Below, piece after piece: positions 1 through 64,000 of a stretch of 64,000 nt of DNA. The DNA comes from Catenaria anguillulae PL171. Its lineage: Eukaryota; Blastocladiomycota; Blastocladiomycetes; Blastocladiales; Catenariaceae. Both the position numbers and the translations under genes were made by a program. Below the pieces are notes generated by a model. It saw only the letters and a program-made list of their open reading frames with translations, did no database searches and had not been told where the DNA came from. Position 1 is the first letter of the stretch, and each line of letters begins with the position of its first letter. The stretch is from assembly GCA_002102555.1 (NCBI GenBank), contig MCFL01000018.1, positions 62,001 through 126,000 on the forward strand. Reading direction: 5' to 3'.

Positions 1-865
1 AAAAGGCCGGCCTCCAAATCGGATCTGCATGCCCTCAACAGCTGAGCGGCGAAGGTCAAGTGCTTTGCGCTGGTAACTCGCTTGCCCGCTGCAATGGCGG
101 CCAGGTCTCTGGCCCGCTCCAACAGTGCGCCGGCGGACTTAATTGCCAGGTTCTTCCTCTTGGTATGTGTCAAGTGCTCCCATGCTATTCGTGTCTAATT
201 GTCGCTTATCTCACCTCGTGACATTTCTCGCGTCGTTGTTTCCCACAGTCAACTCGCCTGGAGTCAGTGTGACGTGCACGTCGGATGCCGACAAGATCGC
301 CCGTATTGGCAACGGCGCCGTGGGCGGCGGGAACAACGGTGGCGGTGCAGGCAAGAAGGCCGCTGGCGGCCAAGCCAAGGGCAAGAAGCAGCAGGGCAAG
401 AAGGGCAAGGGCCGCGGCAAGAAACAACAGGGCAAGGGCAAGAAGGGCAAGGGCAAGGGTCGCGGCAAGGGCAAGGGCAAAAAGAACAACCAAAACAACA
501 ACCCCGGCCAAGGCGCAGGTAACGGAGCCGCCAAGAAGAACGCTGGTGGCGCCAACGGCGCGGGCAAGAATGCCGGCGGTAATGCCGGTGGGTTCCAGCA
601 AGCCAACAAGCAGCTTGCGCGCCAGCTCGACACGCAAAAGGCCGGACTTGCTGAGGGTTCTGCGTGCCCGCAGCAATTTAACCAGGAGGGTGCTGTTCTT
701 TGCGCGGGCAACCAGCTCGCCAGGTGTGCAGGTGGGCAGGTTGCAGGTCCTCTGCAGGCTTGCGCGGGTGGGTTGAACTGCCAAGTGTTGCCGTTGGTCA
801 ATTCGCCAGGAGTGTCGGTGACTTGCTCGTCGGATGCTGACAAGAATGCCAGGATTAACGGATGA
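1..865 (+). CDS. secreted Cys-rich protein with duplicated CBM19-like chitin-binding module (5' partial)
   Basis: The 5' end lies outside the window. Exon 1 reads in frame from base 3 to 162 and exon 2 runs 249-865, joined across an 86-bp GT-AG intron (163-248). The protein has two modules of about 65 residues, each with six cysteines in the order GSAC, LCAGN, ARC, CAGGLNC and SVTC, spaced like the chitin-binding module CBM19 of fungal chitinases. A linker of roughly 130 residues made of GKGKK-type and Asn/Gly-rich repeats (about 310-600) separates them. A cell-wall or extracellular role is inferred. The first module holds the intron between LPL and VNSPG; the second copy has the same residues without an intron. 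No catalytic domain is visible in the part shown. Confidence 0.65.
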
Positions 866-1173
866 TTTGTGGGGTTTTGACTTGTGATTCACTTCATTCA
901 ATGCACTTTTGTACATTTGCACTCATTCGACCCTACCTATCAGTCAATGTATTCCACATCCACATCTGCCTGTGCATCGTACCTTGCCTGTTCCAGTTGA
1001 AGCGGCCCAGCCCTTCAACCCCTTGCATCCACTTAAAGTGTCTGTGACCCCACAGTCATGCGAATGTCAAGTATAGGATGGTGAAAGGAGAAGAGCGAGG
1101 CTAAATTGTGTAAAGTGAACAAGAAACCAAGGACTGATGCAAAAGAGCGATAACACCACGTCGTATAGGATAA
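866..1173. other. convergent intergenic region
   Basis: About 300 bp between two convergent genes, presumably holding both 3' UTRs. No further gene or repeat was recognised. Confidence 0.5.
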
Positions 1174-3556
1174 TCACGCCGATCCGCCCTTCTTGACCTT
1201 CCACATTCTCAGCGGCAAACTCTCCAACAGCCTGACCTCTGGGCGAATCAACCGCCACAACAAGAGCAGCCCAAGTACAAACGACGCCGAACCGACCCAA
1301 TAGTACCCGTCGCGCTCAATCAAACACGTCCCACCAGCCTTTGTGCACGCGAGCTTCCCTGCCGCCGACACGCAATCGAGTCCCGTCTCGACACACGTGG
1401 CCGTGGTAAAGTAGTCGACAGCTTCGAGCACAAAAGCCTTTGGGAACGTGCCGCCGAGATTCGACACGGTGTTGAGCAGCGTCATGTACGTGCCACCAAT
1501 CAAGGGATCCGCCACGGTCGAGAAAAAGGCGCCCATGGATACAAATTGGACCGTGGATGTGAATGACCCGAGCACCGTGGTGGCAATCACGAGACCAAAG
1601 TAAGCTCGCGAAATGGTTCCGTCTGTTGGGAACGCCGACACGACGAGCATGCCGACGAGCGAGATGGCCAGCCGCCCAATGAAACCGTACAGCCAGGGAC
1701 GAAGCGGGCGCGCGCCGGAGGACCATTGTGCGGCGAGGTAGCCAAATAAGATTTGGAAGGGGAAATCGATCAGGACGGCCAGCGCAAGGTCTTCTTTTTG
1801 GATCCCCTTTTCAAGGAGTTTGAGCGCCGTGACGGACTCGTTACAAATAAAGGCGACTTTGGCCAGCAAAAGCACGGCAATGAACTTGAGCATGTCTGTT
1901 CGGATCCACAGGTGAATGAAGACAGCACAGCCGAGTGAGTGGACTTGTGCCAGTGAATGAATCCAAAGTGGGGATGGAGGAGAATGTGCGTACGAGGCAG
2001 CTTGATAATGTCCATGATGGTCAGATACGTCGACTTGATGGTCACATCGTGCTCATCTGGGTCGACGCCCTCATCCTTGAAGAAGGCGACCCACAACGTG
2101 AGACCAATGTAAAACAAGGCCCAAAAGCCCAAGTACGGGCCGAGTTGGAGCAGGCCGAGGTCCGAAGGTACCGAGCGAATGTATTTGTTGCTGGCCGTAG
2201 GTGAAACGAGTATGTGAGTTGCGCAGTGGAAAGAAATGGCAGGTGACAATCTACAACGAACCAGAACTCGGCAGAGTTGAATGCCAAGAAGATAGTGAAC
2301 GACATGAAGTAGCCGATATTGATCCCAACCGTTTGACAAGTGGAAGCAAACTGCATGTTTTCGCGCGAGAGAAGCGTAAGGGCCCAACCATCGACGGCAA
2401 TATCTGGATGAAAAAAATGAGGACGTGTGAGGCAGGGAAACATAGCAGCGGGAACAGGATCAAACATCGCAGACCTTGGGTTGCACATAAGAAGATGACA
2501 AAGAACCACATGGCCGTGATGAGGTAAACATTGATGGACTCCTATCAAATTGGTTGTTGGCTCGTCAAGTCAGTGGCCTATCCAGCTCGGAACATGTAAG
2601 CCAAGGGAGCCGTACAGCAGCAAACATGGCATCGACGTTGCGACTCAACCAGTAGAACGTCAGTCCGGTAAAGAGCTGAATGGGGATGATCCATGACTTG
2701 CGGCGACCAATAGATTTGAAAAAGACCGAGTCGACAATGGGCGACCAGAGCAGTTTGAGACTGTACGGGTAGCCAGCAAGCGAAAAGACGGCCATATCCT
2801 GCAGAGAAGCAGCACACGGTTCGTAAATCGCGGGTGGTGACGGCGAAAGAATAGAGTGCATGGGCATTCATCGCGTACCGTATACGACAGTTTCTGTTTG
2901 AGCAAGAATGGCAGTGTTCCGAACGCAAGGCCAACGGGCACACCCTGCAGCATATCTGTGCAGTGGGAAAACATTAATGAAGCAAGTGCGTGTGCTTGGG
3001 ATGTGAGCTGATAGGGGGGACAATGGAATAGAGTGAAAAAAAAAACAATCGTACACAACAAAATGAGCAAGATAATGTTGCCTGCATCATTTTTGGGAAT
3101 GAACCCAAAGTAGTACGAGCTTGACGGTGCTACCCCCTTTGAAGAGACTGCGTGTGATGGAGCGTGGTGACCAATGCCGTGCTCGTCGACATTTCCAGAA
3201 GAGAGCGACTTTTTCAAGTCGGAATGGTTGCTGCTATGTCCGTTTGCTTGCGGCAAATGCTCCTCGGTTTTCAGACGGCGACGACCTGTCGACGACTTGT
3301 TTCCGGAGGCCATGATGTCGAGCGTCAATGTGTACGAGTCACTCGGTGCGGGATTTGCTGAAGATAAACGGCGACGAGAAGAGGACGGCGGAGACAGGGG
3401 CAGGAAGGCGCGGTCGGATGGAGGAATGGTAGGGTCGGAGCAGGTATCGCGGTCCGAGTCCGAGTCGACGACACCGAGAGCAATGACGGTAGATTCAGGG
3501 CGAGTGTAGTTGAACGGTGCTGCCGAGGAATGAAGCGAGCCTGCAGGGTTGCTCAT
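1174..3556 (-). CDS. acetyl-CoA transporter, AT-1/SLC33A1 family
   Basis: Seven exons on the minus strand: 3556-3055, 2955-2879, 2798-2616, 2541-2475, 2403-2262, 2190-1994 and 1895-1174. Together they give 629 codons in frame. The ATG at 3556 opens a hydrophilic N-terminus of about 150 residues. After it come family signatures in order: LLYMLQGVPVGLAFG, LKLLWSPIVDS, GRRKSWIIPIQ, DIAVDGWALTLLSREN, FCNKYIRS and GGTYMTLLNTVSNLGG. These match the ER/Golgi multi-pass carrier that brings acetyl-CoA into the secretory lumen for protein and glycan acetylation. Splice sites were chosen so that each junction restores a conserved motif, e.g. SYT|DMAVFS and AEF|CNKY. The gene is divergent from the 5-oxoprolinase gene across about 660 bp. 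Confidence 0.9.
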
Positions 3557-4214
3557 TCATTCACCGGTCGATGACGCTTGAATGTATGAAGGGAAGGCGG
3601 GCGAGGGCGGGGACGGGGTGCTCGAGGGGATTGACTTGAGGGATCACGCGCTGTCTGCCCCGACTTGGATTCATCAAGCACGTATACATGTAGACATGTA
3701 GTGTGTCATGGGAGACTGAGAGACAGCATCATAGCATGGTGCAGTGCAGGTGAACCCTTCATCCATTCATCTTCGCGTCAGGAATGAACGGTTGACGTGG
3801 CGGCCCATCGTGGGCTGGCAGCGTGCATGGCTGGCCGCCGATCTGTTGTGCGGCGGTGGCGCGCGAAAGTGCATGCCAACAGTACGGATGACAAGCTCAA
3901 GGCCACCCCTGAACCGCAGGGCTGCCTGGCGGATTGGTGTCTCTGAAATGGATTGCAGTCGGGCCAGCCTCCGACGTCGGCAGCAGGGGTCGACCAGCAG
4001 GGTTTCACAGACTGGACAGAATGGGCTGCGTTGTAGATCGCACGCGGCTCGGAACGCGAGACAAGCGGGCCAACCTCCGGGCGACTGCCTCACAACCCCC
4101 CCAACCAACACTTTGCTGCCACAATTAGCCGCTGACAACTTCGAAATTTTGCACCATGCCCACTTGATGACGGTGCCCGCTCTTTGCTTCAATGCAATAC
4201 AGCCCAGCTGCAAA
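3557..4214. promoter_or_regulatory. divergent promoter region
   Basis: Region of 658 bp between the divergent starts of the acetyl-CoA transporter and 5-oxoprolinase genes. It must hold both promoters. A reading frame stays open upstream of the oxoprolinase ATG, but it lacks family similarity. Confidence 0.5.
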
Positions 4215-7200
4215 ATGACCCTCACCGACACCAACCAAGTGCGCGACATCTCCGTTTCCATTGACCGCGGCGGCACCTTCACGGACCTGGTCGGGACCCG
4301 CGCCCTCCCCGATGGCACCGCCCAGTCCACCGTCCTCAAGATTCTCTCGGTCGACCCGCGCAACTATGCCGACGCCAATGTCGAGGGCATCCGCCGTGTT
4401 CTCGAGCACTTTACAGGCCAGCCGCACCCGCGCGGCCAACCGCTCGACACGTCCCGCCTCGCCTCCATCCGCCTGGGTACCACGGTGGCCACAAATGCGC
4501 TCTTGGAGCGTAATGGCGAGCCGTGTGCCCTGCTCATTACAAAAGGGTTCAAGGATCTGCTTCACATTGGCAATCAATCGCGGCCAAACATCTTTGATCT
4601 CAAGGTCTTGTGCCCAGACGTCTTGTACGATGCCGTGGTTGAGGTGGACGAGCGTGTGACTTTGCTTGGGTATACCATCTCCCCTGCCGGCGCCGTGGAC
4701 GATGCGACTGCCGCGCAACTCCTCGCCGACACCTCCAAATCCGTCGTGCGTGGCATCACGGGCGAACTGGTCCAAATCCACCAGCGCCCCGACTTGGCTG
4801 TTGTTGAGGCACGCCTGCGCGCCCTGTACAACCAAGGTCTGCGGTCCGTGGCCATTTGCCTGCTCCACAGCTACACGTTTGCCGACCACGAGCAAATGAT
4901 TGCCGAGGTGGCCCGCAAGGTCGGGTTCACCAACGTGACAGCGTCGGCGGAAATCATGCCGAGGATCAAGGCGGTACCCCGCGGCATGACGGCCGTCACG
5001 GATGCATACCTGACGCCAAAGATCAAGCAATACGTCGAGTCGTTTGTCAAGGGGTTCAAGACCCTTGACGGTGTCAAGGTCGAGTTCATGAGATCGGACG
5101 GCGGGTTGACGCCTGTCGAGGATTTCAGGGGATACGCTGCCATTCTGTCTGGTACGTTTTCTTGTTTTTGTTTCCGTTTTTTTTTTCTTCCCACTAGCTC
5201 ATGCGTTCCATTCAACCAATGAACCTTAGGTCCTGCTGGCGGTGTCGTTGGCTACGCCCTCACGTCCTACTCACCGACTCACAAGACGCCCATCATTGGC
5301 TTCGATATGGGTGGCACCTCAACCGACGTCAGCCGCTATGCCGGCACCTTTGACCACGTGTTTGAAACCACAACGGCTGGTATCACCATCACGACGCCGC
5401 AACTCGACATTCACACGGTCGCTGCCGGCGGCTCGTCGCGTCTCTTCTTCCGCAACGGGATGCTAGGAGTTGGCCCCGAATCTGCGGGTTCCGAGCCCGG
5501 GCCCATTTGCTACCGCAAGCCGGGCGGTGTGCTGGCCATCACCGATGCCAACTTGTTTTTGGGTCGCATTTCCGTCAAGCACTTTCCGCACATTTTCGGG
5601 CCAACCGAAAACATGCCTCTGGACGTGGACGCCACGGCGCGTGCGTTTGCCGACCTGACGGACGTGATCAATGCCGAGCTCGGCACACGCATGACGCCAG
5701 ACCAGGTAGCGTTTGGGTTCATCAAGGTGGCCAACGAGACCATGGGCCAAAAGGTGCTTGCCATCACGCAGGCCAAGGGGTACGATGTGGAAAAACACAC
5801 GCTTGCGTGTTTTGGCGGAGCCGCCGCGCAGCACGCCGTGGCCGTGGCGCGCAACTTGAACATCAAGCGCGTGTTTGTGCATCGGCATGCACCCATTTTG
5901 TCTGCGTACGGGCTCAGTTTGGCAAGCGTGGTGCATGAAGAGTCGGAGCCGTGTCAAAGTGTTTTGGAGGTGGGCACGTTGGGTGGGTTGAGGGCAAAGC
6001 TCACAGAGATTGAGGCAAAGTGTGTTACGTACCTGTGCGGCAAAGGGTTTGACAAGGCACAAGTTGAGGTGACGGCCTATTTCAACCTGCGGTACGACGG
6101 CACTGACACGGCGCTCATGATTGCATGCCCGTCTGAATCCGTGGCGACCAGTCCCGAGGCCATCATCAAGCACCTCGTTGCCGAATTCGAGTCGGCGTAC
6201 GTGCGCGAGTTTGGGTTCAAGCTGGATCGCAAGTTTATCGTGGACGACGTTCGCGTGCGTGCGTCGGCACAGGATGCCCAAGCTGTAAGCATCACCACGG
6301 GTGAGGATTTGGAGAATGAGCTGGCGGCACTCGTGCGCACGCCCGCGCCGCCGGCCTCCCTCAAGCAGAGCATGTACTTTGAACAAGGCGGCCGGATTGA
6401 CGCGCCATTGTATGTGATGCATGACGGTGGGTTGGTCCCAGGGCACACGATTGCAGGTCCCGCATTGATTTTGGACAAGAATACCACGGTTGTGGTGCCG
6501 CCTGGAGCCCAGGTTGTAGTGACCGAGTCGACGCTCGTGATTGATGTCAATGCAGCGCCCAAGGCGGTCACGGCCGCCAATGTGGAGGAGATTGTGGAAG
6601 AGATTCCGTGTGATCCGATTCAGCTTTCGCTTTTGTACGTTCTTGCACTTGAGGTTATCGTTTTGCAGCTCATTCTGAGTCATGCGCTTGTTCTCAGCGG
6701 TCATCGATTCATGCACATTGCCGAACAAATGGGCCGCACATTGCAAAAGACTTCGGTGAGTACCAATATCAAGGAGCGGCTCGACTTCTCGTGCGGTACG
6801 TATCATCAGGTTGTATTCCGGAACCAGCGCTGACCTTTTGCGTTCCCGGTTTGGCAGCCCTCTTCTCTCCGCAAGGTCACCTCATTTCCAATGCGCCACA
6901 TGTCCCTGTGCATCTCGGATCCATGCAAGAAGCCGTCAAGTTCCAGCTCAACGCTTTCAAAAACAACCTGTTTGACGGCGACGTGCTCGTATCCAACCAC
7001 CCGGCCTGTGGCGGGTCGCATTTGCCGGACATCACTGTCATCACGCCCGTGTTCCACACGGACGGGCAAATCATCTTCTTTGTGGCGTCGCGCGGCCACC
7101 ACGCCGATATCGGCGGCATTTCTCCAGGATCCATGCCGCCCAACTCAAAGTATTTGTGGGAGGAAGGCGCCATGATCAAAGGATTCAAAATTGTGTCGCG

Positions 7201-8554
7201 CGGCAAGTTTGATGAGGCAGGCATTTCGGCGCTGTTGCTTGAACCGGGCAAGTACCCTGGTTGCACGGGGACGCGCAACTTGAGGGACAATCTGTCCGAC
7301 TTGCGCGCGCAGATTGCTGCGAACCACCGCGGAATTACGCTGTGCCAGGGCTTGATTCGCGAGTACGGGTTGCGCGTCGTACACAAGTACATGGACTACA
7401 TCACGGAAAATGCCGCGGGCGCCGTCAAGCAGTTGCTCAAGGATACGGCCAAGCGGCTCGGCACCAACGTGTTGCATGCCGTGGATTACATGGACGACGG
7501 CTCGCCCATCGAGTTGACCGTGACAATTGACAAGGCCACGGGCCAGGCCGTGTTTGATTTTGAAGGCACGGGGCACGAGGTGTTTGGTAATGTCAATGCC
7601 CCGCCCGCAGTGACCAATGCGGCCATCATCTACTGTCTTCGCGCCATGCTCGACATGGACATTCCCCTGAACCAAGGGTGCCTGCATCCAGTCGACATTC
7701 GCATTCCGAAGGGTTCGCTGCTCAAGCCGTCGGATGCGGCTGCCGTGGTTGGCGGCAACGTCATGACGTCGCAGCGCGTTGTGGATGTGATTTTGCGCGC
7801 GTTCCAGTATTGCGCCGCGTCGCAGGGCGATTGCAATAACTTGACCTTTGGTGTGCCGGCGAGTCAGAATGATGGCTCGGATGGATTTGGGTTCTATGAA
7901 ACGGTGCGCTCTCTGATCTTTGTCGGTAGATGCGAGTTTCGACTTTTTCTCACCTTGGTGTTCTTCTTCGTTTTGCACACATAGATTGCTGGCGGCGCCG
8001 GTGCTGGCCCGACCTGGGATGGCCGCTCGGGCGTCCACACGCACATGACCAACACTCGTATTACCGACGTTGAAATCATGGAACGGCGATACCCAGTGAT
8101 CCTGCGCCAATTTTCGCTGCGGTCAGGCTCGGGCGGTGACGGTAAGCACCGCGGCGGCGATGGCGTGGTTCGCGAGTTTGAGTTTACCATTCCGCTCCAA
8201 GTGTCGATTCTGTCGGAGCGCCGAGTCCATGCGCCATATGGCATGCACGGCGGCAAGCCCGGACGGCCCGGTCAAAACTTGCTTGTGAAGCGAGGCGGGC
8301 GAACGGTCAATCTCGGTGGTAAGAACTCGGTCATGGTGGACGCAGGCGACGCAATCATGATTTGCACACCAGGCGCCGGTGGGTATGGCAAGCCCAGGGA
8401 TAGCCGGTTGAGGGACGAAGCCATGGTGGTTGCAGAAGAAGACGGGAGTACCGGGTCGTCTGTCGGAGAGGTTGAGGTGGACGAGAACGTCAATGTTCCC
8501 TACCGTACGAGTGGAAGTTACTTGCAGCGGACTTTGGATCAGTACAGTGCATGA
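4215..8554 (+). CDS. 5-oxoprolinase (ATP-hydrolysing)
   Basis: Five exons: 4215-5151, 5230-6634, 6698-6795, 6858-7903 and 7985-8554, giving about 1,351 residues, close to the usual size of about 1,290. It would open 5-oxoproline to glutamate using ATP, in the gamma-glutamyl/glutathione cycle, in the cytosol. The N-terminal hydantoinase-A half begins [13 protein letters not shown] and carries [13 protein letters not shown] and AGGSSRLFF. The C-terminal hydantoinase-B half follows [15 protein letters not shown] and holds [25 protein letters not shown] and [20 protein letters not shown]. All four intron junctions rebuild conserved motifs, e.g. [11 protein letters not shown] and [11 protein letters not shown]. 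The ATG at 4215 sits directly before the conserved N-terminus. Confidence 0.95.
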
Positions 8555-9457
8555 GTCCCACTGTGAAGGACTGGGGGTGTGATTTTCAGCTTTTCGTGAC
8601 TTGCATCGTGTTTAGTTGTCTTGTCTCTGTACAGTTCGCATTGTTGTCAAACATTTATGTGTGTCAGAGTCACAGCGGGGACAATCAGACGGCCAGCCAG
8701 TCAGCGCGCGATTCGTCGCGAAGCCTGCACGATGCGAACAAAATCAGATGGGCATGACATGATCCCAAAATGAAAACGGACGGCAGAATACGATAGGCTC
8801 CACTCAGCAATGGATCGATCCACACTTGGATGGACTCGAAATCTCATGATTTTGCCGAAGCGTGCAGAATCAACAAGTTGGAGAGAGAGCCACACTGCTG
8901 ATATTCGAGATCTTGGGTGTTTGCACTCTTAATGTTTTCGATCCGCCTGTTTTCTCGTGACAAATCGTCGTCAAGTCGACTGTCCAGTTCTTGCTGCGAG
9001 CGGACGAGCCCCTGCTGTGCGAAAGTATTGGAAGTAATTGATTACAGGATCCCCCTGGATGAGGAGGTGCCCACTGATGGACGTGCCTGTGTGCGTGTGC
9101 TTTTGTGCTCTCCTCCCTCTCAATGTTAACTTGTCCACGAAGCTTCAGTGCTTTTCGTCTTGCTGTTTTCTGAAGGGCCGCGCCACCACGTCCGCTGTTC
9201 CCAAATGCATCACCATCATTTCTCGACCCAAGGGTTCAACACTCCCATCGAGTCGCCCAGCGGGCTCAACCGTTCTTCGTCGGGCACGCTAAACATGTAC
9301 AAAGCTGCACGTCGACCGCAAGCTTCCCGGATGAAGAAAGCTACGCGATTGACATGTAATCTGTGCATGATTCCACTTTACAAGAAACCAGTAAACAAGA
9401 CAATCGAGCAGCGGAAACACCATGACATGCAGTGCCATCCACGGGCCAATTGCCATT
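8555..9457. other. convergent intergenic region
   Basis: About 900 bp between the 3' ends of the 5-oxoprolinase and E1 genes. Only short reading frames without family features were seen. Confidence 0.5.
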
Positions 9458-12400
9458 TTAGAACCGGACCAAAATGTACGGCACCTCCACGTCCTCGCCA
9501 CTCTCGTCCTCTGCACACACCTCCAAGACCAAACTCTTTGCATGCTTGGGAATCTCCTTCTTGCTCACGCTGGCCACCACATCCTTGATCTTCATGGCCT
9601 TGCGCTCATCGACCTTCTTCTTTGGCATGAAGAACGAGTAGAGCATGGACACGCCCGACGACATCATGGTGATGTTGAGCTTGTGCTTTGTGGCAAACAA
9701 GTCGAGGATTTCGCCCAGCGTCACATTGGGCACCTCGAACCGGTCCCACAACGTAAACTCCTTATCGTTGTACTTGAGCTTGGGAGCGGCAATGGGTTCC
9801 GAGAACCCAAAGAAGGGCAAGGCCAAGTTGACAAACCCGTTCTTAAACTGCTCAATGGGCTTGTTGTTGTCGAGCAGCTTGTACAGCTCGAGGCACACAA
9901 GTCCCGTGATGAGCGCTGTGGTCGTGGCAATGGCCGGAATGATTTTGCCCGCGATAAACTTGGTTTGCGTGCGGTCGGCAACAGCAATGTTGTAGTTGGT
10001 GGCACGCAGGTTGGAGCATGCCGTGATAAAGTCAATGTGGTGGTTCGAATCGTCGTCCTTTTCAAACTCGCATGGGTTGAGGCGGAACCCGGCGAGCGTT
10101 GAGGGCGGCGGCAACGACGCTACAAGCTGGTCAATTTCGTCGCCATCTGTGGCCGAACCTGACGCGTTGGCTGCCGCGGCTTGTGCTTCTTGCTCGTTGA
10201 CTTGGATCTTGACGCCGTCCTTGGGCACAAACTCGGGCACAACCATGGCGTCGAGCACCTTGGCGTACACGCTGGCGTCGGTCGTGGGTTTCAGGCCATA
10301 GTTGAATGCGTACAAATGCGCGGCGTGTACAACGAAATCCATGTGCAAGGGGTTGGTGCGATCAAAGGCAACAACATCGGGTGCGCGCTTGGGGCCTGAC
10401 CAAAACAGCTGGCCCGTGGAAGTGACCGAGTCCTTGGGGAAGTTATGCAAGAGCTGCTTGATCGAGTTGACATAGTACTCTTCAAACTTGAGGCGGGCCC
10501 ACTGAATGCACGCCTCGTACGTCTTTGGGCGCGCGTCCACCAAATACTCCTTGACCGACACCAACGTCTCGCGGGCAGAGTTGCCGCGCAGCGTTTGCTC
10601 GACAAAGTTGGCCTGCGTCAGGTACAAGTTGACGTTTTCGGCGGGCTGGCGGAACAAGCCCTCAAACAAGTCGCGAGCCCACTGGATCGTGTGTTCGATT
10701 TGGTTGGGGAAGTTTTTCAGGGTGCAAATAGGGATCGACTTTTCGGGCGGGTCTTGCGACGACGAGTAACTCTCGGTCTTGTGCGGCAGCACCACTTGCG
10801 TGTTGCCCTTTGTGCCGAGCGTGCCCGACTCAAGCAAGGGCTTGCAAAAGAAGACACACCGCCGGTCCACGTACTTGCGCGCCTCCACATTGTCGAGGGC
10901 ATTGGTCACCACGTCGAGCGATTGCCAAAACGAGTCGTTGAACACGTGCTCCGTCTCTTGACCCACGCGATCGGTAAACGTGGTGATTTGCAGCTCCGGG
11001 TTCATGACGCGCACGGCACCCGCCGCGGTATCCGACTTGAGCTTGGACACGTCCCAGGGGCGGAACAGGAACTGGCGGTTGAGGTTGGACTTTTCAATCG
11101 AGTCCATGTCGGTCACAAACACATGGCCGTCGCCCTGCGTGCCGAGTCCCATCATGGCATAGTTTTTCAACATTTCGCATCCAATGGCACCGGCACCCAC
11201 CACAAAGTTGCGCGTCTCCTGGACGCGCTTCTGGAAATCGGATCCAAACACGGCAATCTGGCCGTCGTAGCGTGTGCCGCGCATGGCGCACTTTGATTGC
11301 GACAGCGAGTAGGATTGCGGCAGCGACTCGAAAGAGTCAAAGTAGAGGTATTGCTTGAGAGGCGAAAACTTGCCCGAGCACGCCTTGAGCACCTCTTGCG
11401 CCATGAACCCGCCCATGACGGCCGCCATGGGACTCAGGTCGCCCGCGGCTTGGTACGCAAACTGTTTGATGAGCTTTTCATTGATGTCAATCGGGTCCTT
11501 GAGCGTGGACGCGGCAAATGCCTTTGCCTTGGCAAGCACAGCGTTTGCGTCGTCTTCGTTGCGGGGCGTGGGAACGCGGCCATTGTTTTCCGTGATGAAT
11601 TCCGACAGGGCGTAAAACGCGGCGTGAAGTTGTGCCGGGTGGTCAAACTTTGCAAAGTCCGACACGAGAAATTCGGGGTCGGCAAGTGAGGCGGCAAGCG
11701 ACTTGAACGACATGCGCACGGGGAGCTTGACTTGCTTGAAGATGCCGCCACGGACATAGGTGCCCAAGCCCGACGTGTCGCCAATGCTAAACGTGTAAGG
11801 CCCCAAGACCTTGACCTTGCGCGGCTCACAATCGTTGAGCTTGTCCATGCCCTGGATCTCGGTGAATGTGACGAAATCGCCATCCTCGAGGCCGTGCCGG
11901 GTCTCGTCCAAGCACGTCACAACGCCGTCCTTGGCGTCGGCCGAAATGGCGGCAATCATGCCCTGGACAGGCTGCTCGCCATTCGTGTCAATGATCTCGA
12001 AATCGGCGCCGAAATCACAGAATCCAAGCGCAGCAAGGCCGCGCGTGTCGACTGCCAAAAACTTGATGCCATTGGCATGGGTGTAGTTGTTGATTTCAAT
12101 GCACTTGTGCAGGGGCAAGCCGGCGCACACAACGACTTGGAACTGGGCCAAGCGAGCAAGATCACTGAGATCGCCGTCGAGGACCGTGACGGGGACGTAT
12201 TGGTTGAGCTCGGCAAGTTTGGCGACCGAGGCCAAATCGCGGCGTTGGCCAATGTCGGCTTCGGTCAAGTAGAATTGCGACGAGAGATCGGCGGGCTGGG
12301 CGGGTTCTGGGTCGTAGAGGGTGACGGACTTGACGCCGGCCAAGATGACGTTTTTGGCGAGCTCGACACCGACGCCCTTGAGGCCGAGGATGAGCACGTT

Positions 12401-12499
12401 GGACAGGGCCATTTTGCGCATGGCGTCGAGGCCGATGGCGTAGATTTGGCGCGAGTAGAGGCCCTCGTCGATTTGCTGGTCGGGCTGGTCGACGTCCAT
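9458..12499 (-). CDS. UBA1: ubiquitin-activating enzyme E1
   Basis: Uninterrupted minus-strand frame; from the ATG at 12499 (MDVDQPDQQIDEGLYSRQ) it encodes 1,013 residues, the normal length of UBA1. It adenylates ubiquitin's C-terminus, takes it as a thioester and passes it to E2 enzymes. Features in order: inactive adenylation half with GLKGVGVELAKNVILAG; active adenylation half with VVGAGAIGCEMLKNYAMMG and NLNRQFLFR; the catalytic cysteine in PICTLKNFP (about residue 592, codon at 10726-10724); and a C-terminal ubiquitin-fold domain after LGEILDLF. The frame stays open about 80 codons upstream of 12499, but that extension has no family similarity. The lack of introns is unusual in this intron-rich window. 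Confidence 0.96.
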   Translation of the reverse strand: MDVDQPDQQIDEGLYSRQIYAIGLDAMRKMALSNVLILGLKGVGVELAKNVILAGVKSVTLYDPEPAQPADLSSQFYLTEADIGQRRDLASVAKLAELNQYVPVTVLDGDLSDLARLAQFQVVVCAGLPLHKCIEINNYTHANGIKFLAVDTRGLAALGFCDFGADFEIIDTNGEQPVQGMIAAISADAKDGVVTCLDETRHGLEDGDFVTFTEIQGMDKLNDCEPRKVKVLGPYTFSIGDTSGLGTYVRGGIFKQVKLPVRMSFKSLAASLADPEFLVSDFAKFDHPAQLHAAFYALSEFITENNGRVPTPRNEDDANAVLAKAKAFAASTLKDPIDINEKLIKQFAYQAAGDLSPMAAVMGGFMAQEVLKACSGKFSPLKQYLYFDSFESLPQSYSLSQSKCAMRGTRYDGQIAVFGSDFQKRVQETRNFVVGAGAIGCEMLKNYAMMGLGTQGDGHVFVTDMDSIEKSNLNRQFLFRPWDVSKLKSDTAAGAVRVMNPELQITTFTDRVGQETEHVFNDSFWQSLDVVTNALDNVEARKYVDRRCVFFCKPLLESGTLGTKGNTQVVLPHKTESYSSSQDPPEKSIPICTLKNFPNQIEHTIQWARDLFEGLFRQPAENVNLYLTQANFVEQTLRGNSARETLVSVKEYLVDARPKTYEACIQWARLKFEEYYVNSIKQLLHNFPKDSVTSTGQLFWSGPKRAPDVVAFDRTNPLHMDFVVHAAHLYAFNYGLKPTTDASVYAKVLDAMVVPEFVPKDGVKIQVNEQEAQAAAANASGSATDGDEIDQLVASLPPPSTLAGFRLNPCEFEKDDDSNHHIDFITACSNLRATNYNIAVADRTQTKFIAGKIIPAIATTTALITGLVCLELYKLLDNNKPIEQFKNGFVNLALPFFGFSEPIAAPKLKYNDKEFTLWDRFEVPNVTLGEILDLFATKHKLNITMMSSGVSMLYSFFMPKKKVDERKAMKIKDVVASVSKKEIPKHAKSLVLEVCAEDESGEDVEVPYILVRF

Positions 12500-13017
12500 G
12501 TTGTCGTTGTTCTGAAGATTACAATGAGTCGAGGCGGTGAGCGAGCGAGTGAGTGCGGGATCACGTTCAATGTTGAGAGGGAGATGGCGGAGAGGGAGAG
12601 GCGCGAGGAACGGGTGTGAGGCAGCGTATGTACCATGGCGGGGGCAGTGAGAATCAGGGCGTGAGGAGAATCCGAAAATGCAAAATGCAGGCAGTGGGTC
12701 GGGTGAGAGAGAGCGACGATGATTCCGCTCGGTATTGTACAATGCCACTTTTCAAAAATGGCAGTTTGGCACCTTTTTGAGAGCACCACGTCACAGTGGT
12801 GGTCAGTCTGTCAGTCTGTCAGTCAGCGAACAGTCGAGGAAGGCACAGGAATCCAATCCAATCGGATCGCCGTGAATGACAAAGTGGGGCCTCCGATCTG
12901 ACGCGACGCGTGTGTGCAAAATGATCGCACTAAATGTTGACCATCAGCATCAATATTCAAATTCAAATCAAATCAATCAAGGAACCTTGACAAAACAGGA
13001 TTATTTTAAAGTTGAAC
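12500..13017. promoter_or_regulatory. divergent promoter region
   Basis: About 520 bp between the divergent E1 and TRAPPC12-like genes. It contains short direct repeats of CAGTCTGT (about 12803-12820) and an AT-rich block just before the plus-strand start. No defined operator was recognised. Confidence 0.4.
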
Positions 13018-14379
13018 ATGGAGCATCATCACCCACATCACTCTCACTCGCACTCGCACTCGCTGGCCCCCCTCGTGTCGCCCGCCTCCTTCCATGCCCT
13101 GCCCTCACCCCTGCCCTTGGACCTGCTGGCCGCCAAGCACCTGTCGGCCAACAACACCACGTCGACTTTCAAGCACTCGCTCACGCTCAACGATGTCAAG
13201 GACCAGCCCAACCCGATCGATTTTTGCTACTCGCTTGGCGCTCACCACCTGCTCGAGCAGTTCACCCGCGCCACCCTCCCAACACTCGAGCCCACCCCAG
13301 GCAACGCCCGCCACATCATGCTCCTCTGGACACATCGCCTGTCTGCCCTCGTTGCCCTCGACCTCGCCCACATTGCCCTCGCAGAGGCACGCACGCTCGA
13401 CCTCGTCCACCACCCACTCGCCCCACTTCACTTGCAGCTCGCTGCCGCCCGCCTCCCAGCCCTTGCCAATGACCCCTTACGCGCACTCGATCTTCTCGCC
13501 AAGGTCGCTGCCCGTCTCGAATCAGACACCACCACCACCAGCACCAGCACAAGCAGCTTGACTGCTCTCCTCGCTGCCTACCGCCACATGATTGCCGTTG
13601 CCGCCTGGCACTTGTCGGACCCACGCCTCGTGTCGCACCTCATCTCCCAGCTCGAGTCCAAGATCACCATCTCATCCATTACTGACAAGCGAGCACGAAT
13701 CCAATGGTGGATCGACTCGGCACTCGCCCGCATGGCCGTTACGCAACTTGTGCACGCAGAGCACGCCGTGTGCTCACTCGAGCACGAACTCGGGTCCGGG
13801 GCCGCCCTTGTCCAGTGTGTGCGAGCCACGCTGCTATCTTGTCGTGGCCAACATGCCGAGGCTGCAGCTGCGTGGACATCGCTTTGGCACCAAGTTGCCG
13901 GAACCGCACGCCGGGTGCGCGCATACGAGGCAGCGTTGGCAGGGTCCACGCCACTCGCACCGCTCGTGCCACACTTGCCCACCGACTTTATGCCACTCTC
14001 GTCCGCCACCGCAGACTCGCCCCCGGCACCAACATCACCAGCAACTTACGCCGCCGACCACGCGTGGCTGTCGCCCCTTGTCGTCCACACGCCCCACCTG
14101 CTGCGTGCCATCAACAATAACCGCCTCGTCTCGCAAGTCTACCATGCCTTGTCCCCAGTATCGCCCGAATCACTCCTCGTCGATTGGATGCAGGCCGCCA
14201 AATGGGGCATGTTCGCCGACCCCCCGTTGGTCGGTAACCTGGCCACGTGGATCGAGGTGTCGCCCAACGGATCCGTTGCGGGCGAGCAAGTCTCGGAAAT
14301 GGATCGCAAGCGCGACGTCCTACGGACCATGACCAAAGCGTCGGATGCCGCTTGTGTTGCGGCGTTGAGGATGGGATAG
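13018..14379 (+). CDS. alpha-helical repeat protein, possibly TRAPPC12-like
   Basis: Single exon of 453 residues from the ATG at 13018 (MEHHHPHHSHSHSHS). After a His/Ser-rich start comes a long Ala/Leu-rich helical region with TPR-like spacing, e.g. LWTHRLSALVALDLAHIALA, HLQLAAARLPALANDPLRAL and INNNRLVSQVYHAL. Segment order loosely resembles the TPR region of TRAPPC12, a subunit of the TRAPPIII vesicle-tethering complex, but that rests on weak visual similarity. No membrane segment or catalytic motif is seen. It is divergent from the E1 gene. Confidence 0.5.
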   Translation: MEHHHPHHSHSHSHSLAPLVSPASFHALPSPLPLDLLAAKHLSANNTTSTFKHSLTLNDVKDQPNPIDFCYSLGAHHLLEQFTRATLPTLEPTPGNARHIMLLWTHRLSALVALDLAHIALAEARTLDLVHHPLAPLHLQLAAARLPALANDPLRALDLLAKVAARLESDTTTTSTSTSSLTALLAAYRHMIAVAAWHLSDPRLVSHLISQLESKITISSITDKRARIQWWIDSALARMAVTQLVHAEHAVCSLEHELGSGAALVQCVRATLLSCRGQHAEAAAAWTSLWHQVAGTARRVRAYEAALAGSTPLAPLVPHLPTDFMPLSSATADSPPAPTSPATYAADHAWLSPLVVHTPHLLRAINNNRLVSQVYHALSPVSPESLLVDWMQAAKWGMFADPPLVGNLATWIEVSPNGSVAGEQVSEMDRKRDVLRTMTKASDAACVAALRMG

Positions 14380-14786
14380 ATTGGTGGATTCAATGTTGTT
14401 TCTTGCTTGGATTGATATGTATACCCCACTATGAAGTTCCTTTGCTTTTGGCAACAAACATAGTCACTGGCACCTGGCCGTGGGCTAGCCATTGATTGAG
14501 TGCAGCATTGGCAGCCGAATCTGCAGGCCATCAGTACCACATCCAATCCAATTTGTACGGACTTGCAGCTGGCTCATCTCAGCTCAGATGTTCGTTCGAC
14601 TCAGCGTTCGCTCGGTGTCATATTAAGCCGCCCCAATCACTCACAAAACAGAAAATGGCGCGTGATTCTTCTTTCAACACACGCAAAAATGCTCCAAATT
14701 GTAAATACCAAACCTGGTTCAAAATGAATCCCCGGCAAACGGACAACATTCCACCAGAGAAAAATTGAGCAAAAATGAATGGGAAT
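14380..14786. other. intergenic region and former tRNA 3' flank
   Basis: About 400 bp without a gene. The last 27 bp or so (14760-14786) are nearly identical, in reverse, to the sequence downstream of the intact tRNA at 39111-39137 and include its A/T-rich termination tract. Confidence 0.6.
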
Positions 14787-14807
14787 GCCGGCTGGGAGGA
14801 TCGAACT
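14787..14807 (-). pseudogene. 3' fragment of interrupted tRNA-Thr(CGT)
   Basis: The last 21 nt of a tRNA (half of the T-arm, 3' acceptor strand and discriminator A), read on the minus strand. It is identical to the last 21 nt of the intact tRNA at 39039-39110. Its plus-strand end GAAC (14804-14807) is repeated at the other side of the 8-kb insertion. The missing 5' part lies at 22796-22850. Confidence 0.93.
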
Positions 14808-14832
14808 TACTGATCTAATGAACAAGCTCTCT

Positions 14833-14892
14833 GTCAACCACCGTTGCAGATCGCGTGTGTTTTGGTCGCAGGTTGACAAGGACCGTGTCAAC
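14833..14892. repeat. left-end GTCAAC cluster with subterminal inverted repeat
   Basis: GTCAACCAC at 14833-14841 is the exact inverse of GTGGTTGAC at 22763-22771; it lies 25 bp inside the left border, its partner 24 bp inside the right border. The hexamer GTCAAC/GTTGAC recurs at 14872-14877 and 14887-14892. Such clustering is expected for binding sites of the element's own recombinase, which is an inference. Confidence 0.7.
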
Positions 14893-16174
14893 GGCCCCCC
14901 ATTTTTACATGGGACATTGACATACCAATGACAGCCAGTGCGCGCGGACCGCAGCGGGGCATGCGCTCGGGACTTAGAAAAATTCAGGGAAACGGTTAGT
15001 GTGTACGTGGCAAGCGCACAGCGACATTCCCCGCAACAGTTTATCATCCCAGTCCTTTTCACACGCTTGTTTCTGCCCATATCTTCATGCAATCCATCAT
15101 GCGACCCGGGTCTAAACCCTTTGCCATGTATTTACCTCAGTCGCCCTCAACCCACTGTCGCCCCCGGCAACCAAGGCGCAGGCGCCCAACCACTCGCCAC
15201 CGTCACAACACCAGTCCAACACTCTGTATCCACCACAACGACAATTGCATGATCGGATCGCCTCGCCTCCGATAGGCCGCAACGGGTTCAACCACCCACC
15301 ACGCCGCCAGCACGCTCACGCCCCGGCCCCGGCCCGGCCAGGCGCGACTGAAACCGGATCCCGCTTTGCCGGCCGGCCTCACATGGCACATGGCGGGCGG
15401 CGACCTGCCTTGTTCTTTGACGCTTGATCGCGCTTCACGCCACTCGCCCTTGGAGGGCTATCGCATCGCATCGCTATACCATCGCATCGCCGATCACCCC
15501 GCGCCCATGTTGATGGTAGGTTACCCACCCATGATCCTTCCCATGAATCGTCAACGCCGACGCCGTCCCGTACCACTCGCCCACTCCCTATCATGCATGC
15601 CCGTCACCGCCAGACGCACCATATTCACACGCGGGCTTTCTGCCGCTTTGGGCGTCAAATGATGCCGCGCATGCCACACCATCGCCGGCATACTATCGCT
15701 TCTCATTCGCCTCCTCGTCGGCCTCGTGTCGTTCAACCCCACACCTGCCACACTTCTCCGCCCGTCCATGCCCAATCCTCCCAGGCTCGAGGCCACCTCA
15801 ACCATGATCACTCCATGCTTTTTTCGCCCTGTGGTTTTTTCTCTAACGATGCTTTCTCGAACCGAGCAGGTCGTTCGTCACATCACCTCCACCACCAACT
15901 TGCCATCCCGGCTTGCCCAACAACCGTGAGCTGCCCAGCCCGTCCAGACTCACACGACGCCAGCAACAATTCCGATCACGCTTCACACGGCCGTCTCTGT
16001 TCCGCTCGTTGACCTGTTCCACCTCGGCCGACCGGCCCGGCGGCCTGGGCTCGCCGCTCGCAACCGCGGGTAACCGGATGGCAGTTTGATGAGCAGCCTG
16101 ACGAGCTGGTCTTCCGCCGGTCTATGCCTCGATTGATTCTCCATGGCACGCTAGCTGGTCATTTATTCGTCTTC

Positions 16175-16228
16175 CCTCATGCAAGGGACACTTATGTATG
16201 TCCTCATGCAAGGGACACTTATGTATGT
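16175..16228. repeat. 27-bp perfect tandem duplication
   Basis: Two identical 27-bp units, 16175-16201 and 16202-16228, each starting CCTCATGCAAGG and ending ATGTATGT, about 210 bp beyond the recombinase stop codon. Function unknown. Confidence 0.9.
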
Positions 16229-16441
16229 CACGATAAAATTGTGTTGTCTTTCAGATAATGTACAACAACAGGCAACGGGCAGCACACTACACTACACTTT
16301 TCCAACACGGACCCAAGTATACATTGCGCTCATTCGTCCATACACACGCACTTTACACATGCATTCTCGCGAACCCGTCTGAACCCCCTACCAATCAATC
16401 CTATCCCAAGCGATGAATCTTGACCGAACGCAGCAGCACTT

Positions 16442-19400
16442 TTACCGTGCCTTCGCCTTCCCCTTACCCTTGTCCTGCCCCTTGGTTTTGGCACTGGCCT
16501 TGCTCGTCTCTGTTCTTTGCTTTTTGCTCGATGGTTCACCCGAGTTTGACGAACCCCCCCGTTTGAGCGGCCGCGCCTGTGCTCCTGCAATTGGCGTTGC
16601 GGCAGCACTGCTCTGCTCCACCACCCCAGCCTCTGTGCCCGACCCGCCCCTGCTTGATTCACCTGGCGGCAACCCATCAACCCGCCCACCGCCACTCGCT
16701 ACACCACCACTCGCTACACCACCACTCGCTGCACCGCCACCCACCTGCCAACCCCCTTGCCCACCCGCTTGCGCATGTGCGCTCGCGCTGGCGCCCACAT
16801 GCCACCTCGACGACCCAGCTTGCGAAAGGTCAACACGACCTGCACTGCCACTCGCTGCACCGCCACCCACCTGCCCACCCGCTTGCGCATGTGCGTTCGC
16901 GCTGGCGCCCACATGCCACCTCGACGACCCAGCTTGCGAAAAGTCAACACGACCGGGATACCCGTCGTGCGTACCGGCATCAAAGTCAAAATCATCCGGA
17001 TCTTCACCGTCCTCGCCATCGGCAGCAAACACGGTTCCCGCGGGCGCCATTGCAAATGTGGATGCATGCTCGAATCTGTTGCGAGCCGCACTAGCCGTGC
17101 CTTCATGGGACCAATCCGTATGCATCTCATGCCACTCATGCCAGTCCATGCTTGCTGCGTCGTGACCCAGGGAATGGCTCGAGCTCGCACGGAATGCGGG
17201 GTCCATGGACAGAGTGGATGCCGCCGCGCTTTCTGGCTGTGGTGGCGGGGTTGGTGCGTCGCCGCCGTGCAGGGTTGACGTCAAGGATTGAGGTGCGATG
17301 GCGGCGGCATCAGTGACCGAGGGCGACGCCGAGGGCGACGAGAGCGATTCAGGCTCGGCCTGTTCGGATTCGACTGCAGAGGTTGATCCTCGCACAAAGG
17401 CATGCTTGAAGGCGGATTCGATGCGGCATTTGACAATGTCGCGGTGTGGTGCGAAAAGGTTGTTGCCGCTGTTGCCGCTCGGGATAAGTGAGATTGCGGT
17501 TGCGGATTCAAGGTGATCCGTTGACTGTGTTGGTGACAATGCGGTGAATACCTGTTATTGTGGGCAAGCAATAACATGAGTGGCAGTGAAGTGTGCAACA
17601 TTGCTCAGTTTGATATGGTCATTACATACCTCCTTGCCACCACTCATGTGCTGTACAACCTTTAGCTCCTTGATCCCGTTGCTGATTGCCGTCAGCGAGT
17701 CGCTGGGTTTGCGCTCAGCCACCTCAAGAATCAACTTGAGAGCCTCCCACGCATGGTCGCGATGGTACTTCGAGAGGGACGCAACTGCATCGAGTAGCAA
17801 GAGCAGCGGCCGCATGTTGCTCCAAACTTGGCGGTCATTGCGACTTGTCCACGCCGTGCTAAACTGGTTGACGAGCGCCCGCATTGGCGGGTGCTGACGT
17901 ACATCCGCCGCCCGAATCATGCCTGGCTCATCGCCGAATGGTGTCCCGTACTGTACAATGCTGCCAGTCGCCTTGAGCACGTAAAAACCGTCGTACCAAA
18001 ACTCAACCAGACCTTCAAGGGTCTGCATGTCACCGACACGCGGCAGTTTGTAAGTGGACTGAAGCAATAAGTAGCCATCCTTGGCCTTCCATTGTTCGTC
18101 CGGGACGAGGCTAAAAAAGAGGAACCAATCGATATCCCCTGTGGTGCGCATTAGCGCTTCCAAGCGCGAATCGACGGCGTCCAGCTGGTTGCCCAGCCTA
18201 TCCTTGTCCTTTTTAAGAAACATGGAAATTGGCAGCAAGAGCTTGTCGGCGTGATTCTTGTCGGCGAGTTTCTGTACATGTGATGCACTGAGAATCTGAT
18301 TGATTTGACGCTGCGTAAGCGTCAAAGGTGCAGGTGCGGGTGCAGAGACAGACGATGCCAAGTGTGCTTGATTTGCAGCGCGAACAAGGTCCTTGTGTGG
18401 CACCGTTGGTTGGATGATGCGCTCGGAATGGTTGCGACTGGTGGCGGATGACGACGATGCAGATGCATGCGGCGATAACGAATCCAGAGGGCCAGGTGGC
18501 GCCGTCGTGGTGGAGCCACGATTCGAGTTCTGTGCGAGCGGGGACGACGATGATGGTGGTGGCGGTGGACGCATTGTGATGGTGGCAGCGGTGGGTGAGC
18601 TTGAGCCGGCAGAATACATGTCGCTATCCTGATGCCCTGATCCATCGTGCCCGCCATCGTGGCCGGCATACCCGACATCGTGCCTACCTTTCTGCCCACT
18701 GCGTGTGAGCTCCAGGTCAGCTGCAAAGGGGTCGGGCTGCTGAAACGCGGCTGCGTGGGCTGGTCAATGTGGAGAAAAAATTGTGTAAAGTGAGAGTCAG
18801 CATGTTCCCATGGCCAGAATATGAACCTGCAACGCACTATTGAGCGATCCAAGGAAGTCCCTTGCTTGCTCTCTCTGCTCCATCGCAATCACATTCGCAA
18901 TGTTGAGTTTCTGCGACCGTTGCACATTGGTCATGCGCTGAGCTGCGGCCTCGGCCTCATCCAACACACTTGCAACCATGGACTGCACGTAGTCCTGTGG
19001 TCGAGGGGTCGACGGGCGGGAAGACGATGACGACAAGGCCATGGACCGACTTGGCGGCACTGGCGTCATGGTTTCCGTGAACTGAGGCGGACGGTACGCA
19101 GCCGAGCGAGAGGTTGGGGCCGTGGGTGCTTGCATGGAGCCGTCAAGGAGCGGTTTCAGACAAAACACCTTGAGCAGCGTATTGACGCCGTCGTGCAAAG
19201 AAGAAACGAGGTCGCGGACGGTCGCGATCTCCTGGTTGTTTTGCTCGATACGTGCACGCAGGTCGGAAAAATGCGTTTGGCTGTAGTTTGCGAGGGCATT
19301 GACGGCGGCATTGTTGGAGCTGGCGATACTTGATGGAAGATTGTTGACGAAATGTTGAAAGTGGTAGCGTGAGGCGTTGGCGAAATGGAGGAAGTTGGGG

Positions 19401-22011
19401 TGGCAGCCAATCCAGCCATCCACACCATTCTCGAACAAAATACCCAAGTTCGACAGCATTGGCCTGACGCTCGCAGGCTCGGCTTGCGCGAATGGGAAGA
19501 GCGCATGAGCGTTGGAATTGGTTGCGCGGTCGCCAGCTTCTGCGTCAGTGTACTTGAGATAGAGCTCGCACATGTGCTAATCATACAATAAATAGACCGT
19601 GCGTTGAGAGTTAAATAATGGCGACCATGCTCATACAAAGGGCATGCCAGAACGTACAGCAATCACGTATCGGCGCGAGTGAATCAACTTTTCCAAAAAC
19701 TTGATGCGAGACGCAAACATGAGCTTGTTCCCAGCAGCGTCGTCTTCCGTCGCGGCACGCACACGCTGCAAAACGTCCTCGGCCCATGGAAACACCTTGG
19801 CCGCCAAACTGGCAGGAACCTTTTCGTTGGCAACAGCGACGCGCGGCACAAACACCTCTTCATGCAAGCCAAAGCCAGCACAAACCTTGACAACCTGAAA
19901 GAAAGACAGACATCGAGGGCAAATGGATCAGAAATCCGCCGCGAATGAGCGCCCGTTCTACATACCTCGTGCGCGATCGCTTTTAAAGCGTACACGTTGC
20001 TGAATACGTTGCTCGTCCACTGGCCATGGTGGGAGACGCGGTCTGGGTGACACCCTTGCTCAACGGCCTCGGTTGCCGCAAAAAGGCGACCATGGTGGCC
20101 AACCTTGGCGTTGGTGAATTCGGCGAGCTCGTAACCTTTGTTGAGTCGTCGATTAATGGTTGAGTTCGTCATTTGCGTGAGGCGGTCCTTTTGCGCGCTG
20201 AGAAGAAAGTGCTAAGCAAGCATGAGCAACGAAAAAAGATGAATTGAAGTGGTGGAGTGAGCATCAGCATGTGCGGGAAACGCATGGAAGAGTAACACAG
20301 AAGCGATGAACCTTTTCTGGTGAGCGGTCCGTGTCGACCCCAGTCCAATCAATGACAGAATGCAGGCCATCGACATCGAAAATGTAATGGAGCTGGAGTA
20401 GTTGGAAGCCAACCGCGTCCAAAATGGCATGCTTGTGCGGTGCCATTGTCATGATCTTGGATTCGTTCACCTTGTTCTTCCATTTGCAGTCAATGACAAT
20501 GTTGGAAATGCCGTGGTCAAGGTAATCGCGCAAACTAGACAAAGAGATGTCAGTTAGACTGATGGTGGATAGTAGATTGTGGGATCATGCCCGTACTGGT
20601 CGTTTCGGCGTGTGATGGGTTGGATCTGGGCGAGAGACAATGAAACAACCTCATCCGACCGGCAGCCAGCAGCGTGCAGAGTAGTCCACAAACATGCGTC
20701 CCGGACTGCGACACGCACTGCAATCATGCAAGAGAAGGATAAATCAGATCATGGGTAACGGGTTTAGACAAATAAATCATGTGAAACGTACACTCGTCCG
20801 AACTGCCAAGCAGCCCAAGCGCGACGCGCTTAATGTCCTCCCATGTTCCCACATCATTGATGGTCCCCGCTGCAATATCACCAACCACGCCTCTATGGAA
20901 GTGTGGGAAAGGACAGTGAGATGGTATGTCGGGAATGGAACACAAAGAAACGTACTTGCGCCTCCTAAAGAGCTCCTGTTTGCTCTTGGCCTTGAGAAAG
21001 TCCTTGACCTCTTTTGAGAAAGGGTCGACCAAGTCAGGGTTGGACGCGGCTTGCCGTTTCCAAAGCGTGTAAATGGAAAATGCATGCTTACGAAGAGAGC
21101 TCTGTAAATGGTGAAAGTTATTACTCGTGAGTTGAGAAAATTGAGCGATTGACGATGTGAGGCAAGAGATTGCATAGAAGCGTACGGCAGAAAGAGGACG
21201 GTTTGTGTTCTCGTAGCCATTGGGAGTGCGGCGAAGCGCAAAGCGCTCGCTTTGTGCAAGCAGGAATTCCATGAATGATTCTTCGGTCACAAGATAGCGA
21301 GTTGCCCGTGGACGAATCGAGTACTTTTCGTCGCAATGACGCTGGAATAGAAACAGGGGGGTGTCGTGTCAACTATACATGTACGACGAACGCGTTTGTG
21401 ATAACATCTACTTTAAAAAGTGCGCAGGCATCTTTCAAGACACGGAGACCAGCGTCGCGCTTGGAAAGGATGTATTCGTTGGCCATCTTATCTCGGAGGC
21501 GCTGCTTTTCCGTCATGTCTAGAATGTGCGTAGAGTAGATGACACGCAATAAGCACACACAGGTTGCCAGGGGACAGATGCTAACACATAGGTGCCCTAA
21601 CGCACCTTTAGCAACAACCAAGTTGCAGAAAACGTCTCCTCCATCATCCCCTTCATTGGGTTCGTTGTCATCATCGTCTTCAACGAGCGCTCCTTCGGCT
21701 TCTCCTTGTTCCATCATATCCTCAGGGTCAAGACCAACCGCATCCGCATCGGCGGCCACTTGACGAGCACAATCGCCAAGCAAACTATCAGCAATTTGCT
21801 CGTGTTCCGCCTCTTTCAAAATCGCCAACTCGCGGGCGGTCGCACCGCCATCGTCATCATCCTGGGCGTCCTGACTGGCTCCAGCGGGAGAACGGCGAGT
21901 GCTGGCGACAGAATCATGGTTCGCAGTGGTGATGGGGGTTGTGGAAAGCGCGGTGCTGAACGAAAGTTGAGCTGCTGCTGCGGGCGGACGGGGAGGCTGT
22001 TGCTGGGACAT
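16442..22011 (-). CDS. large tyrosine recombinase (Crypton/Starship-like)
   Basis: Twelve exons are proposed: 22011-21606, 21518-21412, 21341-21186, 21101-20956, 20892-20792, 20717-20639, 20534-20312, 20211-19966, 19894-19658, 19576-18827, 18739-17630 and 17551-16442. They total 1,557 codons in frame. Order: acidic N-terminus; helical core-binding-like region; catalytic Arg in HAAGCRSDEVVS (about 325); Lys in the KWKNK hairpin (about 350); HxxR in VGHHGRLFAATE (445-448); HHGQW (467-471); Tyr in SNVY (about 480); then a VFPW segment, a coiled region (ARIEQNNQEIATVRDL), a Pro/Ser linker, an unknown domain around TGDIDWFLFFSLVPDEQW, and a Gly/Ser-rich tail ending in Lys-rich, NLS-like KKQR and KGKGKAKAR. 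The recombinase would cut and rejoin the element and the tRNA target. The exon 6/7 junction is the weak point: it needs a GTCTCT donor, as the better-looking GTACGG donor (20596) breaks the frame. Confidence 0.85.
16690..16954. repeat. in-frame coding repeats in the recombinase tail
   Basis: A 15-bp period repeat (about 16690-16740) is followed by a 114-bp period repeat: 16761-16874 and a second copy from 16875 to about 16954, nearly identical over 80 bp. Both periods are multiples of three, and the larger repeat encodes duplicated AGSSRWHVGASA blocks in the C-terminal tail. Confidence 0.85.
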
Positions 22012-22560
22012 TGTCGATGGTTTTGGATTCGAAAAGCTCGGTCAAGTCAGGTTAAAGTGCGCAGAGTGGCATAGGGGTGGCATAAGGGTTGCATGTGGTT
22101 CACTTGCTCAATATATGTTTGTACGCTTTTGTTGGCTACACTGTCGTGTGCATCGAGAAAGTGTTGTGTGCATGAGGTTTAGTGGCAAGCGAGCAAGCCC
22201 AGGTGTATTGATGTGATGGCTCGTGTCTTGCGTAGCCATGTCTCGCACATTAATGTTACGTCTCTTGGTTGCTCGCATGTCTCAGCCCACTAGTGCTCGT
22301 GTTTCTTTGTGTGCTTGAACTAAGCTTTGCATCATGGACGAACTGGCGATGCGGTGCCATCGGCAGTGGTAAATACCAGGTAGCTCCGCGCAGCATGCTG
22401 CACACGCCGTCCATTGACTCGGACATGGGGGACGGTGCGAGAGTAATGGGCAGTTTGAAAGGTCAGCGAAAGTGCATGTATTGATAGCTGGTTGCAATGG
22501 TTGGTTGGTTGAATGGAGGCATCGTCGAGATAGCATAGTGCTGAGGGATATGTGGACAAT

Positions 22561-22674
22561 AAAGGCATATGGCCAACAAAAAAAGGCATATGGCCAAAAA
22601 AAATGGACAACAAACTAAATATGATTTGGATATGATTTAAGATATGATTTAAATATGATTTGGATATGATTTGG
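22561..22674. repeat. AT-rich direct repeats near the right end
   Basis: A 16-bp unit (AAAGGCATATGGCCAA) occurs at 22561-22576 and 22582-22597. Then five 11-12 bp units of ATATGATTTRR type follow at 22619, 22630, 22642, 22653 and 22664. They lie about 120-230 bp inside the right border. Regulatory or recombinase-binding function is only a guess. Confidence 0.85.
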
Positions 22675-22731
22675 ATCGGTGGTGGACTGTGGGAAATGGC
22701 GATCGGCAAGCGTTGCGCGTGGCTCGAGATG

Positions 22732-22771
22732 GTTGACAGAGGCACGTTGACACGGTGTTCATGTGGTTGAC
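22732..22771. repeat. right-end GTTGAC cluster with subterminal inverted repeat
   Basis: GTTGAC occurs at 22732-22737, 22746-22751 and 22766-22771. The last is part of GTGGTTGAC (22763-22771), the inverted partner of 14833-14841, 24 bp from the right border. Just outside, CACGT (22771-22775) and ACGTG (22786-22790) form another small inverted pair. Confidence 0.7.
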
Positions 22772-22795
22772 ACGTACTAGTGGTGACGTGCAGGA

Positions 22796-22850
22796 GAACA
22801 CCCGACCTTCGCTTTACGAGAGCGACGCTCTGCCACTGAGCCAAGCCGGC
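22796..22850 (-). pseudogene. 5' fragment of interrupted tRNA-Thr(CGT)
   Basis: The first 55 nt of the tRNA on the minus strand: acceptor 5' strand, D-arm, anticodon arm with CGT, variable loop and T-arm up to GTTC. All 55 positions match the intact copy at 39039-39110. About 45-50 bp upstream of it also resemble the flank of the intact copy. The element cuts the T-loop and thus the internal B box, so the copy should be non-functional. Confidence 0.93.
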
Positions 22851-23464
22851 TTGCCAGGCCAATTCCGCCATGCCTTATCACCCGCCGGCCCGAAAGCCAT
22901 ACGAGAGTTAGAGCAGGTGTGGGGCTTATACAGTTGCCAAGGACTGAGAACGGGAGAGTCGAGCAGCAGCGATGAGGTGCCTCTGGCCGTTCGGATGGCT
23001 GGCGCGTGTTGGCTCGACCCGGTCACCGTTGGAGTCTGGCGGTGTACTAACGTTAGACCGGGACTTCAAGTCAGTTGATGAGCGAATGGAAAGATGTATT
23101 GAGTTCCCATTGGACCACAGGTACAACATCATCGTCACGCCAGCAACCAGTAGCGAAAAAGCAAAAATGAGGCCATTGGAAAAGGCAATGAAGGACACGA
23201 ATCGGACACATAAAGAGAAACATGGTATGTGCTTGGAACCAAGAAACGGCCAAAGAGCTGAGAGGGAAGATGAAAAGTGCACGCAAATGAGGATACGCGT
23301 GTCCGACGGCGGTGGGGTGGTGCAAGAGCGAAAGGAAAAGCAAGAGTGGGAGGGGGGAAGTGTAAATATGTACAAAGTGCATGGGCAAGCGAGAACTTCA
23401 CGGTCCGAATCACGCGGACCAACTTTTGAAATCGAAAAATGAGAGGAGGAAACTGGCGCTTAAG
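22851..23464. other. intergenic region; former tRNA 5' flank
   Basis: The first 50 bp or so match the upstream flank of the intact tRNA in reverse. The rest holds short overlapping frames on both strands, one with a hydrophobic stretch (minus strand, about 23100-23230), without a supportable gene. Confidence 0.5.
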
Positions 23465-24913
23465 CTACTGCTGCTGCTGCTGCTGCTGCATTGGCGACGA
23501 TGTCTGGGCCGTGTCCTTGCGCAAATGCAAGTACGTATCCGATCCGTAGTTTTGCATGGAGACCATGTCGAGATCGCCGCCGAAATACTGTGCGTGCACA
23601 CGCGCCAGAGACAAGGACACGGCGTGTTGCTGGAGGAGCCTGCATACGGCCGGCTGCGTGACGTCTGCTGCCGTGCACGGTGAATTGGGTTCGGGGGACT
23701 TGGCAACCACTGGCGATGCGTGCTCGGATGTCGCGGGAAGCGATGACACCACAGGTACAACCTGCTCGGCACGCATGCTTGTCGCTGGTGGGGCTGACGC
23801 GCCCCACCCCAACCGCAACGACTTGAGCAGGCCCAATGCCGAGTGCAGCAAGCCCGATTGGCCCGCATGTCCCGCGACCGCTGCCGCTCGGCCCTCTATG
23901 GGCGTCTCTGGCGTCCGCGCCGGATGCTGGTTGAGCTGGAAAGGAAGCGGCGGTAGTCGTGGCTGCGCGAGTGGCGCAGCAATCAGACCAAAGTTGAAGA
24001 CTTGCGCAAGCTGGCGCTGGGACAGGCCGGGACCCTTGTCCGAGACCTTGAAGCACAGGTCTTCGGACCCATTGACAATGAGGAGGGTGACAGGAGGCGG
24101 CGCAGACAGGTTTTCCGACTTTGTGACTTCGACCGAGGCAGAGAGGGCAGCGCACAGGGTTGAGAAGAGAATGCCTTGAACGTGATGCGGGACGGCGAGT
24201 GGGTGAAAGGTGGATTGATTGGTGAGTGTGACTTGAGGCGAGGAACCAAAAGTGGAAGTGGCCCAGTGAGTAGCGGCTTCAATGGCATGTTGTGCGACGA
24301 GCTGCGGGTCGAGGAGCACGGCCAGGTGCTTTGCAGGCGGCAGAAGTGCTTGGTCAAGCGAGAGCGAGGTGCCGAGGGTCGTGGAGTGGACATCGGCCAG
24401 TGTGGTGCGTACGCGGGCAAGAAGCGTGGGATCGGAGATAATGGTTCCCACGAGTGGTGACCAGGCCTTGTCGAGTGACCGAAGCATATCCTTGTGTTCT
24501 GCATGTGCTGCCGAGAGCAGAGGGAGGGCATCATCGGGAGCAGATTGTGGGGATTGCGCAAGGACAGATGCGGCATGGGCAAAACGGTCGGCAAGGGTGG
24601 CAAGTGCAGACGTGGGCTTGTTGGGGGTGAGGGGGAGGCTGGCAGTGAGGTCGCGCAACAGAGCGGCGGTACGCGCATGGCGGTGGGCAATGGACGTGAC
24701 AGTCAGAAGCGGTGAGGGTGTGTCCGCAGAGGCAGAGAGGGATTGGAGCGTGAGGCGCGAGGCGGCAACAGCAGCGTGCTGGGACATGGCACTCCCGACG
24801 GTCGCGGCCGCTTGGGAGGCAACTGTGGCTGTGACTGTCGCTGTGGAGCGCAGGAGAGCAGACACTGCGGGCGCGGTGGAAGCAACGGAAGCGGCAACGG
24901 TAGAGGCCGGCAT
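23465..24913 (-). CDS. PDK/BCKDK-family mitochondrial kinase, divergent
   Basis: Single minus-strand exon of 482 residues from the ATG at 24913. The C-terminal half carries the GHKL ATP-binding fold of mitochondrial pyruvate/branched-chain dehydrogenase kinases: VSDKGPGLSQRQLAQVFNFG (G1 box) and ARVHAQYFGGDLDMVSMQNY near the end. Such kinases phosphorylate the E1 subunit of the dehydrogenase complexes and switch them off. The N box, normally E-x-x-K-N-x-x-R-A, is here GILFSTLCAALSASVE, lacking the Glu and Asn that bind Mg-ATP. A Pro/Ala/Ser-rich insert of about 90 residues and a final run of eight Gln are also unusual. The Ala/Ser/Thr-rich N-terminus could be a mitochondrial presequence. It may be a pseudokinase. 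Confidence 0.8.
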   Translation of the reverse strand: MPASTVAASVASTAPAVSALLRSTATVTATVASQAAATVGSAMSQHAAVAASRLTLQSLSASADTPSPLLTVTSIAHRHARTAALLRDLTASLPLTPNKPTSALATLADRFAHAASVLAQSPQSAPDDALPLLSAAHAEHKDMLRSLDKAWSPLVGTIISDPTLLARVRTTLADVHSTTLGTSLSLDQALLPPAKHLAVLLDPQLVAQHAIEAATHWATSTFGSSPQVTLTNQSTFHPLAVPHHVQGILFSTLCAALSASVEVTKSENLSAPPPVTLLIVNGSEDLCFKVSDKGPGLSQRQLAQVFNFGLIAAPLAQPRLPPLPFQLNQHPARTPETPIEGRAAAVAGHAGQSGLLHSALGLLKSLRLGWGASAPPATSMRAEQVVPVVSSLPATSEHASPVVAKSPEPNSPCTAADVTQPAVCRLLQQHAVSLSLARVHAQYFGGDLDMVSMQNYGSDTYLHLRKDTAQTSSPMQQQQQQQ

Positions 24914-26263
24914 GATGTGATGTGGTGTGAGCGTTCAATAAGTGGGAAGGTGCCGGGAAGAGTCGGATGTGCGCGGGAGGGTGGGGGTTGCAACTGCTAA
25001 CTGCGGGGCGGATGCGGTTGATTTCTAAAGGGAGGCCTCCTTGCTTGCATACGTAGTAGGTATACGATTTCGTTTTTCCTCCGATGCAGTTGCTTGCAGT
25101 TGCGAGCAGAGCAGAGCGTGCAAGGTCGGTCGGTGAGTCGGTTGCTGGTATCGCAGTGGCAATATCTCTCGGAGAGATCTCGATATGATATGATTACTGA
25201 CGGATATGGCAGCAGGCCCTGTGAAAATGGAGGCAAAGTGGGCATGTCATGGATGGAGCTCGAGTCAGTGAGTCTGTCCACTGCTGCCCAAATCACGTTC
25301 AAGGCGCAGTCCCATGACCTTGTGGCTGACACCCTGCCCTGCCGTGGACGCGTCTTGCTCATGGCCGTGCCAACAGCAAGGTGCAGGCGAACTACATATG
25401 TATGAGGTAGTAGAACTTGCGTACCAGCGGCTCAGACAGAATACAGGTAACAGAAAGGCGAGTGAGACAAATCCAAGGTGAGACATAAATCACTTGATCG
25501 CTTCTCCAGCTTCTGACGCTTCGATTGATAAGGCATGCACGGGCAAGGTCACGGTGCAAGTGCAAGAGCTCGCGCTCTGGCCCGGGGAAGGGCTTCCCTT
25601 TTGAAGCTCCGATAGGCAACTTTCGGAAACCTTGCTCCTCGCCGCCGCCGGAGCAGACCGGAACCTTGTGTCGACATCACAGAGGTCGTTGGCGACCGCT
25701 GATCGGGCCATAGTGCCATGATCGATCTGTAGAATCGTGGACATCTGGAGACAGGTGCACGTCGCCGCAGGAATAGAACGTGTTTCGAATGTGCGTGGAA
25801 GCCAGTTGGAGCATGACGATCACCTTGGCTCTCTGATGGCTTGTGGAGCTGGCCCAAGCGACCGAGCTCCAGCGAACTGCCGGTGGTGAGAGGAGAGCGA
25901 GAAATAAAGATGTATTATGAATATCTTGATGCAACTTGAAGTGTCTCGCTCGGACTGAGTCAGTGCCAGTGTCACATTTGGGCGCTCATTGACCATGGGC
26001 CAAGTTGGGCAAAACTTTATCCAACAGGTTGCGCTCGACGCGTTTCACGATGCGAGTCCTCTATATACAATTTTCTTGGGCTCTTTGCCATTGTCGTTGA
26101 CCGCCTCTCTTTCTCCCTCCCTCCACTCATGCATGCACGGTAAGCATCATCGACCCTCTGCTACAGCTGCGCAAGGCACTACATACGCACCGACGTGACC
26201 TCCCCTGATTGCCAAGTCAAGCTCGCCCATCCTACCTACCGACCATACCCAACCATTGCAAAA
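24914..26263. promoter_or_regulatory. long divergent upstream region
   Basis: About 1.35 kb between the divergent PDK-like and PFK genes, presumably holding both promoters. Short frames only; no repeat or conserved element recognised. Confidence 0.4.
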
Positions 26264-28055
26264 ATGTCCGAATTCGTCACCGTCTCTGTCCAAGGGTCGC
26301 CCGTCCATTCGCCCTCGCACCACCCGCTGTCCCTGGGCGTTCCTCAAGATCCACTGGCCGGCCACCGCTCGCACACGCCGCGCCCAAACCTCCACGATCC
26401 CAACCCGTTTGGCGTCCAAGTGCTGGGCGAAGCCACCATCACGACGCCGCTTGAGCCGTCGACCACGTTCACGCAACATGGCGACGTATTGCTTTACAAG
26501 CCATTCTTCAAGCATACCGAGGATGAGGAAGAGGACTACGGCATGTCCGATCTGAAATTGGACGCGCGCGAGGCGGCTGAGGCGGGCGGCAGGCATGAGG
26601 ATGTTGCCAGGTTGCCCGGATCGTTGCCGGGGCATGAGGCCACCATTCCCTTGTATCTTGAGCGCGCGGGGCCGAGGGACAAGTTGTTTTTCAACCCGAA
26701 AAAGGTGTGCTTGCTCGTTTTTTTTTTTTTGTTTTTTTTCGCCCATTCTGCAATTGTTCCCTGCAACTCACAAGTGCATCAACTTTCTTGCAAAAGGTAA
26801 CGGCTGGTATCGTCACTTGCGGCGGGTTGTGCCCAGGCCTCAACAATGTGATCCGTGCACTCGTAAACTCGCTCTACTACCGCTACGGCGTGCACCGTGT
26901 GCTCGGCTTCATGTACGGATACGAGGGACTCAACCCTGAAGCCGGCGCCCCGCCCATGGACTTGACGCCGTCCCATGTAAAGGACATTCACCGCTTTGGC
27001 GGATCCATGCTCAAAAGCTCACGTGGGCCGCAAGATCCAAATGGTATGTTCTCTATACGTTCTTGCGCTGCTCGCTTGCTCACTTACTCACGTTTGTTGC
27101 ACTCACATCCGTAGTCATGGTCGATTACCTCGTCAAGCTCGGCGTTGACGTGCTGTTCACGATCGGCGGCGACGGCACGCAAAAATGCGCGCATTTGATT
27201 GCCCAAGAATCGTCCCGGCGCGGACTGGCCATGGCGGTCGTGGGGATTCCCAAGACCATTGACAATGACGTCCGTTTACTCTTCGTCCGGCATCCCCAAT
27301 CTGCCCATCTCACACATATGCCCGCTCTGCTTGCAAACACTTCCCGTACCACATAGATTGCCTACTGCGCCAAAACCTTTGGGTTTGAAACCGCCGTCGA
27401 AATGTCGCTTGCGCCCATTACCGCCGCTCACGAAGAAGCGCGCTCTGCCCGCGGTGGCATTGGCATTGTCAAACTCATGGGACGCGACTCTGGCTTTATT
27501 GCCCTGCACGCTGCCCTGGCGTCAGGTGACGTCAACCTCCTGCTGATTCCCGAGGTGCCCTTTTCGCTCGACCGCGTGTGTGCCCTCGTCGAAGACCGCC
27601 TGCGCACGCGTGACCATTGCTTGATTGTTGTTGCCGAGGGCGCGGGCCAGGACGTGATTGCGGCGTTTACGCATGCACAGGGTGGGGTCAAGGAGCGGGA
27701 TGCGTCGGGGAATGCAAAGTTGCAGGACATTGGCGTGTTTTTGAAAGATCAGCTGGCGGCGTACTTGAAGAAGAAGAAGGTCGAGCACACCATCAAGTAC
27801 ATTGATCCGAGTTACACGATTCGCAGTGCGCCTGCGTGTGGCACCGACGCCGTGTTTACCGTGAGCTTGGCGCAGCAAGCGGTGCATGCGGCCATGGCGG
27901 GCAAGACGGATTGCGTGATTGGATTGGTGCAGGATGAATTTGTCCTGATTCCAATTTCCAAGGCAGTTGAGAGGAGGAAGAAGGTGGATCCAAGAAGTAT
28001 GCAGTATCAAACCGTGTTGGACCTGACGGGGATGCCGAGGGATTTGACAAATTGA
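26264..28055 (+). CDS. 6-phosphofructokinase, plant-type ATP-PFK
   Basis: Four exons, 26264-26704, 26797-27043, 27115-27269 and 27357-28055, giving 513 residues. Motifs in order: [18 protein letters not shown] (nucleotide loop), [33 protein letters not shown] (the TIDND catalytic segment), [20 protein letters not shown] and IPEVPF. GGDGT, not GGDDS, points to ATP as phosphoryl donor and not pyrophosphate. It phosphorylates fructose 6-phosphate in glycolysis. The length of about 510 residues and the KLMGRxSGFIA signature are those of plant/protist-type PFKs, not the ~900-residue duplicated PFK of most fungi. The first 130 residues form a divergent leader. Junctions restore motifs, e.g. IDND|IAYC. 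Confidence 0.93.
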
Positions 28056-30767
28056 GCTCGTTGACGTGCAAGCACGGTGGTAAATACCTACTTCGCTTGG
28101 AGGTGCAGCGAGTTTCTTGTCTGATGCGAAACATCCTTGAGTTGCTGTCCTTTGATTGCCTATGTATCCACCTTTAATTCCATGCGTTGAATGGCAAGTT
28201 TACTGCGAGAGAGATCAATGACTGTTTTAACCGTTCTCTCGCTCACTTTCCGCTCATGTCCCAATCATGCATGCTGTATGTATTACGGATTGCCCATTGT
28301 ACGTACCTATATGTACCAGCGCACTCGCTGAGCACTTTATCAATTGCAATCCAACGGCTCATTAAAACAGGCAACCATGAATTAACCATGGCCATTTTGG
28401 CCCGGCCCCTGCCCATGCCGGCGATTGTTCATTCGCTTTCATCAACCAGTCAAGGAAACGAACGTCAGCGGCCGGTGAGGTGGACAGTGCACTCAGGGTT
28501 CTTAGTACCCCTGGTGCACTTGACTGTCACTGCAACCCCCCCCCCCATTTTCCATCCTAAAAGCGTTGCATTAGAGCCAATGGGTTTTGCCTGGGCCGTG
28601 AAAGGCGCCATGTTGCTGTCAATGTTGCCATTGACAGTGCGAGACGGCTGTCTGAGTGAGAGACGCGTCCGTTGCTGCGAGAAATGCTCTGGCCAATCGC
28701 AAGAAGCGACGGCAAGCCGAGCCACACGCCCCATTCACGCCCCATTCTCTCTCATGCTTTCGTGCGCAATGCAGGCAACGGTAACGCTCAAGTCGAAATG
28801 TCATTAGCTCACGCTTACCGAGCGGCTCTCCGTTTCCTGTACATATTGTGCGCGTGGATTCACCATAGTTCTGTACTTGGCGAAATGGATTGAGTGATCA
28901 TGCATGTCTGCGACACTTGAGTCACAGCGCTGGAGAGGTCAAGTCTTTGCTGCGCTGGCAGTGTGCGGGGACCAATAAGCATGCGCGCGGGATATGGCTT
29001 CTTCCAAACGAGACCAGATGCAATCTACATGAATCCATGTTTCGTGAGTATTTGGTATTGAGTCGTTTTTGGGGATGTGAGCGAAACCGGCGCGATCGCT
29101 GAATCATTTCTGGGCAAGCAGTTCGCAGCAGTACGCATCCTTCTTTGGCCTCTAGGCCCAAGACACTAAAATGGCGACTTGCTCCCCGCCTCTTCTGCAC
29201 CAGCAACCCCTACCTTATCTGGAACACATTATCCGCTCTCGCTCTTTCATCAACCCCATCCAATTCTCGACCAAGTTCAGGCCCAGGGGTTTGTGATCAC
29301 CATCTACATCCACCAGGTACAATATCCCCCACACGTCTCTTGATTTTGCTCCACCCTTCCGTCCCATTGGAACAACTCTGCCCGTTCCGACCCAGTCCCT
29401 TTGTTATGACATCCAACCCGCCGATGTTTGATGCGCAACGAGGAAGAAGGAGGAGCCGCCAGCTGTGGAGACGACCACACCGGAAACCCACTCGACGAGT
29501 TGACTCCTTCCATCTCCAATTCCAAGTTCGTCACCGAGAAATCCACTCTCGCGCTGATGTATCCGATCGAATGCATCAGTTTTGCTCCCGTGACATTCAC
29601 GACATTACTTTGCTGACTCTTGTTTGTTCTTCCGCACCTCATCTCATTGTTCTGTTCCAGTCCATACTTCGTCACTGCTGCCGGGATCACTTGACCTTCC
29701 GCCGTCCCTGCTTTGCCCAAGTTTTCCTCGTCCCCTCGACTCGTGTCTGCTTCACCTTCCTTCTTACATACCTCCCTACCTACCTCCATCCAGCCGCCAC
29801 TCGTTGCATTTTTTGATCGCGTTGACCTTCGAAGTTGCGCACTGTTGCTGGGCCGGGCAAAGACTGAACACGTATCGTATCGATCGCTAGACATCTGCGA
29901 GCTACAATTGGTCATTTCGAATTGTAGAATTAGTTCAGAAACAACACGACTGTCGGCATTGCGACTCTGAAATACCCAGCCATCGGTTTGGCCCATCCAT
30001 TTCATTGGACAGTACCAGTCTGGCCGCCGTCTGCTCTGGTCTCTCAGATCCTTGACTCCCGTGCGAAGACGCAAACGTGCATTGGCCACAGTGCTTCGCC
30101 TCAAGTCAAGTGTGTCACATTTTCGCAGCAACCGCCGCCAAAGGCAAACGTACGCGCCGCCTTTCGAAATGATCGCTTGTTGGTCGTTTCCCAACAAGTT
30201 CATTTGCGTGTCTTGGACGCGCTCGTGCACCAGCCGCGCACCCGAACCGCTGCGCCTGGGACGAGATTCACTCGCCCACTTCTCTCCACAGTGCACGCCC
30301 ATTCCAACCCTTCTCCCATTGCTCACTTCAGCGCCAGACCTCCATCACCGAGACACCAAGCCATCTGCATCCACATCACTACTTTGCCTTCGACCCTGGT
30401 TCTCTCTGTCTGTTTGGCCGCTTCATCCGACATTATTCATTCAATATCACCCTTTATCCAAAGAAGCGGAGTGATACGAGGCGCAGCGGCCAACCTGTTT
30501 ATGCTTGACGCCAGCTGATTTACATAAAGGTACTTGGTCCCCCATGGCCTTGCTCCAGATCCAAATGTCTTTCGTGTTGCTCGGATATATCGTCACCCAA
30601 CTTTGTTTCTTTTTTGCTTGCAGGCGAGCTCAAATACCATCCTCCCGAAACTCTTCCAGCACATTTGCGCTGCTCTGCCGTCCGCGTCCACCATTTTTAT
30701 TCCTATCCATTATCCTTTGCCATTTTCCTCGTATTCGATTGCTTGCACACGCCCTTACCGCCATACC
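28056..30767. other. long gene-poor region upstream of the cyclin gene
   Basis: About 2.7 kb. It contains a run of C around 28531-28539 and, from about 29.2 kb, pyrimidine-rich DNA typical of a long fungal leader. A plausible 5' UTR intron runs 30530-30623 (GTACTT...GCTTGCAG). A 340-residue antisense frame (29304-30326) has no family features and was not called. Confidence 0.45.
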
Positions 30768-32721
30768 ATGGATTTCGCTGCAGCTTGCAAAACTAATCCT
30801 TGGGGCTCGCTTCTCGGTACGCTGCCTCTCATTGCAATGGAGGGACAGAGACCGGCCACTGATACTGTTTGCCCATTCGGTACAGAGCACCTGACCCAGG
30901 CCGCATCGCAATCGATTGAATGTGCGCCTGCACCTTCATCCAGCAATGTAAAGGCAGCCTGGCCCCTTTGCCTTACGCTCGCCCGCTTCGCTCATCGTAT
31001 TTCGGTGCGGACACCACTCTCGGCCGCCGTCGTCCTCGGCGCTTGTGTCTATCTCCGGCGAGTCAAGCAACGGCTTCCACCTTCTGCTCGAGGTATGTCC
31101 TACCATGTACCATTTGCGTCATTCCCACAGTTCCCACAAACCCTCAGGCGGACATGATCTGGTTACGAGCTCTAACTGGTGCGGCTTGACCGTGCTAACA
31201 CTTGCCATGGCCGTCATCGCGACGCGTCGTGGCTCGAGTTCCTTCCTCCCTCCCATCCACACTTCCTTGTTCGCACCGACCTCACCCACGCCATGGCACT
31301 CACTGACCTCCCCCGCATCCTGGTGTCCACCGATACTACGTGCACCCGTCACCATCAACATAGGTATTCCCACAACTCACCATCGCCTACTGCTTGCCTC
31401 ACTCCTCATTTCATCGTACGTGCTTGTTCCGCCATTTGACCTCTGTGCTGGTCCACAACCTTGTCCGGTCTTTGTCCGAGGTCAAGCCTTCAGTGACCAC
31501 TTGAGGGCTTGAAATCGCTCTCATACCTCACACATCAATCCCTTTCATGCTCTTACCCTGAGTCGGCCATTCCATTTTCCTTTCTCTCATTCCATTTTTC
31601 CGAACTCGCCCTTGTGCTCTCATCACATCCCCACCACAAACCAACCATGATCACTTACCGTTGTCTGCCATGTCCACAACATCAATAGGAAAATGCTTCA
31701 TGACCATCAAATCAAGAACTGTACATGGGCGCAAGCCGTCGGATTAGCACTCGTCGAAGTCAACCTCATGGAACGGCAAATGCTTGGCCTCCTCGAGTTC
31801 AACGTGACGCTGCACTCATCCGAGCTCGAGGCCGAGTTTGACCATGTCAACCCAGCAAAGTTTCCCGGCTACACATCGTACGGATCAGGCACCTGGCCCC
31901 GGATCGCACCCGCACCTCCGGTCCATCCCGCTCGCGGACCATCACATGGAGACTGCCCGCTCCGCGCCATGCCCTCGCGGCTCGCATTGGCTCCACTCGC
32001 AATACCACATGCTCGCGACACATCTCTGCAGTCTGTTCATCACCAGCTCACTCCAAGCGACCCCGACACTTCCTTTGTCGAAAGCCCATTGTCCGCCATG
32101 TCTATCTGCTCATCGACTGCGCAGTCACTGTCGACATCCTTGTCGCCCATGTCTGTGTCTCCCGGCTGGCCCGCGAGTCCCGCATCCACGACACTCGGGG
32201 TAGTTGGTGAGCGCCAACACAACGACGACAATAGCACCGCCTACAACTCACCCGCGCTATCGCCCGCTTGGTCCGATAATACCCTTCATGCCAGGTCGCC
32301 CAACACTGTCGGTGGCAAGTCGTCTCAAGCGACCGATGGCATTTGCAAGCGCATGGCGGCATTCAATGACTCGTCAGTCGACCTCCCTGCCGCCGCCGCC
32401 GCTTCGTCGTCCTCACCACATTCGCATTCGCTCGTCTTGATCACGCGCCCGACTCCGGCATCCCCCGCGCTGGCCCGCCTCGGATCTGCGCCAGCAACGA
32501 CGGCCACGTGTACCGCTACGGTAGCTGCGGCGCGCGCCATCAAGTCAAGCCGGCGGGATAGCGGGATTTGCGACATTGACGCGGCGGACGCGGCGGACGC
32601 GGCAGAGTTGTGGAAGCTTGCGGTGAATGCCACCCCGTCGACTGCGGTTGTGTCCGAGTACATGGCCAGCGGGAGTGTCTCTGAGACAGTGCAGTGTATG
32701 TCTGCTGGTGCTGGTTGCTGA
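30768..32721 (+). CDS. PHO80/PCL-type cyclin
   Basis: Three exons: 30768-31092, 31364-31415 (52 nt) and 31689-32721, giving 469 residues. The joined sequence forms a cyclin box: LARFAHRISVRTPLSAAVVL, VYLRRVKQRLPPSARG|IPTTHHRLLLASLLISS|KML and TWAQAVGLALVEVNLMERQM, as in Pho80/Pcl cyclins that bind Pho85-like kinases in phosphate signalling or morphogenesis. The small middle exon is supported because both its junctions restore the box. After it come about 270 Ser/Pro/Ala-rich residues, likely disordered. The 271-bp first intron is long for this window. The ATG at 30768 is the first in frame after a pyrimidine-rich leader. Confidence 0.85.
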
Positions 32722-33352
32722 ACGACATGGGACGCATTTGATGCCGCTGATTCCCCTCGCCTCTTTCTTTTGCGCTTGATTCCCCACATTTGTTTTTGCC
32801 TTTTTCACCCACCCACCTCATATCCATCGCCTTAGCATCCGAGCCGATTCGCTCCGCGTGATGAACCGCTTCCCCTCATTCTGTATTCCCCAATCATATT
32901 CACAGCCTTCACGGTGAATGGCTAAACAAAAGTTTTTCCGTCGACGTCTTGCTGGCGTCGGCTGGCTCACCGCCACCGCGTCCTTGGACGATTCCCGTGC
33001 TTAGTTTTTTTGCATTCTCATTCCCGCCTTGGCACACCATCACCGATTCTGTTTTGTTAGCTTCGTAGTATCTCACCAATCGCTCATCCATTCTTTCCAT
33101 TCATGTACAAATCTTTGCTCCTTCATTCACCAATCACTTGTCCTCATTCCTTGCACCCACCGACTCTCCCTTTCCTCAACGGCACACTAGCGCCGATTGA
33201 CCTTAACCGCTGCCCCTGTCGACACAGCCTTTTTTTTGCACATTCACCCCGTGCCATGTGCTGCTTGCTGCGGCCTAGCTTCCCGGCGGACGACCCACAA
33301 GCTCGGGTTTTGTCAATATGGATTTTCCCCAGCCCCAATTGTATATACATAA
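32722..33352. other. convergent intergenic region
   Basis: About 630 bp between the cyclin and gluconokinase 3' ends. Pyrimidine-rich and without a recognised gene. Confidence 0.5.
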
Positions 33353-34031
33353 TCACGTTTTGACGCTCAATGCAACTTGCAAGTCTGGACAGACTTGAAG
33401 CACAGCTTGAACCACTCGCTCAACCACCATTTCTCGGGTCAGCGGTCCATCGTGACCTAATCCACAATCCACACGCACAACTTGATATGCGAGCACGTAG
33501 TCGCCATCGCCACAGTCCAATATCGGCGCCTCCAACGTGGCCAACTGTGACGCAAGCATGTCCGCACCCATATAATGCCCCGAGCGCGCACGCAGCCGCG
33601 CTTCCAACTCGAGCGGCGGCACATCTAGCCACACATACACAATGCGCGCCGCCTTGCACGTCTGGGCGATGGTGGCGGTCAAAAAGCGCCGGTACGTTTG
33701 CTTGAGCGCAGAGCATGTGGCCACAACAACGGCCTGGATGTGGACTTGGACGGCGCGGTCGGAGCGATTGGGCAATGGCGGCTCCAAGCGCGGCGAGCCA
33801 CGGCCACCGGTCAGCGTCGGTGAGCGGGGCGCCCGCGGACATTTTGGCTTTGTTTTCGGGCGAGTGAAAGTCATCGGCTTCAATCAATGGGGCACTTGTG
33901 GTTGAATGAGACGAAGCGAGGTGGGACAAAAAGTCGGCGGCGGCTGTGGATTTGCCGCAGCCTGCAACACCCATGAAGATGAAGGCTGTAGGTTGGCGGC
34001 AATTGCTATTACTTTGATTTGGTGAGTCCAT
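33353..34031 (-). CDS. gluconokinase, with one apparent frameshift
   Basis: From the ATG at 34031 the frame encodes FMGVAGCGKSTAAADF (P-loop), IEADDFHSPENKAKMSAG and PLTDADRWPWLAALG, the GntK-type gluconokinase N-terminus. It phosphorylates gluconate to 6-phosphogluconate, feeding the pentose phosphate pathway. Near 33755-33775 the similarity moves to the next frame, which continues VVVATCSALKQTYRRFL, WLDVPPLELEARLRARSGHY and MLASQLATLE to the stop at 33353. No GT-AG intron fits the gap of a few bases, so the sequence has one extra base (or lacks two): a pseudogene, a consensus error, or +1 frameshifting. Total length would be about 225 residues, above the usual ~175. Confidence 0.8.
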
Positions 34032-34456
34032 TGTGAGCGATACAGGTCAGTATTTCTCAAACTTGGGACGTTGCAATTGATATACATATATACTGTTTAT
34101 CTGTTACCGTATCGCGTTCGGTCGGACAAGTGGAGAAGAAGGCAGACGCGCCGATCGGGCCGCCGATCGAACGCCGCCACACCACCATCCACTCTGACAC
34201 GCACATGAGATGAACCCAGCACTTTAACCCCGTTTCCCACAGTGTGTGTGAGGTGAATCAGCTTCGTTGACCGGGCACGGCAAAATAGAGACTTGGCGCT
34301 ATCCGTAGACACCAAAATCACCTCAATCCATTCAGTAGAATCCGCTCTGGCCAACCCATTTCAGTCACAGGTGATCAGTCAAGATCCAGTGCCACCCATG
34401 TAAGTCCGACCATGGTGTGAGACAAGCGATTATGCTCTCTACCTCAAGTCCAAATC
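34032..34456. promoter_or_regulatory. divergent promoter region
   Basis: About 425 bp between the divergent gluconokinase and RNF220-like genes. AT-rich TATATATA-like sequence lies at about 34080-34095, upstream of the gluconokinase start. Confidence 0.4.
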
Positions 34457-36251
34457 ATGTCCGTGCTCATCTCATGCCACCATCACTACGCCATGGACCA
34501 GCCGTCCACTTTCATTCCAGTTCCAACCTTCCACAACACACAACAACTTCAACCAACGCAGCACCAACTCGCCAACTCAACAAGCACCAATGCACAGCAG
34601 CCATTCGATTTCACGCAACGGCCAGACACTTATCCGCCACCGCCTCGCGTCACTGTGAGTACAAGCAATCCTCACGCCATTGCCATCCCCCTCACTCCCC
34701 ACCCTTATCCCTTGTCACCCACTGCAGCAGCCAGTCATGAGACACATTCCCCAATACCCCTGCCAGCCGCCCCCCTTGTCTCCTCCAGCTCTGCTGCTGC
34801 TCCACCATCACAGCCCACCCTGTGCCCAAACTGCAACACACACATCCACCCAGTGCACCTGGACGACCACCTGCACCTCGAACGCAAGCAGCTCGCCGGC
34901 GAGCCGCTCACGCCATCCGACCGGCTCGCCTTGCAGCATCATGGCGTGCGGGCTCGTTCTCCGCCAGAAGCGCCGGCACCAACCCGGGCGTCGCGGCGGT
35001 CCAACGCGTCGCGGGCCACGGCCGCGCCCACAAAGCCAAAGGCCAAGGCGATGGCAAGTGCGAGTGTGTCGTCGACGCTGGGCCAGTACAAGCTGTTGGT
35101 AGAGGGTGTGGCAACGCGCCGAAGGACACGCGCTGCTGCTGCGGCGGCGGCTACCGCGGCCGGCGTGGCGCAATCGGGTAGATTGGGCGGAATTGTGACA
35201 CCAGGGCGGGCCTCAACGGCTTCTTCACTTGCACCATCTCCCGCGTCGTCGCGTAGGACTCGCACGTCGGGTCGGAAACCGCATGCGTCACGCACGTCGT
35301 CGTCATCGGCCGCGTCCGCCGCCATGCTCGTCGACCCGGAATCCAACGACTGGTCTGCGGCGGCATCTGCCGACCTCGGGTCGGTCGTGTGCCCAATCTG
35401 TACACAGTATGTCGTGGGCGACGAGCTTGCCGTGAATGCCCACATTGACGCGTGCTTGGCGAATCCCGGGTCGGCGGCCGCCGCGGGAGGGGCTATGTCG
35501 GTGGAAAGTGAAGCGAGCGGATCCGAAAGCCGAGACGATGAGGACGACGTGGGCGCATCGACCGACGACGACCCGGCCATGTACGAGCCCTTGCCTGTTG
35601 CGCCGCCGCGGCCCTTGCCTAGTAGTAGGGCGCCCGCGGCCGCTTTCGCAGGGCACTCGCCGCCGCCGTCTCGGGCCATGTCGGCGGCAGGCCGCGCGTC
35701 CGACTCGGGACGACGACGACGACGACGACGGTTTGGATCTCGATATCGATGTGGATCCATCGGCCGACCGCACGGCGACTTACGGGTCGGCGCAATTTAC
35801 CGAGCTTGACGTGCTGCCCTACTCTGTGGCCATCCACGGCGCAAACGATCTGGCGTTGCAATCGCTCGTCGCAGCAACTGCGGGCGAGGATGCAGATGCG
35901 GTGCGCAAGCGCATTTTGGAGCAAGCAGATGCCGTGGCCAAACGTGTGCAGTGCCAAATGCCAACGCCCGTGACGACCGCGGGAATGAGCGCTGCGGAAC
36001 GGGCAGAAGCCTTGACGGTCGAGGCGCTCAAGGAGCGAGTCGCGCACCTGGAGCGGTTGACGCAGGAGACGCCCCGGTGTAAAGTGTGTTGGGAAGGGTT
36101 GGGCGGAAAGGCCGGTGCACCCGTGGTGAGCGTGGCGTGTTGGCATGTGCATTGTCGAGAGTGCTGGTTACAGTCGCTCGGGTATCGCAAGGTGTGTCCG
36201 CAGTGTTTGGTGATTACGCGACCAGAGGATTTGAGGAAAGTGTACATATAA
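34457..36251 (+). CDS. RNF220-like RING E3 ubiquitin ligase
   Basis: The ATG at 34457 (or 34493, MDQPSTF) opens a Pro/Ser-rich frame. Two C2HC-like zinc fingers follow: LCPNCNTHIHPVHLDDHLH and VVCPICTQYV...NAHIDACL. The 3' end encodes a RING finger: RCKVCWEGL...PVVSVACWHVHCRECWLQSLG...KVCPQC, closely resembling RNF220 including the CWHVHCRECW core. It would be a RING-type ubiquitin ligase. The two parts lie in different frames: the first runs into Arg codons at the (GAC)n run near 35715-35735, the second reads the run as Asp. Either a 94-bp intron with a weak GTTGCG donor (about 35600 to 35693) or a single extra G explains this. An Asp-rich linker and a coiled segment (LKERVAHLERL) precede the RING. 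Confidence 0.8.
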
Positions 36252-37005
36252 AAAGTTCGAGTCGGCGGCCTTTGGCTCGCTCATGATTCATGTGACACTC
36301 GTACCGGTGTGTACATCCATACATGCAATCATACGTGCAACACGTCCGCCATGATCCGAATCCATCACGAGGTGGAGTCTCGCACTGCAGTTTCAAACTC
36401 GTGTTGGTCAAAGTGTGCTGGAGCTCTCACCGATCGTGCATGGCTTTTCGCGAGTCTTGCACATTTCCGGCAGCGGAATAGTCATCACACTTCCGTCTCG
36501 TTCCGAAGCTCATTGCTTTCCGAGCGACAATGTCAAGATCTCGCCGATACCGCAAATCGCTAGCACGACCCGCGGCTCTCCTGCCTTCCTCCGCGACGAC
36601 CTCTTTGCCTGCGATTGCTTGTCAGACCCATCGTCGGCTCTCAAATCATTCACCACACACACAAACTATTTCTCTCTAATCGATGCCTCTTTGATACTTG
36701 TGCCTCCGTTCCTCGCTCTCAAGTCGTCCGTCGCGTGCATGAAGCCTGTGCCAGACCAAAATGCGCAAGTAAAGGAACGTGATTTTGTACATGAGTCGTG
36801 TCAATGTTCGTTTTGACGAGTATCGTGTCATGTATATCACTTCGATTCATGGAGTATACATCATGTGTGAGGTATTTTCACAATCGATGTCGTTCACGAG
36901 CCCAAGTCTTCAAGAGTGTCTTGTACGTGACACAGTTGTTGGGAATGCAGGAAGCTACTGTATTGCGTGAACTCACAAACACACTCGTATTTTCATGCTA
37001 TTCAG
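36252..37005. other. convergent intergenic region
   Basis: About 750 bp between the RNF220-like and SPF45-like 3' ends. No gene or repeat was recognised. Confidence 0.5.
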
Positions 37006-38763
37006 TCACCGCGTTGAGCCGCGACTTGAATTGGTGGCAGCCACAAGTGCGTCATACTTTGCCAAGTCAAACCATAGCTCGTCATACAAGCGCGCGAAAA
37101 CCTCTCGCCCACCAAAGTATCGCCCATTCATGGCGACCACGGCTGCTTGTGCGCCGTCGCACTTGGCGTACCGGACAAAGATGCGCACGCTTGGTTCGGG
37201 TCCATCTTGGAGCTAGACATGAGGTCAGCCGCCGCCGTGAAGCGCGCAAGTGAGCGGGTGCAAAACAAACGGGAAGGAAGTGGTGGCACTTGATGCTGGA
37301 AAGCCCAGTTTGCGTGACCAAGAGGTGGGGGGGGGGGGGGTGTGGCGGGAATGCACTGGCAGGGGTTGATTTCTGGGGCGTCCAAGGACCAGAGATTGGC
37401 AAGAGAAACAAACGAACCACCCGAACAAGGCACTTGACCACCTTGCCAAACTTTGAACACTCTTCAATGGTTTCGCTCTCGAGCGCTTCGTCGACTTCCG
37501 CGGCACTGACCTGAGATGCATTGAAAACAAACGGATCAGCCATGACGTGAGGCCAATGGAGCAAGGGAACAGCCATCACAGGCGGCACCATACCATGTTG
37601 TCAAGAACGACCACCTTGGACCTGCGAATGGCAGGTGGCTGCTCGGGCGCCAAATGGCGGGTTGGAATCATGACGGCCAGTCGTTGGGCGAGCACAGCTG
37701 GATCCATGGACTCGTCGAGGTACATGCGCAGGAAAGCGGGGAATTGTTTGAGGTCTGTTGATGAGTGGCCATTCGCGGTGAAGCGTGAGATTTGCGCAAA
37801 GAGCATCATGAATACACTGTCGAAAAAAAAGCATGTACCCAAATCGGGCATGGGCTCGCCATCCAAGCCTTGCTCATCGTCGTCGTCGTCGCCGTCCGAC
37901 TCTTCCTCACTCGAGTCCGATTCCGACGACGACTCTGACATGACGACATCTTGAACGGCATTGGCCGGCGAGTCACGGGACATATCCATCGCGTGGGGAT
38001 CAGCTCGGCTTGATGGTCCAGGGAGCGACGCGAGTGGGGGCGCCGGTGGCGGCGGCGGACGCAGCTTACGCAGGTGATCGCGCCATTCGCGGTATGCTGC
38101 ATAATCGGTCGGGAAGTTTGGATCATAGGGAGTATCCCAAATGGCGTACGGATCGGACGTTGCGCTGGTACCGGCTCGTTTCTACTTGCCGCGAGATGGA
38201 TGAGAACCGAGGCAAGCAACAGAAACAGTCAGCCGAGGGCGGTTGCGTACCTTTGCAGCGGGAAGATTTGCTGGGCCAGGGTTCGCAGGCGTCTTGCGAG
38301 GGTTGTTTGGTGCAGCAACCGCGATTGGATCGGCAAGAGTAGGGGTTACAGAGGGTGTGGCCGAGCCCGCTTTGTTTGACACGGCAGACGCAACTCCAGC
38401 CGGACTTGGTTTCGGCAAGGACTTGCTGGCAACTTGAGGCGGTGGCGGGGCGAGCGTCCGATTCCATGCAGCTGTTGAGCGAAAAGATGGGGGCCATTCG
38501 GCACTGGGCGTGTGAGTGGTCCATGTGATTTCCTTTGCTCAAGAATCGAACCCCCACGAGATGGCCATGCCTGGGATGAAAGGCTTCTTGTTACTTGTTG
38601 CCACGGGAGCCGGTGCGCTGCTGGTCGCTCCTGCGGCTGCCACAGCAGCCGGTGCAGGCCGTGAAGAGGGCTTCGTATTTGTGTTGTTGCCGTTGCCAGG
38701 GTCACCGGCAGGTCGAGCGTCGTCGCCGAGGGAGCCGCCAAACAGAGAATCGTAGAATGACAT
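37006..38763 (-). CDS. SPF45/RBM17-like splicing factor
   Basis: Five exons: 38763-38552, 38503-38251, 38181-37594, 37510-37427 and 37212-37006, giving 447 residues in frame. The N-terminus (MSFYDSLFGG) and the block DPYAIWDTPYDPNFPTDY match SPF45. The C-terminus is a UHM-type RRM: VVVLDNM|VSAAEVDEALESE, TIEECSKFGKVVKCL and VRIFVRYAKCDGAQAAVVAM, ending NGRYFGGREVFARLYDE. SPF45 acts in 3' splice-site choice through UHM-ULM contacts. No G-patch is evident between the acidic region (SESSSESDSSEEESD) and the RRM, where SPF45 normally has one. The last intron holds an uninterrupted G run at about 37327-37339. Confidence 0.85.
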
Positions 38764-39038
38764 GGTTCAAGTTGATTGCATAGGGTGCTTGTGACGGTCT
38801 TGCCCACTAATACTGTCACGTTATAAAATGCATTCGTTCGCTATTCTCGAAGCCCACCGTGATGGACGACAGGTGATCGAGGCAACATGGTCTCGCGCCA
38901 GATGCAGGCACACAGTGCACATGGATGGATGGCTGCCAGGCTCGCCCTCAAGGCATTGTTGATGCCCAGGATTTTCGAGCTTTATTCAAAGCGATTGGGG
39001 CCAGCGGGCCATAAATTATGGCGGGATCGGCCTTCCAA

Positions 39039-39110
39039 GCCGGCTTGGCTCAGTGGCAGAGCGTCGCTCTCGTAAAGCGAAGGTCGGGTGTTCGATCCTC
39101 CCAGCCGGCA
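39039..39110 (+). tRNA. tRNA-Thr(CGT)
   Basis: Intact 72-nt cloverleaf: acceptor stem GCCGGCT/AGCCGGC with discriminator A, D-arm GCTC/GAGC, anticodon stem TCGCT/AGCGA with loop CTCGTAA (anticodon CGT, reads ACG), T-arm loop TTCGATC. There is no intron. The A box TGGCTCAGTGG is perfect. The T-stem has one U-U mismatch. A T-rich stretch within 25 nt downstream can end Pol III transcription. The gene and its flanks match the interrupted copy at 14.8/22.8 kb. Confidence 0.95.
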
Positions 39111-39527
39111 TTTCCATTCATTTTTGCTCAATTTTCAACATTGGAAATGTTGCCCGAGTCCAGGGCTCCATTTTGCTCAAGGTTGGACACAGTTTGGAGC
39201 ATTATTGAGTGTGCTGCCATCGTTTTTGGGTGGAGGTACCGCGGTTCAGGATCGGGAGTCGAGTTGGTGCATCCCACGGTCGACGGATGCAGTATTGCGC
39301 GTTTGGGTCAAATCTGAACAACCTCACTTCGTTCGCCGCACACTTCCGCCGCGCCGCACAATCCAAGCGCAACCTGAACAACCCGGCCGCAAGCATCCAT
39401 TCACAGCCCATTTTGCTCTCCAATGTGAAATATTTACAATATTTACATAAATTCCATGGATGGTTCTTCATTGACTACATGCAAAATCGTTAATACATCT
39501 ACTCAACTCACTCATTCGAACTCCACG
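39111..39527. other. intergenic region after the tRNA
   Basis: About 420 bp. The first 27 bp or so match 14760-14786 in reverse (shared tRNA 3' flank). The rest, AT-rich near 39430-39450, is probably the promoter of the next gene. Confidence 0.5.
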
Positions 39528-40743
39528 ATGGCCCCCCGTTCCCTTCGCCAAACCGCTATGCCCTCGGCCACTTCCAACACGGCCGGCCTTCAAACACCCC
39601 CCGGCACTACCGCACCGTCCTTATCGGCTTCTTCCAGCTCGTCAGCGTCCCCTGATCCGTCCCCTGATCCGCAAACGCCAACCCCCTCGTCGAGCCACAA
39701 CCAAACTGACAGATCCGCCATCCGAGGTGACGCCGCCGGCGACGGCTCTGCTGCCGATGCTCCACCCGATCCGTACACTTCCACCGACCCGATCACCCTC
39801 GAGTCAGCCAACTTCGACCCGAACGGGTCCAACGCCATCCAACTCAATGTCAAGACTCAGGTTCGATTCTACTACAAAGAACGCCCCAATCAGAAGAAAT
39901 TCACCACCAAGGACCCGCAAAAAGCCATGATCCGTCCCATCATGCCGTCCAACATCCTTTTCAAGTTCAACATTGGGCCACAAAAGACACTCGACGACTT
40001 CAAAGGTCTCGTCATGGAGGCGATCGGACCTGCTCTGGGCGGTGCCGCTACTCGCGCTCAACCTTCGGAGCCCTCACAAGCAACCGAGCAATCCGGCGAT
40101 GCTACCCCGCCTCCAGCGACTACCGCTGCCCAATCGCCCACCACTCCACCGCAACCCAAATTGAAGGTGACGCCTGCGTCGCTAGTCAACCTCGACACTT
40201 TCTTTGCCCTGTACAAGCATTCGCAAAAGCGCTTTTATTTCCTTTGGGGAGAGGAGCCAGAAAGTCACCAAAACAGTACGTTGCATTGTGCCATGTGTCC
40301 ATCCATGTTATGTTTCTGATTTCCTCGATATCAATGTAACAGATCACATTAAGCTGACAGTCGACAACCTGTCCGCCCTTGCCACCGCCAACGAAAGCAT
40401 TCTTCTCGTCATTTTCCGGTTCGGCTTTGCATGCCTAAAATTAGGCGTAGAGGGCGTGGTAAATCACCGCAGCAACGGCGTGCTTGCCCTTGACTTCGGT
40501 CAAGATGCTGACCATGGTGTGAGAGCAATAGTTGGGCGTTTAGATGGTATTGCTGAAGGTTTTGAGCAAAATTGGAGATTTTCATGGGTTTATTGGAGGT
40601 TATCACTAACAGATATACATGATGTGATGTTGCGGTTGGCGTGTGTGCGCTTGGGTTGGCGTGCGCTTGGAATGCACGCGACCTCAATTTTCGCGCGAAC
40701 GGGCAATATACGTGCTGCTGGCGAGGCCATCGCCGCCTCATGA
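39528..40743 (+). CDS. hypothetical protein, unrecognised
   Basis: Exon 1 runs from the ATG at 39528 (MAPRSLRQTAMPSATS) to about 40275. A GTACGT donor there and a GTAACAG acceptor near 40342 fit, joining HQN to NHIKLTVDNLSALATANES in frame. The N-terminal third is Ser/Pro/Thr-rich; a compact central part (NVKTQVRFYYKERPNQKKF, NILFKFNIGPQKTLDDFKGL) looks folded but matches no family I can name. The sequence after about VIFRFGF loses protein-like character, so the true end may be earlier than 40743. It starts 417 bp after the intact tRNA. Confidence 0.4.
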
Positions 40744-40886
40744 CTACACGGGCAGCATTGTCTGCCAAAACAAAACACATGTATATGTGGTCCAAAATTC
40801 CATGCACATATCGATGGTGACTCGGCGCATTTGCAGCAGCAAGCCCAGTGCTCGTTCCCGGCCGACAAGACCATTTGAATGCAATC

Positions 40887-43800
40887 ATGACGGCGGCCTT
40901 CTCGAAAGCTGGACCACACGCATCCGTTCCAAGGCACAGCAGCCCGTTGCCAGCACGTTCCTCGACAGTCCCCGCTCCGACCATGCCACCCAATGCCACG
41001 GCGCCACCCGCAATGAGCCGTCCATCCTCTGCTCCGCTCGTTCCCACGGTCTATGCAGCCATGGACCACCCGACAAGCACAACAGTATCAACGCGATTGG
41101 CCAACATTGATCAGGTCGTCATGTCAGTGGATGCCATTGTGGCGGCCTACAGCGATGCCCCGCTGGCTTTACACCAATCCCAAGTCACGGCTCTTGCTGA
41201 AGACGTTGATTATCATCTGTCTCGGCTGCTGGATCGATGTGCGGGAGCCTGGTTCTTGCTCGATCGCCCCGAACTCGTCACGGTACGGTACATCCGTTGG
41301 CGGTCCGCGTGCTACAATGCATACTCAAAGAATGAACACCATCTCACCCAGGACTTCAGACTCTAGTGGAAGCGCTCGACCCGGAATCCCATCACCCACT
41401 GTTTGACCTATCCGTCATGCATCTCGTCCGCCTATGTGCTGCACTCAAACCTGCGGACCGACTCTTGGCCACGGTTGCCACCGTCTCTCCGTCTCCGACC
41501 CGTCCTCCAAGTCCGTCGTCGTCCTCAGCCGAACAAAGCTGCAAGCCGGCTGATGTGCCCACCTCTCGCCTTTCCACCATTATTTCGCGCCTCTTTCTTT
41601 GCGCAACCACCCTCCTCACCAACCGCGCATGTTTTCACGCTGCCCTCACTTCCATCTACGCCCTTCTCAAACTCACTCACGCCCACCTTACCCCGAAAGT
41701 GCAGCAGTCGCTGCTGTCTGCTCTGCTCTACTGGAACCCGCTGCGCCCACACGTCGACCCCACCGCGGACCGCCCGCACCTCGCCATCCACCCCACCCCG
41801 CCGCCACTCACGTCGCCCAATGGAAGCTCACTCGTCAATCTCACGCCGGCCATCGCATACAATCACATTGTCGCACTGATTCTCACTGTGCGTGACAAGT
41901 TCGGGTGGCGCGAACTGTCTCCGGATGTCGTCATGATCGCGCCATCCATTGTCGTGGATCATTTCGTCGATACAGCCGTGACGCGGCATGACGTGGATGC
42001 CATCTTGTACTGCCTGGGATGGGACGCGAGCGTTCAAGCACATGTCCTTGAGCGGCTGATTGCCAAGGCACCGCAGTCGCCGCCCGTCCTTTATGCACAA
42101 CCAAACCAGTCGGCCGCAGCAGCAGTGGGGCCCATATGGATGCATCCAAAGCTCGCAGCGTGGCTGTGCGTGATTGGCCTCAGCAGCAAAGTGAGCACGG
42201 CCGCACACGAGTCGGTGCATCACCTCTCGGCACAGTTGCTACTCTCGATCCGTACCTCGCCGGCTTCTGTCCCAGTGCACTCAAAACTCGCCGTGATTGA
42301 CGCAGCCGTCCGCGCACACATTCCCGCAACCCTCCTGGTCCCACTCATGGACTACCTGACCTCGGCGCTCATCCCTTCATGCACCGCCGGCACCCAAGTC
42401 CACTCTGCCATGCTGCTCACGGCCTTTGGCGCCCTGCACCACGCCGACGAACGCGTGCGCGTGTGTGCCGCGCGCGCACTTGCTCGCCTCACGCACCGCA
42501 CGCTGACGCATGACGGAACCGACGAGTTTCGGCTCGCAAATGCATTCACCGCGACCACGCTCGCCGACGACCCTTCTGTCGACTGGCACACGCTCGCAGA
42601 CATGTCTGCACACCTTGCCGAGGTGCTTGGCGACTGGCCGCAAACGGTCCGCGACCCGGACGCACTCGGCACGCTTGCGTTTCTCGCGGGCAATCCGCGA
42701 TACCTTGCACAAATGGCGACCCGAGATGGCATGGCGCACATGTTGGCGCAGGGTATGCTTGATGCGACCGATGCAGCGGTACAATCGCATTTGCTGGACG
42801 TGTACACGCGGCTCGTGCGGCCCGCGGACGCGGATGCGCGCGTACTGGAGCACGCGGTGCTCATGCTGGTGACGCCGTCGGCAAAGATGTTGCGGATTCG
42901 CGCACTGGTGGCGAGGTGGACCCGGCCAACGGCATTGCCCAATGACCGAGATGCGTATGCGGGGTCGTGTGATCCGCGGGCGTGGGGCGCAGTCCGAGGA
43001 CCCGAAGGGTGTGGCAGAACCGTGGTTGACGAGCTTGTGGCGCGGTACTGGGTTCCGAAGTTTGTCGAGCCGGTGGCAAGGCAGGTGTGCAGGTCGCATG
43101 CTGAGATTTTGGCCGCAGTGCACGAATTGAGGCTTGTAGGTGTACATCCTTCAGCGCAACGTGCGGCAGTGCTGAGTGCCGTGATTCGTGAGGGCGGGGT
43201 GGGATGCGTGATTGGGATTGAGCCGGCAGGCGACGAGGATGCAGAGTGCCAGCTGTTGATTTGGAAATGGTTGGGCAAGGTCGAGCATGAAGTCTTGAGG
43301 CTCGAGGAGGTGACGCGAGCACTGAGCGATGCGGTTGCAAAAGGGGTGGCACCATTGTTGGTATCCCGTGTTGATGAAGGCGACGATGGGGAGGGGCTAT
43401 CTGAGGTGATCAAGGTCGAATTGGCGACAAGCGTGTTGGGTGTCATGCGGCGAGCCGGGATCCAGATTGAGTTTGGGCGTGCAGACGATCCACTCACACA
43501 GTTTTTCCAGCGTGCCGTGTCGCTTGTGCCCGACGTAGCCATCAAGCATGCCGCCGCCGTCACCGCCATGTCCCAAGATTCGCCAGCACTTGCCACTCCA
43601 CACTGGCTCATCTCGGCCGCCGTACAAGTGCTTTCCGTTTCACCGACACCCGACCCCAGCTCCTGGTCAACCCTACGTGCCGCCACACACCTGCTGCTCT
43701 GCACGCCAGTCCTCTCAGGCAACTCGTCCACCTCCTCCTCGCACGACGCATCCTCCGCAACCGACAACATTACGGCTTGGCTCGACCCGCGCTCGTCTTC

Positions 43801-45944
43801 ACTGCACTACGTGCCGCGCCTATGTTCACACTCGCCTGACCACGGCTGGCTTCTTGCTACGCACCTTGCCCGCGCAGCCATCTTTGTACCCGAGCTCCGG
43901 GCGTCATTTGCGGCTGGCGACCCTGTCGCTGCGGCCATGCGAGCCATTGACTTAAGTGTTGCGGGCGACGGCGCGCACGTGGACGGCGCGAGCGCGTTGG
44001 CGTGGATGTTTATGGAAACGGCGGCAGCGTGGCAGCCCGGAGCGGTGGAAAAAAGAGTGAGAGGGTGGCGAGGATGGGGAGCTGCGGTCAAGGCGGGCGT
44101 CAGGCATGTGGATTGGAGGGTCAGGGCGGCTGTGATTCGGATCGTGGCGAGGGTAGATCGCGAGGTCGTGGATGACGAGGTTATCGTCGAGATGGCTCGC
44201 GGAATGGTCCAAGACGTGCCTCCCATTGGGTTTCCTGCCGTGGCCGTGACGGACATGACCAACGACGTGGCAGATGTGGTCAAGGTGGTGGTCGAGTCAC
44301 GGAGTGCAACCGCAGATTGGTTTGTGTTTGCCCAGGGTGCAGAGCTCGTGAGCGAGTTTTGCTTACGCGCAGACTTGAAGTGCGAGGCGGTGGTAGCCCT
44401 GGCGTGCTGCGTGTTTTATCGAGTGTACGACGACGCTCAAGCACATTTGGCGACGCGCGCCGAGCTGCGGCATGCGCTTGATCCATTCTTGCCAATGTGT
44501 CGGGCATGGTTGCCCGAGCTCGCAGGGTTGTTGGAGTCAAGACGGGAAGTAATCGTGGTCGTGGTTCAGTTGGTCGTCTATGTGCTCAACTCGCTGCTGG
44601 CGTGCGGTCATGGAGCGGTCGACGGCGAGGTCAGTGGGTTGTCTTTGAGCCTGACCGAACTGGCACCAAGGCTGGCGAGCGCATTCGCGCGGGAACAGCA
44701 TGTGGATCAGAATGAGCAGGCACTCGTGTGTCGCGCTCTCGAGCTCGTGTTCAAACTGGCGCCAGCAGGCTCGATTGATCCTGCGCCGGTCATGACGCAC
44801 TTGCTCGAGTCGTCTACCGCTCAACCGTCGTCTACAATGCGTTGTTCAACGCGGCGCCCCGATTCGAAGACATGTCCAGCCGCCAACCCAAGTATTGTCC
44901 AACTCCTTCGAGTTCTGTCAACCTACGTGACCAATCCCGGCAGTTCCAACATCCTTCACCATCCCGTCATCTTGGTATGGTTCACCTCGGCTGTCACCTC
45001 TACTTCACAAGACACGAGCATTTTGGATTTGCTCCCACTCGCCATTGCCTCCAACCGCGACGCTCAAGTCGTGGGCACCACACTTGCTGACGCGGCTCTG
45101 GGCGTGCTTCTGCGTGCCGACCCTGCGTGTCACAAATCAGCCGCGGCGGCGCTCGTACATTGCTCACGTTTCCTGCGGTTCGCCAGCATGTGGGCACCGC
45201 TCGCCCAGGAACAAGCAATCCGCTGGTGGCGCTCGTCAGGGCCGTGGACCAGAGGTTGAGCGTTTCCCCTGGAACGCCCGGGTCGGCGTTTGTTGGGTCA
45301 CGGTCTGTGAATGGGAATGGGTCAAGCTCTGAGTTGGCAGTATCAAGTGCGAGTCAGGGGATCGTCGAGTCAAGCTTGCGGGTGTTGGTGACGTGGACGT
45401 ATTATATTGAGGCTCAGCGCAAAGTGACAGGTACGAAGCCGCATTTGCTGATTGACGTGCCATTTTGCTTACCTCCCTTGCATTGCACTTAGCTGCACTT
45501 GCCATTCTCACTGACTGCGCCTGTGGATCGACCCGAACCCGCCCCACGTTTCGCTCCCGCCTGTTCGCTCTGTGTGTTCTGCGCAACGCTGCTCTCTTGA
45601 CCGACAACAAGAGTCGCCTGTCTGATGACGAGTTGCTTCACCCGCTCTTGGCTCTGAGTGACAAGATGGATCCCCTCAATACCAACGCGACGTGCATGGT
45701 GGCAGCTTGGTTGCAGTTCGTGTGGACCGTTGTTCACGCCAATCATCGGCCCTCGGTGGTAGCTGCCCGTTCACAAGTGTTGGAAAGAGTGGGTTGGCTT
45801 CGAGATCGGGTTGGCTCGGCTGGTGGACCGCACCCCAACACGCCGCAGTTGGTAGATTCCGATTTGTTGGCGGGCAAGGTGCAAGTGGATCAGTTGGTTG
45901 AGTTGCTGGATCTGGTCGAACAGGCCGTCACAGTCGCAGGATGA
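40887..45944 (+). CDS. large HEAT/armadillo-like protein, probably rotatin-like
   Basis: Exons 40887-41282, 41360-45167, 45209-45430 and 45493-45944 give about 1,625 residues. The first junction joins ELVT to TLVEALDPESHHPLF. The protein is a long array of helical repeats, e.g. HADERVRVCAARALARLTHR. Near the C-terminus LFALCVLRNAALLTDNKSRL and TCMVAAWLQFVWTVVHANHR resemble the end of rotatin, a centriole/basal-body protein expected in organisms with flagella. That assignment is by eye and tentative. Near 45.2 kb the frame changes; a 41-bp intron (45168-45208, GTTTCC...CCCAG) restores it, but a one-base error is equally possible. Confidence 0.6.
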
Positions 45945-46503
45945 TGCATGGACGTGCGACACGCCGAGCACTGTTTTCTTTTGTCGAATTCATTATTTAT
46001 GTATTTATTTCGCACAGTCCTCAATGGGCAATCTGAAAGTCGCTTCAGACTCGCACCACAGGCGCAACCCAGCATAGCCTTTTGATTCGCACGTTCAACT
46101 TGACCATGCTCTGAGACTCTTGAGCATCACCTGACCAACGGCGGGCCGAATATGATGCTCATAGTTTCCCTGGCTGGCGAGTCTCGAATCAGCGTTTGCT
46201 TGTTGACCATGGCCCGCCCTGCGTCGCAGGAATCCTCGGGCAAAGGGGCCTGAGCGGCTGCAATCCGAGCTTGGTGCGCTAGTCTGTGAGCAGTTGGACG
46301 AGCGCTTGCCAGTGGTCGTCGTGGGTCGCCGAGCATCGTGACTAGCTTGGACTCATAAATATATAATAATGAAAAATCGCGTTGACGCAATGTCTCACTT
46401 CGTTGCTGGATGAGAGATCAACCTTTGCACTAGCGAGGCAAGGAAGCAGCTCTTACCATCGCACGCTCTCTGCAAATGGCGAAACGTTGAGCAGCATGAC
46501 AAT
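45945..46503. promoter_or_regulatory. intergenic region upstream of PhoD copy A
   Basis: About 560 bp between genes in the same direction. No repeat or second gene seen; presumably the promoter of the phosphatase gene. Confidence 0.4.
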
Positions 46504-48731
46504 ATGATTCGCATCAACGCCATCGTCCTGGCGGCCGCCATCGCGGGCATTGCCCATTTGGCACGTCCGGCGTCCATCGACCACCACCACCGCCGCTGGC
46601 CCCTCGCGAGCGCTGATCAGCACGGCGAACAACTCCCCAATCTTGCATACTCGTCGCCGTATGTGGGTTTCCCGCACCTGGCTATTGCTCGCCCTCACGT
46701 ACCTGACACGGTCAAGGCGTCATCCCAAGTTGCCGTGAAGCAAGCGGCCCCTGGTGGCGCCTTTCAGCATGGCGTCGCATCTGGTGGTGCGTTTTCGTTC
46801 TGCCTTGCCTTCTCCGTATTCGAGCCTCGTGTAACCGAACATTGAGCTTTTGTCAGACCCTACTTCTTCCGCCGTTGTCTTGTGGACAAAGATATCACCC
46901 GCCAACGCTTCAGCAAACAATGACATCCCCATCCCCGTACACGTGGCCATCTCTCCCGATGCAAACTTTTCCGAGGCTGCAGGAACAGGAACATCCAACA
47001 CGAGTGGTGCGGTCGACTGGACCATCAAGTTTGACATTGGCGGGCTTGAGGCCGATACCGTGTACTACTACCAGTTCTTTGCCTTGGATTCTGAATCTCC
47101 GATTGGCATGACGCGGACGCTTCCCGCTGCCGGTGCAAATGTGGATTCAGTCAAGTTTGCGATCGTGTCCTGTGCAACGTACTGGCATGGATACTTTCAT
47201 GGATACAGGGCTATCGCCGAGCAAGCGGATGTCTCTTATGTGATACACTTGGGCGACTACATTTACGGTACCCTTTTGCCTCCGTGCTCATTCGCTTTGA
47301 ATGCTCACCCGTGCTTGTTGCTGCCAGAATACAAGCTCGAAGACTATCCGCCCGTCGGACCTCGACTCCCAGACCGTGACCTGCAGCCAGCTGCAACCAT
47401 AATTACACTTGCAGATTATCGACTGCGGCATGCCCAGTACAAAACGGACCTGGACCTGCAAGAAATGCATCGCTTGAAACCCATGATTGCCGTTTGGGTA
47501 TGTCAATGCACACCATCGTCTCCCGCCATTGTCTCGTGCTAACGTATCCATCATGTCTTGTGTTCAATGAGCAAAGGACGTACGTCAACGCATGTTGTTG
47601 TGTGCTGATTTGCCGTCACTTTCCATGCTCACGTATCCGTGTCTTCTATTCTCAGGACCACGAGTTTGCGGATAACGCTTGGTGGGGCGGTGCTCCCCAA
47701 CACGATCCCGAAAAGTTTGGCCCATGGTCCAACCGCCGCGAAGCTGCCGCTCGAGCGTGGTGGGAATACCTCCCGACTCGACCCGTCAACGCGACCCCTG
47801 CTGAAGGGGACGCTGGCCTCTTCCGCATCTACCGTGCCTTTGAATTCGGCAACTTGGCGTCACTCATTCTTTTGGATACAAGGATGGTGGGACGCGACAA
47901 GCAAATGTCGGGTAGAGACAAGACGAGGAGTTTGTTGGGAGATGCGCAACGAAAGTGGTTTTTCGATGAGTTGAGAAGCACGAGGGTCAAGTGGAAGTTG
48001 ATCGGGAACCAGGTACCCAGGAGCTGACGCATTTGGGTTTTTGAGTATTGCGAGCTAATGAAGCATGTGTTCAATGCATGCACAGGTCATGTTTTCACCG
48101 AAACCGGACAGCATCGCTGGATTCGACGTGCGTGCTGCCTCTTGGCATTCATACTCGAGATGGGCGACATTCACATTCACGAACACAATGCAGGTGAACC
48201 TTTTGTCGGATGACTGGAATGGATACCCGATGGAGCAACAGCAGCTGTTGGAGCACATGGACAAGAACTCAATCCAAGATGTCATCCTCCTCACGTACGT
48301 TGATTTGCTGGACGCCCATGTTCCCAAAGGCATCGACTGTTGACATATCGTACACGTACATCAATCGTAGAGGAGATTTCCATACCAGTCTCATCAGCAA
48401 TGTCTTTTACAACAAAACCAGGCGCGAGCCCGGTGTATCAAGCTTTGTCGAATTTATCGGCCCATCCATCACTTCAAAGACTCCCACGTTTGACGATGAG
48501 GGGTTGGCACGCGTTGCCGAGCCCGTCTTTCACCGCTTCAATCCTGGCTTGAAGTCTGTCAACTTTGTGCAGCACGGCTTCATGGTTGCGACAGTGGATG
48601 CGCGGCAGGCAGCCGTCGAGTACCATTACGTCGAGGACATCAAACGCACGGATGGCGGCAAGTCGAACTTGAATTCCACTTGGGTCGTGGCGAGCGGCAG
48701 CCAGAAGATAACGGGCGGGCCGGTTGTGTAG
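46504..48731 (+). CDS. PhoD-like alkaline phosphatase, copy A
   Basis: Eight exons are proposed: 46504-46786, 46857-47267, 47328-47497, 47577-47579 (3 nt), 47656-48012, 48086-48127, 48194-48294 and 48371-48731; 575 residues. The N-terminus (MIRINAIVLAAAIAGIAHLA) is a signal peptide, so the enzyme is probably secreted or periplasm-like. PhoD motifs in order: HGVASGDPTSSAVVLWTKI, VSCATYWHGYF, HLGDYIY, WDDHEFADN, LLDTRMVGRD and TGDFHTSLIS. These bind the metal ions of PhoD phosphatases, which release phosphate from organic esters. The WDDHE motif depends on a 3-nt microexon. Copies B and C lie just downstream, making a tandem family. Confidence 0.88.
47577..47579 (+). other. 3-nt microexon (GAC, Asp) in PhoD copy A
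   Basis: GAC lies between an AG acceptor (AGCAAAG) and a strong donor (GTACGT). The flanking introns would be 79 bp (47498-47576) and 76 bp (47580-47655), both normal for this genome. Including it yields WDDHE; skipping it yields WDHE. The same arrangement is present in copy B. Confidence 0.75.
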
Positions 48732-49398
48732 GTATCGGAACGTCTGCGATCCGGGTTGTCTAGACCCGACCAGCAGGACATACTGTTAACCACATCGAGC
48801 ATGCTTGGGTATTCGTCTCCATTCTGTCAAGTGTATCGAAAATTGTTATCCCCTTTTTCGTCATCATTCCTCTCTTTTCTTGTGGGCGCGAGAGCGCAAA
48901 ACAGAGCACAAAGGTCGGTGAGACATTCGTCCCGTGCCACCGGCGGTTTCAAGCAAGTCAACACGTGTGCCCGCAAATGGCTGGTTTAATGTGTGCGAGC
49001 CCTCCACGCGCACATGTTCGCGGCCGGGGCAGGCCTCCAATCAAAGAGGCCCAAGATGGGTCCAATAAGTCCCAACAAAACGCCGCCTCCGCTCTTTTGT
49101 TTACCGATTTCCTTGACCGAACCTGACCCGCGCTGGCCCCACTGGCCGGACCTCAGCATGCTTTCACCGCGCTATAGCTGAAAAGGTTCAGAGGGTCGGC
49201 AGGCCAGCTGCCCCCCACCAACAGCCGTTCTCCATGGACACATGCCCCGCCTTTGTACGGCAACTCGAGACAGACTCGGTTTCCCTCATCCTACTTATTT
49301 CACCCCGCAAGGCCCCGCCATCGCCAACTTGCCTGCCTGTGCTTCGAGCGAACACCCCGCCTCGAGTTAGATCCCCGATAGACTGATACACTACCATC
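48732..49398. promoter_or_regulatory. intergenic region between PhoD copies A and B
   Basis: About 670 bp, likely promoter of copy B. No repeat or gene recognised. Confidence 0.4.
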
Positions 49399-51572
49399 AT
49401 GCGGCTTCCTGCCTCCCTCTTTTCGCTGTTCGCCACGGTCGTCGTGCTTTCGTCTGCGGTCGCGGCGGCTGGCCCCGATACGGCCCGCGTCGAGAGCGTC
49501 ACGCATGTGTCGGCCGCCGAGCTGGTCGCGCACTACGATTCCAACCTCGTTTACCTATCGCCCATCGTCAATCGCCCCGACCTCGCCGTCAAGCTCCCGG
49601 AAAGGAAAAAGCTCGCCGTGGAGCGCGGGCTCGTCAAGCGCGACGGAAACCCAGCAGGCTCCATCAGCTTTTTGCATGGCGTTGCATCTGGCGGTACGTG
49701 CGTTTGAGACTGCCTTGTTTTGTTCCGTTTGCTGCAGCAGCGGTCTGCTTTTGCCCCTCGTGCGAGACATGCGCGCTCACCCTTTGCGTGTACGCACAGA
49801 TCCGCAAGAGGACCGCGTGATCCTTTGGACCAAAGTTACTCCTGCTGTCCGCAGTGGCGCCATCCCTGTCGAGGCACAAGTTTCCACCGACCCGTCATTT
49901 GCCACCATTCTTCGCGCTCGCGCCGTCATTACCACATCCGAGGTTGACTTTTCCGTCAAGATCGACATGAACGGACTCAAGCCTTTGACGACGTATTGGT
50001 ACCGATTTGTCGCTGGCGGGATTGCTTCGCCCGTTGGCAAGACCAAGACGCTCCCGGCGGTCAACCAGGAGGTGGATCAGTTCAAAATGGACGTAGTGTC
50101 GTGCTCCAACATGCCCCACGGGTACAGCCGTATTTGCTTTGCTTTGCTTTTGCGCTGAATGCATCAGTGATTCTGACCCACTTGCGCCATTTGTTCACAT
50201 GATAGATACTTTCACGCCTACCGCCGCATTGCCGAGGGTAATGCAGATGTCGTTTTGCATCTCGGCGATTACATCTATGAGTATGACAAGGCCGGGTACA
50301 AGCCAAAAGGCGGCAGCGTTCCCGCCGACCGAGACCCTCAGCCACCCAAACTTATCACCTCGCTCTCCGACTACCGTACAAGGCACGCCCAGTACAAAGC
50401 CGACCTGGACTTGCAAGCACTCCATTCCGCCAAGCCCATGATTGCCGTTTGGGTATGTCAATGCGCCAGACTTGCATCTACCATCATGACACTTACGAAC
50501 ATAGCGTATGATTGTCTTGCTCTTCACGAACCAAGGACGTACGTCAACGCATCCTTTTCCCATTTTCCATCTACGTACGCTCATGCTCACATCGAATTGA
50601 CTTGTTCTCAGGACCATGAGTTTGCTGATAACGCCTTCCCCGGCGGTGCTCCCGACAACTCGAACGTGACCGCATGGAATGCGCGCAAGCTGGCTGCTGC
50701 TCGGGCGTACCACGAGTACATGCCCATTCGGCCCAACTTGATTGTCGACAACTTGTTCAAGGTGTACCGCGGATTCCGTATCGGCAAGCTGATTGACCTG
50801 TTCATGATTGACACAAGGATGGATGGACGCTCGGAGCAGGCCAAGGGCGATCCGAATGCACGCACGTTGCTCGGTGCGGAGCAGCGCAAGTGGTTGTACG
50901 ATGGGTTGGCCGACAGCAATGCCGTGTGGAAGACGATTGGCAACCAGGTCATGTTTGCACCCAAGCCGGCAAAGATTCTCGCGTGGGAGGTGTGTTTCTG
51001 CGTATCCTTTGACCGATTCGCTTGTTTGTGGACTCACTCTTGTCTCTCCGCAGATCAACGCTCTCGCCGACGACTGGAACGGTTACCCTCGCGAACGTTC
51101 TGGACTCTTGGACCATTTGACCAAAAACAAGATTTCCAACACAGTCATGCTCACGGGCGATTTGCATGCAAGTATTGCATCCGATATCTACAATGCGGAC
51201 AAGAGGGTCGTCATGCACGAATACGTAGCGCCGTCCATCACGTCAGCCACGCCCGCTGGAGATAGTGCCGCCGGCAACTTCTTCCTCAAGCCGATCTTCA
51301 AGCTCATCAATAAGGGCAACAAATTTATTGATGTGCGCTTGGCCTCCATTCATTCACGCCTTGTGCTACACGTGTTTGTCTCACATTGCTTGCTTGCACG
51401 TCTGACACAGCTGTACCAACATGGGTGGGTGTCGATCAGCTTCACCAAGCAACGGTCGCGGGCCGAGTACTGGTTTGTCAACAGTGTCAAGAAGACCAAC
51501 GGCGGTGCGGCCACGTTGGCCAAGGTGTTGGAGAGCGAGGTTGGGAGCAATCGGATCACTCGGGACTTTTGA
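49399..51572 (+). CDS. PhoD-like alkaline phosphatase, copy B
   Basis: Seven exons: 49399-49693, 49800-50121, 50206-50452, 50536-50538 (3 nt), 50612-50989, 51054-51332 and 51411-51572; 561 residues in frame. The signal peptide is MRLPASLFSLFATVVVLSS. Motifs: HGVASGDPQEDRVILWTKV, VSCSNMPHGYFHAYRR, HLGDYIYEYDKAGY, WDDHEFADN, IDTRMDGRS, DDWNGYP and TGDLHASIASD. It shares the microexon with copy A but has an intron inside HG|YFHAYRR like copy C, and lacks copy A's introns at NQ|VM and T|GDFH. The function is as for copy A; different substrates or pH ranges are possible. Confidence 0.9.
50536..50538 (+). other. 3-nt microexon (GAC, Asp) in PhoD copy B
   Basis: GAC between ACCAAG and GTACGTCAACGCAT, with flanking introns of 83 bp (50453-50535) and 73 bp (50539-50611). 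The sequence around it (AAG-GAC-GTACGTCAACGCAT) is almost the same in copy A, although the rest of the introns has diverged. Confidence 0.75.
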
Positions 51573-53336
51573 GCGTTGTGTGAGAAAAGACTGCTTGCGA
51601 GTTGTGAAGAATGTCGAGTCTGAAATTGTATTGTACAGCAAATCAATGTAAATATACGCGGCTCACCATCACATTCCCCGTTCCCGAGCGATTGGCCAGC
51701 AAAACCGACACTTGACGCCTAACCAGCACACACGAGCACAGGACCAGTCATTCAACGAGTCTCCAAACAGTTCGCGTCGGCGGGATAGAGTATGTGTAGA
51801 AACCAAGGGCGGCAGATCTTTGATTGTTGGCAATTATCATGGGTCACAACCTGGCAAAGAACAGGACGGTCGGCCGAGCGCTTGAGGTGGGCGCACGGGC
51901 AGGCGACAGGAGGGCATCGCAGCTGCCCGCAGCGGGAGGAGAAACGCGGATGGAGTCAAGGCCACGCCCGACCACTGGTCGGCAGGCCAGACCAGCCTCA
52001 GCAGGCCCCCATCCCGGTAATGATGCCCTTGGAGGAGGTGAAGGACGGATGCCATGCGGGACGAGTCGTTAAGAATGTATCTCGCGGGGATGGCGGCGCA
52101 GAGTCGATTGTCGATTCGTTATCATGCATATGAGGATGCGACATATGGGCGCATAGCGAACCACAGCCAGCACGTCCAAGTCAGCGTCGAAGTTGTGACC
52201 AGGGGTACATCCTCTTCGTACCCCTGTTGTGACCATGGCCAGGCGTCGATCGCCAAACGCTGGTGCACGGGCCGCCGATCTATGCCACACATGGCGGGTT
52301 TCTTCATATCCCTGAACCCAGCGAAAATGGCCTCGGCCGGCCGCCGCGGGTATATTGCATATACACCTATATACATAGAGCGCGCGCTTGCGGTTGGACT
52401 GGATTGATTCAGCTTCAGCCACTGACGCACGATTGATTAATAATGCTTGTAACCAACGTTCATGTGCACGCGCGAAGTAAATCAGCTGATTTTTGTACAT
52501 TGTGCAGCAAGCTTTCACTTTGAGCGTGATATGGCTGACGTGGACACGTGTGAGACATCAATCTACAAGCACGTTTTCGACCCTTGCCCGGGCAAGCGCC
52601 CCACCCCACGACGCATTGGGCCGCTCTTGCTTTCGCGGCGACCCTGAGGAGGAATGTCGGAACCCAAACCCTGTCGGCTGGAATCGCACTACTGAGCATG
52701 GCACTGGGATGTGAGTGCTAATGTTGAACGGCAGCCGACGGTTGCAGAGTGTTTGGATTGGGACAAAGAAACCGTGAGACAAGCCTGGATGATGGATTCG
52801 TTTGATCAAACTTGGGACCACTGCCCCGCTTCGCTAGTTGCGCCGGGTCGCTTGCGCGCGGGCCCCTTGCGGTGCCGTCCACGTTTCTTGCGCTCCGATC
52901 CAAATGATTTCCTCCGCCCGGCTTCGAGGTAGGGAACAGTATGTCCGATCCAAATGGCTCAATAGCCCATGGCCATCAATGAAAATGAGGCGTCCAATGC
53001 GAGTGCCAGCATGCCCGTGTTTGCGATGCATGCTGCAACCCAACTGACTTGCGCACGAGCTCGCTGCCAGTGCCCGTTTCTCCAGGTGTGCTAATGGCAA
53101 CACGTTTGTCAAGCAGTGTACTTGCAAGGCGTTCCGAGGCACTCCCTTTCAATTTTTCCTCTGCAGTCCCCCGCAGCCTCAAATATGGAGCCGTGCCCCC
53201 CGTCACCGCCAGCCTCATCGGACCTCAACGAACGCGAAAACGTGGCATTTGCAACATAGATTCACATAGACGATCACAGTCTCATCTCGCTTGCACCTCT
53301 CCTACACTTCAACTCGTTCGCTGTCGTCCACCCACC
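51573..53336. other. long intergenic region between PhoD copies B and C
   Basis: About 1.76 kb with short overlapping frames on both strands and no recognised domain. Near 52330-52380 it has TATATA-rich sequence. The last part should hold the promoter of copy C. Confidence 0.45.
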
Positions 53337-55563
53337 ATGAAACTCCTTCCCTCATTCGTGGCCGCCATCCTGTCGGTCACCGCGCTCGTGGCCGCGGTCG
53401 CCGCCGACTCTGGCGCTGCCGCGGGCAAGATCAAGCTCGCCCGTGTCGAAACGTCTGTGGAATCGCTGGCAAACAATTACGAGAACAACCTCGTATTCAA
53501 ATCGCCGTTCCCGAACATGCCCTCGCTCGCCGTCAAGGTGTCGACCGACAAGCTGCGCAAGTCGCTCGAGTCGTCTCTACTCGAGAAGCGCGACGTGGGC
53601 ACTGTTTCGTTCCGTCACGGTGTTGCAAGTGGCGGTACGTCGCTTTGTGACAAAATGAAATCACCCAAACGCCACTGCAAACCAAACCACCGCCCAAAAT
53701 CCCTGCCGCGCCGCTGGCCAAATGCAAGCCTGAGCTCACGCCCGCGCCCCCGTCCCATTTGCGCTGTGTGCCTGTATGTAGACCCCCTGCACGACCGTGT
53801 TATCCTGTGGACGAAGATCACTGCCTCTCGGCCCGGAGCAACCGTTCCGGTCGAATACCAAGTCGCAACCGATGCTCAGTTCACCAACATTGTCCGTACC
53901 GCCGCTGTCGTCACCTCGACCGAGGTCGACTACACTGTCAAGGTCGATGCCACTGGCCTCCAGCCGTCAACGTCGTACTTTTACCGCTTCATTGCTGCCG
54001 GAACGACGTCGCCCGTTGGCCAAACCCGCACGTTTGCCCCCGCTGGCGCCAACCTCGATCAGCTCAAGATGGCCGTCTTTTCTTGCTCCAACATGCCCCA
54101 CGGGTACAGGATGCGTTGAGCTGTTGCGTCGTATGCATCAGTGATTCTGACTCCATTTGCGCTATTCGTTTGCATGATAGATACTTCCACGCATACCGCC
54201 GCGTGGCCGAGCGTCGCGACATTGACCTGACGCTGCACTTGGGCGATTATATCTACGAGTACGACAAGGCCGGTTACAAGCCGGTTGGCGGCGAGATGCC
54301 TGCAGAGCGCGACCCCCAACCGCCCAAGGTCATTAGCACGCTGGCCGACTATCGCGGCCGCCATGCTCAGTACAAGGGCGATGCGGACCTCCAGGCCCTG
54401 CACGCGTCCAAGCCCATGATTGTCGTCTGGGACGACCACGAGACCGTCAACGACGCCAACCGCGACGGCAGCAAGGACCACAAGCCCGACCGCGATGGCG
54501 ACTACAAGACGCGCAAGCTCAACGCCGCGCGGGCGTACCACGAGTACCAACCGTTGCGCCCCGTGTCTGCCGACAACCAGCTCAAGATCTACCGCCAGTT
54601 CAAAATCGGCAACTGGTTGACTTGTCCATGCTCGACACGCGCATCGACTCGCGCGACCCGCAAGGCGATGGTGACCGCGACCGCCGCCAGCTCATTGGCC
54701 CGAACAAGAAGGCTGGTTGTTCAACAACTTGAAGCAGGCGTCGGCTACATGGAAGGTGCTCGGCAACCAGGTTATGATTGCGCCGTTGCCAAGCAAGGTT
54801 CTTGCTTGGGAGGTATGTCTTCCGCTCGATGTGTCAAGGGTTGGGGGTATGAGTGGCCTCACCCTCGACTCTTCACCTCGTGTAGATTGACTTCCTTGCG
54901 GATTCCTGGTCTGGTTATCCGTATTCTCGTAACCGCCTCTTGAGCCATATTCGCAACAACAAGATTTCCAACGTGGTGGCGTTGACAGGGTACGGCCGTT
55001 GCTTGCTTTGCTTGACGCGCTCGCGCGGACAATGGCACTAACGCTGCACATTCGCTTAAGTGACTTGCATGCCTCCATCGCATGGACATCTTTGACGGCG
55101 ATTACGACAAAGCCACTGGTCGCGGTGGACTTTTCGTCGAATTTGTGGGGCCGTCGGTCACATCGACAGGGCCCGCCCAGGATCAAGCACATTGTACGCT
55201 AGTTTCTTGTCCTTGTGCCGTACTCTGCCCGGCATCAATTGACATTTTCCTGTGCGTAGGAACTGGCTCGGCCGTGGTGCCTTTTAGTTTAATCAACAAG
55301 GGCGCCAAATTTGTGGACGTGCGTTGCCCAGTTTCTTTGCTCCACGCAACTGCACCGAGAATGCTTGTCTCACGCCTTCTCGTCCCTCGTACATACATAG
55401 CTTTACCGCCATGGGTACATGGCCGTGACGTTTACCAAGCAAAAGGTCCGGACCGAGTATGTCTTTATCAACTCTGTCAAGACCACTGGCGGGGTCGGGC
55501 GAGTATGTCGAGAAAGTGCTCGAGTCGAACGTTGGATCGAACCGGATTACGTTCCAAAGCTAG
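53337..55563 (+). pseudogene. PhoD-like alkaline phosphatase, copy C, frame-broken
   Basis: Starts at the ATG 53337 with signal peptide MKLLPSFVAAILSVTALVAA. Exons 53337-53634, 53782-54103, 54181-54812, 54886-54989, 55061-55193, 55260-55318 and 55401-55563. WDDHE is encoded without introns (54430-54444). Four single-base frame breaks are visible: near 54611 (before the LSMLDTR segment), 54700 (before EQEGWLFNN), 55081 (after DLHASIA) and 55495 (before GEYVEKVLESN). All catalytic motifs and splice sites are otherwise kept and no stop codon arises except by shift. It is therefore either a very young pseudogene or an intact gene with consensus errors. Confidence 0.75.
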
Positions 55564-56560
55564 ATGGGCGTGGCGTGTGCGATGCATGTGCCCGTTTGTC
55601 TGCACAGTTTTGATGGTATAAGACCTTGGATGGAGTGAGCTCGCAGCAGCCAAAACCTGAAATGTTCACACGTTGCTTGATAAACAAATCAAAAGATGGA
55701 TGCCGTATGATAATCAAGCAATGCGCGTCGTTCAATACCAATCAAGCTCGCCAGCTTGTTGGAAAAAATGCCCGCTTGTGGGTTTGGTGAGGGACAACTT
55801 TGGCGGACCAGGTCTGTTGGCGTTTCCATTGAGGACAGAACAGATCCGTGCCAAGCGTTTACTTCGTGAGGCGTGACTTTAAATATCGGAGATGCAGCAA
55901 ACAGGACCAAAGAGCGTAATAATAGGGTTCAGGTGCAACAGCCCTTGCTCCATCAAGCGAGGCATAAGTCGAATCGGGGACCCAAGTTGACGTTTGAGAG
56001 AGGAGATCACGGCTTGCACACAACCTTGGCCTGACCGCGGACAGGCAGAATGACTGACCGTTGACAAGCTCTCCTTTTCGATCATTCTCCACGGCGGTGA
56101 CCCGACGTGATACGAGGAGCCGCTGTAGGTTCTCACATGAATGATAAGCCTCCAACTCTTTTTTCAAACGCTTCCGTCCGACGGTTTTTCTATATACAGT
56201 GTGAGTAGAATGGGGACATCGCTCTTGAAAGTTGACGCGTCTCGACGTTACGGACTCAGTTGGCTTCGATTCGCTTCTGTGTCACGACAACCTGAACGCC
56301 CAGTCTCTGTTCCAAGTTAGGTGTCTCGCTGCACCTCGACCTGTCCGCACCTTCCGCGCGATCTGTAGTTGCTTGTTCTCTCGCGTTTCTTTCTGCCCAG
56401 AAAAAGAGTCGAGAGCGGCCCTGAATCGGAACGAATAAAGGTGGATGACGTCCCCGCCCCCTCCCTCATCATCGCGCACCTCTTCAGTGTTACAAAACAG
56501 CCTCCTGGATAACCGTACTACTACATTTTGCACTGATCTGTCATCTCAGTTAATACAACA
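55564..56560. other. intergenic region
   Basis: About 1 kb between PhoD copy C and the TmcB-like gene. No repeat or gene recognised; the 3' part is presumably a promoter. Confidence 0.45.
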
Positions 56561-59500
56561 ATGACTGCCGCGAAATCGTCCGGCCCCGTTCCAGGGGCGA
56601 TACGACCAGCGGCCGGTATCAAGTCCCATGGCACCGCCAACCAGCTCACCTTCCTCGAGTCTTCCATCTTCTCCGTCGCATACGCCGTGGCAAATGCTGA
56701 GGAGTTGCTTCCCACGATTTCTTGGCTACTCGCGGTACGACATTCTACCTCGGTTGCATGTGCACGCAGGGTTGGGACCATGACTGAATCGATGAGCGAG
56801 CGCAAAAATACAACAGATCGTGGACGATGTTCAACTGATTTCTTCTCCCTAATCACGCAACTCTACCCTGACAAGTTACCTTGGATCGGTGCCATCTTTG
56901 CGCCAGTGCGGTGGCTGTCGGACTATCGTGCCTTCTCGGCCGTGAATGTGCTGGGTATGCTAGACCATGAAAATGGACGTTTTATGTGCAACCGAGATCT
57001 GACGACAATTGATCTCTTTCATGTGTTTATTTCCAGCCTTGTCCATCGTGTTTGCCACATTCACCCTCGCCCACTGCAACTGCACTTGCCATGAGGCACC
57101 AAACTAAAGTCCAACCCCGGCGCTGCGTCTGCTGCGTCTATTGTTGACGCTGTTGACAACCATCTTTAGCATGCCCATCCTATTCCTCTTTATCGGTGGG
57201 CTCAACTGCGTGGCGGATTCCTCTACCCGTTCGACCGTGCAGTGCACCGCCTCACCCCACATTGCGCTCCTTGTATTCAACGTTCTCGGGCTCGTGGTCT
57301 TTGTCCCAATGTTCCTCATTTGCTCGCTGGTTCTCATCGATACGAATCCAAAGTCGGAAAACCCGCTCGCGCGCGCTCATGGCCAAGTTGATCTGACAGC
57401 GTCGTGCATTCGAGTGTTGCTCGTTGCCCTGGGCATCTTTCTTCCAAGTGTCGATACGGTCAGTTTGTGGGTTTACAATGCTCTGACAGTAATCCTTCTC
57501 GGGTACTTGGCTTCTCGCTACATTTTGCGTCAGCCGTACTTCAACTTGTCGGCCAATATGGCGCGTGCCGGGTTTGCCACAGGCGGGTCACTTGCAATGC
57601 TCGTCGGGTCCATTAGCTACTCTGCTGGATTGCTTCAGCTCGGTGGACGGTTGCACTGGGCGGTACCGGCCTTGGGTTCATGATCGGTGCCGGCGCTGCG
57701 AAATGGTTCTCATCGCATGTCTTGACGCGGACTGTCGGGTATTGGCACGAGGTTGTCCGCCGGGAAATGGAGGAGCAAAACCTTGCATCACCCTCTCCAA
57801 TCGGGAAGACCACGGCCTCCAGCGTGCAGAGACTCGTGGAAAAGCAGGCCAAGGACCGGAAATCGGACAGCAGCAAGCTCAGCAGCAAGGGAAAGAAGAG
57901 CAAGTCGTCCGTATCTAAACCATCCAAGGACAAATCGCCACCTGTGATCGAGGTAAACGAGCACGAGGAACAGAAAAGCAATCTAACGACTCGGTCAGCC
58001 CACCCGAAATCAAGGAATCACGCATCGTATCAACAGATGATGACGGCAACGTGAATGACGATGACGATTCGGAACATGGCATGATTGTTCCCAAGGCCAT
58101 TCATTCGCGCAGGGCCAGCAGGTATCGCCCCAGCCGTCCGTGTTTGGATCGATTCAGCTGCGGCCCGAAGATGCCGACAAGATGTTGACCGGAATGCTCA
58201 TGGGTCGGCAAACGAGGTCTTGACGGCTGTCCGTGAGCGGCAACCAAAGCGCCGCATGAGAGTTTTTGACAGCCCATTACAGGTTCGGGCATTTGCTCTT
58301 CTCGGATTGTGAACGTGTATTGGGGCACAACTTATCATGATGTGTGTTTTACCACTCCATAGGTCGAGGTCTGCTTGCGCATCATTCGCGAGAATCCGAC
58401 CGAAAAGCAAGTGACTTTGGGTCTACAGCTCCTCGAGCGTGGTCTCGTCGAGTTTCCGCAAGATCCCTTATTGCTCCTGCTCGCATCGGCATACTTGGTC
58501 TCTTATTATGGTGCGGATGGTTGCCAAAGCGGCCCGATGTCTTGACGCGCGAGTTGCACGAGCTTTCCCATCGCTCCATATCAATGGGACTCAAGTTCCA
58601 GTTGTACTGCTATGACCGTGCTGCGCGCGATCGAGGCGAGCGTATTCTGGGACCGCGCAGCTTTGGAAGCACTTGATTTGCAAGTGCGGCGAGACCACTT
58701 GAAGGCGTTGTGCTGCATCGGGACACTTGGGAGCTTGGTACGTTTCTGCAACCGTGGTCGCCGATTGGCTGGCCGTGCTAAATCGAAGGAGGATGTTTAT
58801 CCAGTTCGCACGGCCGAATCGTTGAACGCGGTCGGTACTGCAATCGAAGCCTTGTCAAAATGCGGCGCCGCCGCCGAAAAAAGTTACAACCAACTTCTTG
58901 CTCGGTCACCGCGCGATGCCAATGTTCTTCGAGCATATGCGCAGTATCTCGCGCTTGTCGTCGGCGACGGAACTCGGGCACACCAGGTATTGGAGCTGGC
59001 CGAGGACAGTATGTCACAGTGAATGCATCCGACGGTTGGCGATTGGGTAGATTGCTCACAAAAGTGCGTCCAAATGTAGTCGAGGTCAAGAATTCAAGGC
59101 TCGTAACGCAAACCAAAATCTGAGTCACCAGGAAAAGGTGCATTTGGAGCCCCTGGTTCTCAGATGGCAATCAGTGGGGACGAGCTGAATACTCGCACAC
59201 CACCTGCGCTGGTTGATGTCCCAGACATCAAGAACAGTCACGCGGACTCGACGGACGGGATCCAGCTAACTGCGGGAGGTAACCGAGAAATTATTGCCCC
59301 ATCGAACCATCTGGTGGAACAGCTCTCGGGCGAAAAGTCAGCTTCGACGCACGCTTGCCGACCGGATTCGCCGCCCTCTTCAAACGCACTGGCTCATCTT
59401 TCTCGCCTGGACATTCTTCCTTGCAACACTGTCCGCAGGATTTTACTTCTGCCTTGTGTTCTACGATCGCACCGGTGAGGTGATCCAGCGTTTCACAATC

Positions 59501-61232
59501 AGTCGCTATGCCCGGGCTGCCGCCCTCGAGTCAATCGAAGCCTTACGTCTCATGGTCTATCATTCAAGCTCGGATCGCATTTCGGGCTATGGGCCCGCTC
59601 TTGATATCATCAAGTCTCGTACTCTGCCAGAGCTTGTCAAGTATTTGCCACAAGTTTCGCAATGGGAGGCTTTAGAAGGAGCAACGTCGACCGATTACAA
59701 TCGCTTGTCACTTCCAAAATTCACACCCAACTCGACCAACTATGTGGCTGTCGATTTGAAAGCCAACGACCTCGTAAACCTCATTCTCCAGGCATCTCAG
59801 CTAGCAACTAGTTTCGCCCACCCTGGTAGCTTCAATGCCACGTTCTGGAACAGCAATATGGAACTTCTATGGATTACTGAAAATCTCTGGCCGACGGTCA
59901 AGGCATCAAGGGACTGGCCTAACCAAGGTGGACCAGTACAATCAGCTCATGGCGAGCAACCAGAGCTTGCTTCTCGTTTCCATGGGTGGCATGTACCTCT
60001 CGCTGGTTGCGGTTGGAGTGTTGGCTAGCTTACTCGTCATCAGCCCGTACTTTTCAAATGAGGACATGATCCTGCGCATGTTGCAACGTTTCCCAAGCGT
60101 GCCATCGCGTCCATGTATCCCAGGCAGAGGAAGACGTCGAACATACTGCGAAGTGGTCGGGCTCGAGGATCCAGAGTCGGATTGGGCGTGGACATAAAGC
60201 GAGGTACAGCAGCAGCCGGCGCAGCCGCGACTTCAACCTGGCACCGCAACACCAAAATACAAGTCGGACTCGCCATTATCATGTGTGTCATGGGCGCTAT
60301 TACGTACTCAATGTTTGGCGTCGCTCTCGGGTTCGGCATAGCTTTCCGATTTTCATTGTCGATGCACCGGTGGGAGTATACTCACAATACTTCCCTCTCT
60401 GCCATAGATCAAACTCGTTGCAAGGCGACATTGTCAGATTGTCTCACACGAGTAACCGTCGCTACGCTAGCACGGCATGGCGTGTTCTCTCCGCGCGGAA
60501 TATTTCCAACCTATTCCAGCTCTGCCAACGTCCGCCAATATCATGAACGGGCGAACACTGGTCAAGAATCTCAAAAGCACCACGACGACGTCAAGAAAGA
60601 TCCGACCTCAATTGACGCCATCTTCCCTGCCGTGACCATCTTTCCACGTGAATTGCTCTGCGCCGGGCAGGCTGCGGAAACATTAACAGACATCCCCGGA
60701 AATCGGCTTCACAAGGGCGGTAGCATCGCAGCCGTTGAATGCAGAACTGGATCGTCTCATTGAGGTTGCCGGGTCTGTCGTCGATTTTATGACGCTCACT
60801 TCAAACAACGCAACTGACATGACAACGGAAGCGTTCACGCAATGGAGACTCAGTCTCGCGCTTTCCAAGGACGTCGTGTATGTTGCCTGAGTCCCATTCT
60901 GCTGGCTTCAACGCGTCCCAAATTCGCTACTGACAATGTCAATGCTCCTTTAGGGACGTCTTACCGAGCTCCATAATCTCATGTATCGAAAGATGATGTC
61001 CACGGTTGAAGCAGGGACAGCGATGTGCATCATCTTGTTTGTCTTCTCTCTGGCATCGTTTGTGGCGGCGCTCTTCTTCTTTTATGTCGTTGGCATCGGG
61101 CCGCTTTCGCGGCAAGCACAAACCATCACTTCGCTTCTCTACTTGATACCCCCAACCGTTCTCAAGGAATCGCCCGAGCTTCAGAAGTTTGTTGAATCCG
61201 GTGCGCTCGTGTTGGACGTTCGGAGCCAATAG
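56561..61232 (+). CDS. TmcB-like TPR multi-pass membrane protein, copy 1 (several frame breaks)
   Basis: ATG at 56561 (MTAAKSSGPVPGAIRPAAG). The N-terminal membrane part contains ESSIFSVAYAVANAEELLP and a VDDVQLIS segment. More membrane segments follow (FSMPILFLFIGGLNC, LVVFVPMFLICSLVLID). Next come a Lys/Ser-rich linker, TPR-like repeats (LGLQLLERGLVEFPQDPLLLL, KSYNQLLARSPRDANVLRAY), a second membrane region (FLAWTFFLATLSAGFYFCLV, LLVSMGGMYLSLVAVGVLAS) and a last helix (IILFVFSLASFVAALFFFY). The order resembles TmcB/TmcC-type TPR proteins of chytrids and algae, whose role is unknown but sensory by domain context. Conserved parts jump frame without introns near 56830, 57110, 58150, 58520, 58640 and 60095. 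Exon borders are not fully resolved. Confidence 0.6.
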
Positions 61233-61672
61233 ACTACTAGAATTGGGCGGTGGTTGCGATTGATGTGGCTTTACTAGTTCCTCTTCTTGCTCTTTTACTT
61301 ACATTACATAGTATTCACCCATTCTTCAACTATACAAAACGTCACGATTATCTTAATTGTTGATCCAACTCACGCGGACCACCGCCACCTGATGAGGTTG
61401 TTGTGAGTATCGCTTCTATAGGTGTTGTTTTTTGTGGGTGTGTTTTTGCAGGTCGACGGGTTTCACTGAGGATGAGAGTGGTCCTGGGTACTATCTTGCG
61501 CCTTCATTTCCCAAAGCAGCTGGAGTGACACGTTCATCCGATGACGTTGGTAATCTTGTTGCATGCATCATGAAAGGGAAACCAGGAACCTGAAAAGCTC
61601 TGACGATTGCTTAAACAACCACCAAAGACTTGATGCAAAACTGAAACCAAGGAGCAATGACTTTGAGCGACC
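61233..61672. other. intergenic region
   Basis: About 440 bp between the two tandem TmcB-like genes. Nothing else recognised. Confidence 0.45.
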
Positions 61673-64000
61673 ATGAATCGATTTGAAAAGGAGCTGTTCA
61701 CCCTAGCGATTTCGACATTACAGAATGTTCCCATTCCTCCATACGTGTCATGGGCTCTAGTTCTACTTCATGACATTCAACTCCTCGCATTTGCTTTCCA
61801 CCCAAGCTTTTTCCAGCGGGATCCACCCACATGGCTATCGCAGGTTGTCGCCATCGTGCGTTTAAATGAGAGCGATGACCTGTTTCTCATATCGCTTGTC
61901 ATTGGTGCGGTTTCTGAAGTCAATCGCGACGCCAGGTCATCGTGCTCCATGGACTCACACCGCTCTCGATCCTGTACATTTTGTGCTGACCAGCGTTCTT
62001 GGTCATTGTTTGCGCTTTGGTATGCCCTCCGACCGTCAGGTTTCTGCTCAGCCGGCATATCAAGGTGCCGATCTACATACAGCAGGCAAGTCGCTTGCTT
62101 GTGACATCGTTGCTGATGTGCCTCAGTATTCCTGTTTTGCGCTTGATTGTTGGCTCACTGAAATGCATGGACAATGCCCTCGGAGCCCCTCATTCTGGAT
62201 GCAGTCGCCCGTCGAGCACCATGTACATTCTCTTTGGAATGATTGCTGCCTGCCTCTTTATTCCCTTTTCTCTCATTGGTAACTTGGTGGTATGCCCCTA
62301 TCGGCTTCATTTCCAAACACATTCCCGGTAACTCTTCAAGGGGTCTTACTATCTGATCGTTTTAGTTCTATGGTCCACAACCTCGACCACATGACCCTTT
62401 GGCAAAGGTTCACGGCGAGCTGGATGCCAGGGTGTTTTCAATTTCTTGCCCTGCTTGTCGTCCTCGACGTCGCCCATCCAGCAATGGGTGTGCTGGGTCA
62501 GCCTTTTGTTCGCCTTGTCTGGCGTGGTCATTCTCGGCTATCTCTCCTTCTGCTTTGTCGAGCACCAGGTATACTACAACCCCCGAGTCTCCGCGAGCAG
62601 GGCAGGCCTCATGGCAGCGAGCAGTGTCGCCATGCTTACCTCGTCCATTCTGCATGCGTCAGCGGTTCGCGCGGACGAATCGGCATGGGCGACCCTGGCC
62701 GTAGCGGGGCTGGGCTTTGCTGTGGTGACAGCATTTTCGCTCTTACGCGGGAAACGCCACCTTAACCGCATTGCGCGCTTTTGGCATCGGGTAAAGCACC
62801 ACGAGTTGCAGCTGCAAATGGAACAGCGGAATCGGGAGCTGGCACTCAGCAACACGAACCTCGTCGGATCCAGGCGGAACTTGGCTGCTGGCTCTCACTC
62901 TCGTTTAGGCCCGCCCGCACCTCAAGTTGTGCAGCCAAGCATGGTGCTCGGGAGTCGCATTCCAAAGGACAAGACTCAGGTTGACAATATTCAGTCCCTA
63001 TTAAAAGAAACCTCGGCCGATATCCTCAACATTGCTCGTGAGCGGGCGCCAAGAGGACGGCTGCGCGTGTTTTCCGACCCATTCCAAGTTGAGCTGTGTG
63101 CGTTGAGCTCCAATATCCTGTAGTTGACATGTCTCTTACTCACTGGCTCAGGAAAACGCTCGTCGTACCATCACGCAGGCTGTCGCTCCATCAAGGCAAG
63201 TCCCACACCGACTCGCATTGCTCTGGGAATGCAATTGCTGGAGCGTGGTCTGGTAGAGTTTAAAGGTGCGGAAGCAATAAAACACTTGTCTATATGCAAG
63301 TCAGGAGGTTGGTTCAGTTGTGAATGCCCGCCACTCACGCTCTTTCCCAAACAGACCATCCCTCATTTCCCTTCAGCTGCTTTCATACCTGTCGACATTC
63401 TTCGCAATGAAAGCGCGATCACAGTGGCCAAAATCAGCTTCAAGCTGCGGCATACCCTGATTCACGACCAAAACATCTCACTCGGGATCAAGTATCGCTT
63501 GTTTCTCTGGGTTCAAGATCAGCAACGACAACAGGATAAGGAAGAGGCCGAAGCGCTCAAGACGAGGGCACAGCAAAACCACGCTGCAGCGCATCGGACG
63601 TTGCTCAAGCTCTGGGAAGCCATTCATGATGGCACCCCGCGTCCTCAGCTTTCGCGCTTGCTCAGTGTCCTTGGTAACTTGCAAGCGGCGGCCAAGACCA
63701 GTTACATGGAGCTCTTGGCTCGTAATCCACGAGATCTGGCAGTGCTCAAGAGCTATGGCGAGTATTTACAGACTGTCGAGGCAGATTTAGAGAAAAGCGA
63801 ACAAGTGCTCGAGTTTGCAGAGGATGGTACGTAAACTGTCAAGCTGGCACCGCTTTCATCATCCTCTTCTTCACGTGGCACCGTCACGACAGTATTGACG
63901 CAGGAGATCAAGAGAAACAAGGCCGAGTCGTCGTCGTCCGCCAGAGCACAATCAACAGAAGGCGACAAGCGTACTCAATCCGTGTCCCAGAGCGGCCTCC
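61673..64000 (+). CDS. TmcB-like TPR multi-pass membrane protein, copy 2 (3' partial)
   Basis: Begins at the ATG 61673 (MNRFEKELFTLAISTLQN) with LLHDIQLLAFAFHPSFF, the counterpart of copy 1's VDDVQLIS segment. Membrane segments (TMYILFGMIAACLFIPFSL, LLFALSGVVILGYLSFCFVE), a linker, and TPR-like repeats (ALGMQLLERGLVEF, KTSYMELLARNPRDLAVLKS) follow. An intron begins at about 63828 after AEDG, the same place as after AED in copy 1, and a last visible exon (from about 63892, EIKRNKAESSSS) runs off the window. Frame breaks without introns occur around 61860-62000, 62380-62560 and 63120-63200. Copy 2 is a tandem paralogue of copy 1. Confidence 0.6.

Follow-up and report, generated by a model that had tools for sequence, protein, structure and literature searches.

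Integrative elements of Bacteria and Archaea that encode a tyrosine recombinase cross over in the T-arm of tRNA genes, which is the classic target of such islands in both domains. Among eukaryotes, Cryptons are described as DNA elements with a tyrosine recombinase, direct repeats of 4 or 6 bp and no terminal inverted repeats (Kojima and Jurka 2011, PMC3212892). The same paper proposes by analogy that Cryptons move as a circle, describes a C-terminal GCR1_C domain in CryptonF and derives the Ndc10/Cbf2 gene from a Crypton (PMC3212892); the word tRNA is absent from its main text. Some CryptonV families are reported to be target-specific, with microsatellites as targets (PMC8869645).

Repeated targets are also described for the tyrosine recombinases of nimaviruses and polinton-like viruses (PLVs), e.g. 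telomeres and 28S rDNA (PMC10871703), and the PLVs of cryptophytes are reported to have no tRNA genes within 1 kb on each side (PMC12220804). The fungal Starship Osiris (Enterprise family) breaks multicopy 5S rDNA, with repeats longer than 6 bp there, according to PMC12153272. Dictyostelium retrotransposons integrate in the flanks of tRNA genes, and Dictyostelium DIRS-1, a tyrosine-recombinase element, is reported to prefer DIRS-1 copies (PMC5006619). Among the literature matches listed, which took in few subscription papers and lay outside Repbase, none describes a eukaryotic tyrosine-recombinase transposon inside tRNA genes.

The 8-kb element analyzed here is very probably a Crypton-like DNA transposon that has been active recently in its eukaryotic host, carries its own tyrosine recombinase and uses multicopy tRNA T-arms as attachment sites. 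It resembles Cryptons in its tyrosine recombinase, in 4-bp repeats without terminal inverted repeats and in that no reverse transcriptase or DDE family was found in the parts scanned, but differs from them in its size, its 1,582-aa, 12-exon gene model, the GCR1_C domain not found in it and its T-arm target. Unlike bacterial and archaeal islands, it sits in a eukaryotic host and has introns, its repeat is only 4 bp long and the tRNA 3' end is not supplied by the element. Nimaviruses and PLVs likewise bring eukaryotic tyrosine recombinases to repeated targets, whereas no recognised virus gene is present here.

Split tRNA-Thr gene and element borders

ARAGORN and Rfam call a single tRNA, an intact tRNA-Thr(CGT), in the window (the whole stretch of DNA analyzed, 64,000 nt). 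A second tRNA-Thr gene lies in two parts on either side of the element (Table 1), and no tRNA is called at its 5' part. Joined on the minus strand with one GTTC kept (22850-22796 and 14806-14786), the two parts are identical to the intact gene at 72 of 72 nt. The sequence-only reading had located the 55-nt 5' part correctly but had placed the 21-nt 3' part at 14807-14787, one base too high; the join over a shared GTTC holds with the corrected coordinates and fails with the original ones. Likewise, the border at 22795/22796 stands, and the one drawn at 14807/14808 moves to 14806/14807. That a discrete mobile element entered a tRNA-Thr gene that had been complete, as that reading had also claimed, is borne out by five near-identical copies at five loci and by 12 uninterrupted tRNA-Thr(CGT) genes.

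Table 1. Positions in the window of the split tRNA gene, the element and the features of the element
Feature	Position	Strand	Remarks
5' 55 nt of tRNA-Thr(CGT)	22796..22850	-	nt 1-55 of the intact tRNA, identical; ends in left core GTTC 22799-22796
3' 21 nt of tRNA-Thr(CGT)	14786..14806	-	nt 52-72 of the intact tRNA, identical; starts with right core GTTC 14806-14803
Element, 7,989 bp without core	14807..22795	-	four further full copies, near-identical: C90 (2), C98 (1), C133 (1)
Intact tRNA-Thr(CGT)	39039..39110	+	uninterrupted paralogue of the target; ARAGORN, Rfam
Three TGTCAAC motifs, 24-64 bp inside left end	22732..22772	-	22772-22766, 22752-22746, 22738-22732; motif count
Three TGTCAAC motifs inside right end	14832..14892		14832-14838 (+), 14872-14878 (-), 14886-14892 (+)
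Tyrosine-recombinase gene, 12 exons, 1,582-aa model	16442..22011	-	hand gene model without transcript support; open in 3/5 copies
Exons 1-6	22011-21606, 21518-21385, 21341-21186, 21101-20956, 20892-20792, 20717-20597	-	hand model
Exons 7-12	20534-20312, 20211-19966, 19894-19658, 19576-18838, 18759-17630, 17551-16442	-	hand model
Presumed catalytic Arg I codon (R334, CRSDEV)	20659..20661	-	in stretch matched by XerA/XerC/XerD; outside aligned part of C1 relative
HxxR motif HHGR (H468, R471)	20086..20097	-	kept in C1 relative; within PF00589 match
HGQW motif (H491, W494)	20017..20028	-	kept in C1 relative
Presumed nucleophile Tyr codon (Y503, NVYA)	19990..19992	-	kept in C1 relative

The outer flanks of the split locus had been taken to match those of the intact copy, and they are similar: with the tRNA part included, identity is 88.9% over 99 nt on the 5' side and 77.1% over 131 nt on the 3' side. 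Outside the tRNA, the likeness reaches ∼44 nt on the 5' side and ∼110 nt on the 3' side. Other tRNA-Thr(CGT) copies have flanks of this kind too, so the flanks are the mark of a tRNA family unit and not of an exact empty allele. Together with these short flanks, tRNA-Thr(CGT) genes recur as a unit at many dispersed loci (window 38995-39216; L016-L021, with 74-93% identity to the window's flanks, tRNA part included), as if the tRNA gene itself spread as a repeat.

A search with both flanks for an exact empty allele of the window locus, which the sequence-only reading had proposed, found none and matched contigs C252 and C349. C252 is 97% identical to the left flank (L055, C252:1201-2200) and, after 18 nt of a degenerate tRNA-Thr start, continues in DNA matching nothing in the window; it possibly holds a different insertion. 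C349 is homologous on the right side, but the element right end is present there too.

Copies and insertion sites in the assembly

We searched the window's own assembly, a 41-Mb draft of 457 contigs. The left-junction query gave 17 matches, namely five element left ends, of which three carry the tRNA-Thr 5' part and two do not, and 12 tRNA-Thr regions without the element, all 12 called as intact tRNA-Thr(CGT) by ARAGORN. The right-end query gave six matches. The sixth, on C349, runs into a flank 95.8% identical to that of the window over 1.5 kb, so it represents the same locus in another haplotype or a duplicate and was not counted as independent.

Full copies are present at five loci: three on C90 (including that of the window), one on C98 and one on C133. 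Over 8 kb they differ pairwise by 0-2 substitutions and 0-6 gap events, and those on C98 and C133 have a 32-bp extra stretch in common. An assembly artefact, in which two tRNA halves were joined around unrelated sequence, might be suspected in a draft of so many contigs, but the same ends recur at five loci on three contigs, with the right end on a fourth, and with two kinds of tRNA; we consider its probability negligible.

In the three C90 copies, both borders lie inside the tRNA-Thr T-arm, and their outer flanks have nothing in common beyond the tRNA-unit flank of ∼44 nt (5') and ∼110 nt (3'); for the right flank of C90b, the tRNA 3' end alone is in common. Since these outer flanks are unrelated, the three copies represent independent insertions into tRNA-Thr T-arms. 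At least one border lies at the GTTC of a tRNA T-arm in four of the five independent element loci (tRNA-Thr and tRNA-Arg), a result for which random choice among GTTC sites gives P ∼8e-12 to 2e-9 with 300 to 1,200 tRNA genes, numbers that were assumed and not counted.

Targets are wider than tRNA-Thr, and include a tRNA-Arg(ACG) T-arm on C133 and a non-tRNA site on C98. The right side of the C133 copy reads GTTCGAATCCTCCCGGGATCG, the 3' end of the tRNA-Arg(ACG) gene, with the border in the T-arm, and its left border is a GTTC 17 nt 3' of a tRNA-Cys, outside tRNA genes. An intact, inverted twin of the tRNA-Arg gene lies ∼7.7 kb away (L013, 5907-5979). Compared with the twin, 1,064 bp between two GTTC sites are missing from the interrupted locus, including a tRNA-Ala and the 5' part of the tRNA-Arg, and both borders are on GTTC.

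The tRNA-Cys/tRNA-Ala/tRNA-Arg segment forms an inverted duplicate on C133 with 99.5-99.6% identity (1-216 and 8234-9273 vs 17202-16987 and 15936-14898; L012, L013). C456 has two matches in opposite orientation (79%).

The copies could also have spread without transposition, by segmental duplication or gene conversion of repeats that contain tRNA genes, and the dispersed tRNA-Thr units with their similar short flanks, the inverted duplication on C133 and the repetition of the right side of the window locus on C349 are in line with such a process. This origin is nevertheless highly unlikely, as the three C90 copies have outer flanks that are alike in the tRNA unit alone and the element, with complete ends, is also found at a tRNA-Arg gene and at a non-tRNA site.

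The C98 copy, which has complete ends and neither border in a tRNA gene, offers a view of the core. Its insertion site has an uninterrupted homologue on C13 (∼92% identity on the left side) with the sequence CTTGATCTGG, whose core is GATC. The left border of the copy is CTTG-TTC-TCCTGC and the right border CAGTAAG-ATCTGG, so that the left GTTC agrees with the element and the right GATC with the target; the other four copies have GTTC at both ends. A staggered-cut duplication would give GATC twice, and the element therefore seems to bring its own core, in the manner of site-specific recombination, a reading that draws on one site and one homologue and that a C13 paralogue or a point mutation in either copy could mimic. 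The 4-bp duplication of the sequence-only reading is present as a GTTC repeat, for which a shared recombination core is a better interpretation than a target-site duplication. By eye, the C98 site resembles a T-loop in another register, which we left out of the argument.

These borders also bear on a Dada-type DDE transposon, which would make staggered cuts in tRNA genes and leave target-site duplications. Dada elements, too, occupy a fixed place inside tRNA genes as a multicopy safe haven, one family duplicates GCGTTCA, and in some copies the two flanks belong to different genes (PMC3706591), as they do for the copy on C133. However, Dada duplications measure 6-7 bp and the repeat here 4 bp, the two C98 borders differ (GTTC and GATC) while the uninterrupted homologue has GATC, and the element has tyrosine-recombinase residues in place of a DDE transposase, with no DDE family in the parts scanned. 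We regard a Dada origin as very improbable.

Recombinase gene and element ends

The recombinase gene is the only gene modelled in the element and contains 11 introns of 43-100 nt each. These introns, together with the UBA1 neighbour, indicate a eukaryotic host, perhaps a zoosporic fungus, in agreement with the sequence-only reading, which had noted introns in the recombinase gene. With the exon borders of the window copy, single-base indels interrupt the 1,582-aa frame in C133 and C90a; these indels may be sequencing errors. The last exon contains a 114-bp tandem duplication and 15-bp repeats (window 16687-16954).

Along the protein, the motifs follow the order R, HxxR, HGQW, Y. A 376-aa core matched PF00589 (E = 6e-4), the phrog_216 integrase (0.0067) and, in NCBIfam, XerA (0.0015), XerC (0.0097) and XerD (0.022), all below the curated cut-offs where such exist, PF00589 included. 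The PF00589 E-value rose to 0.0017 with a 600-aa query and to 0.064 with the whole 1,582 aa; NDC10_II matched the 600-aa query at E = 0.15, and single exon ORFs had no integrase profile match. The matches are co-linear, XerC and XerD covering the Arg I box and PF00589 the HxxR-Y half. The profiles alone are weak; combined with the residues and the junctions, they uphold the claim that a tyrosine recombinase is encoded.

A relative of the gene on C1 (L046, C1:1267300-1269280), with 79% identity in the aligned part, which stops short of Arg I, retains H, R, H, W and Y and has no tRNA gene in the 10 kb examined and no recognised element ends. Between the two, 49 of 219 residues of exon 10 are changed, with 26, 29 and 61 differences at codon positions 1, 2 and 3 (61 of 116 at the third), a bias that suggests modest constraint. 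A degenerate copy on C298 (L047) has internal deletions and stops and has lost the HxxR arginine; further, weaker genome matches lie on C440, C453, C41, C2 and C257. Sequence searches with the recombinase gave no homologue in the protein database at E-values up to 10 and none in the PDB, and viral contigs yielded no relative (59 pattern matches, 0 confirmed).

An exon-by-exon scan of the genome for PF00589 gave nothing at E ≤ 0.001, with 6 candidates scored and 14 of 14 control genomes positive, and scans for GCR1_C and NDC10_II gave no match, nor did any of the 14 control genomes. In the protein, Pfam searches of limited sensitivity found no GCR1_C in the C-terminal part and E = 0.14 only in the part before the HxxR-Y half. 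The ∼940 residues after the core had no match better than E = 0.09. No reverse transcriptase or DDE family was found in the spliced protein, the exon ORFs or 11 of the 20 ORFs (≥ 50 aa) of the 1.6 kb after the gene, and these 11 had no recognised domain. Weak matches judged to be chance were GNC1_N, Peptidase_C7, HET-S, DUF7255, Takusan, Cactin_mid, DctQ, EF-G-binding_N and phrog_23238.

At the element ends, TGTCAAC is clustered: six of the seven occurrences in the element lie within 100 bp of its ends, compared with 12 in the remaining 56 kb of window DNA. In 20,000 first-order simulations of two 100-bp pieces, the motif occurred 0.04 times on average and at most twice, against the six observed. 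Compared in inverted orientation, the ends are alike at 6 of 20 positions, i.e. there are no terminal inverted repeats. The circular arrangement, with a left end joined to a right end, occurs at none of the five left ends in the assembly, although circles need not be represented there.

A small Starship-type element, with a captain tyrosine recombinase and little cargo, would likewise be a tyrosine-recombinase element disrupting a multicopy RNA gene, 5S rDNA being another Pol III gene. Starships have the recombinase at one end and short direct repeats, some break 5S rDNA, and 18 of 20 high-confidence Starships have terminal inverted repeats (PMC12153272). The present element lacks such repeats, measures 8 kb with one recognised gene against ∼20-700 kb with cargo in Starships, and has no DUF3435 match in Pfam scans, though divergence may hide one. 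This affiliation is very improbable.

Mechanism and significance

The element has discrete ends and a recombinase-type gene, has inserted repeatedly and has targeted T-arms, and its C98 borders fit an element-carried core. Five copies at 0-2 substitutions in different places count in favor of recent transposition. As far as tested, it works like a Crypton and agrees with the broad definition of the group; as GCR1_C was not found and the placement is by features rather than by tree, we do not file it as CryptonF.

Mechanistically, the recombinase would bind the element ends, with the TGTCAAC clusters as putative arm-type sites, and the element would be excised as a circle with joined ends TAA-GTTC-TCC (predicted junction TAAGTTCTCC). 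The core of the circle would then recombine with a GTTC-like target core, mostly the GTTC at the T-loop start of tRNA-Thr or tRNA-Arg, which we take to be part of the Pol III B box. Recognition of T-arms could depend either on the DNA sequence itself or on contact with Pol III factors bound at the B box; the borders outside tRNA genes show that a GTTC-like core is sometimes enough. The struck tRNA gene is broken and not rebuilt, no tRNA being called in the interrupted tRNA-Thr genes scanned; with many intact copies present, the loss of one such gene would be tolerable. The 1,064-bp deletion on C133 may have arisen by recombination of an element end with a second GTTC, or of two inserted elements with each other.

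A bolder and more tentative proposal, which we consider possible but somewhat short of probable, is that the element belongs to a distinct eukaryotic lineage that has converged on the strategy of bacterial islands: its own 4-bp core and arm-type sites would act on the tRNA B box in several tRNA families, and its ends would rearrange tRNA clusters by recombining with further GTTC sites.

A eukaryotic, intron-bearing element that chooses T-arms suggests that multicopy, conserved T-arms attract tyrosine recombinases across domains. Circular movement of Cryptons was proposed by analogy (PMC3212892); here, strand exchange can be tested directly, thanks to the near-identical copies and the GTTC/GATC site. 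As a tool, the element could also provide site-directed integration into multicopy safe sites.
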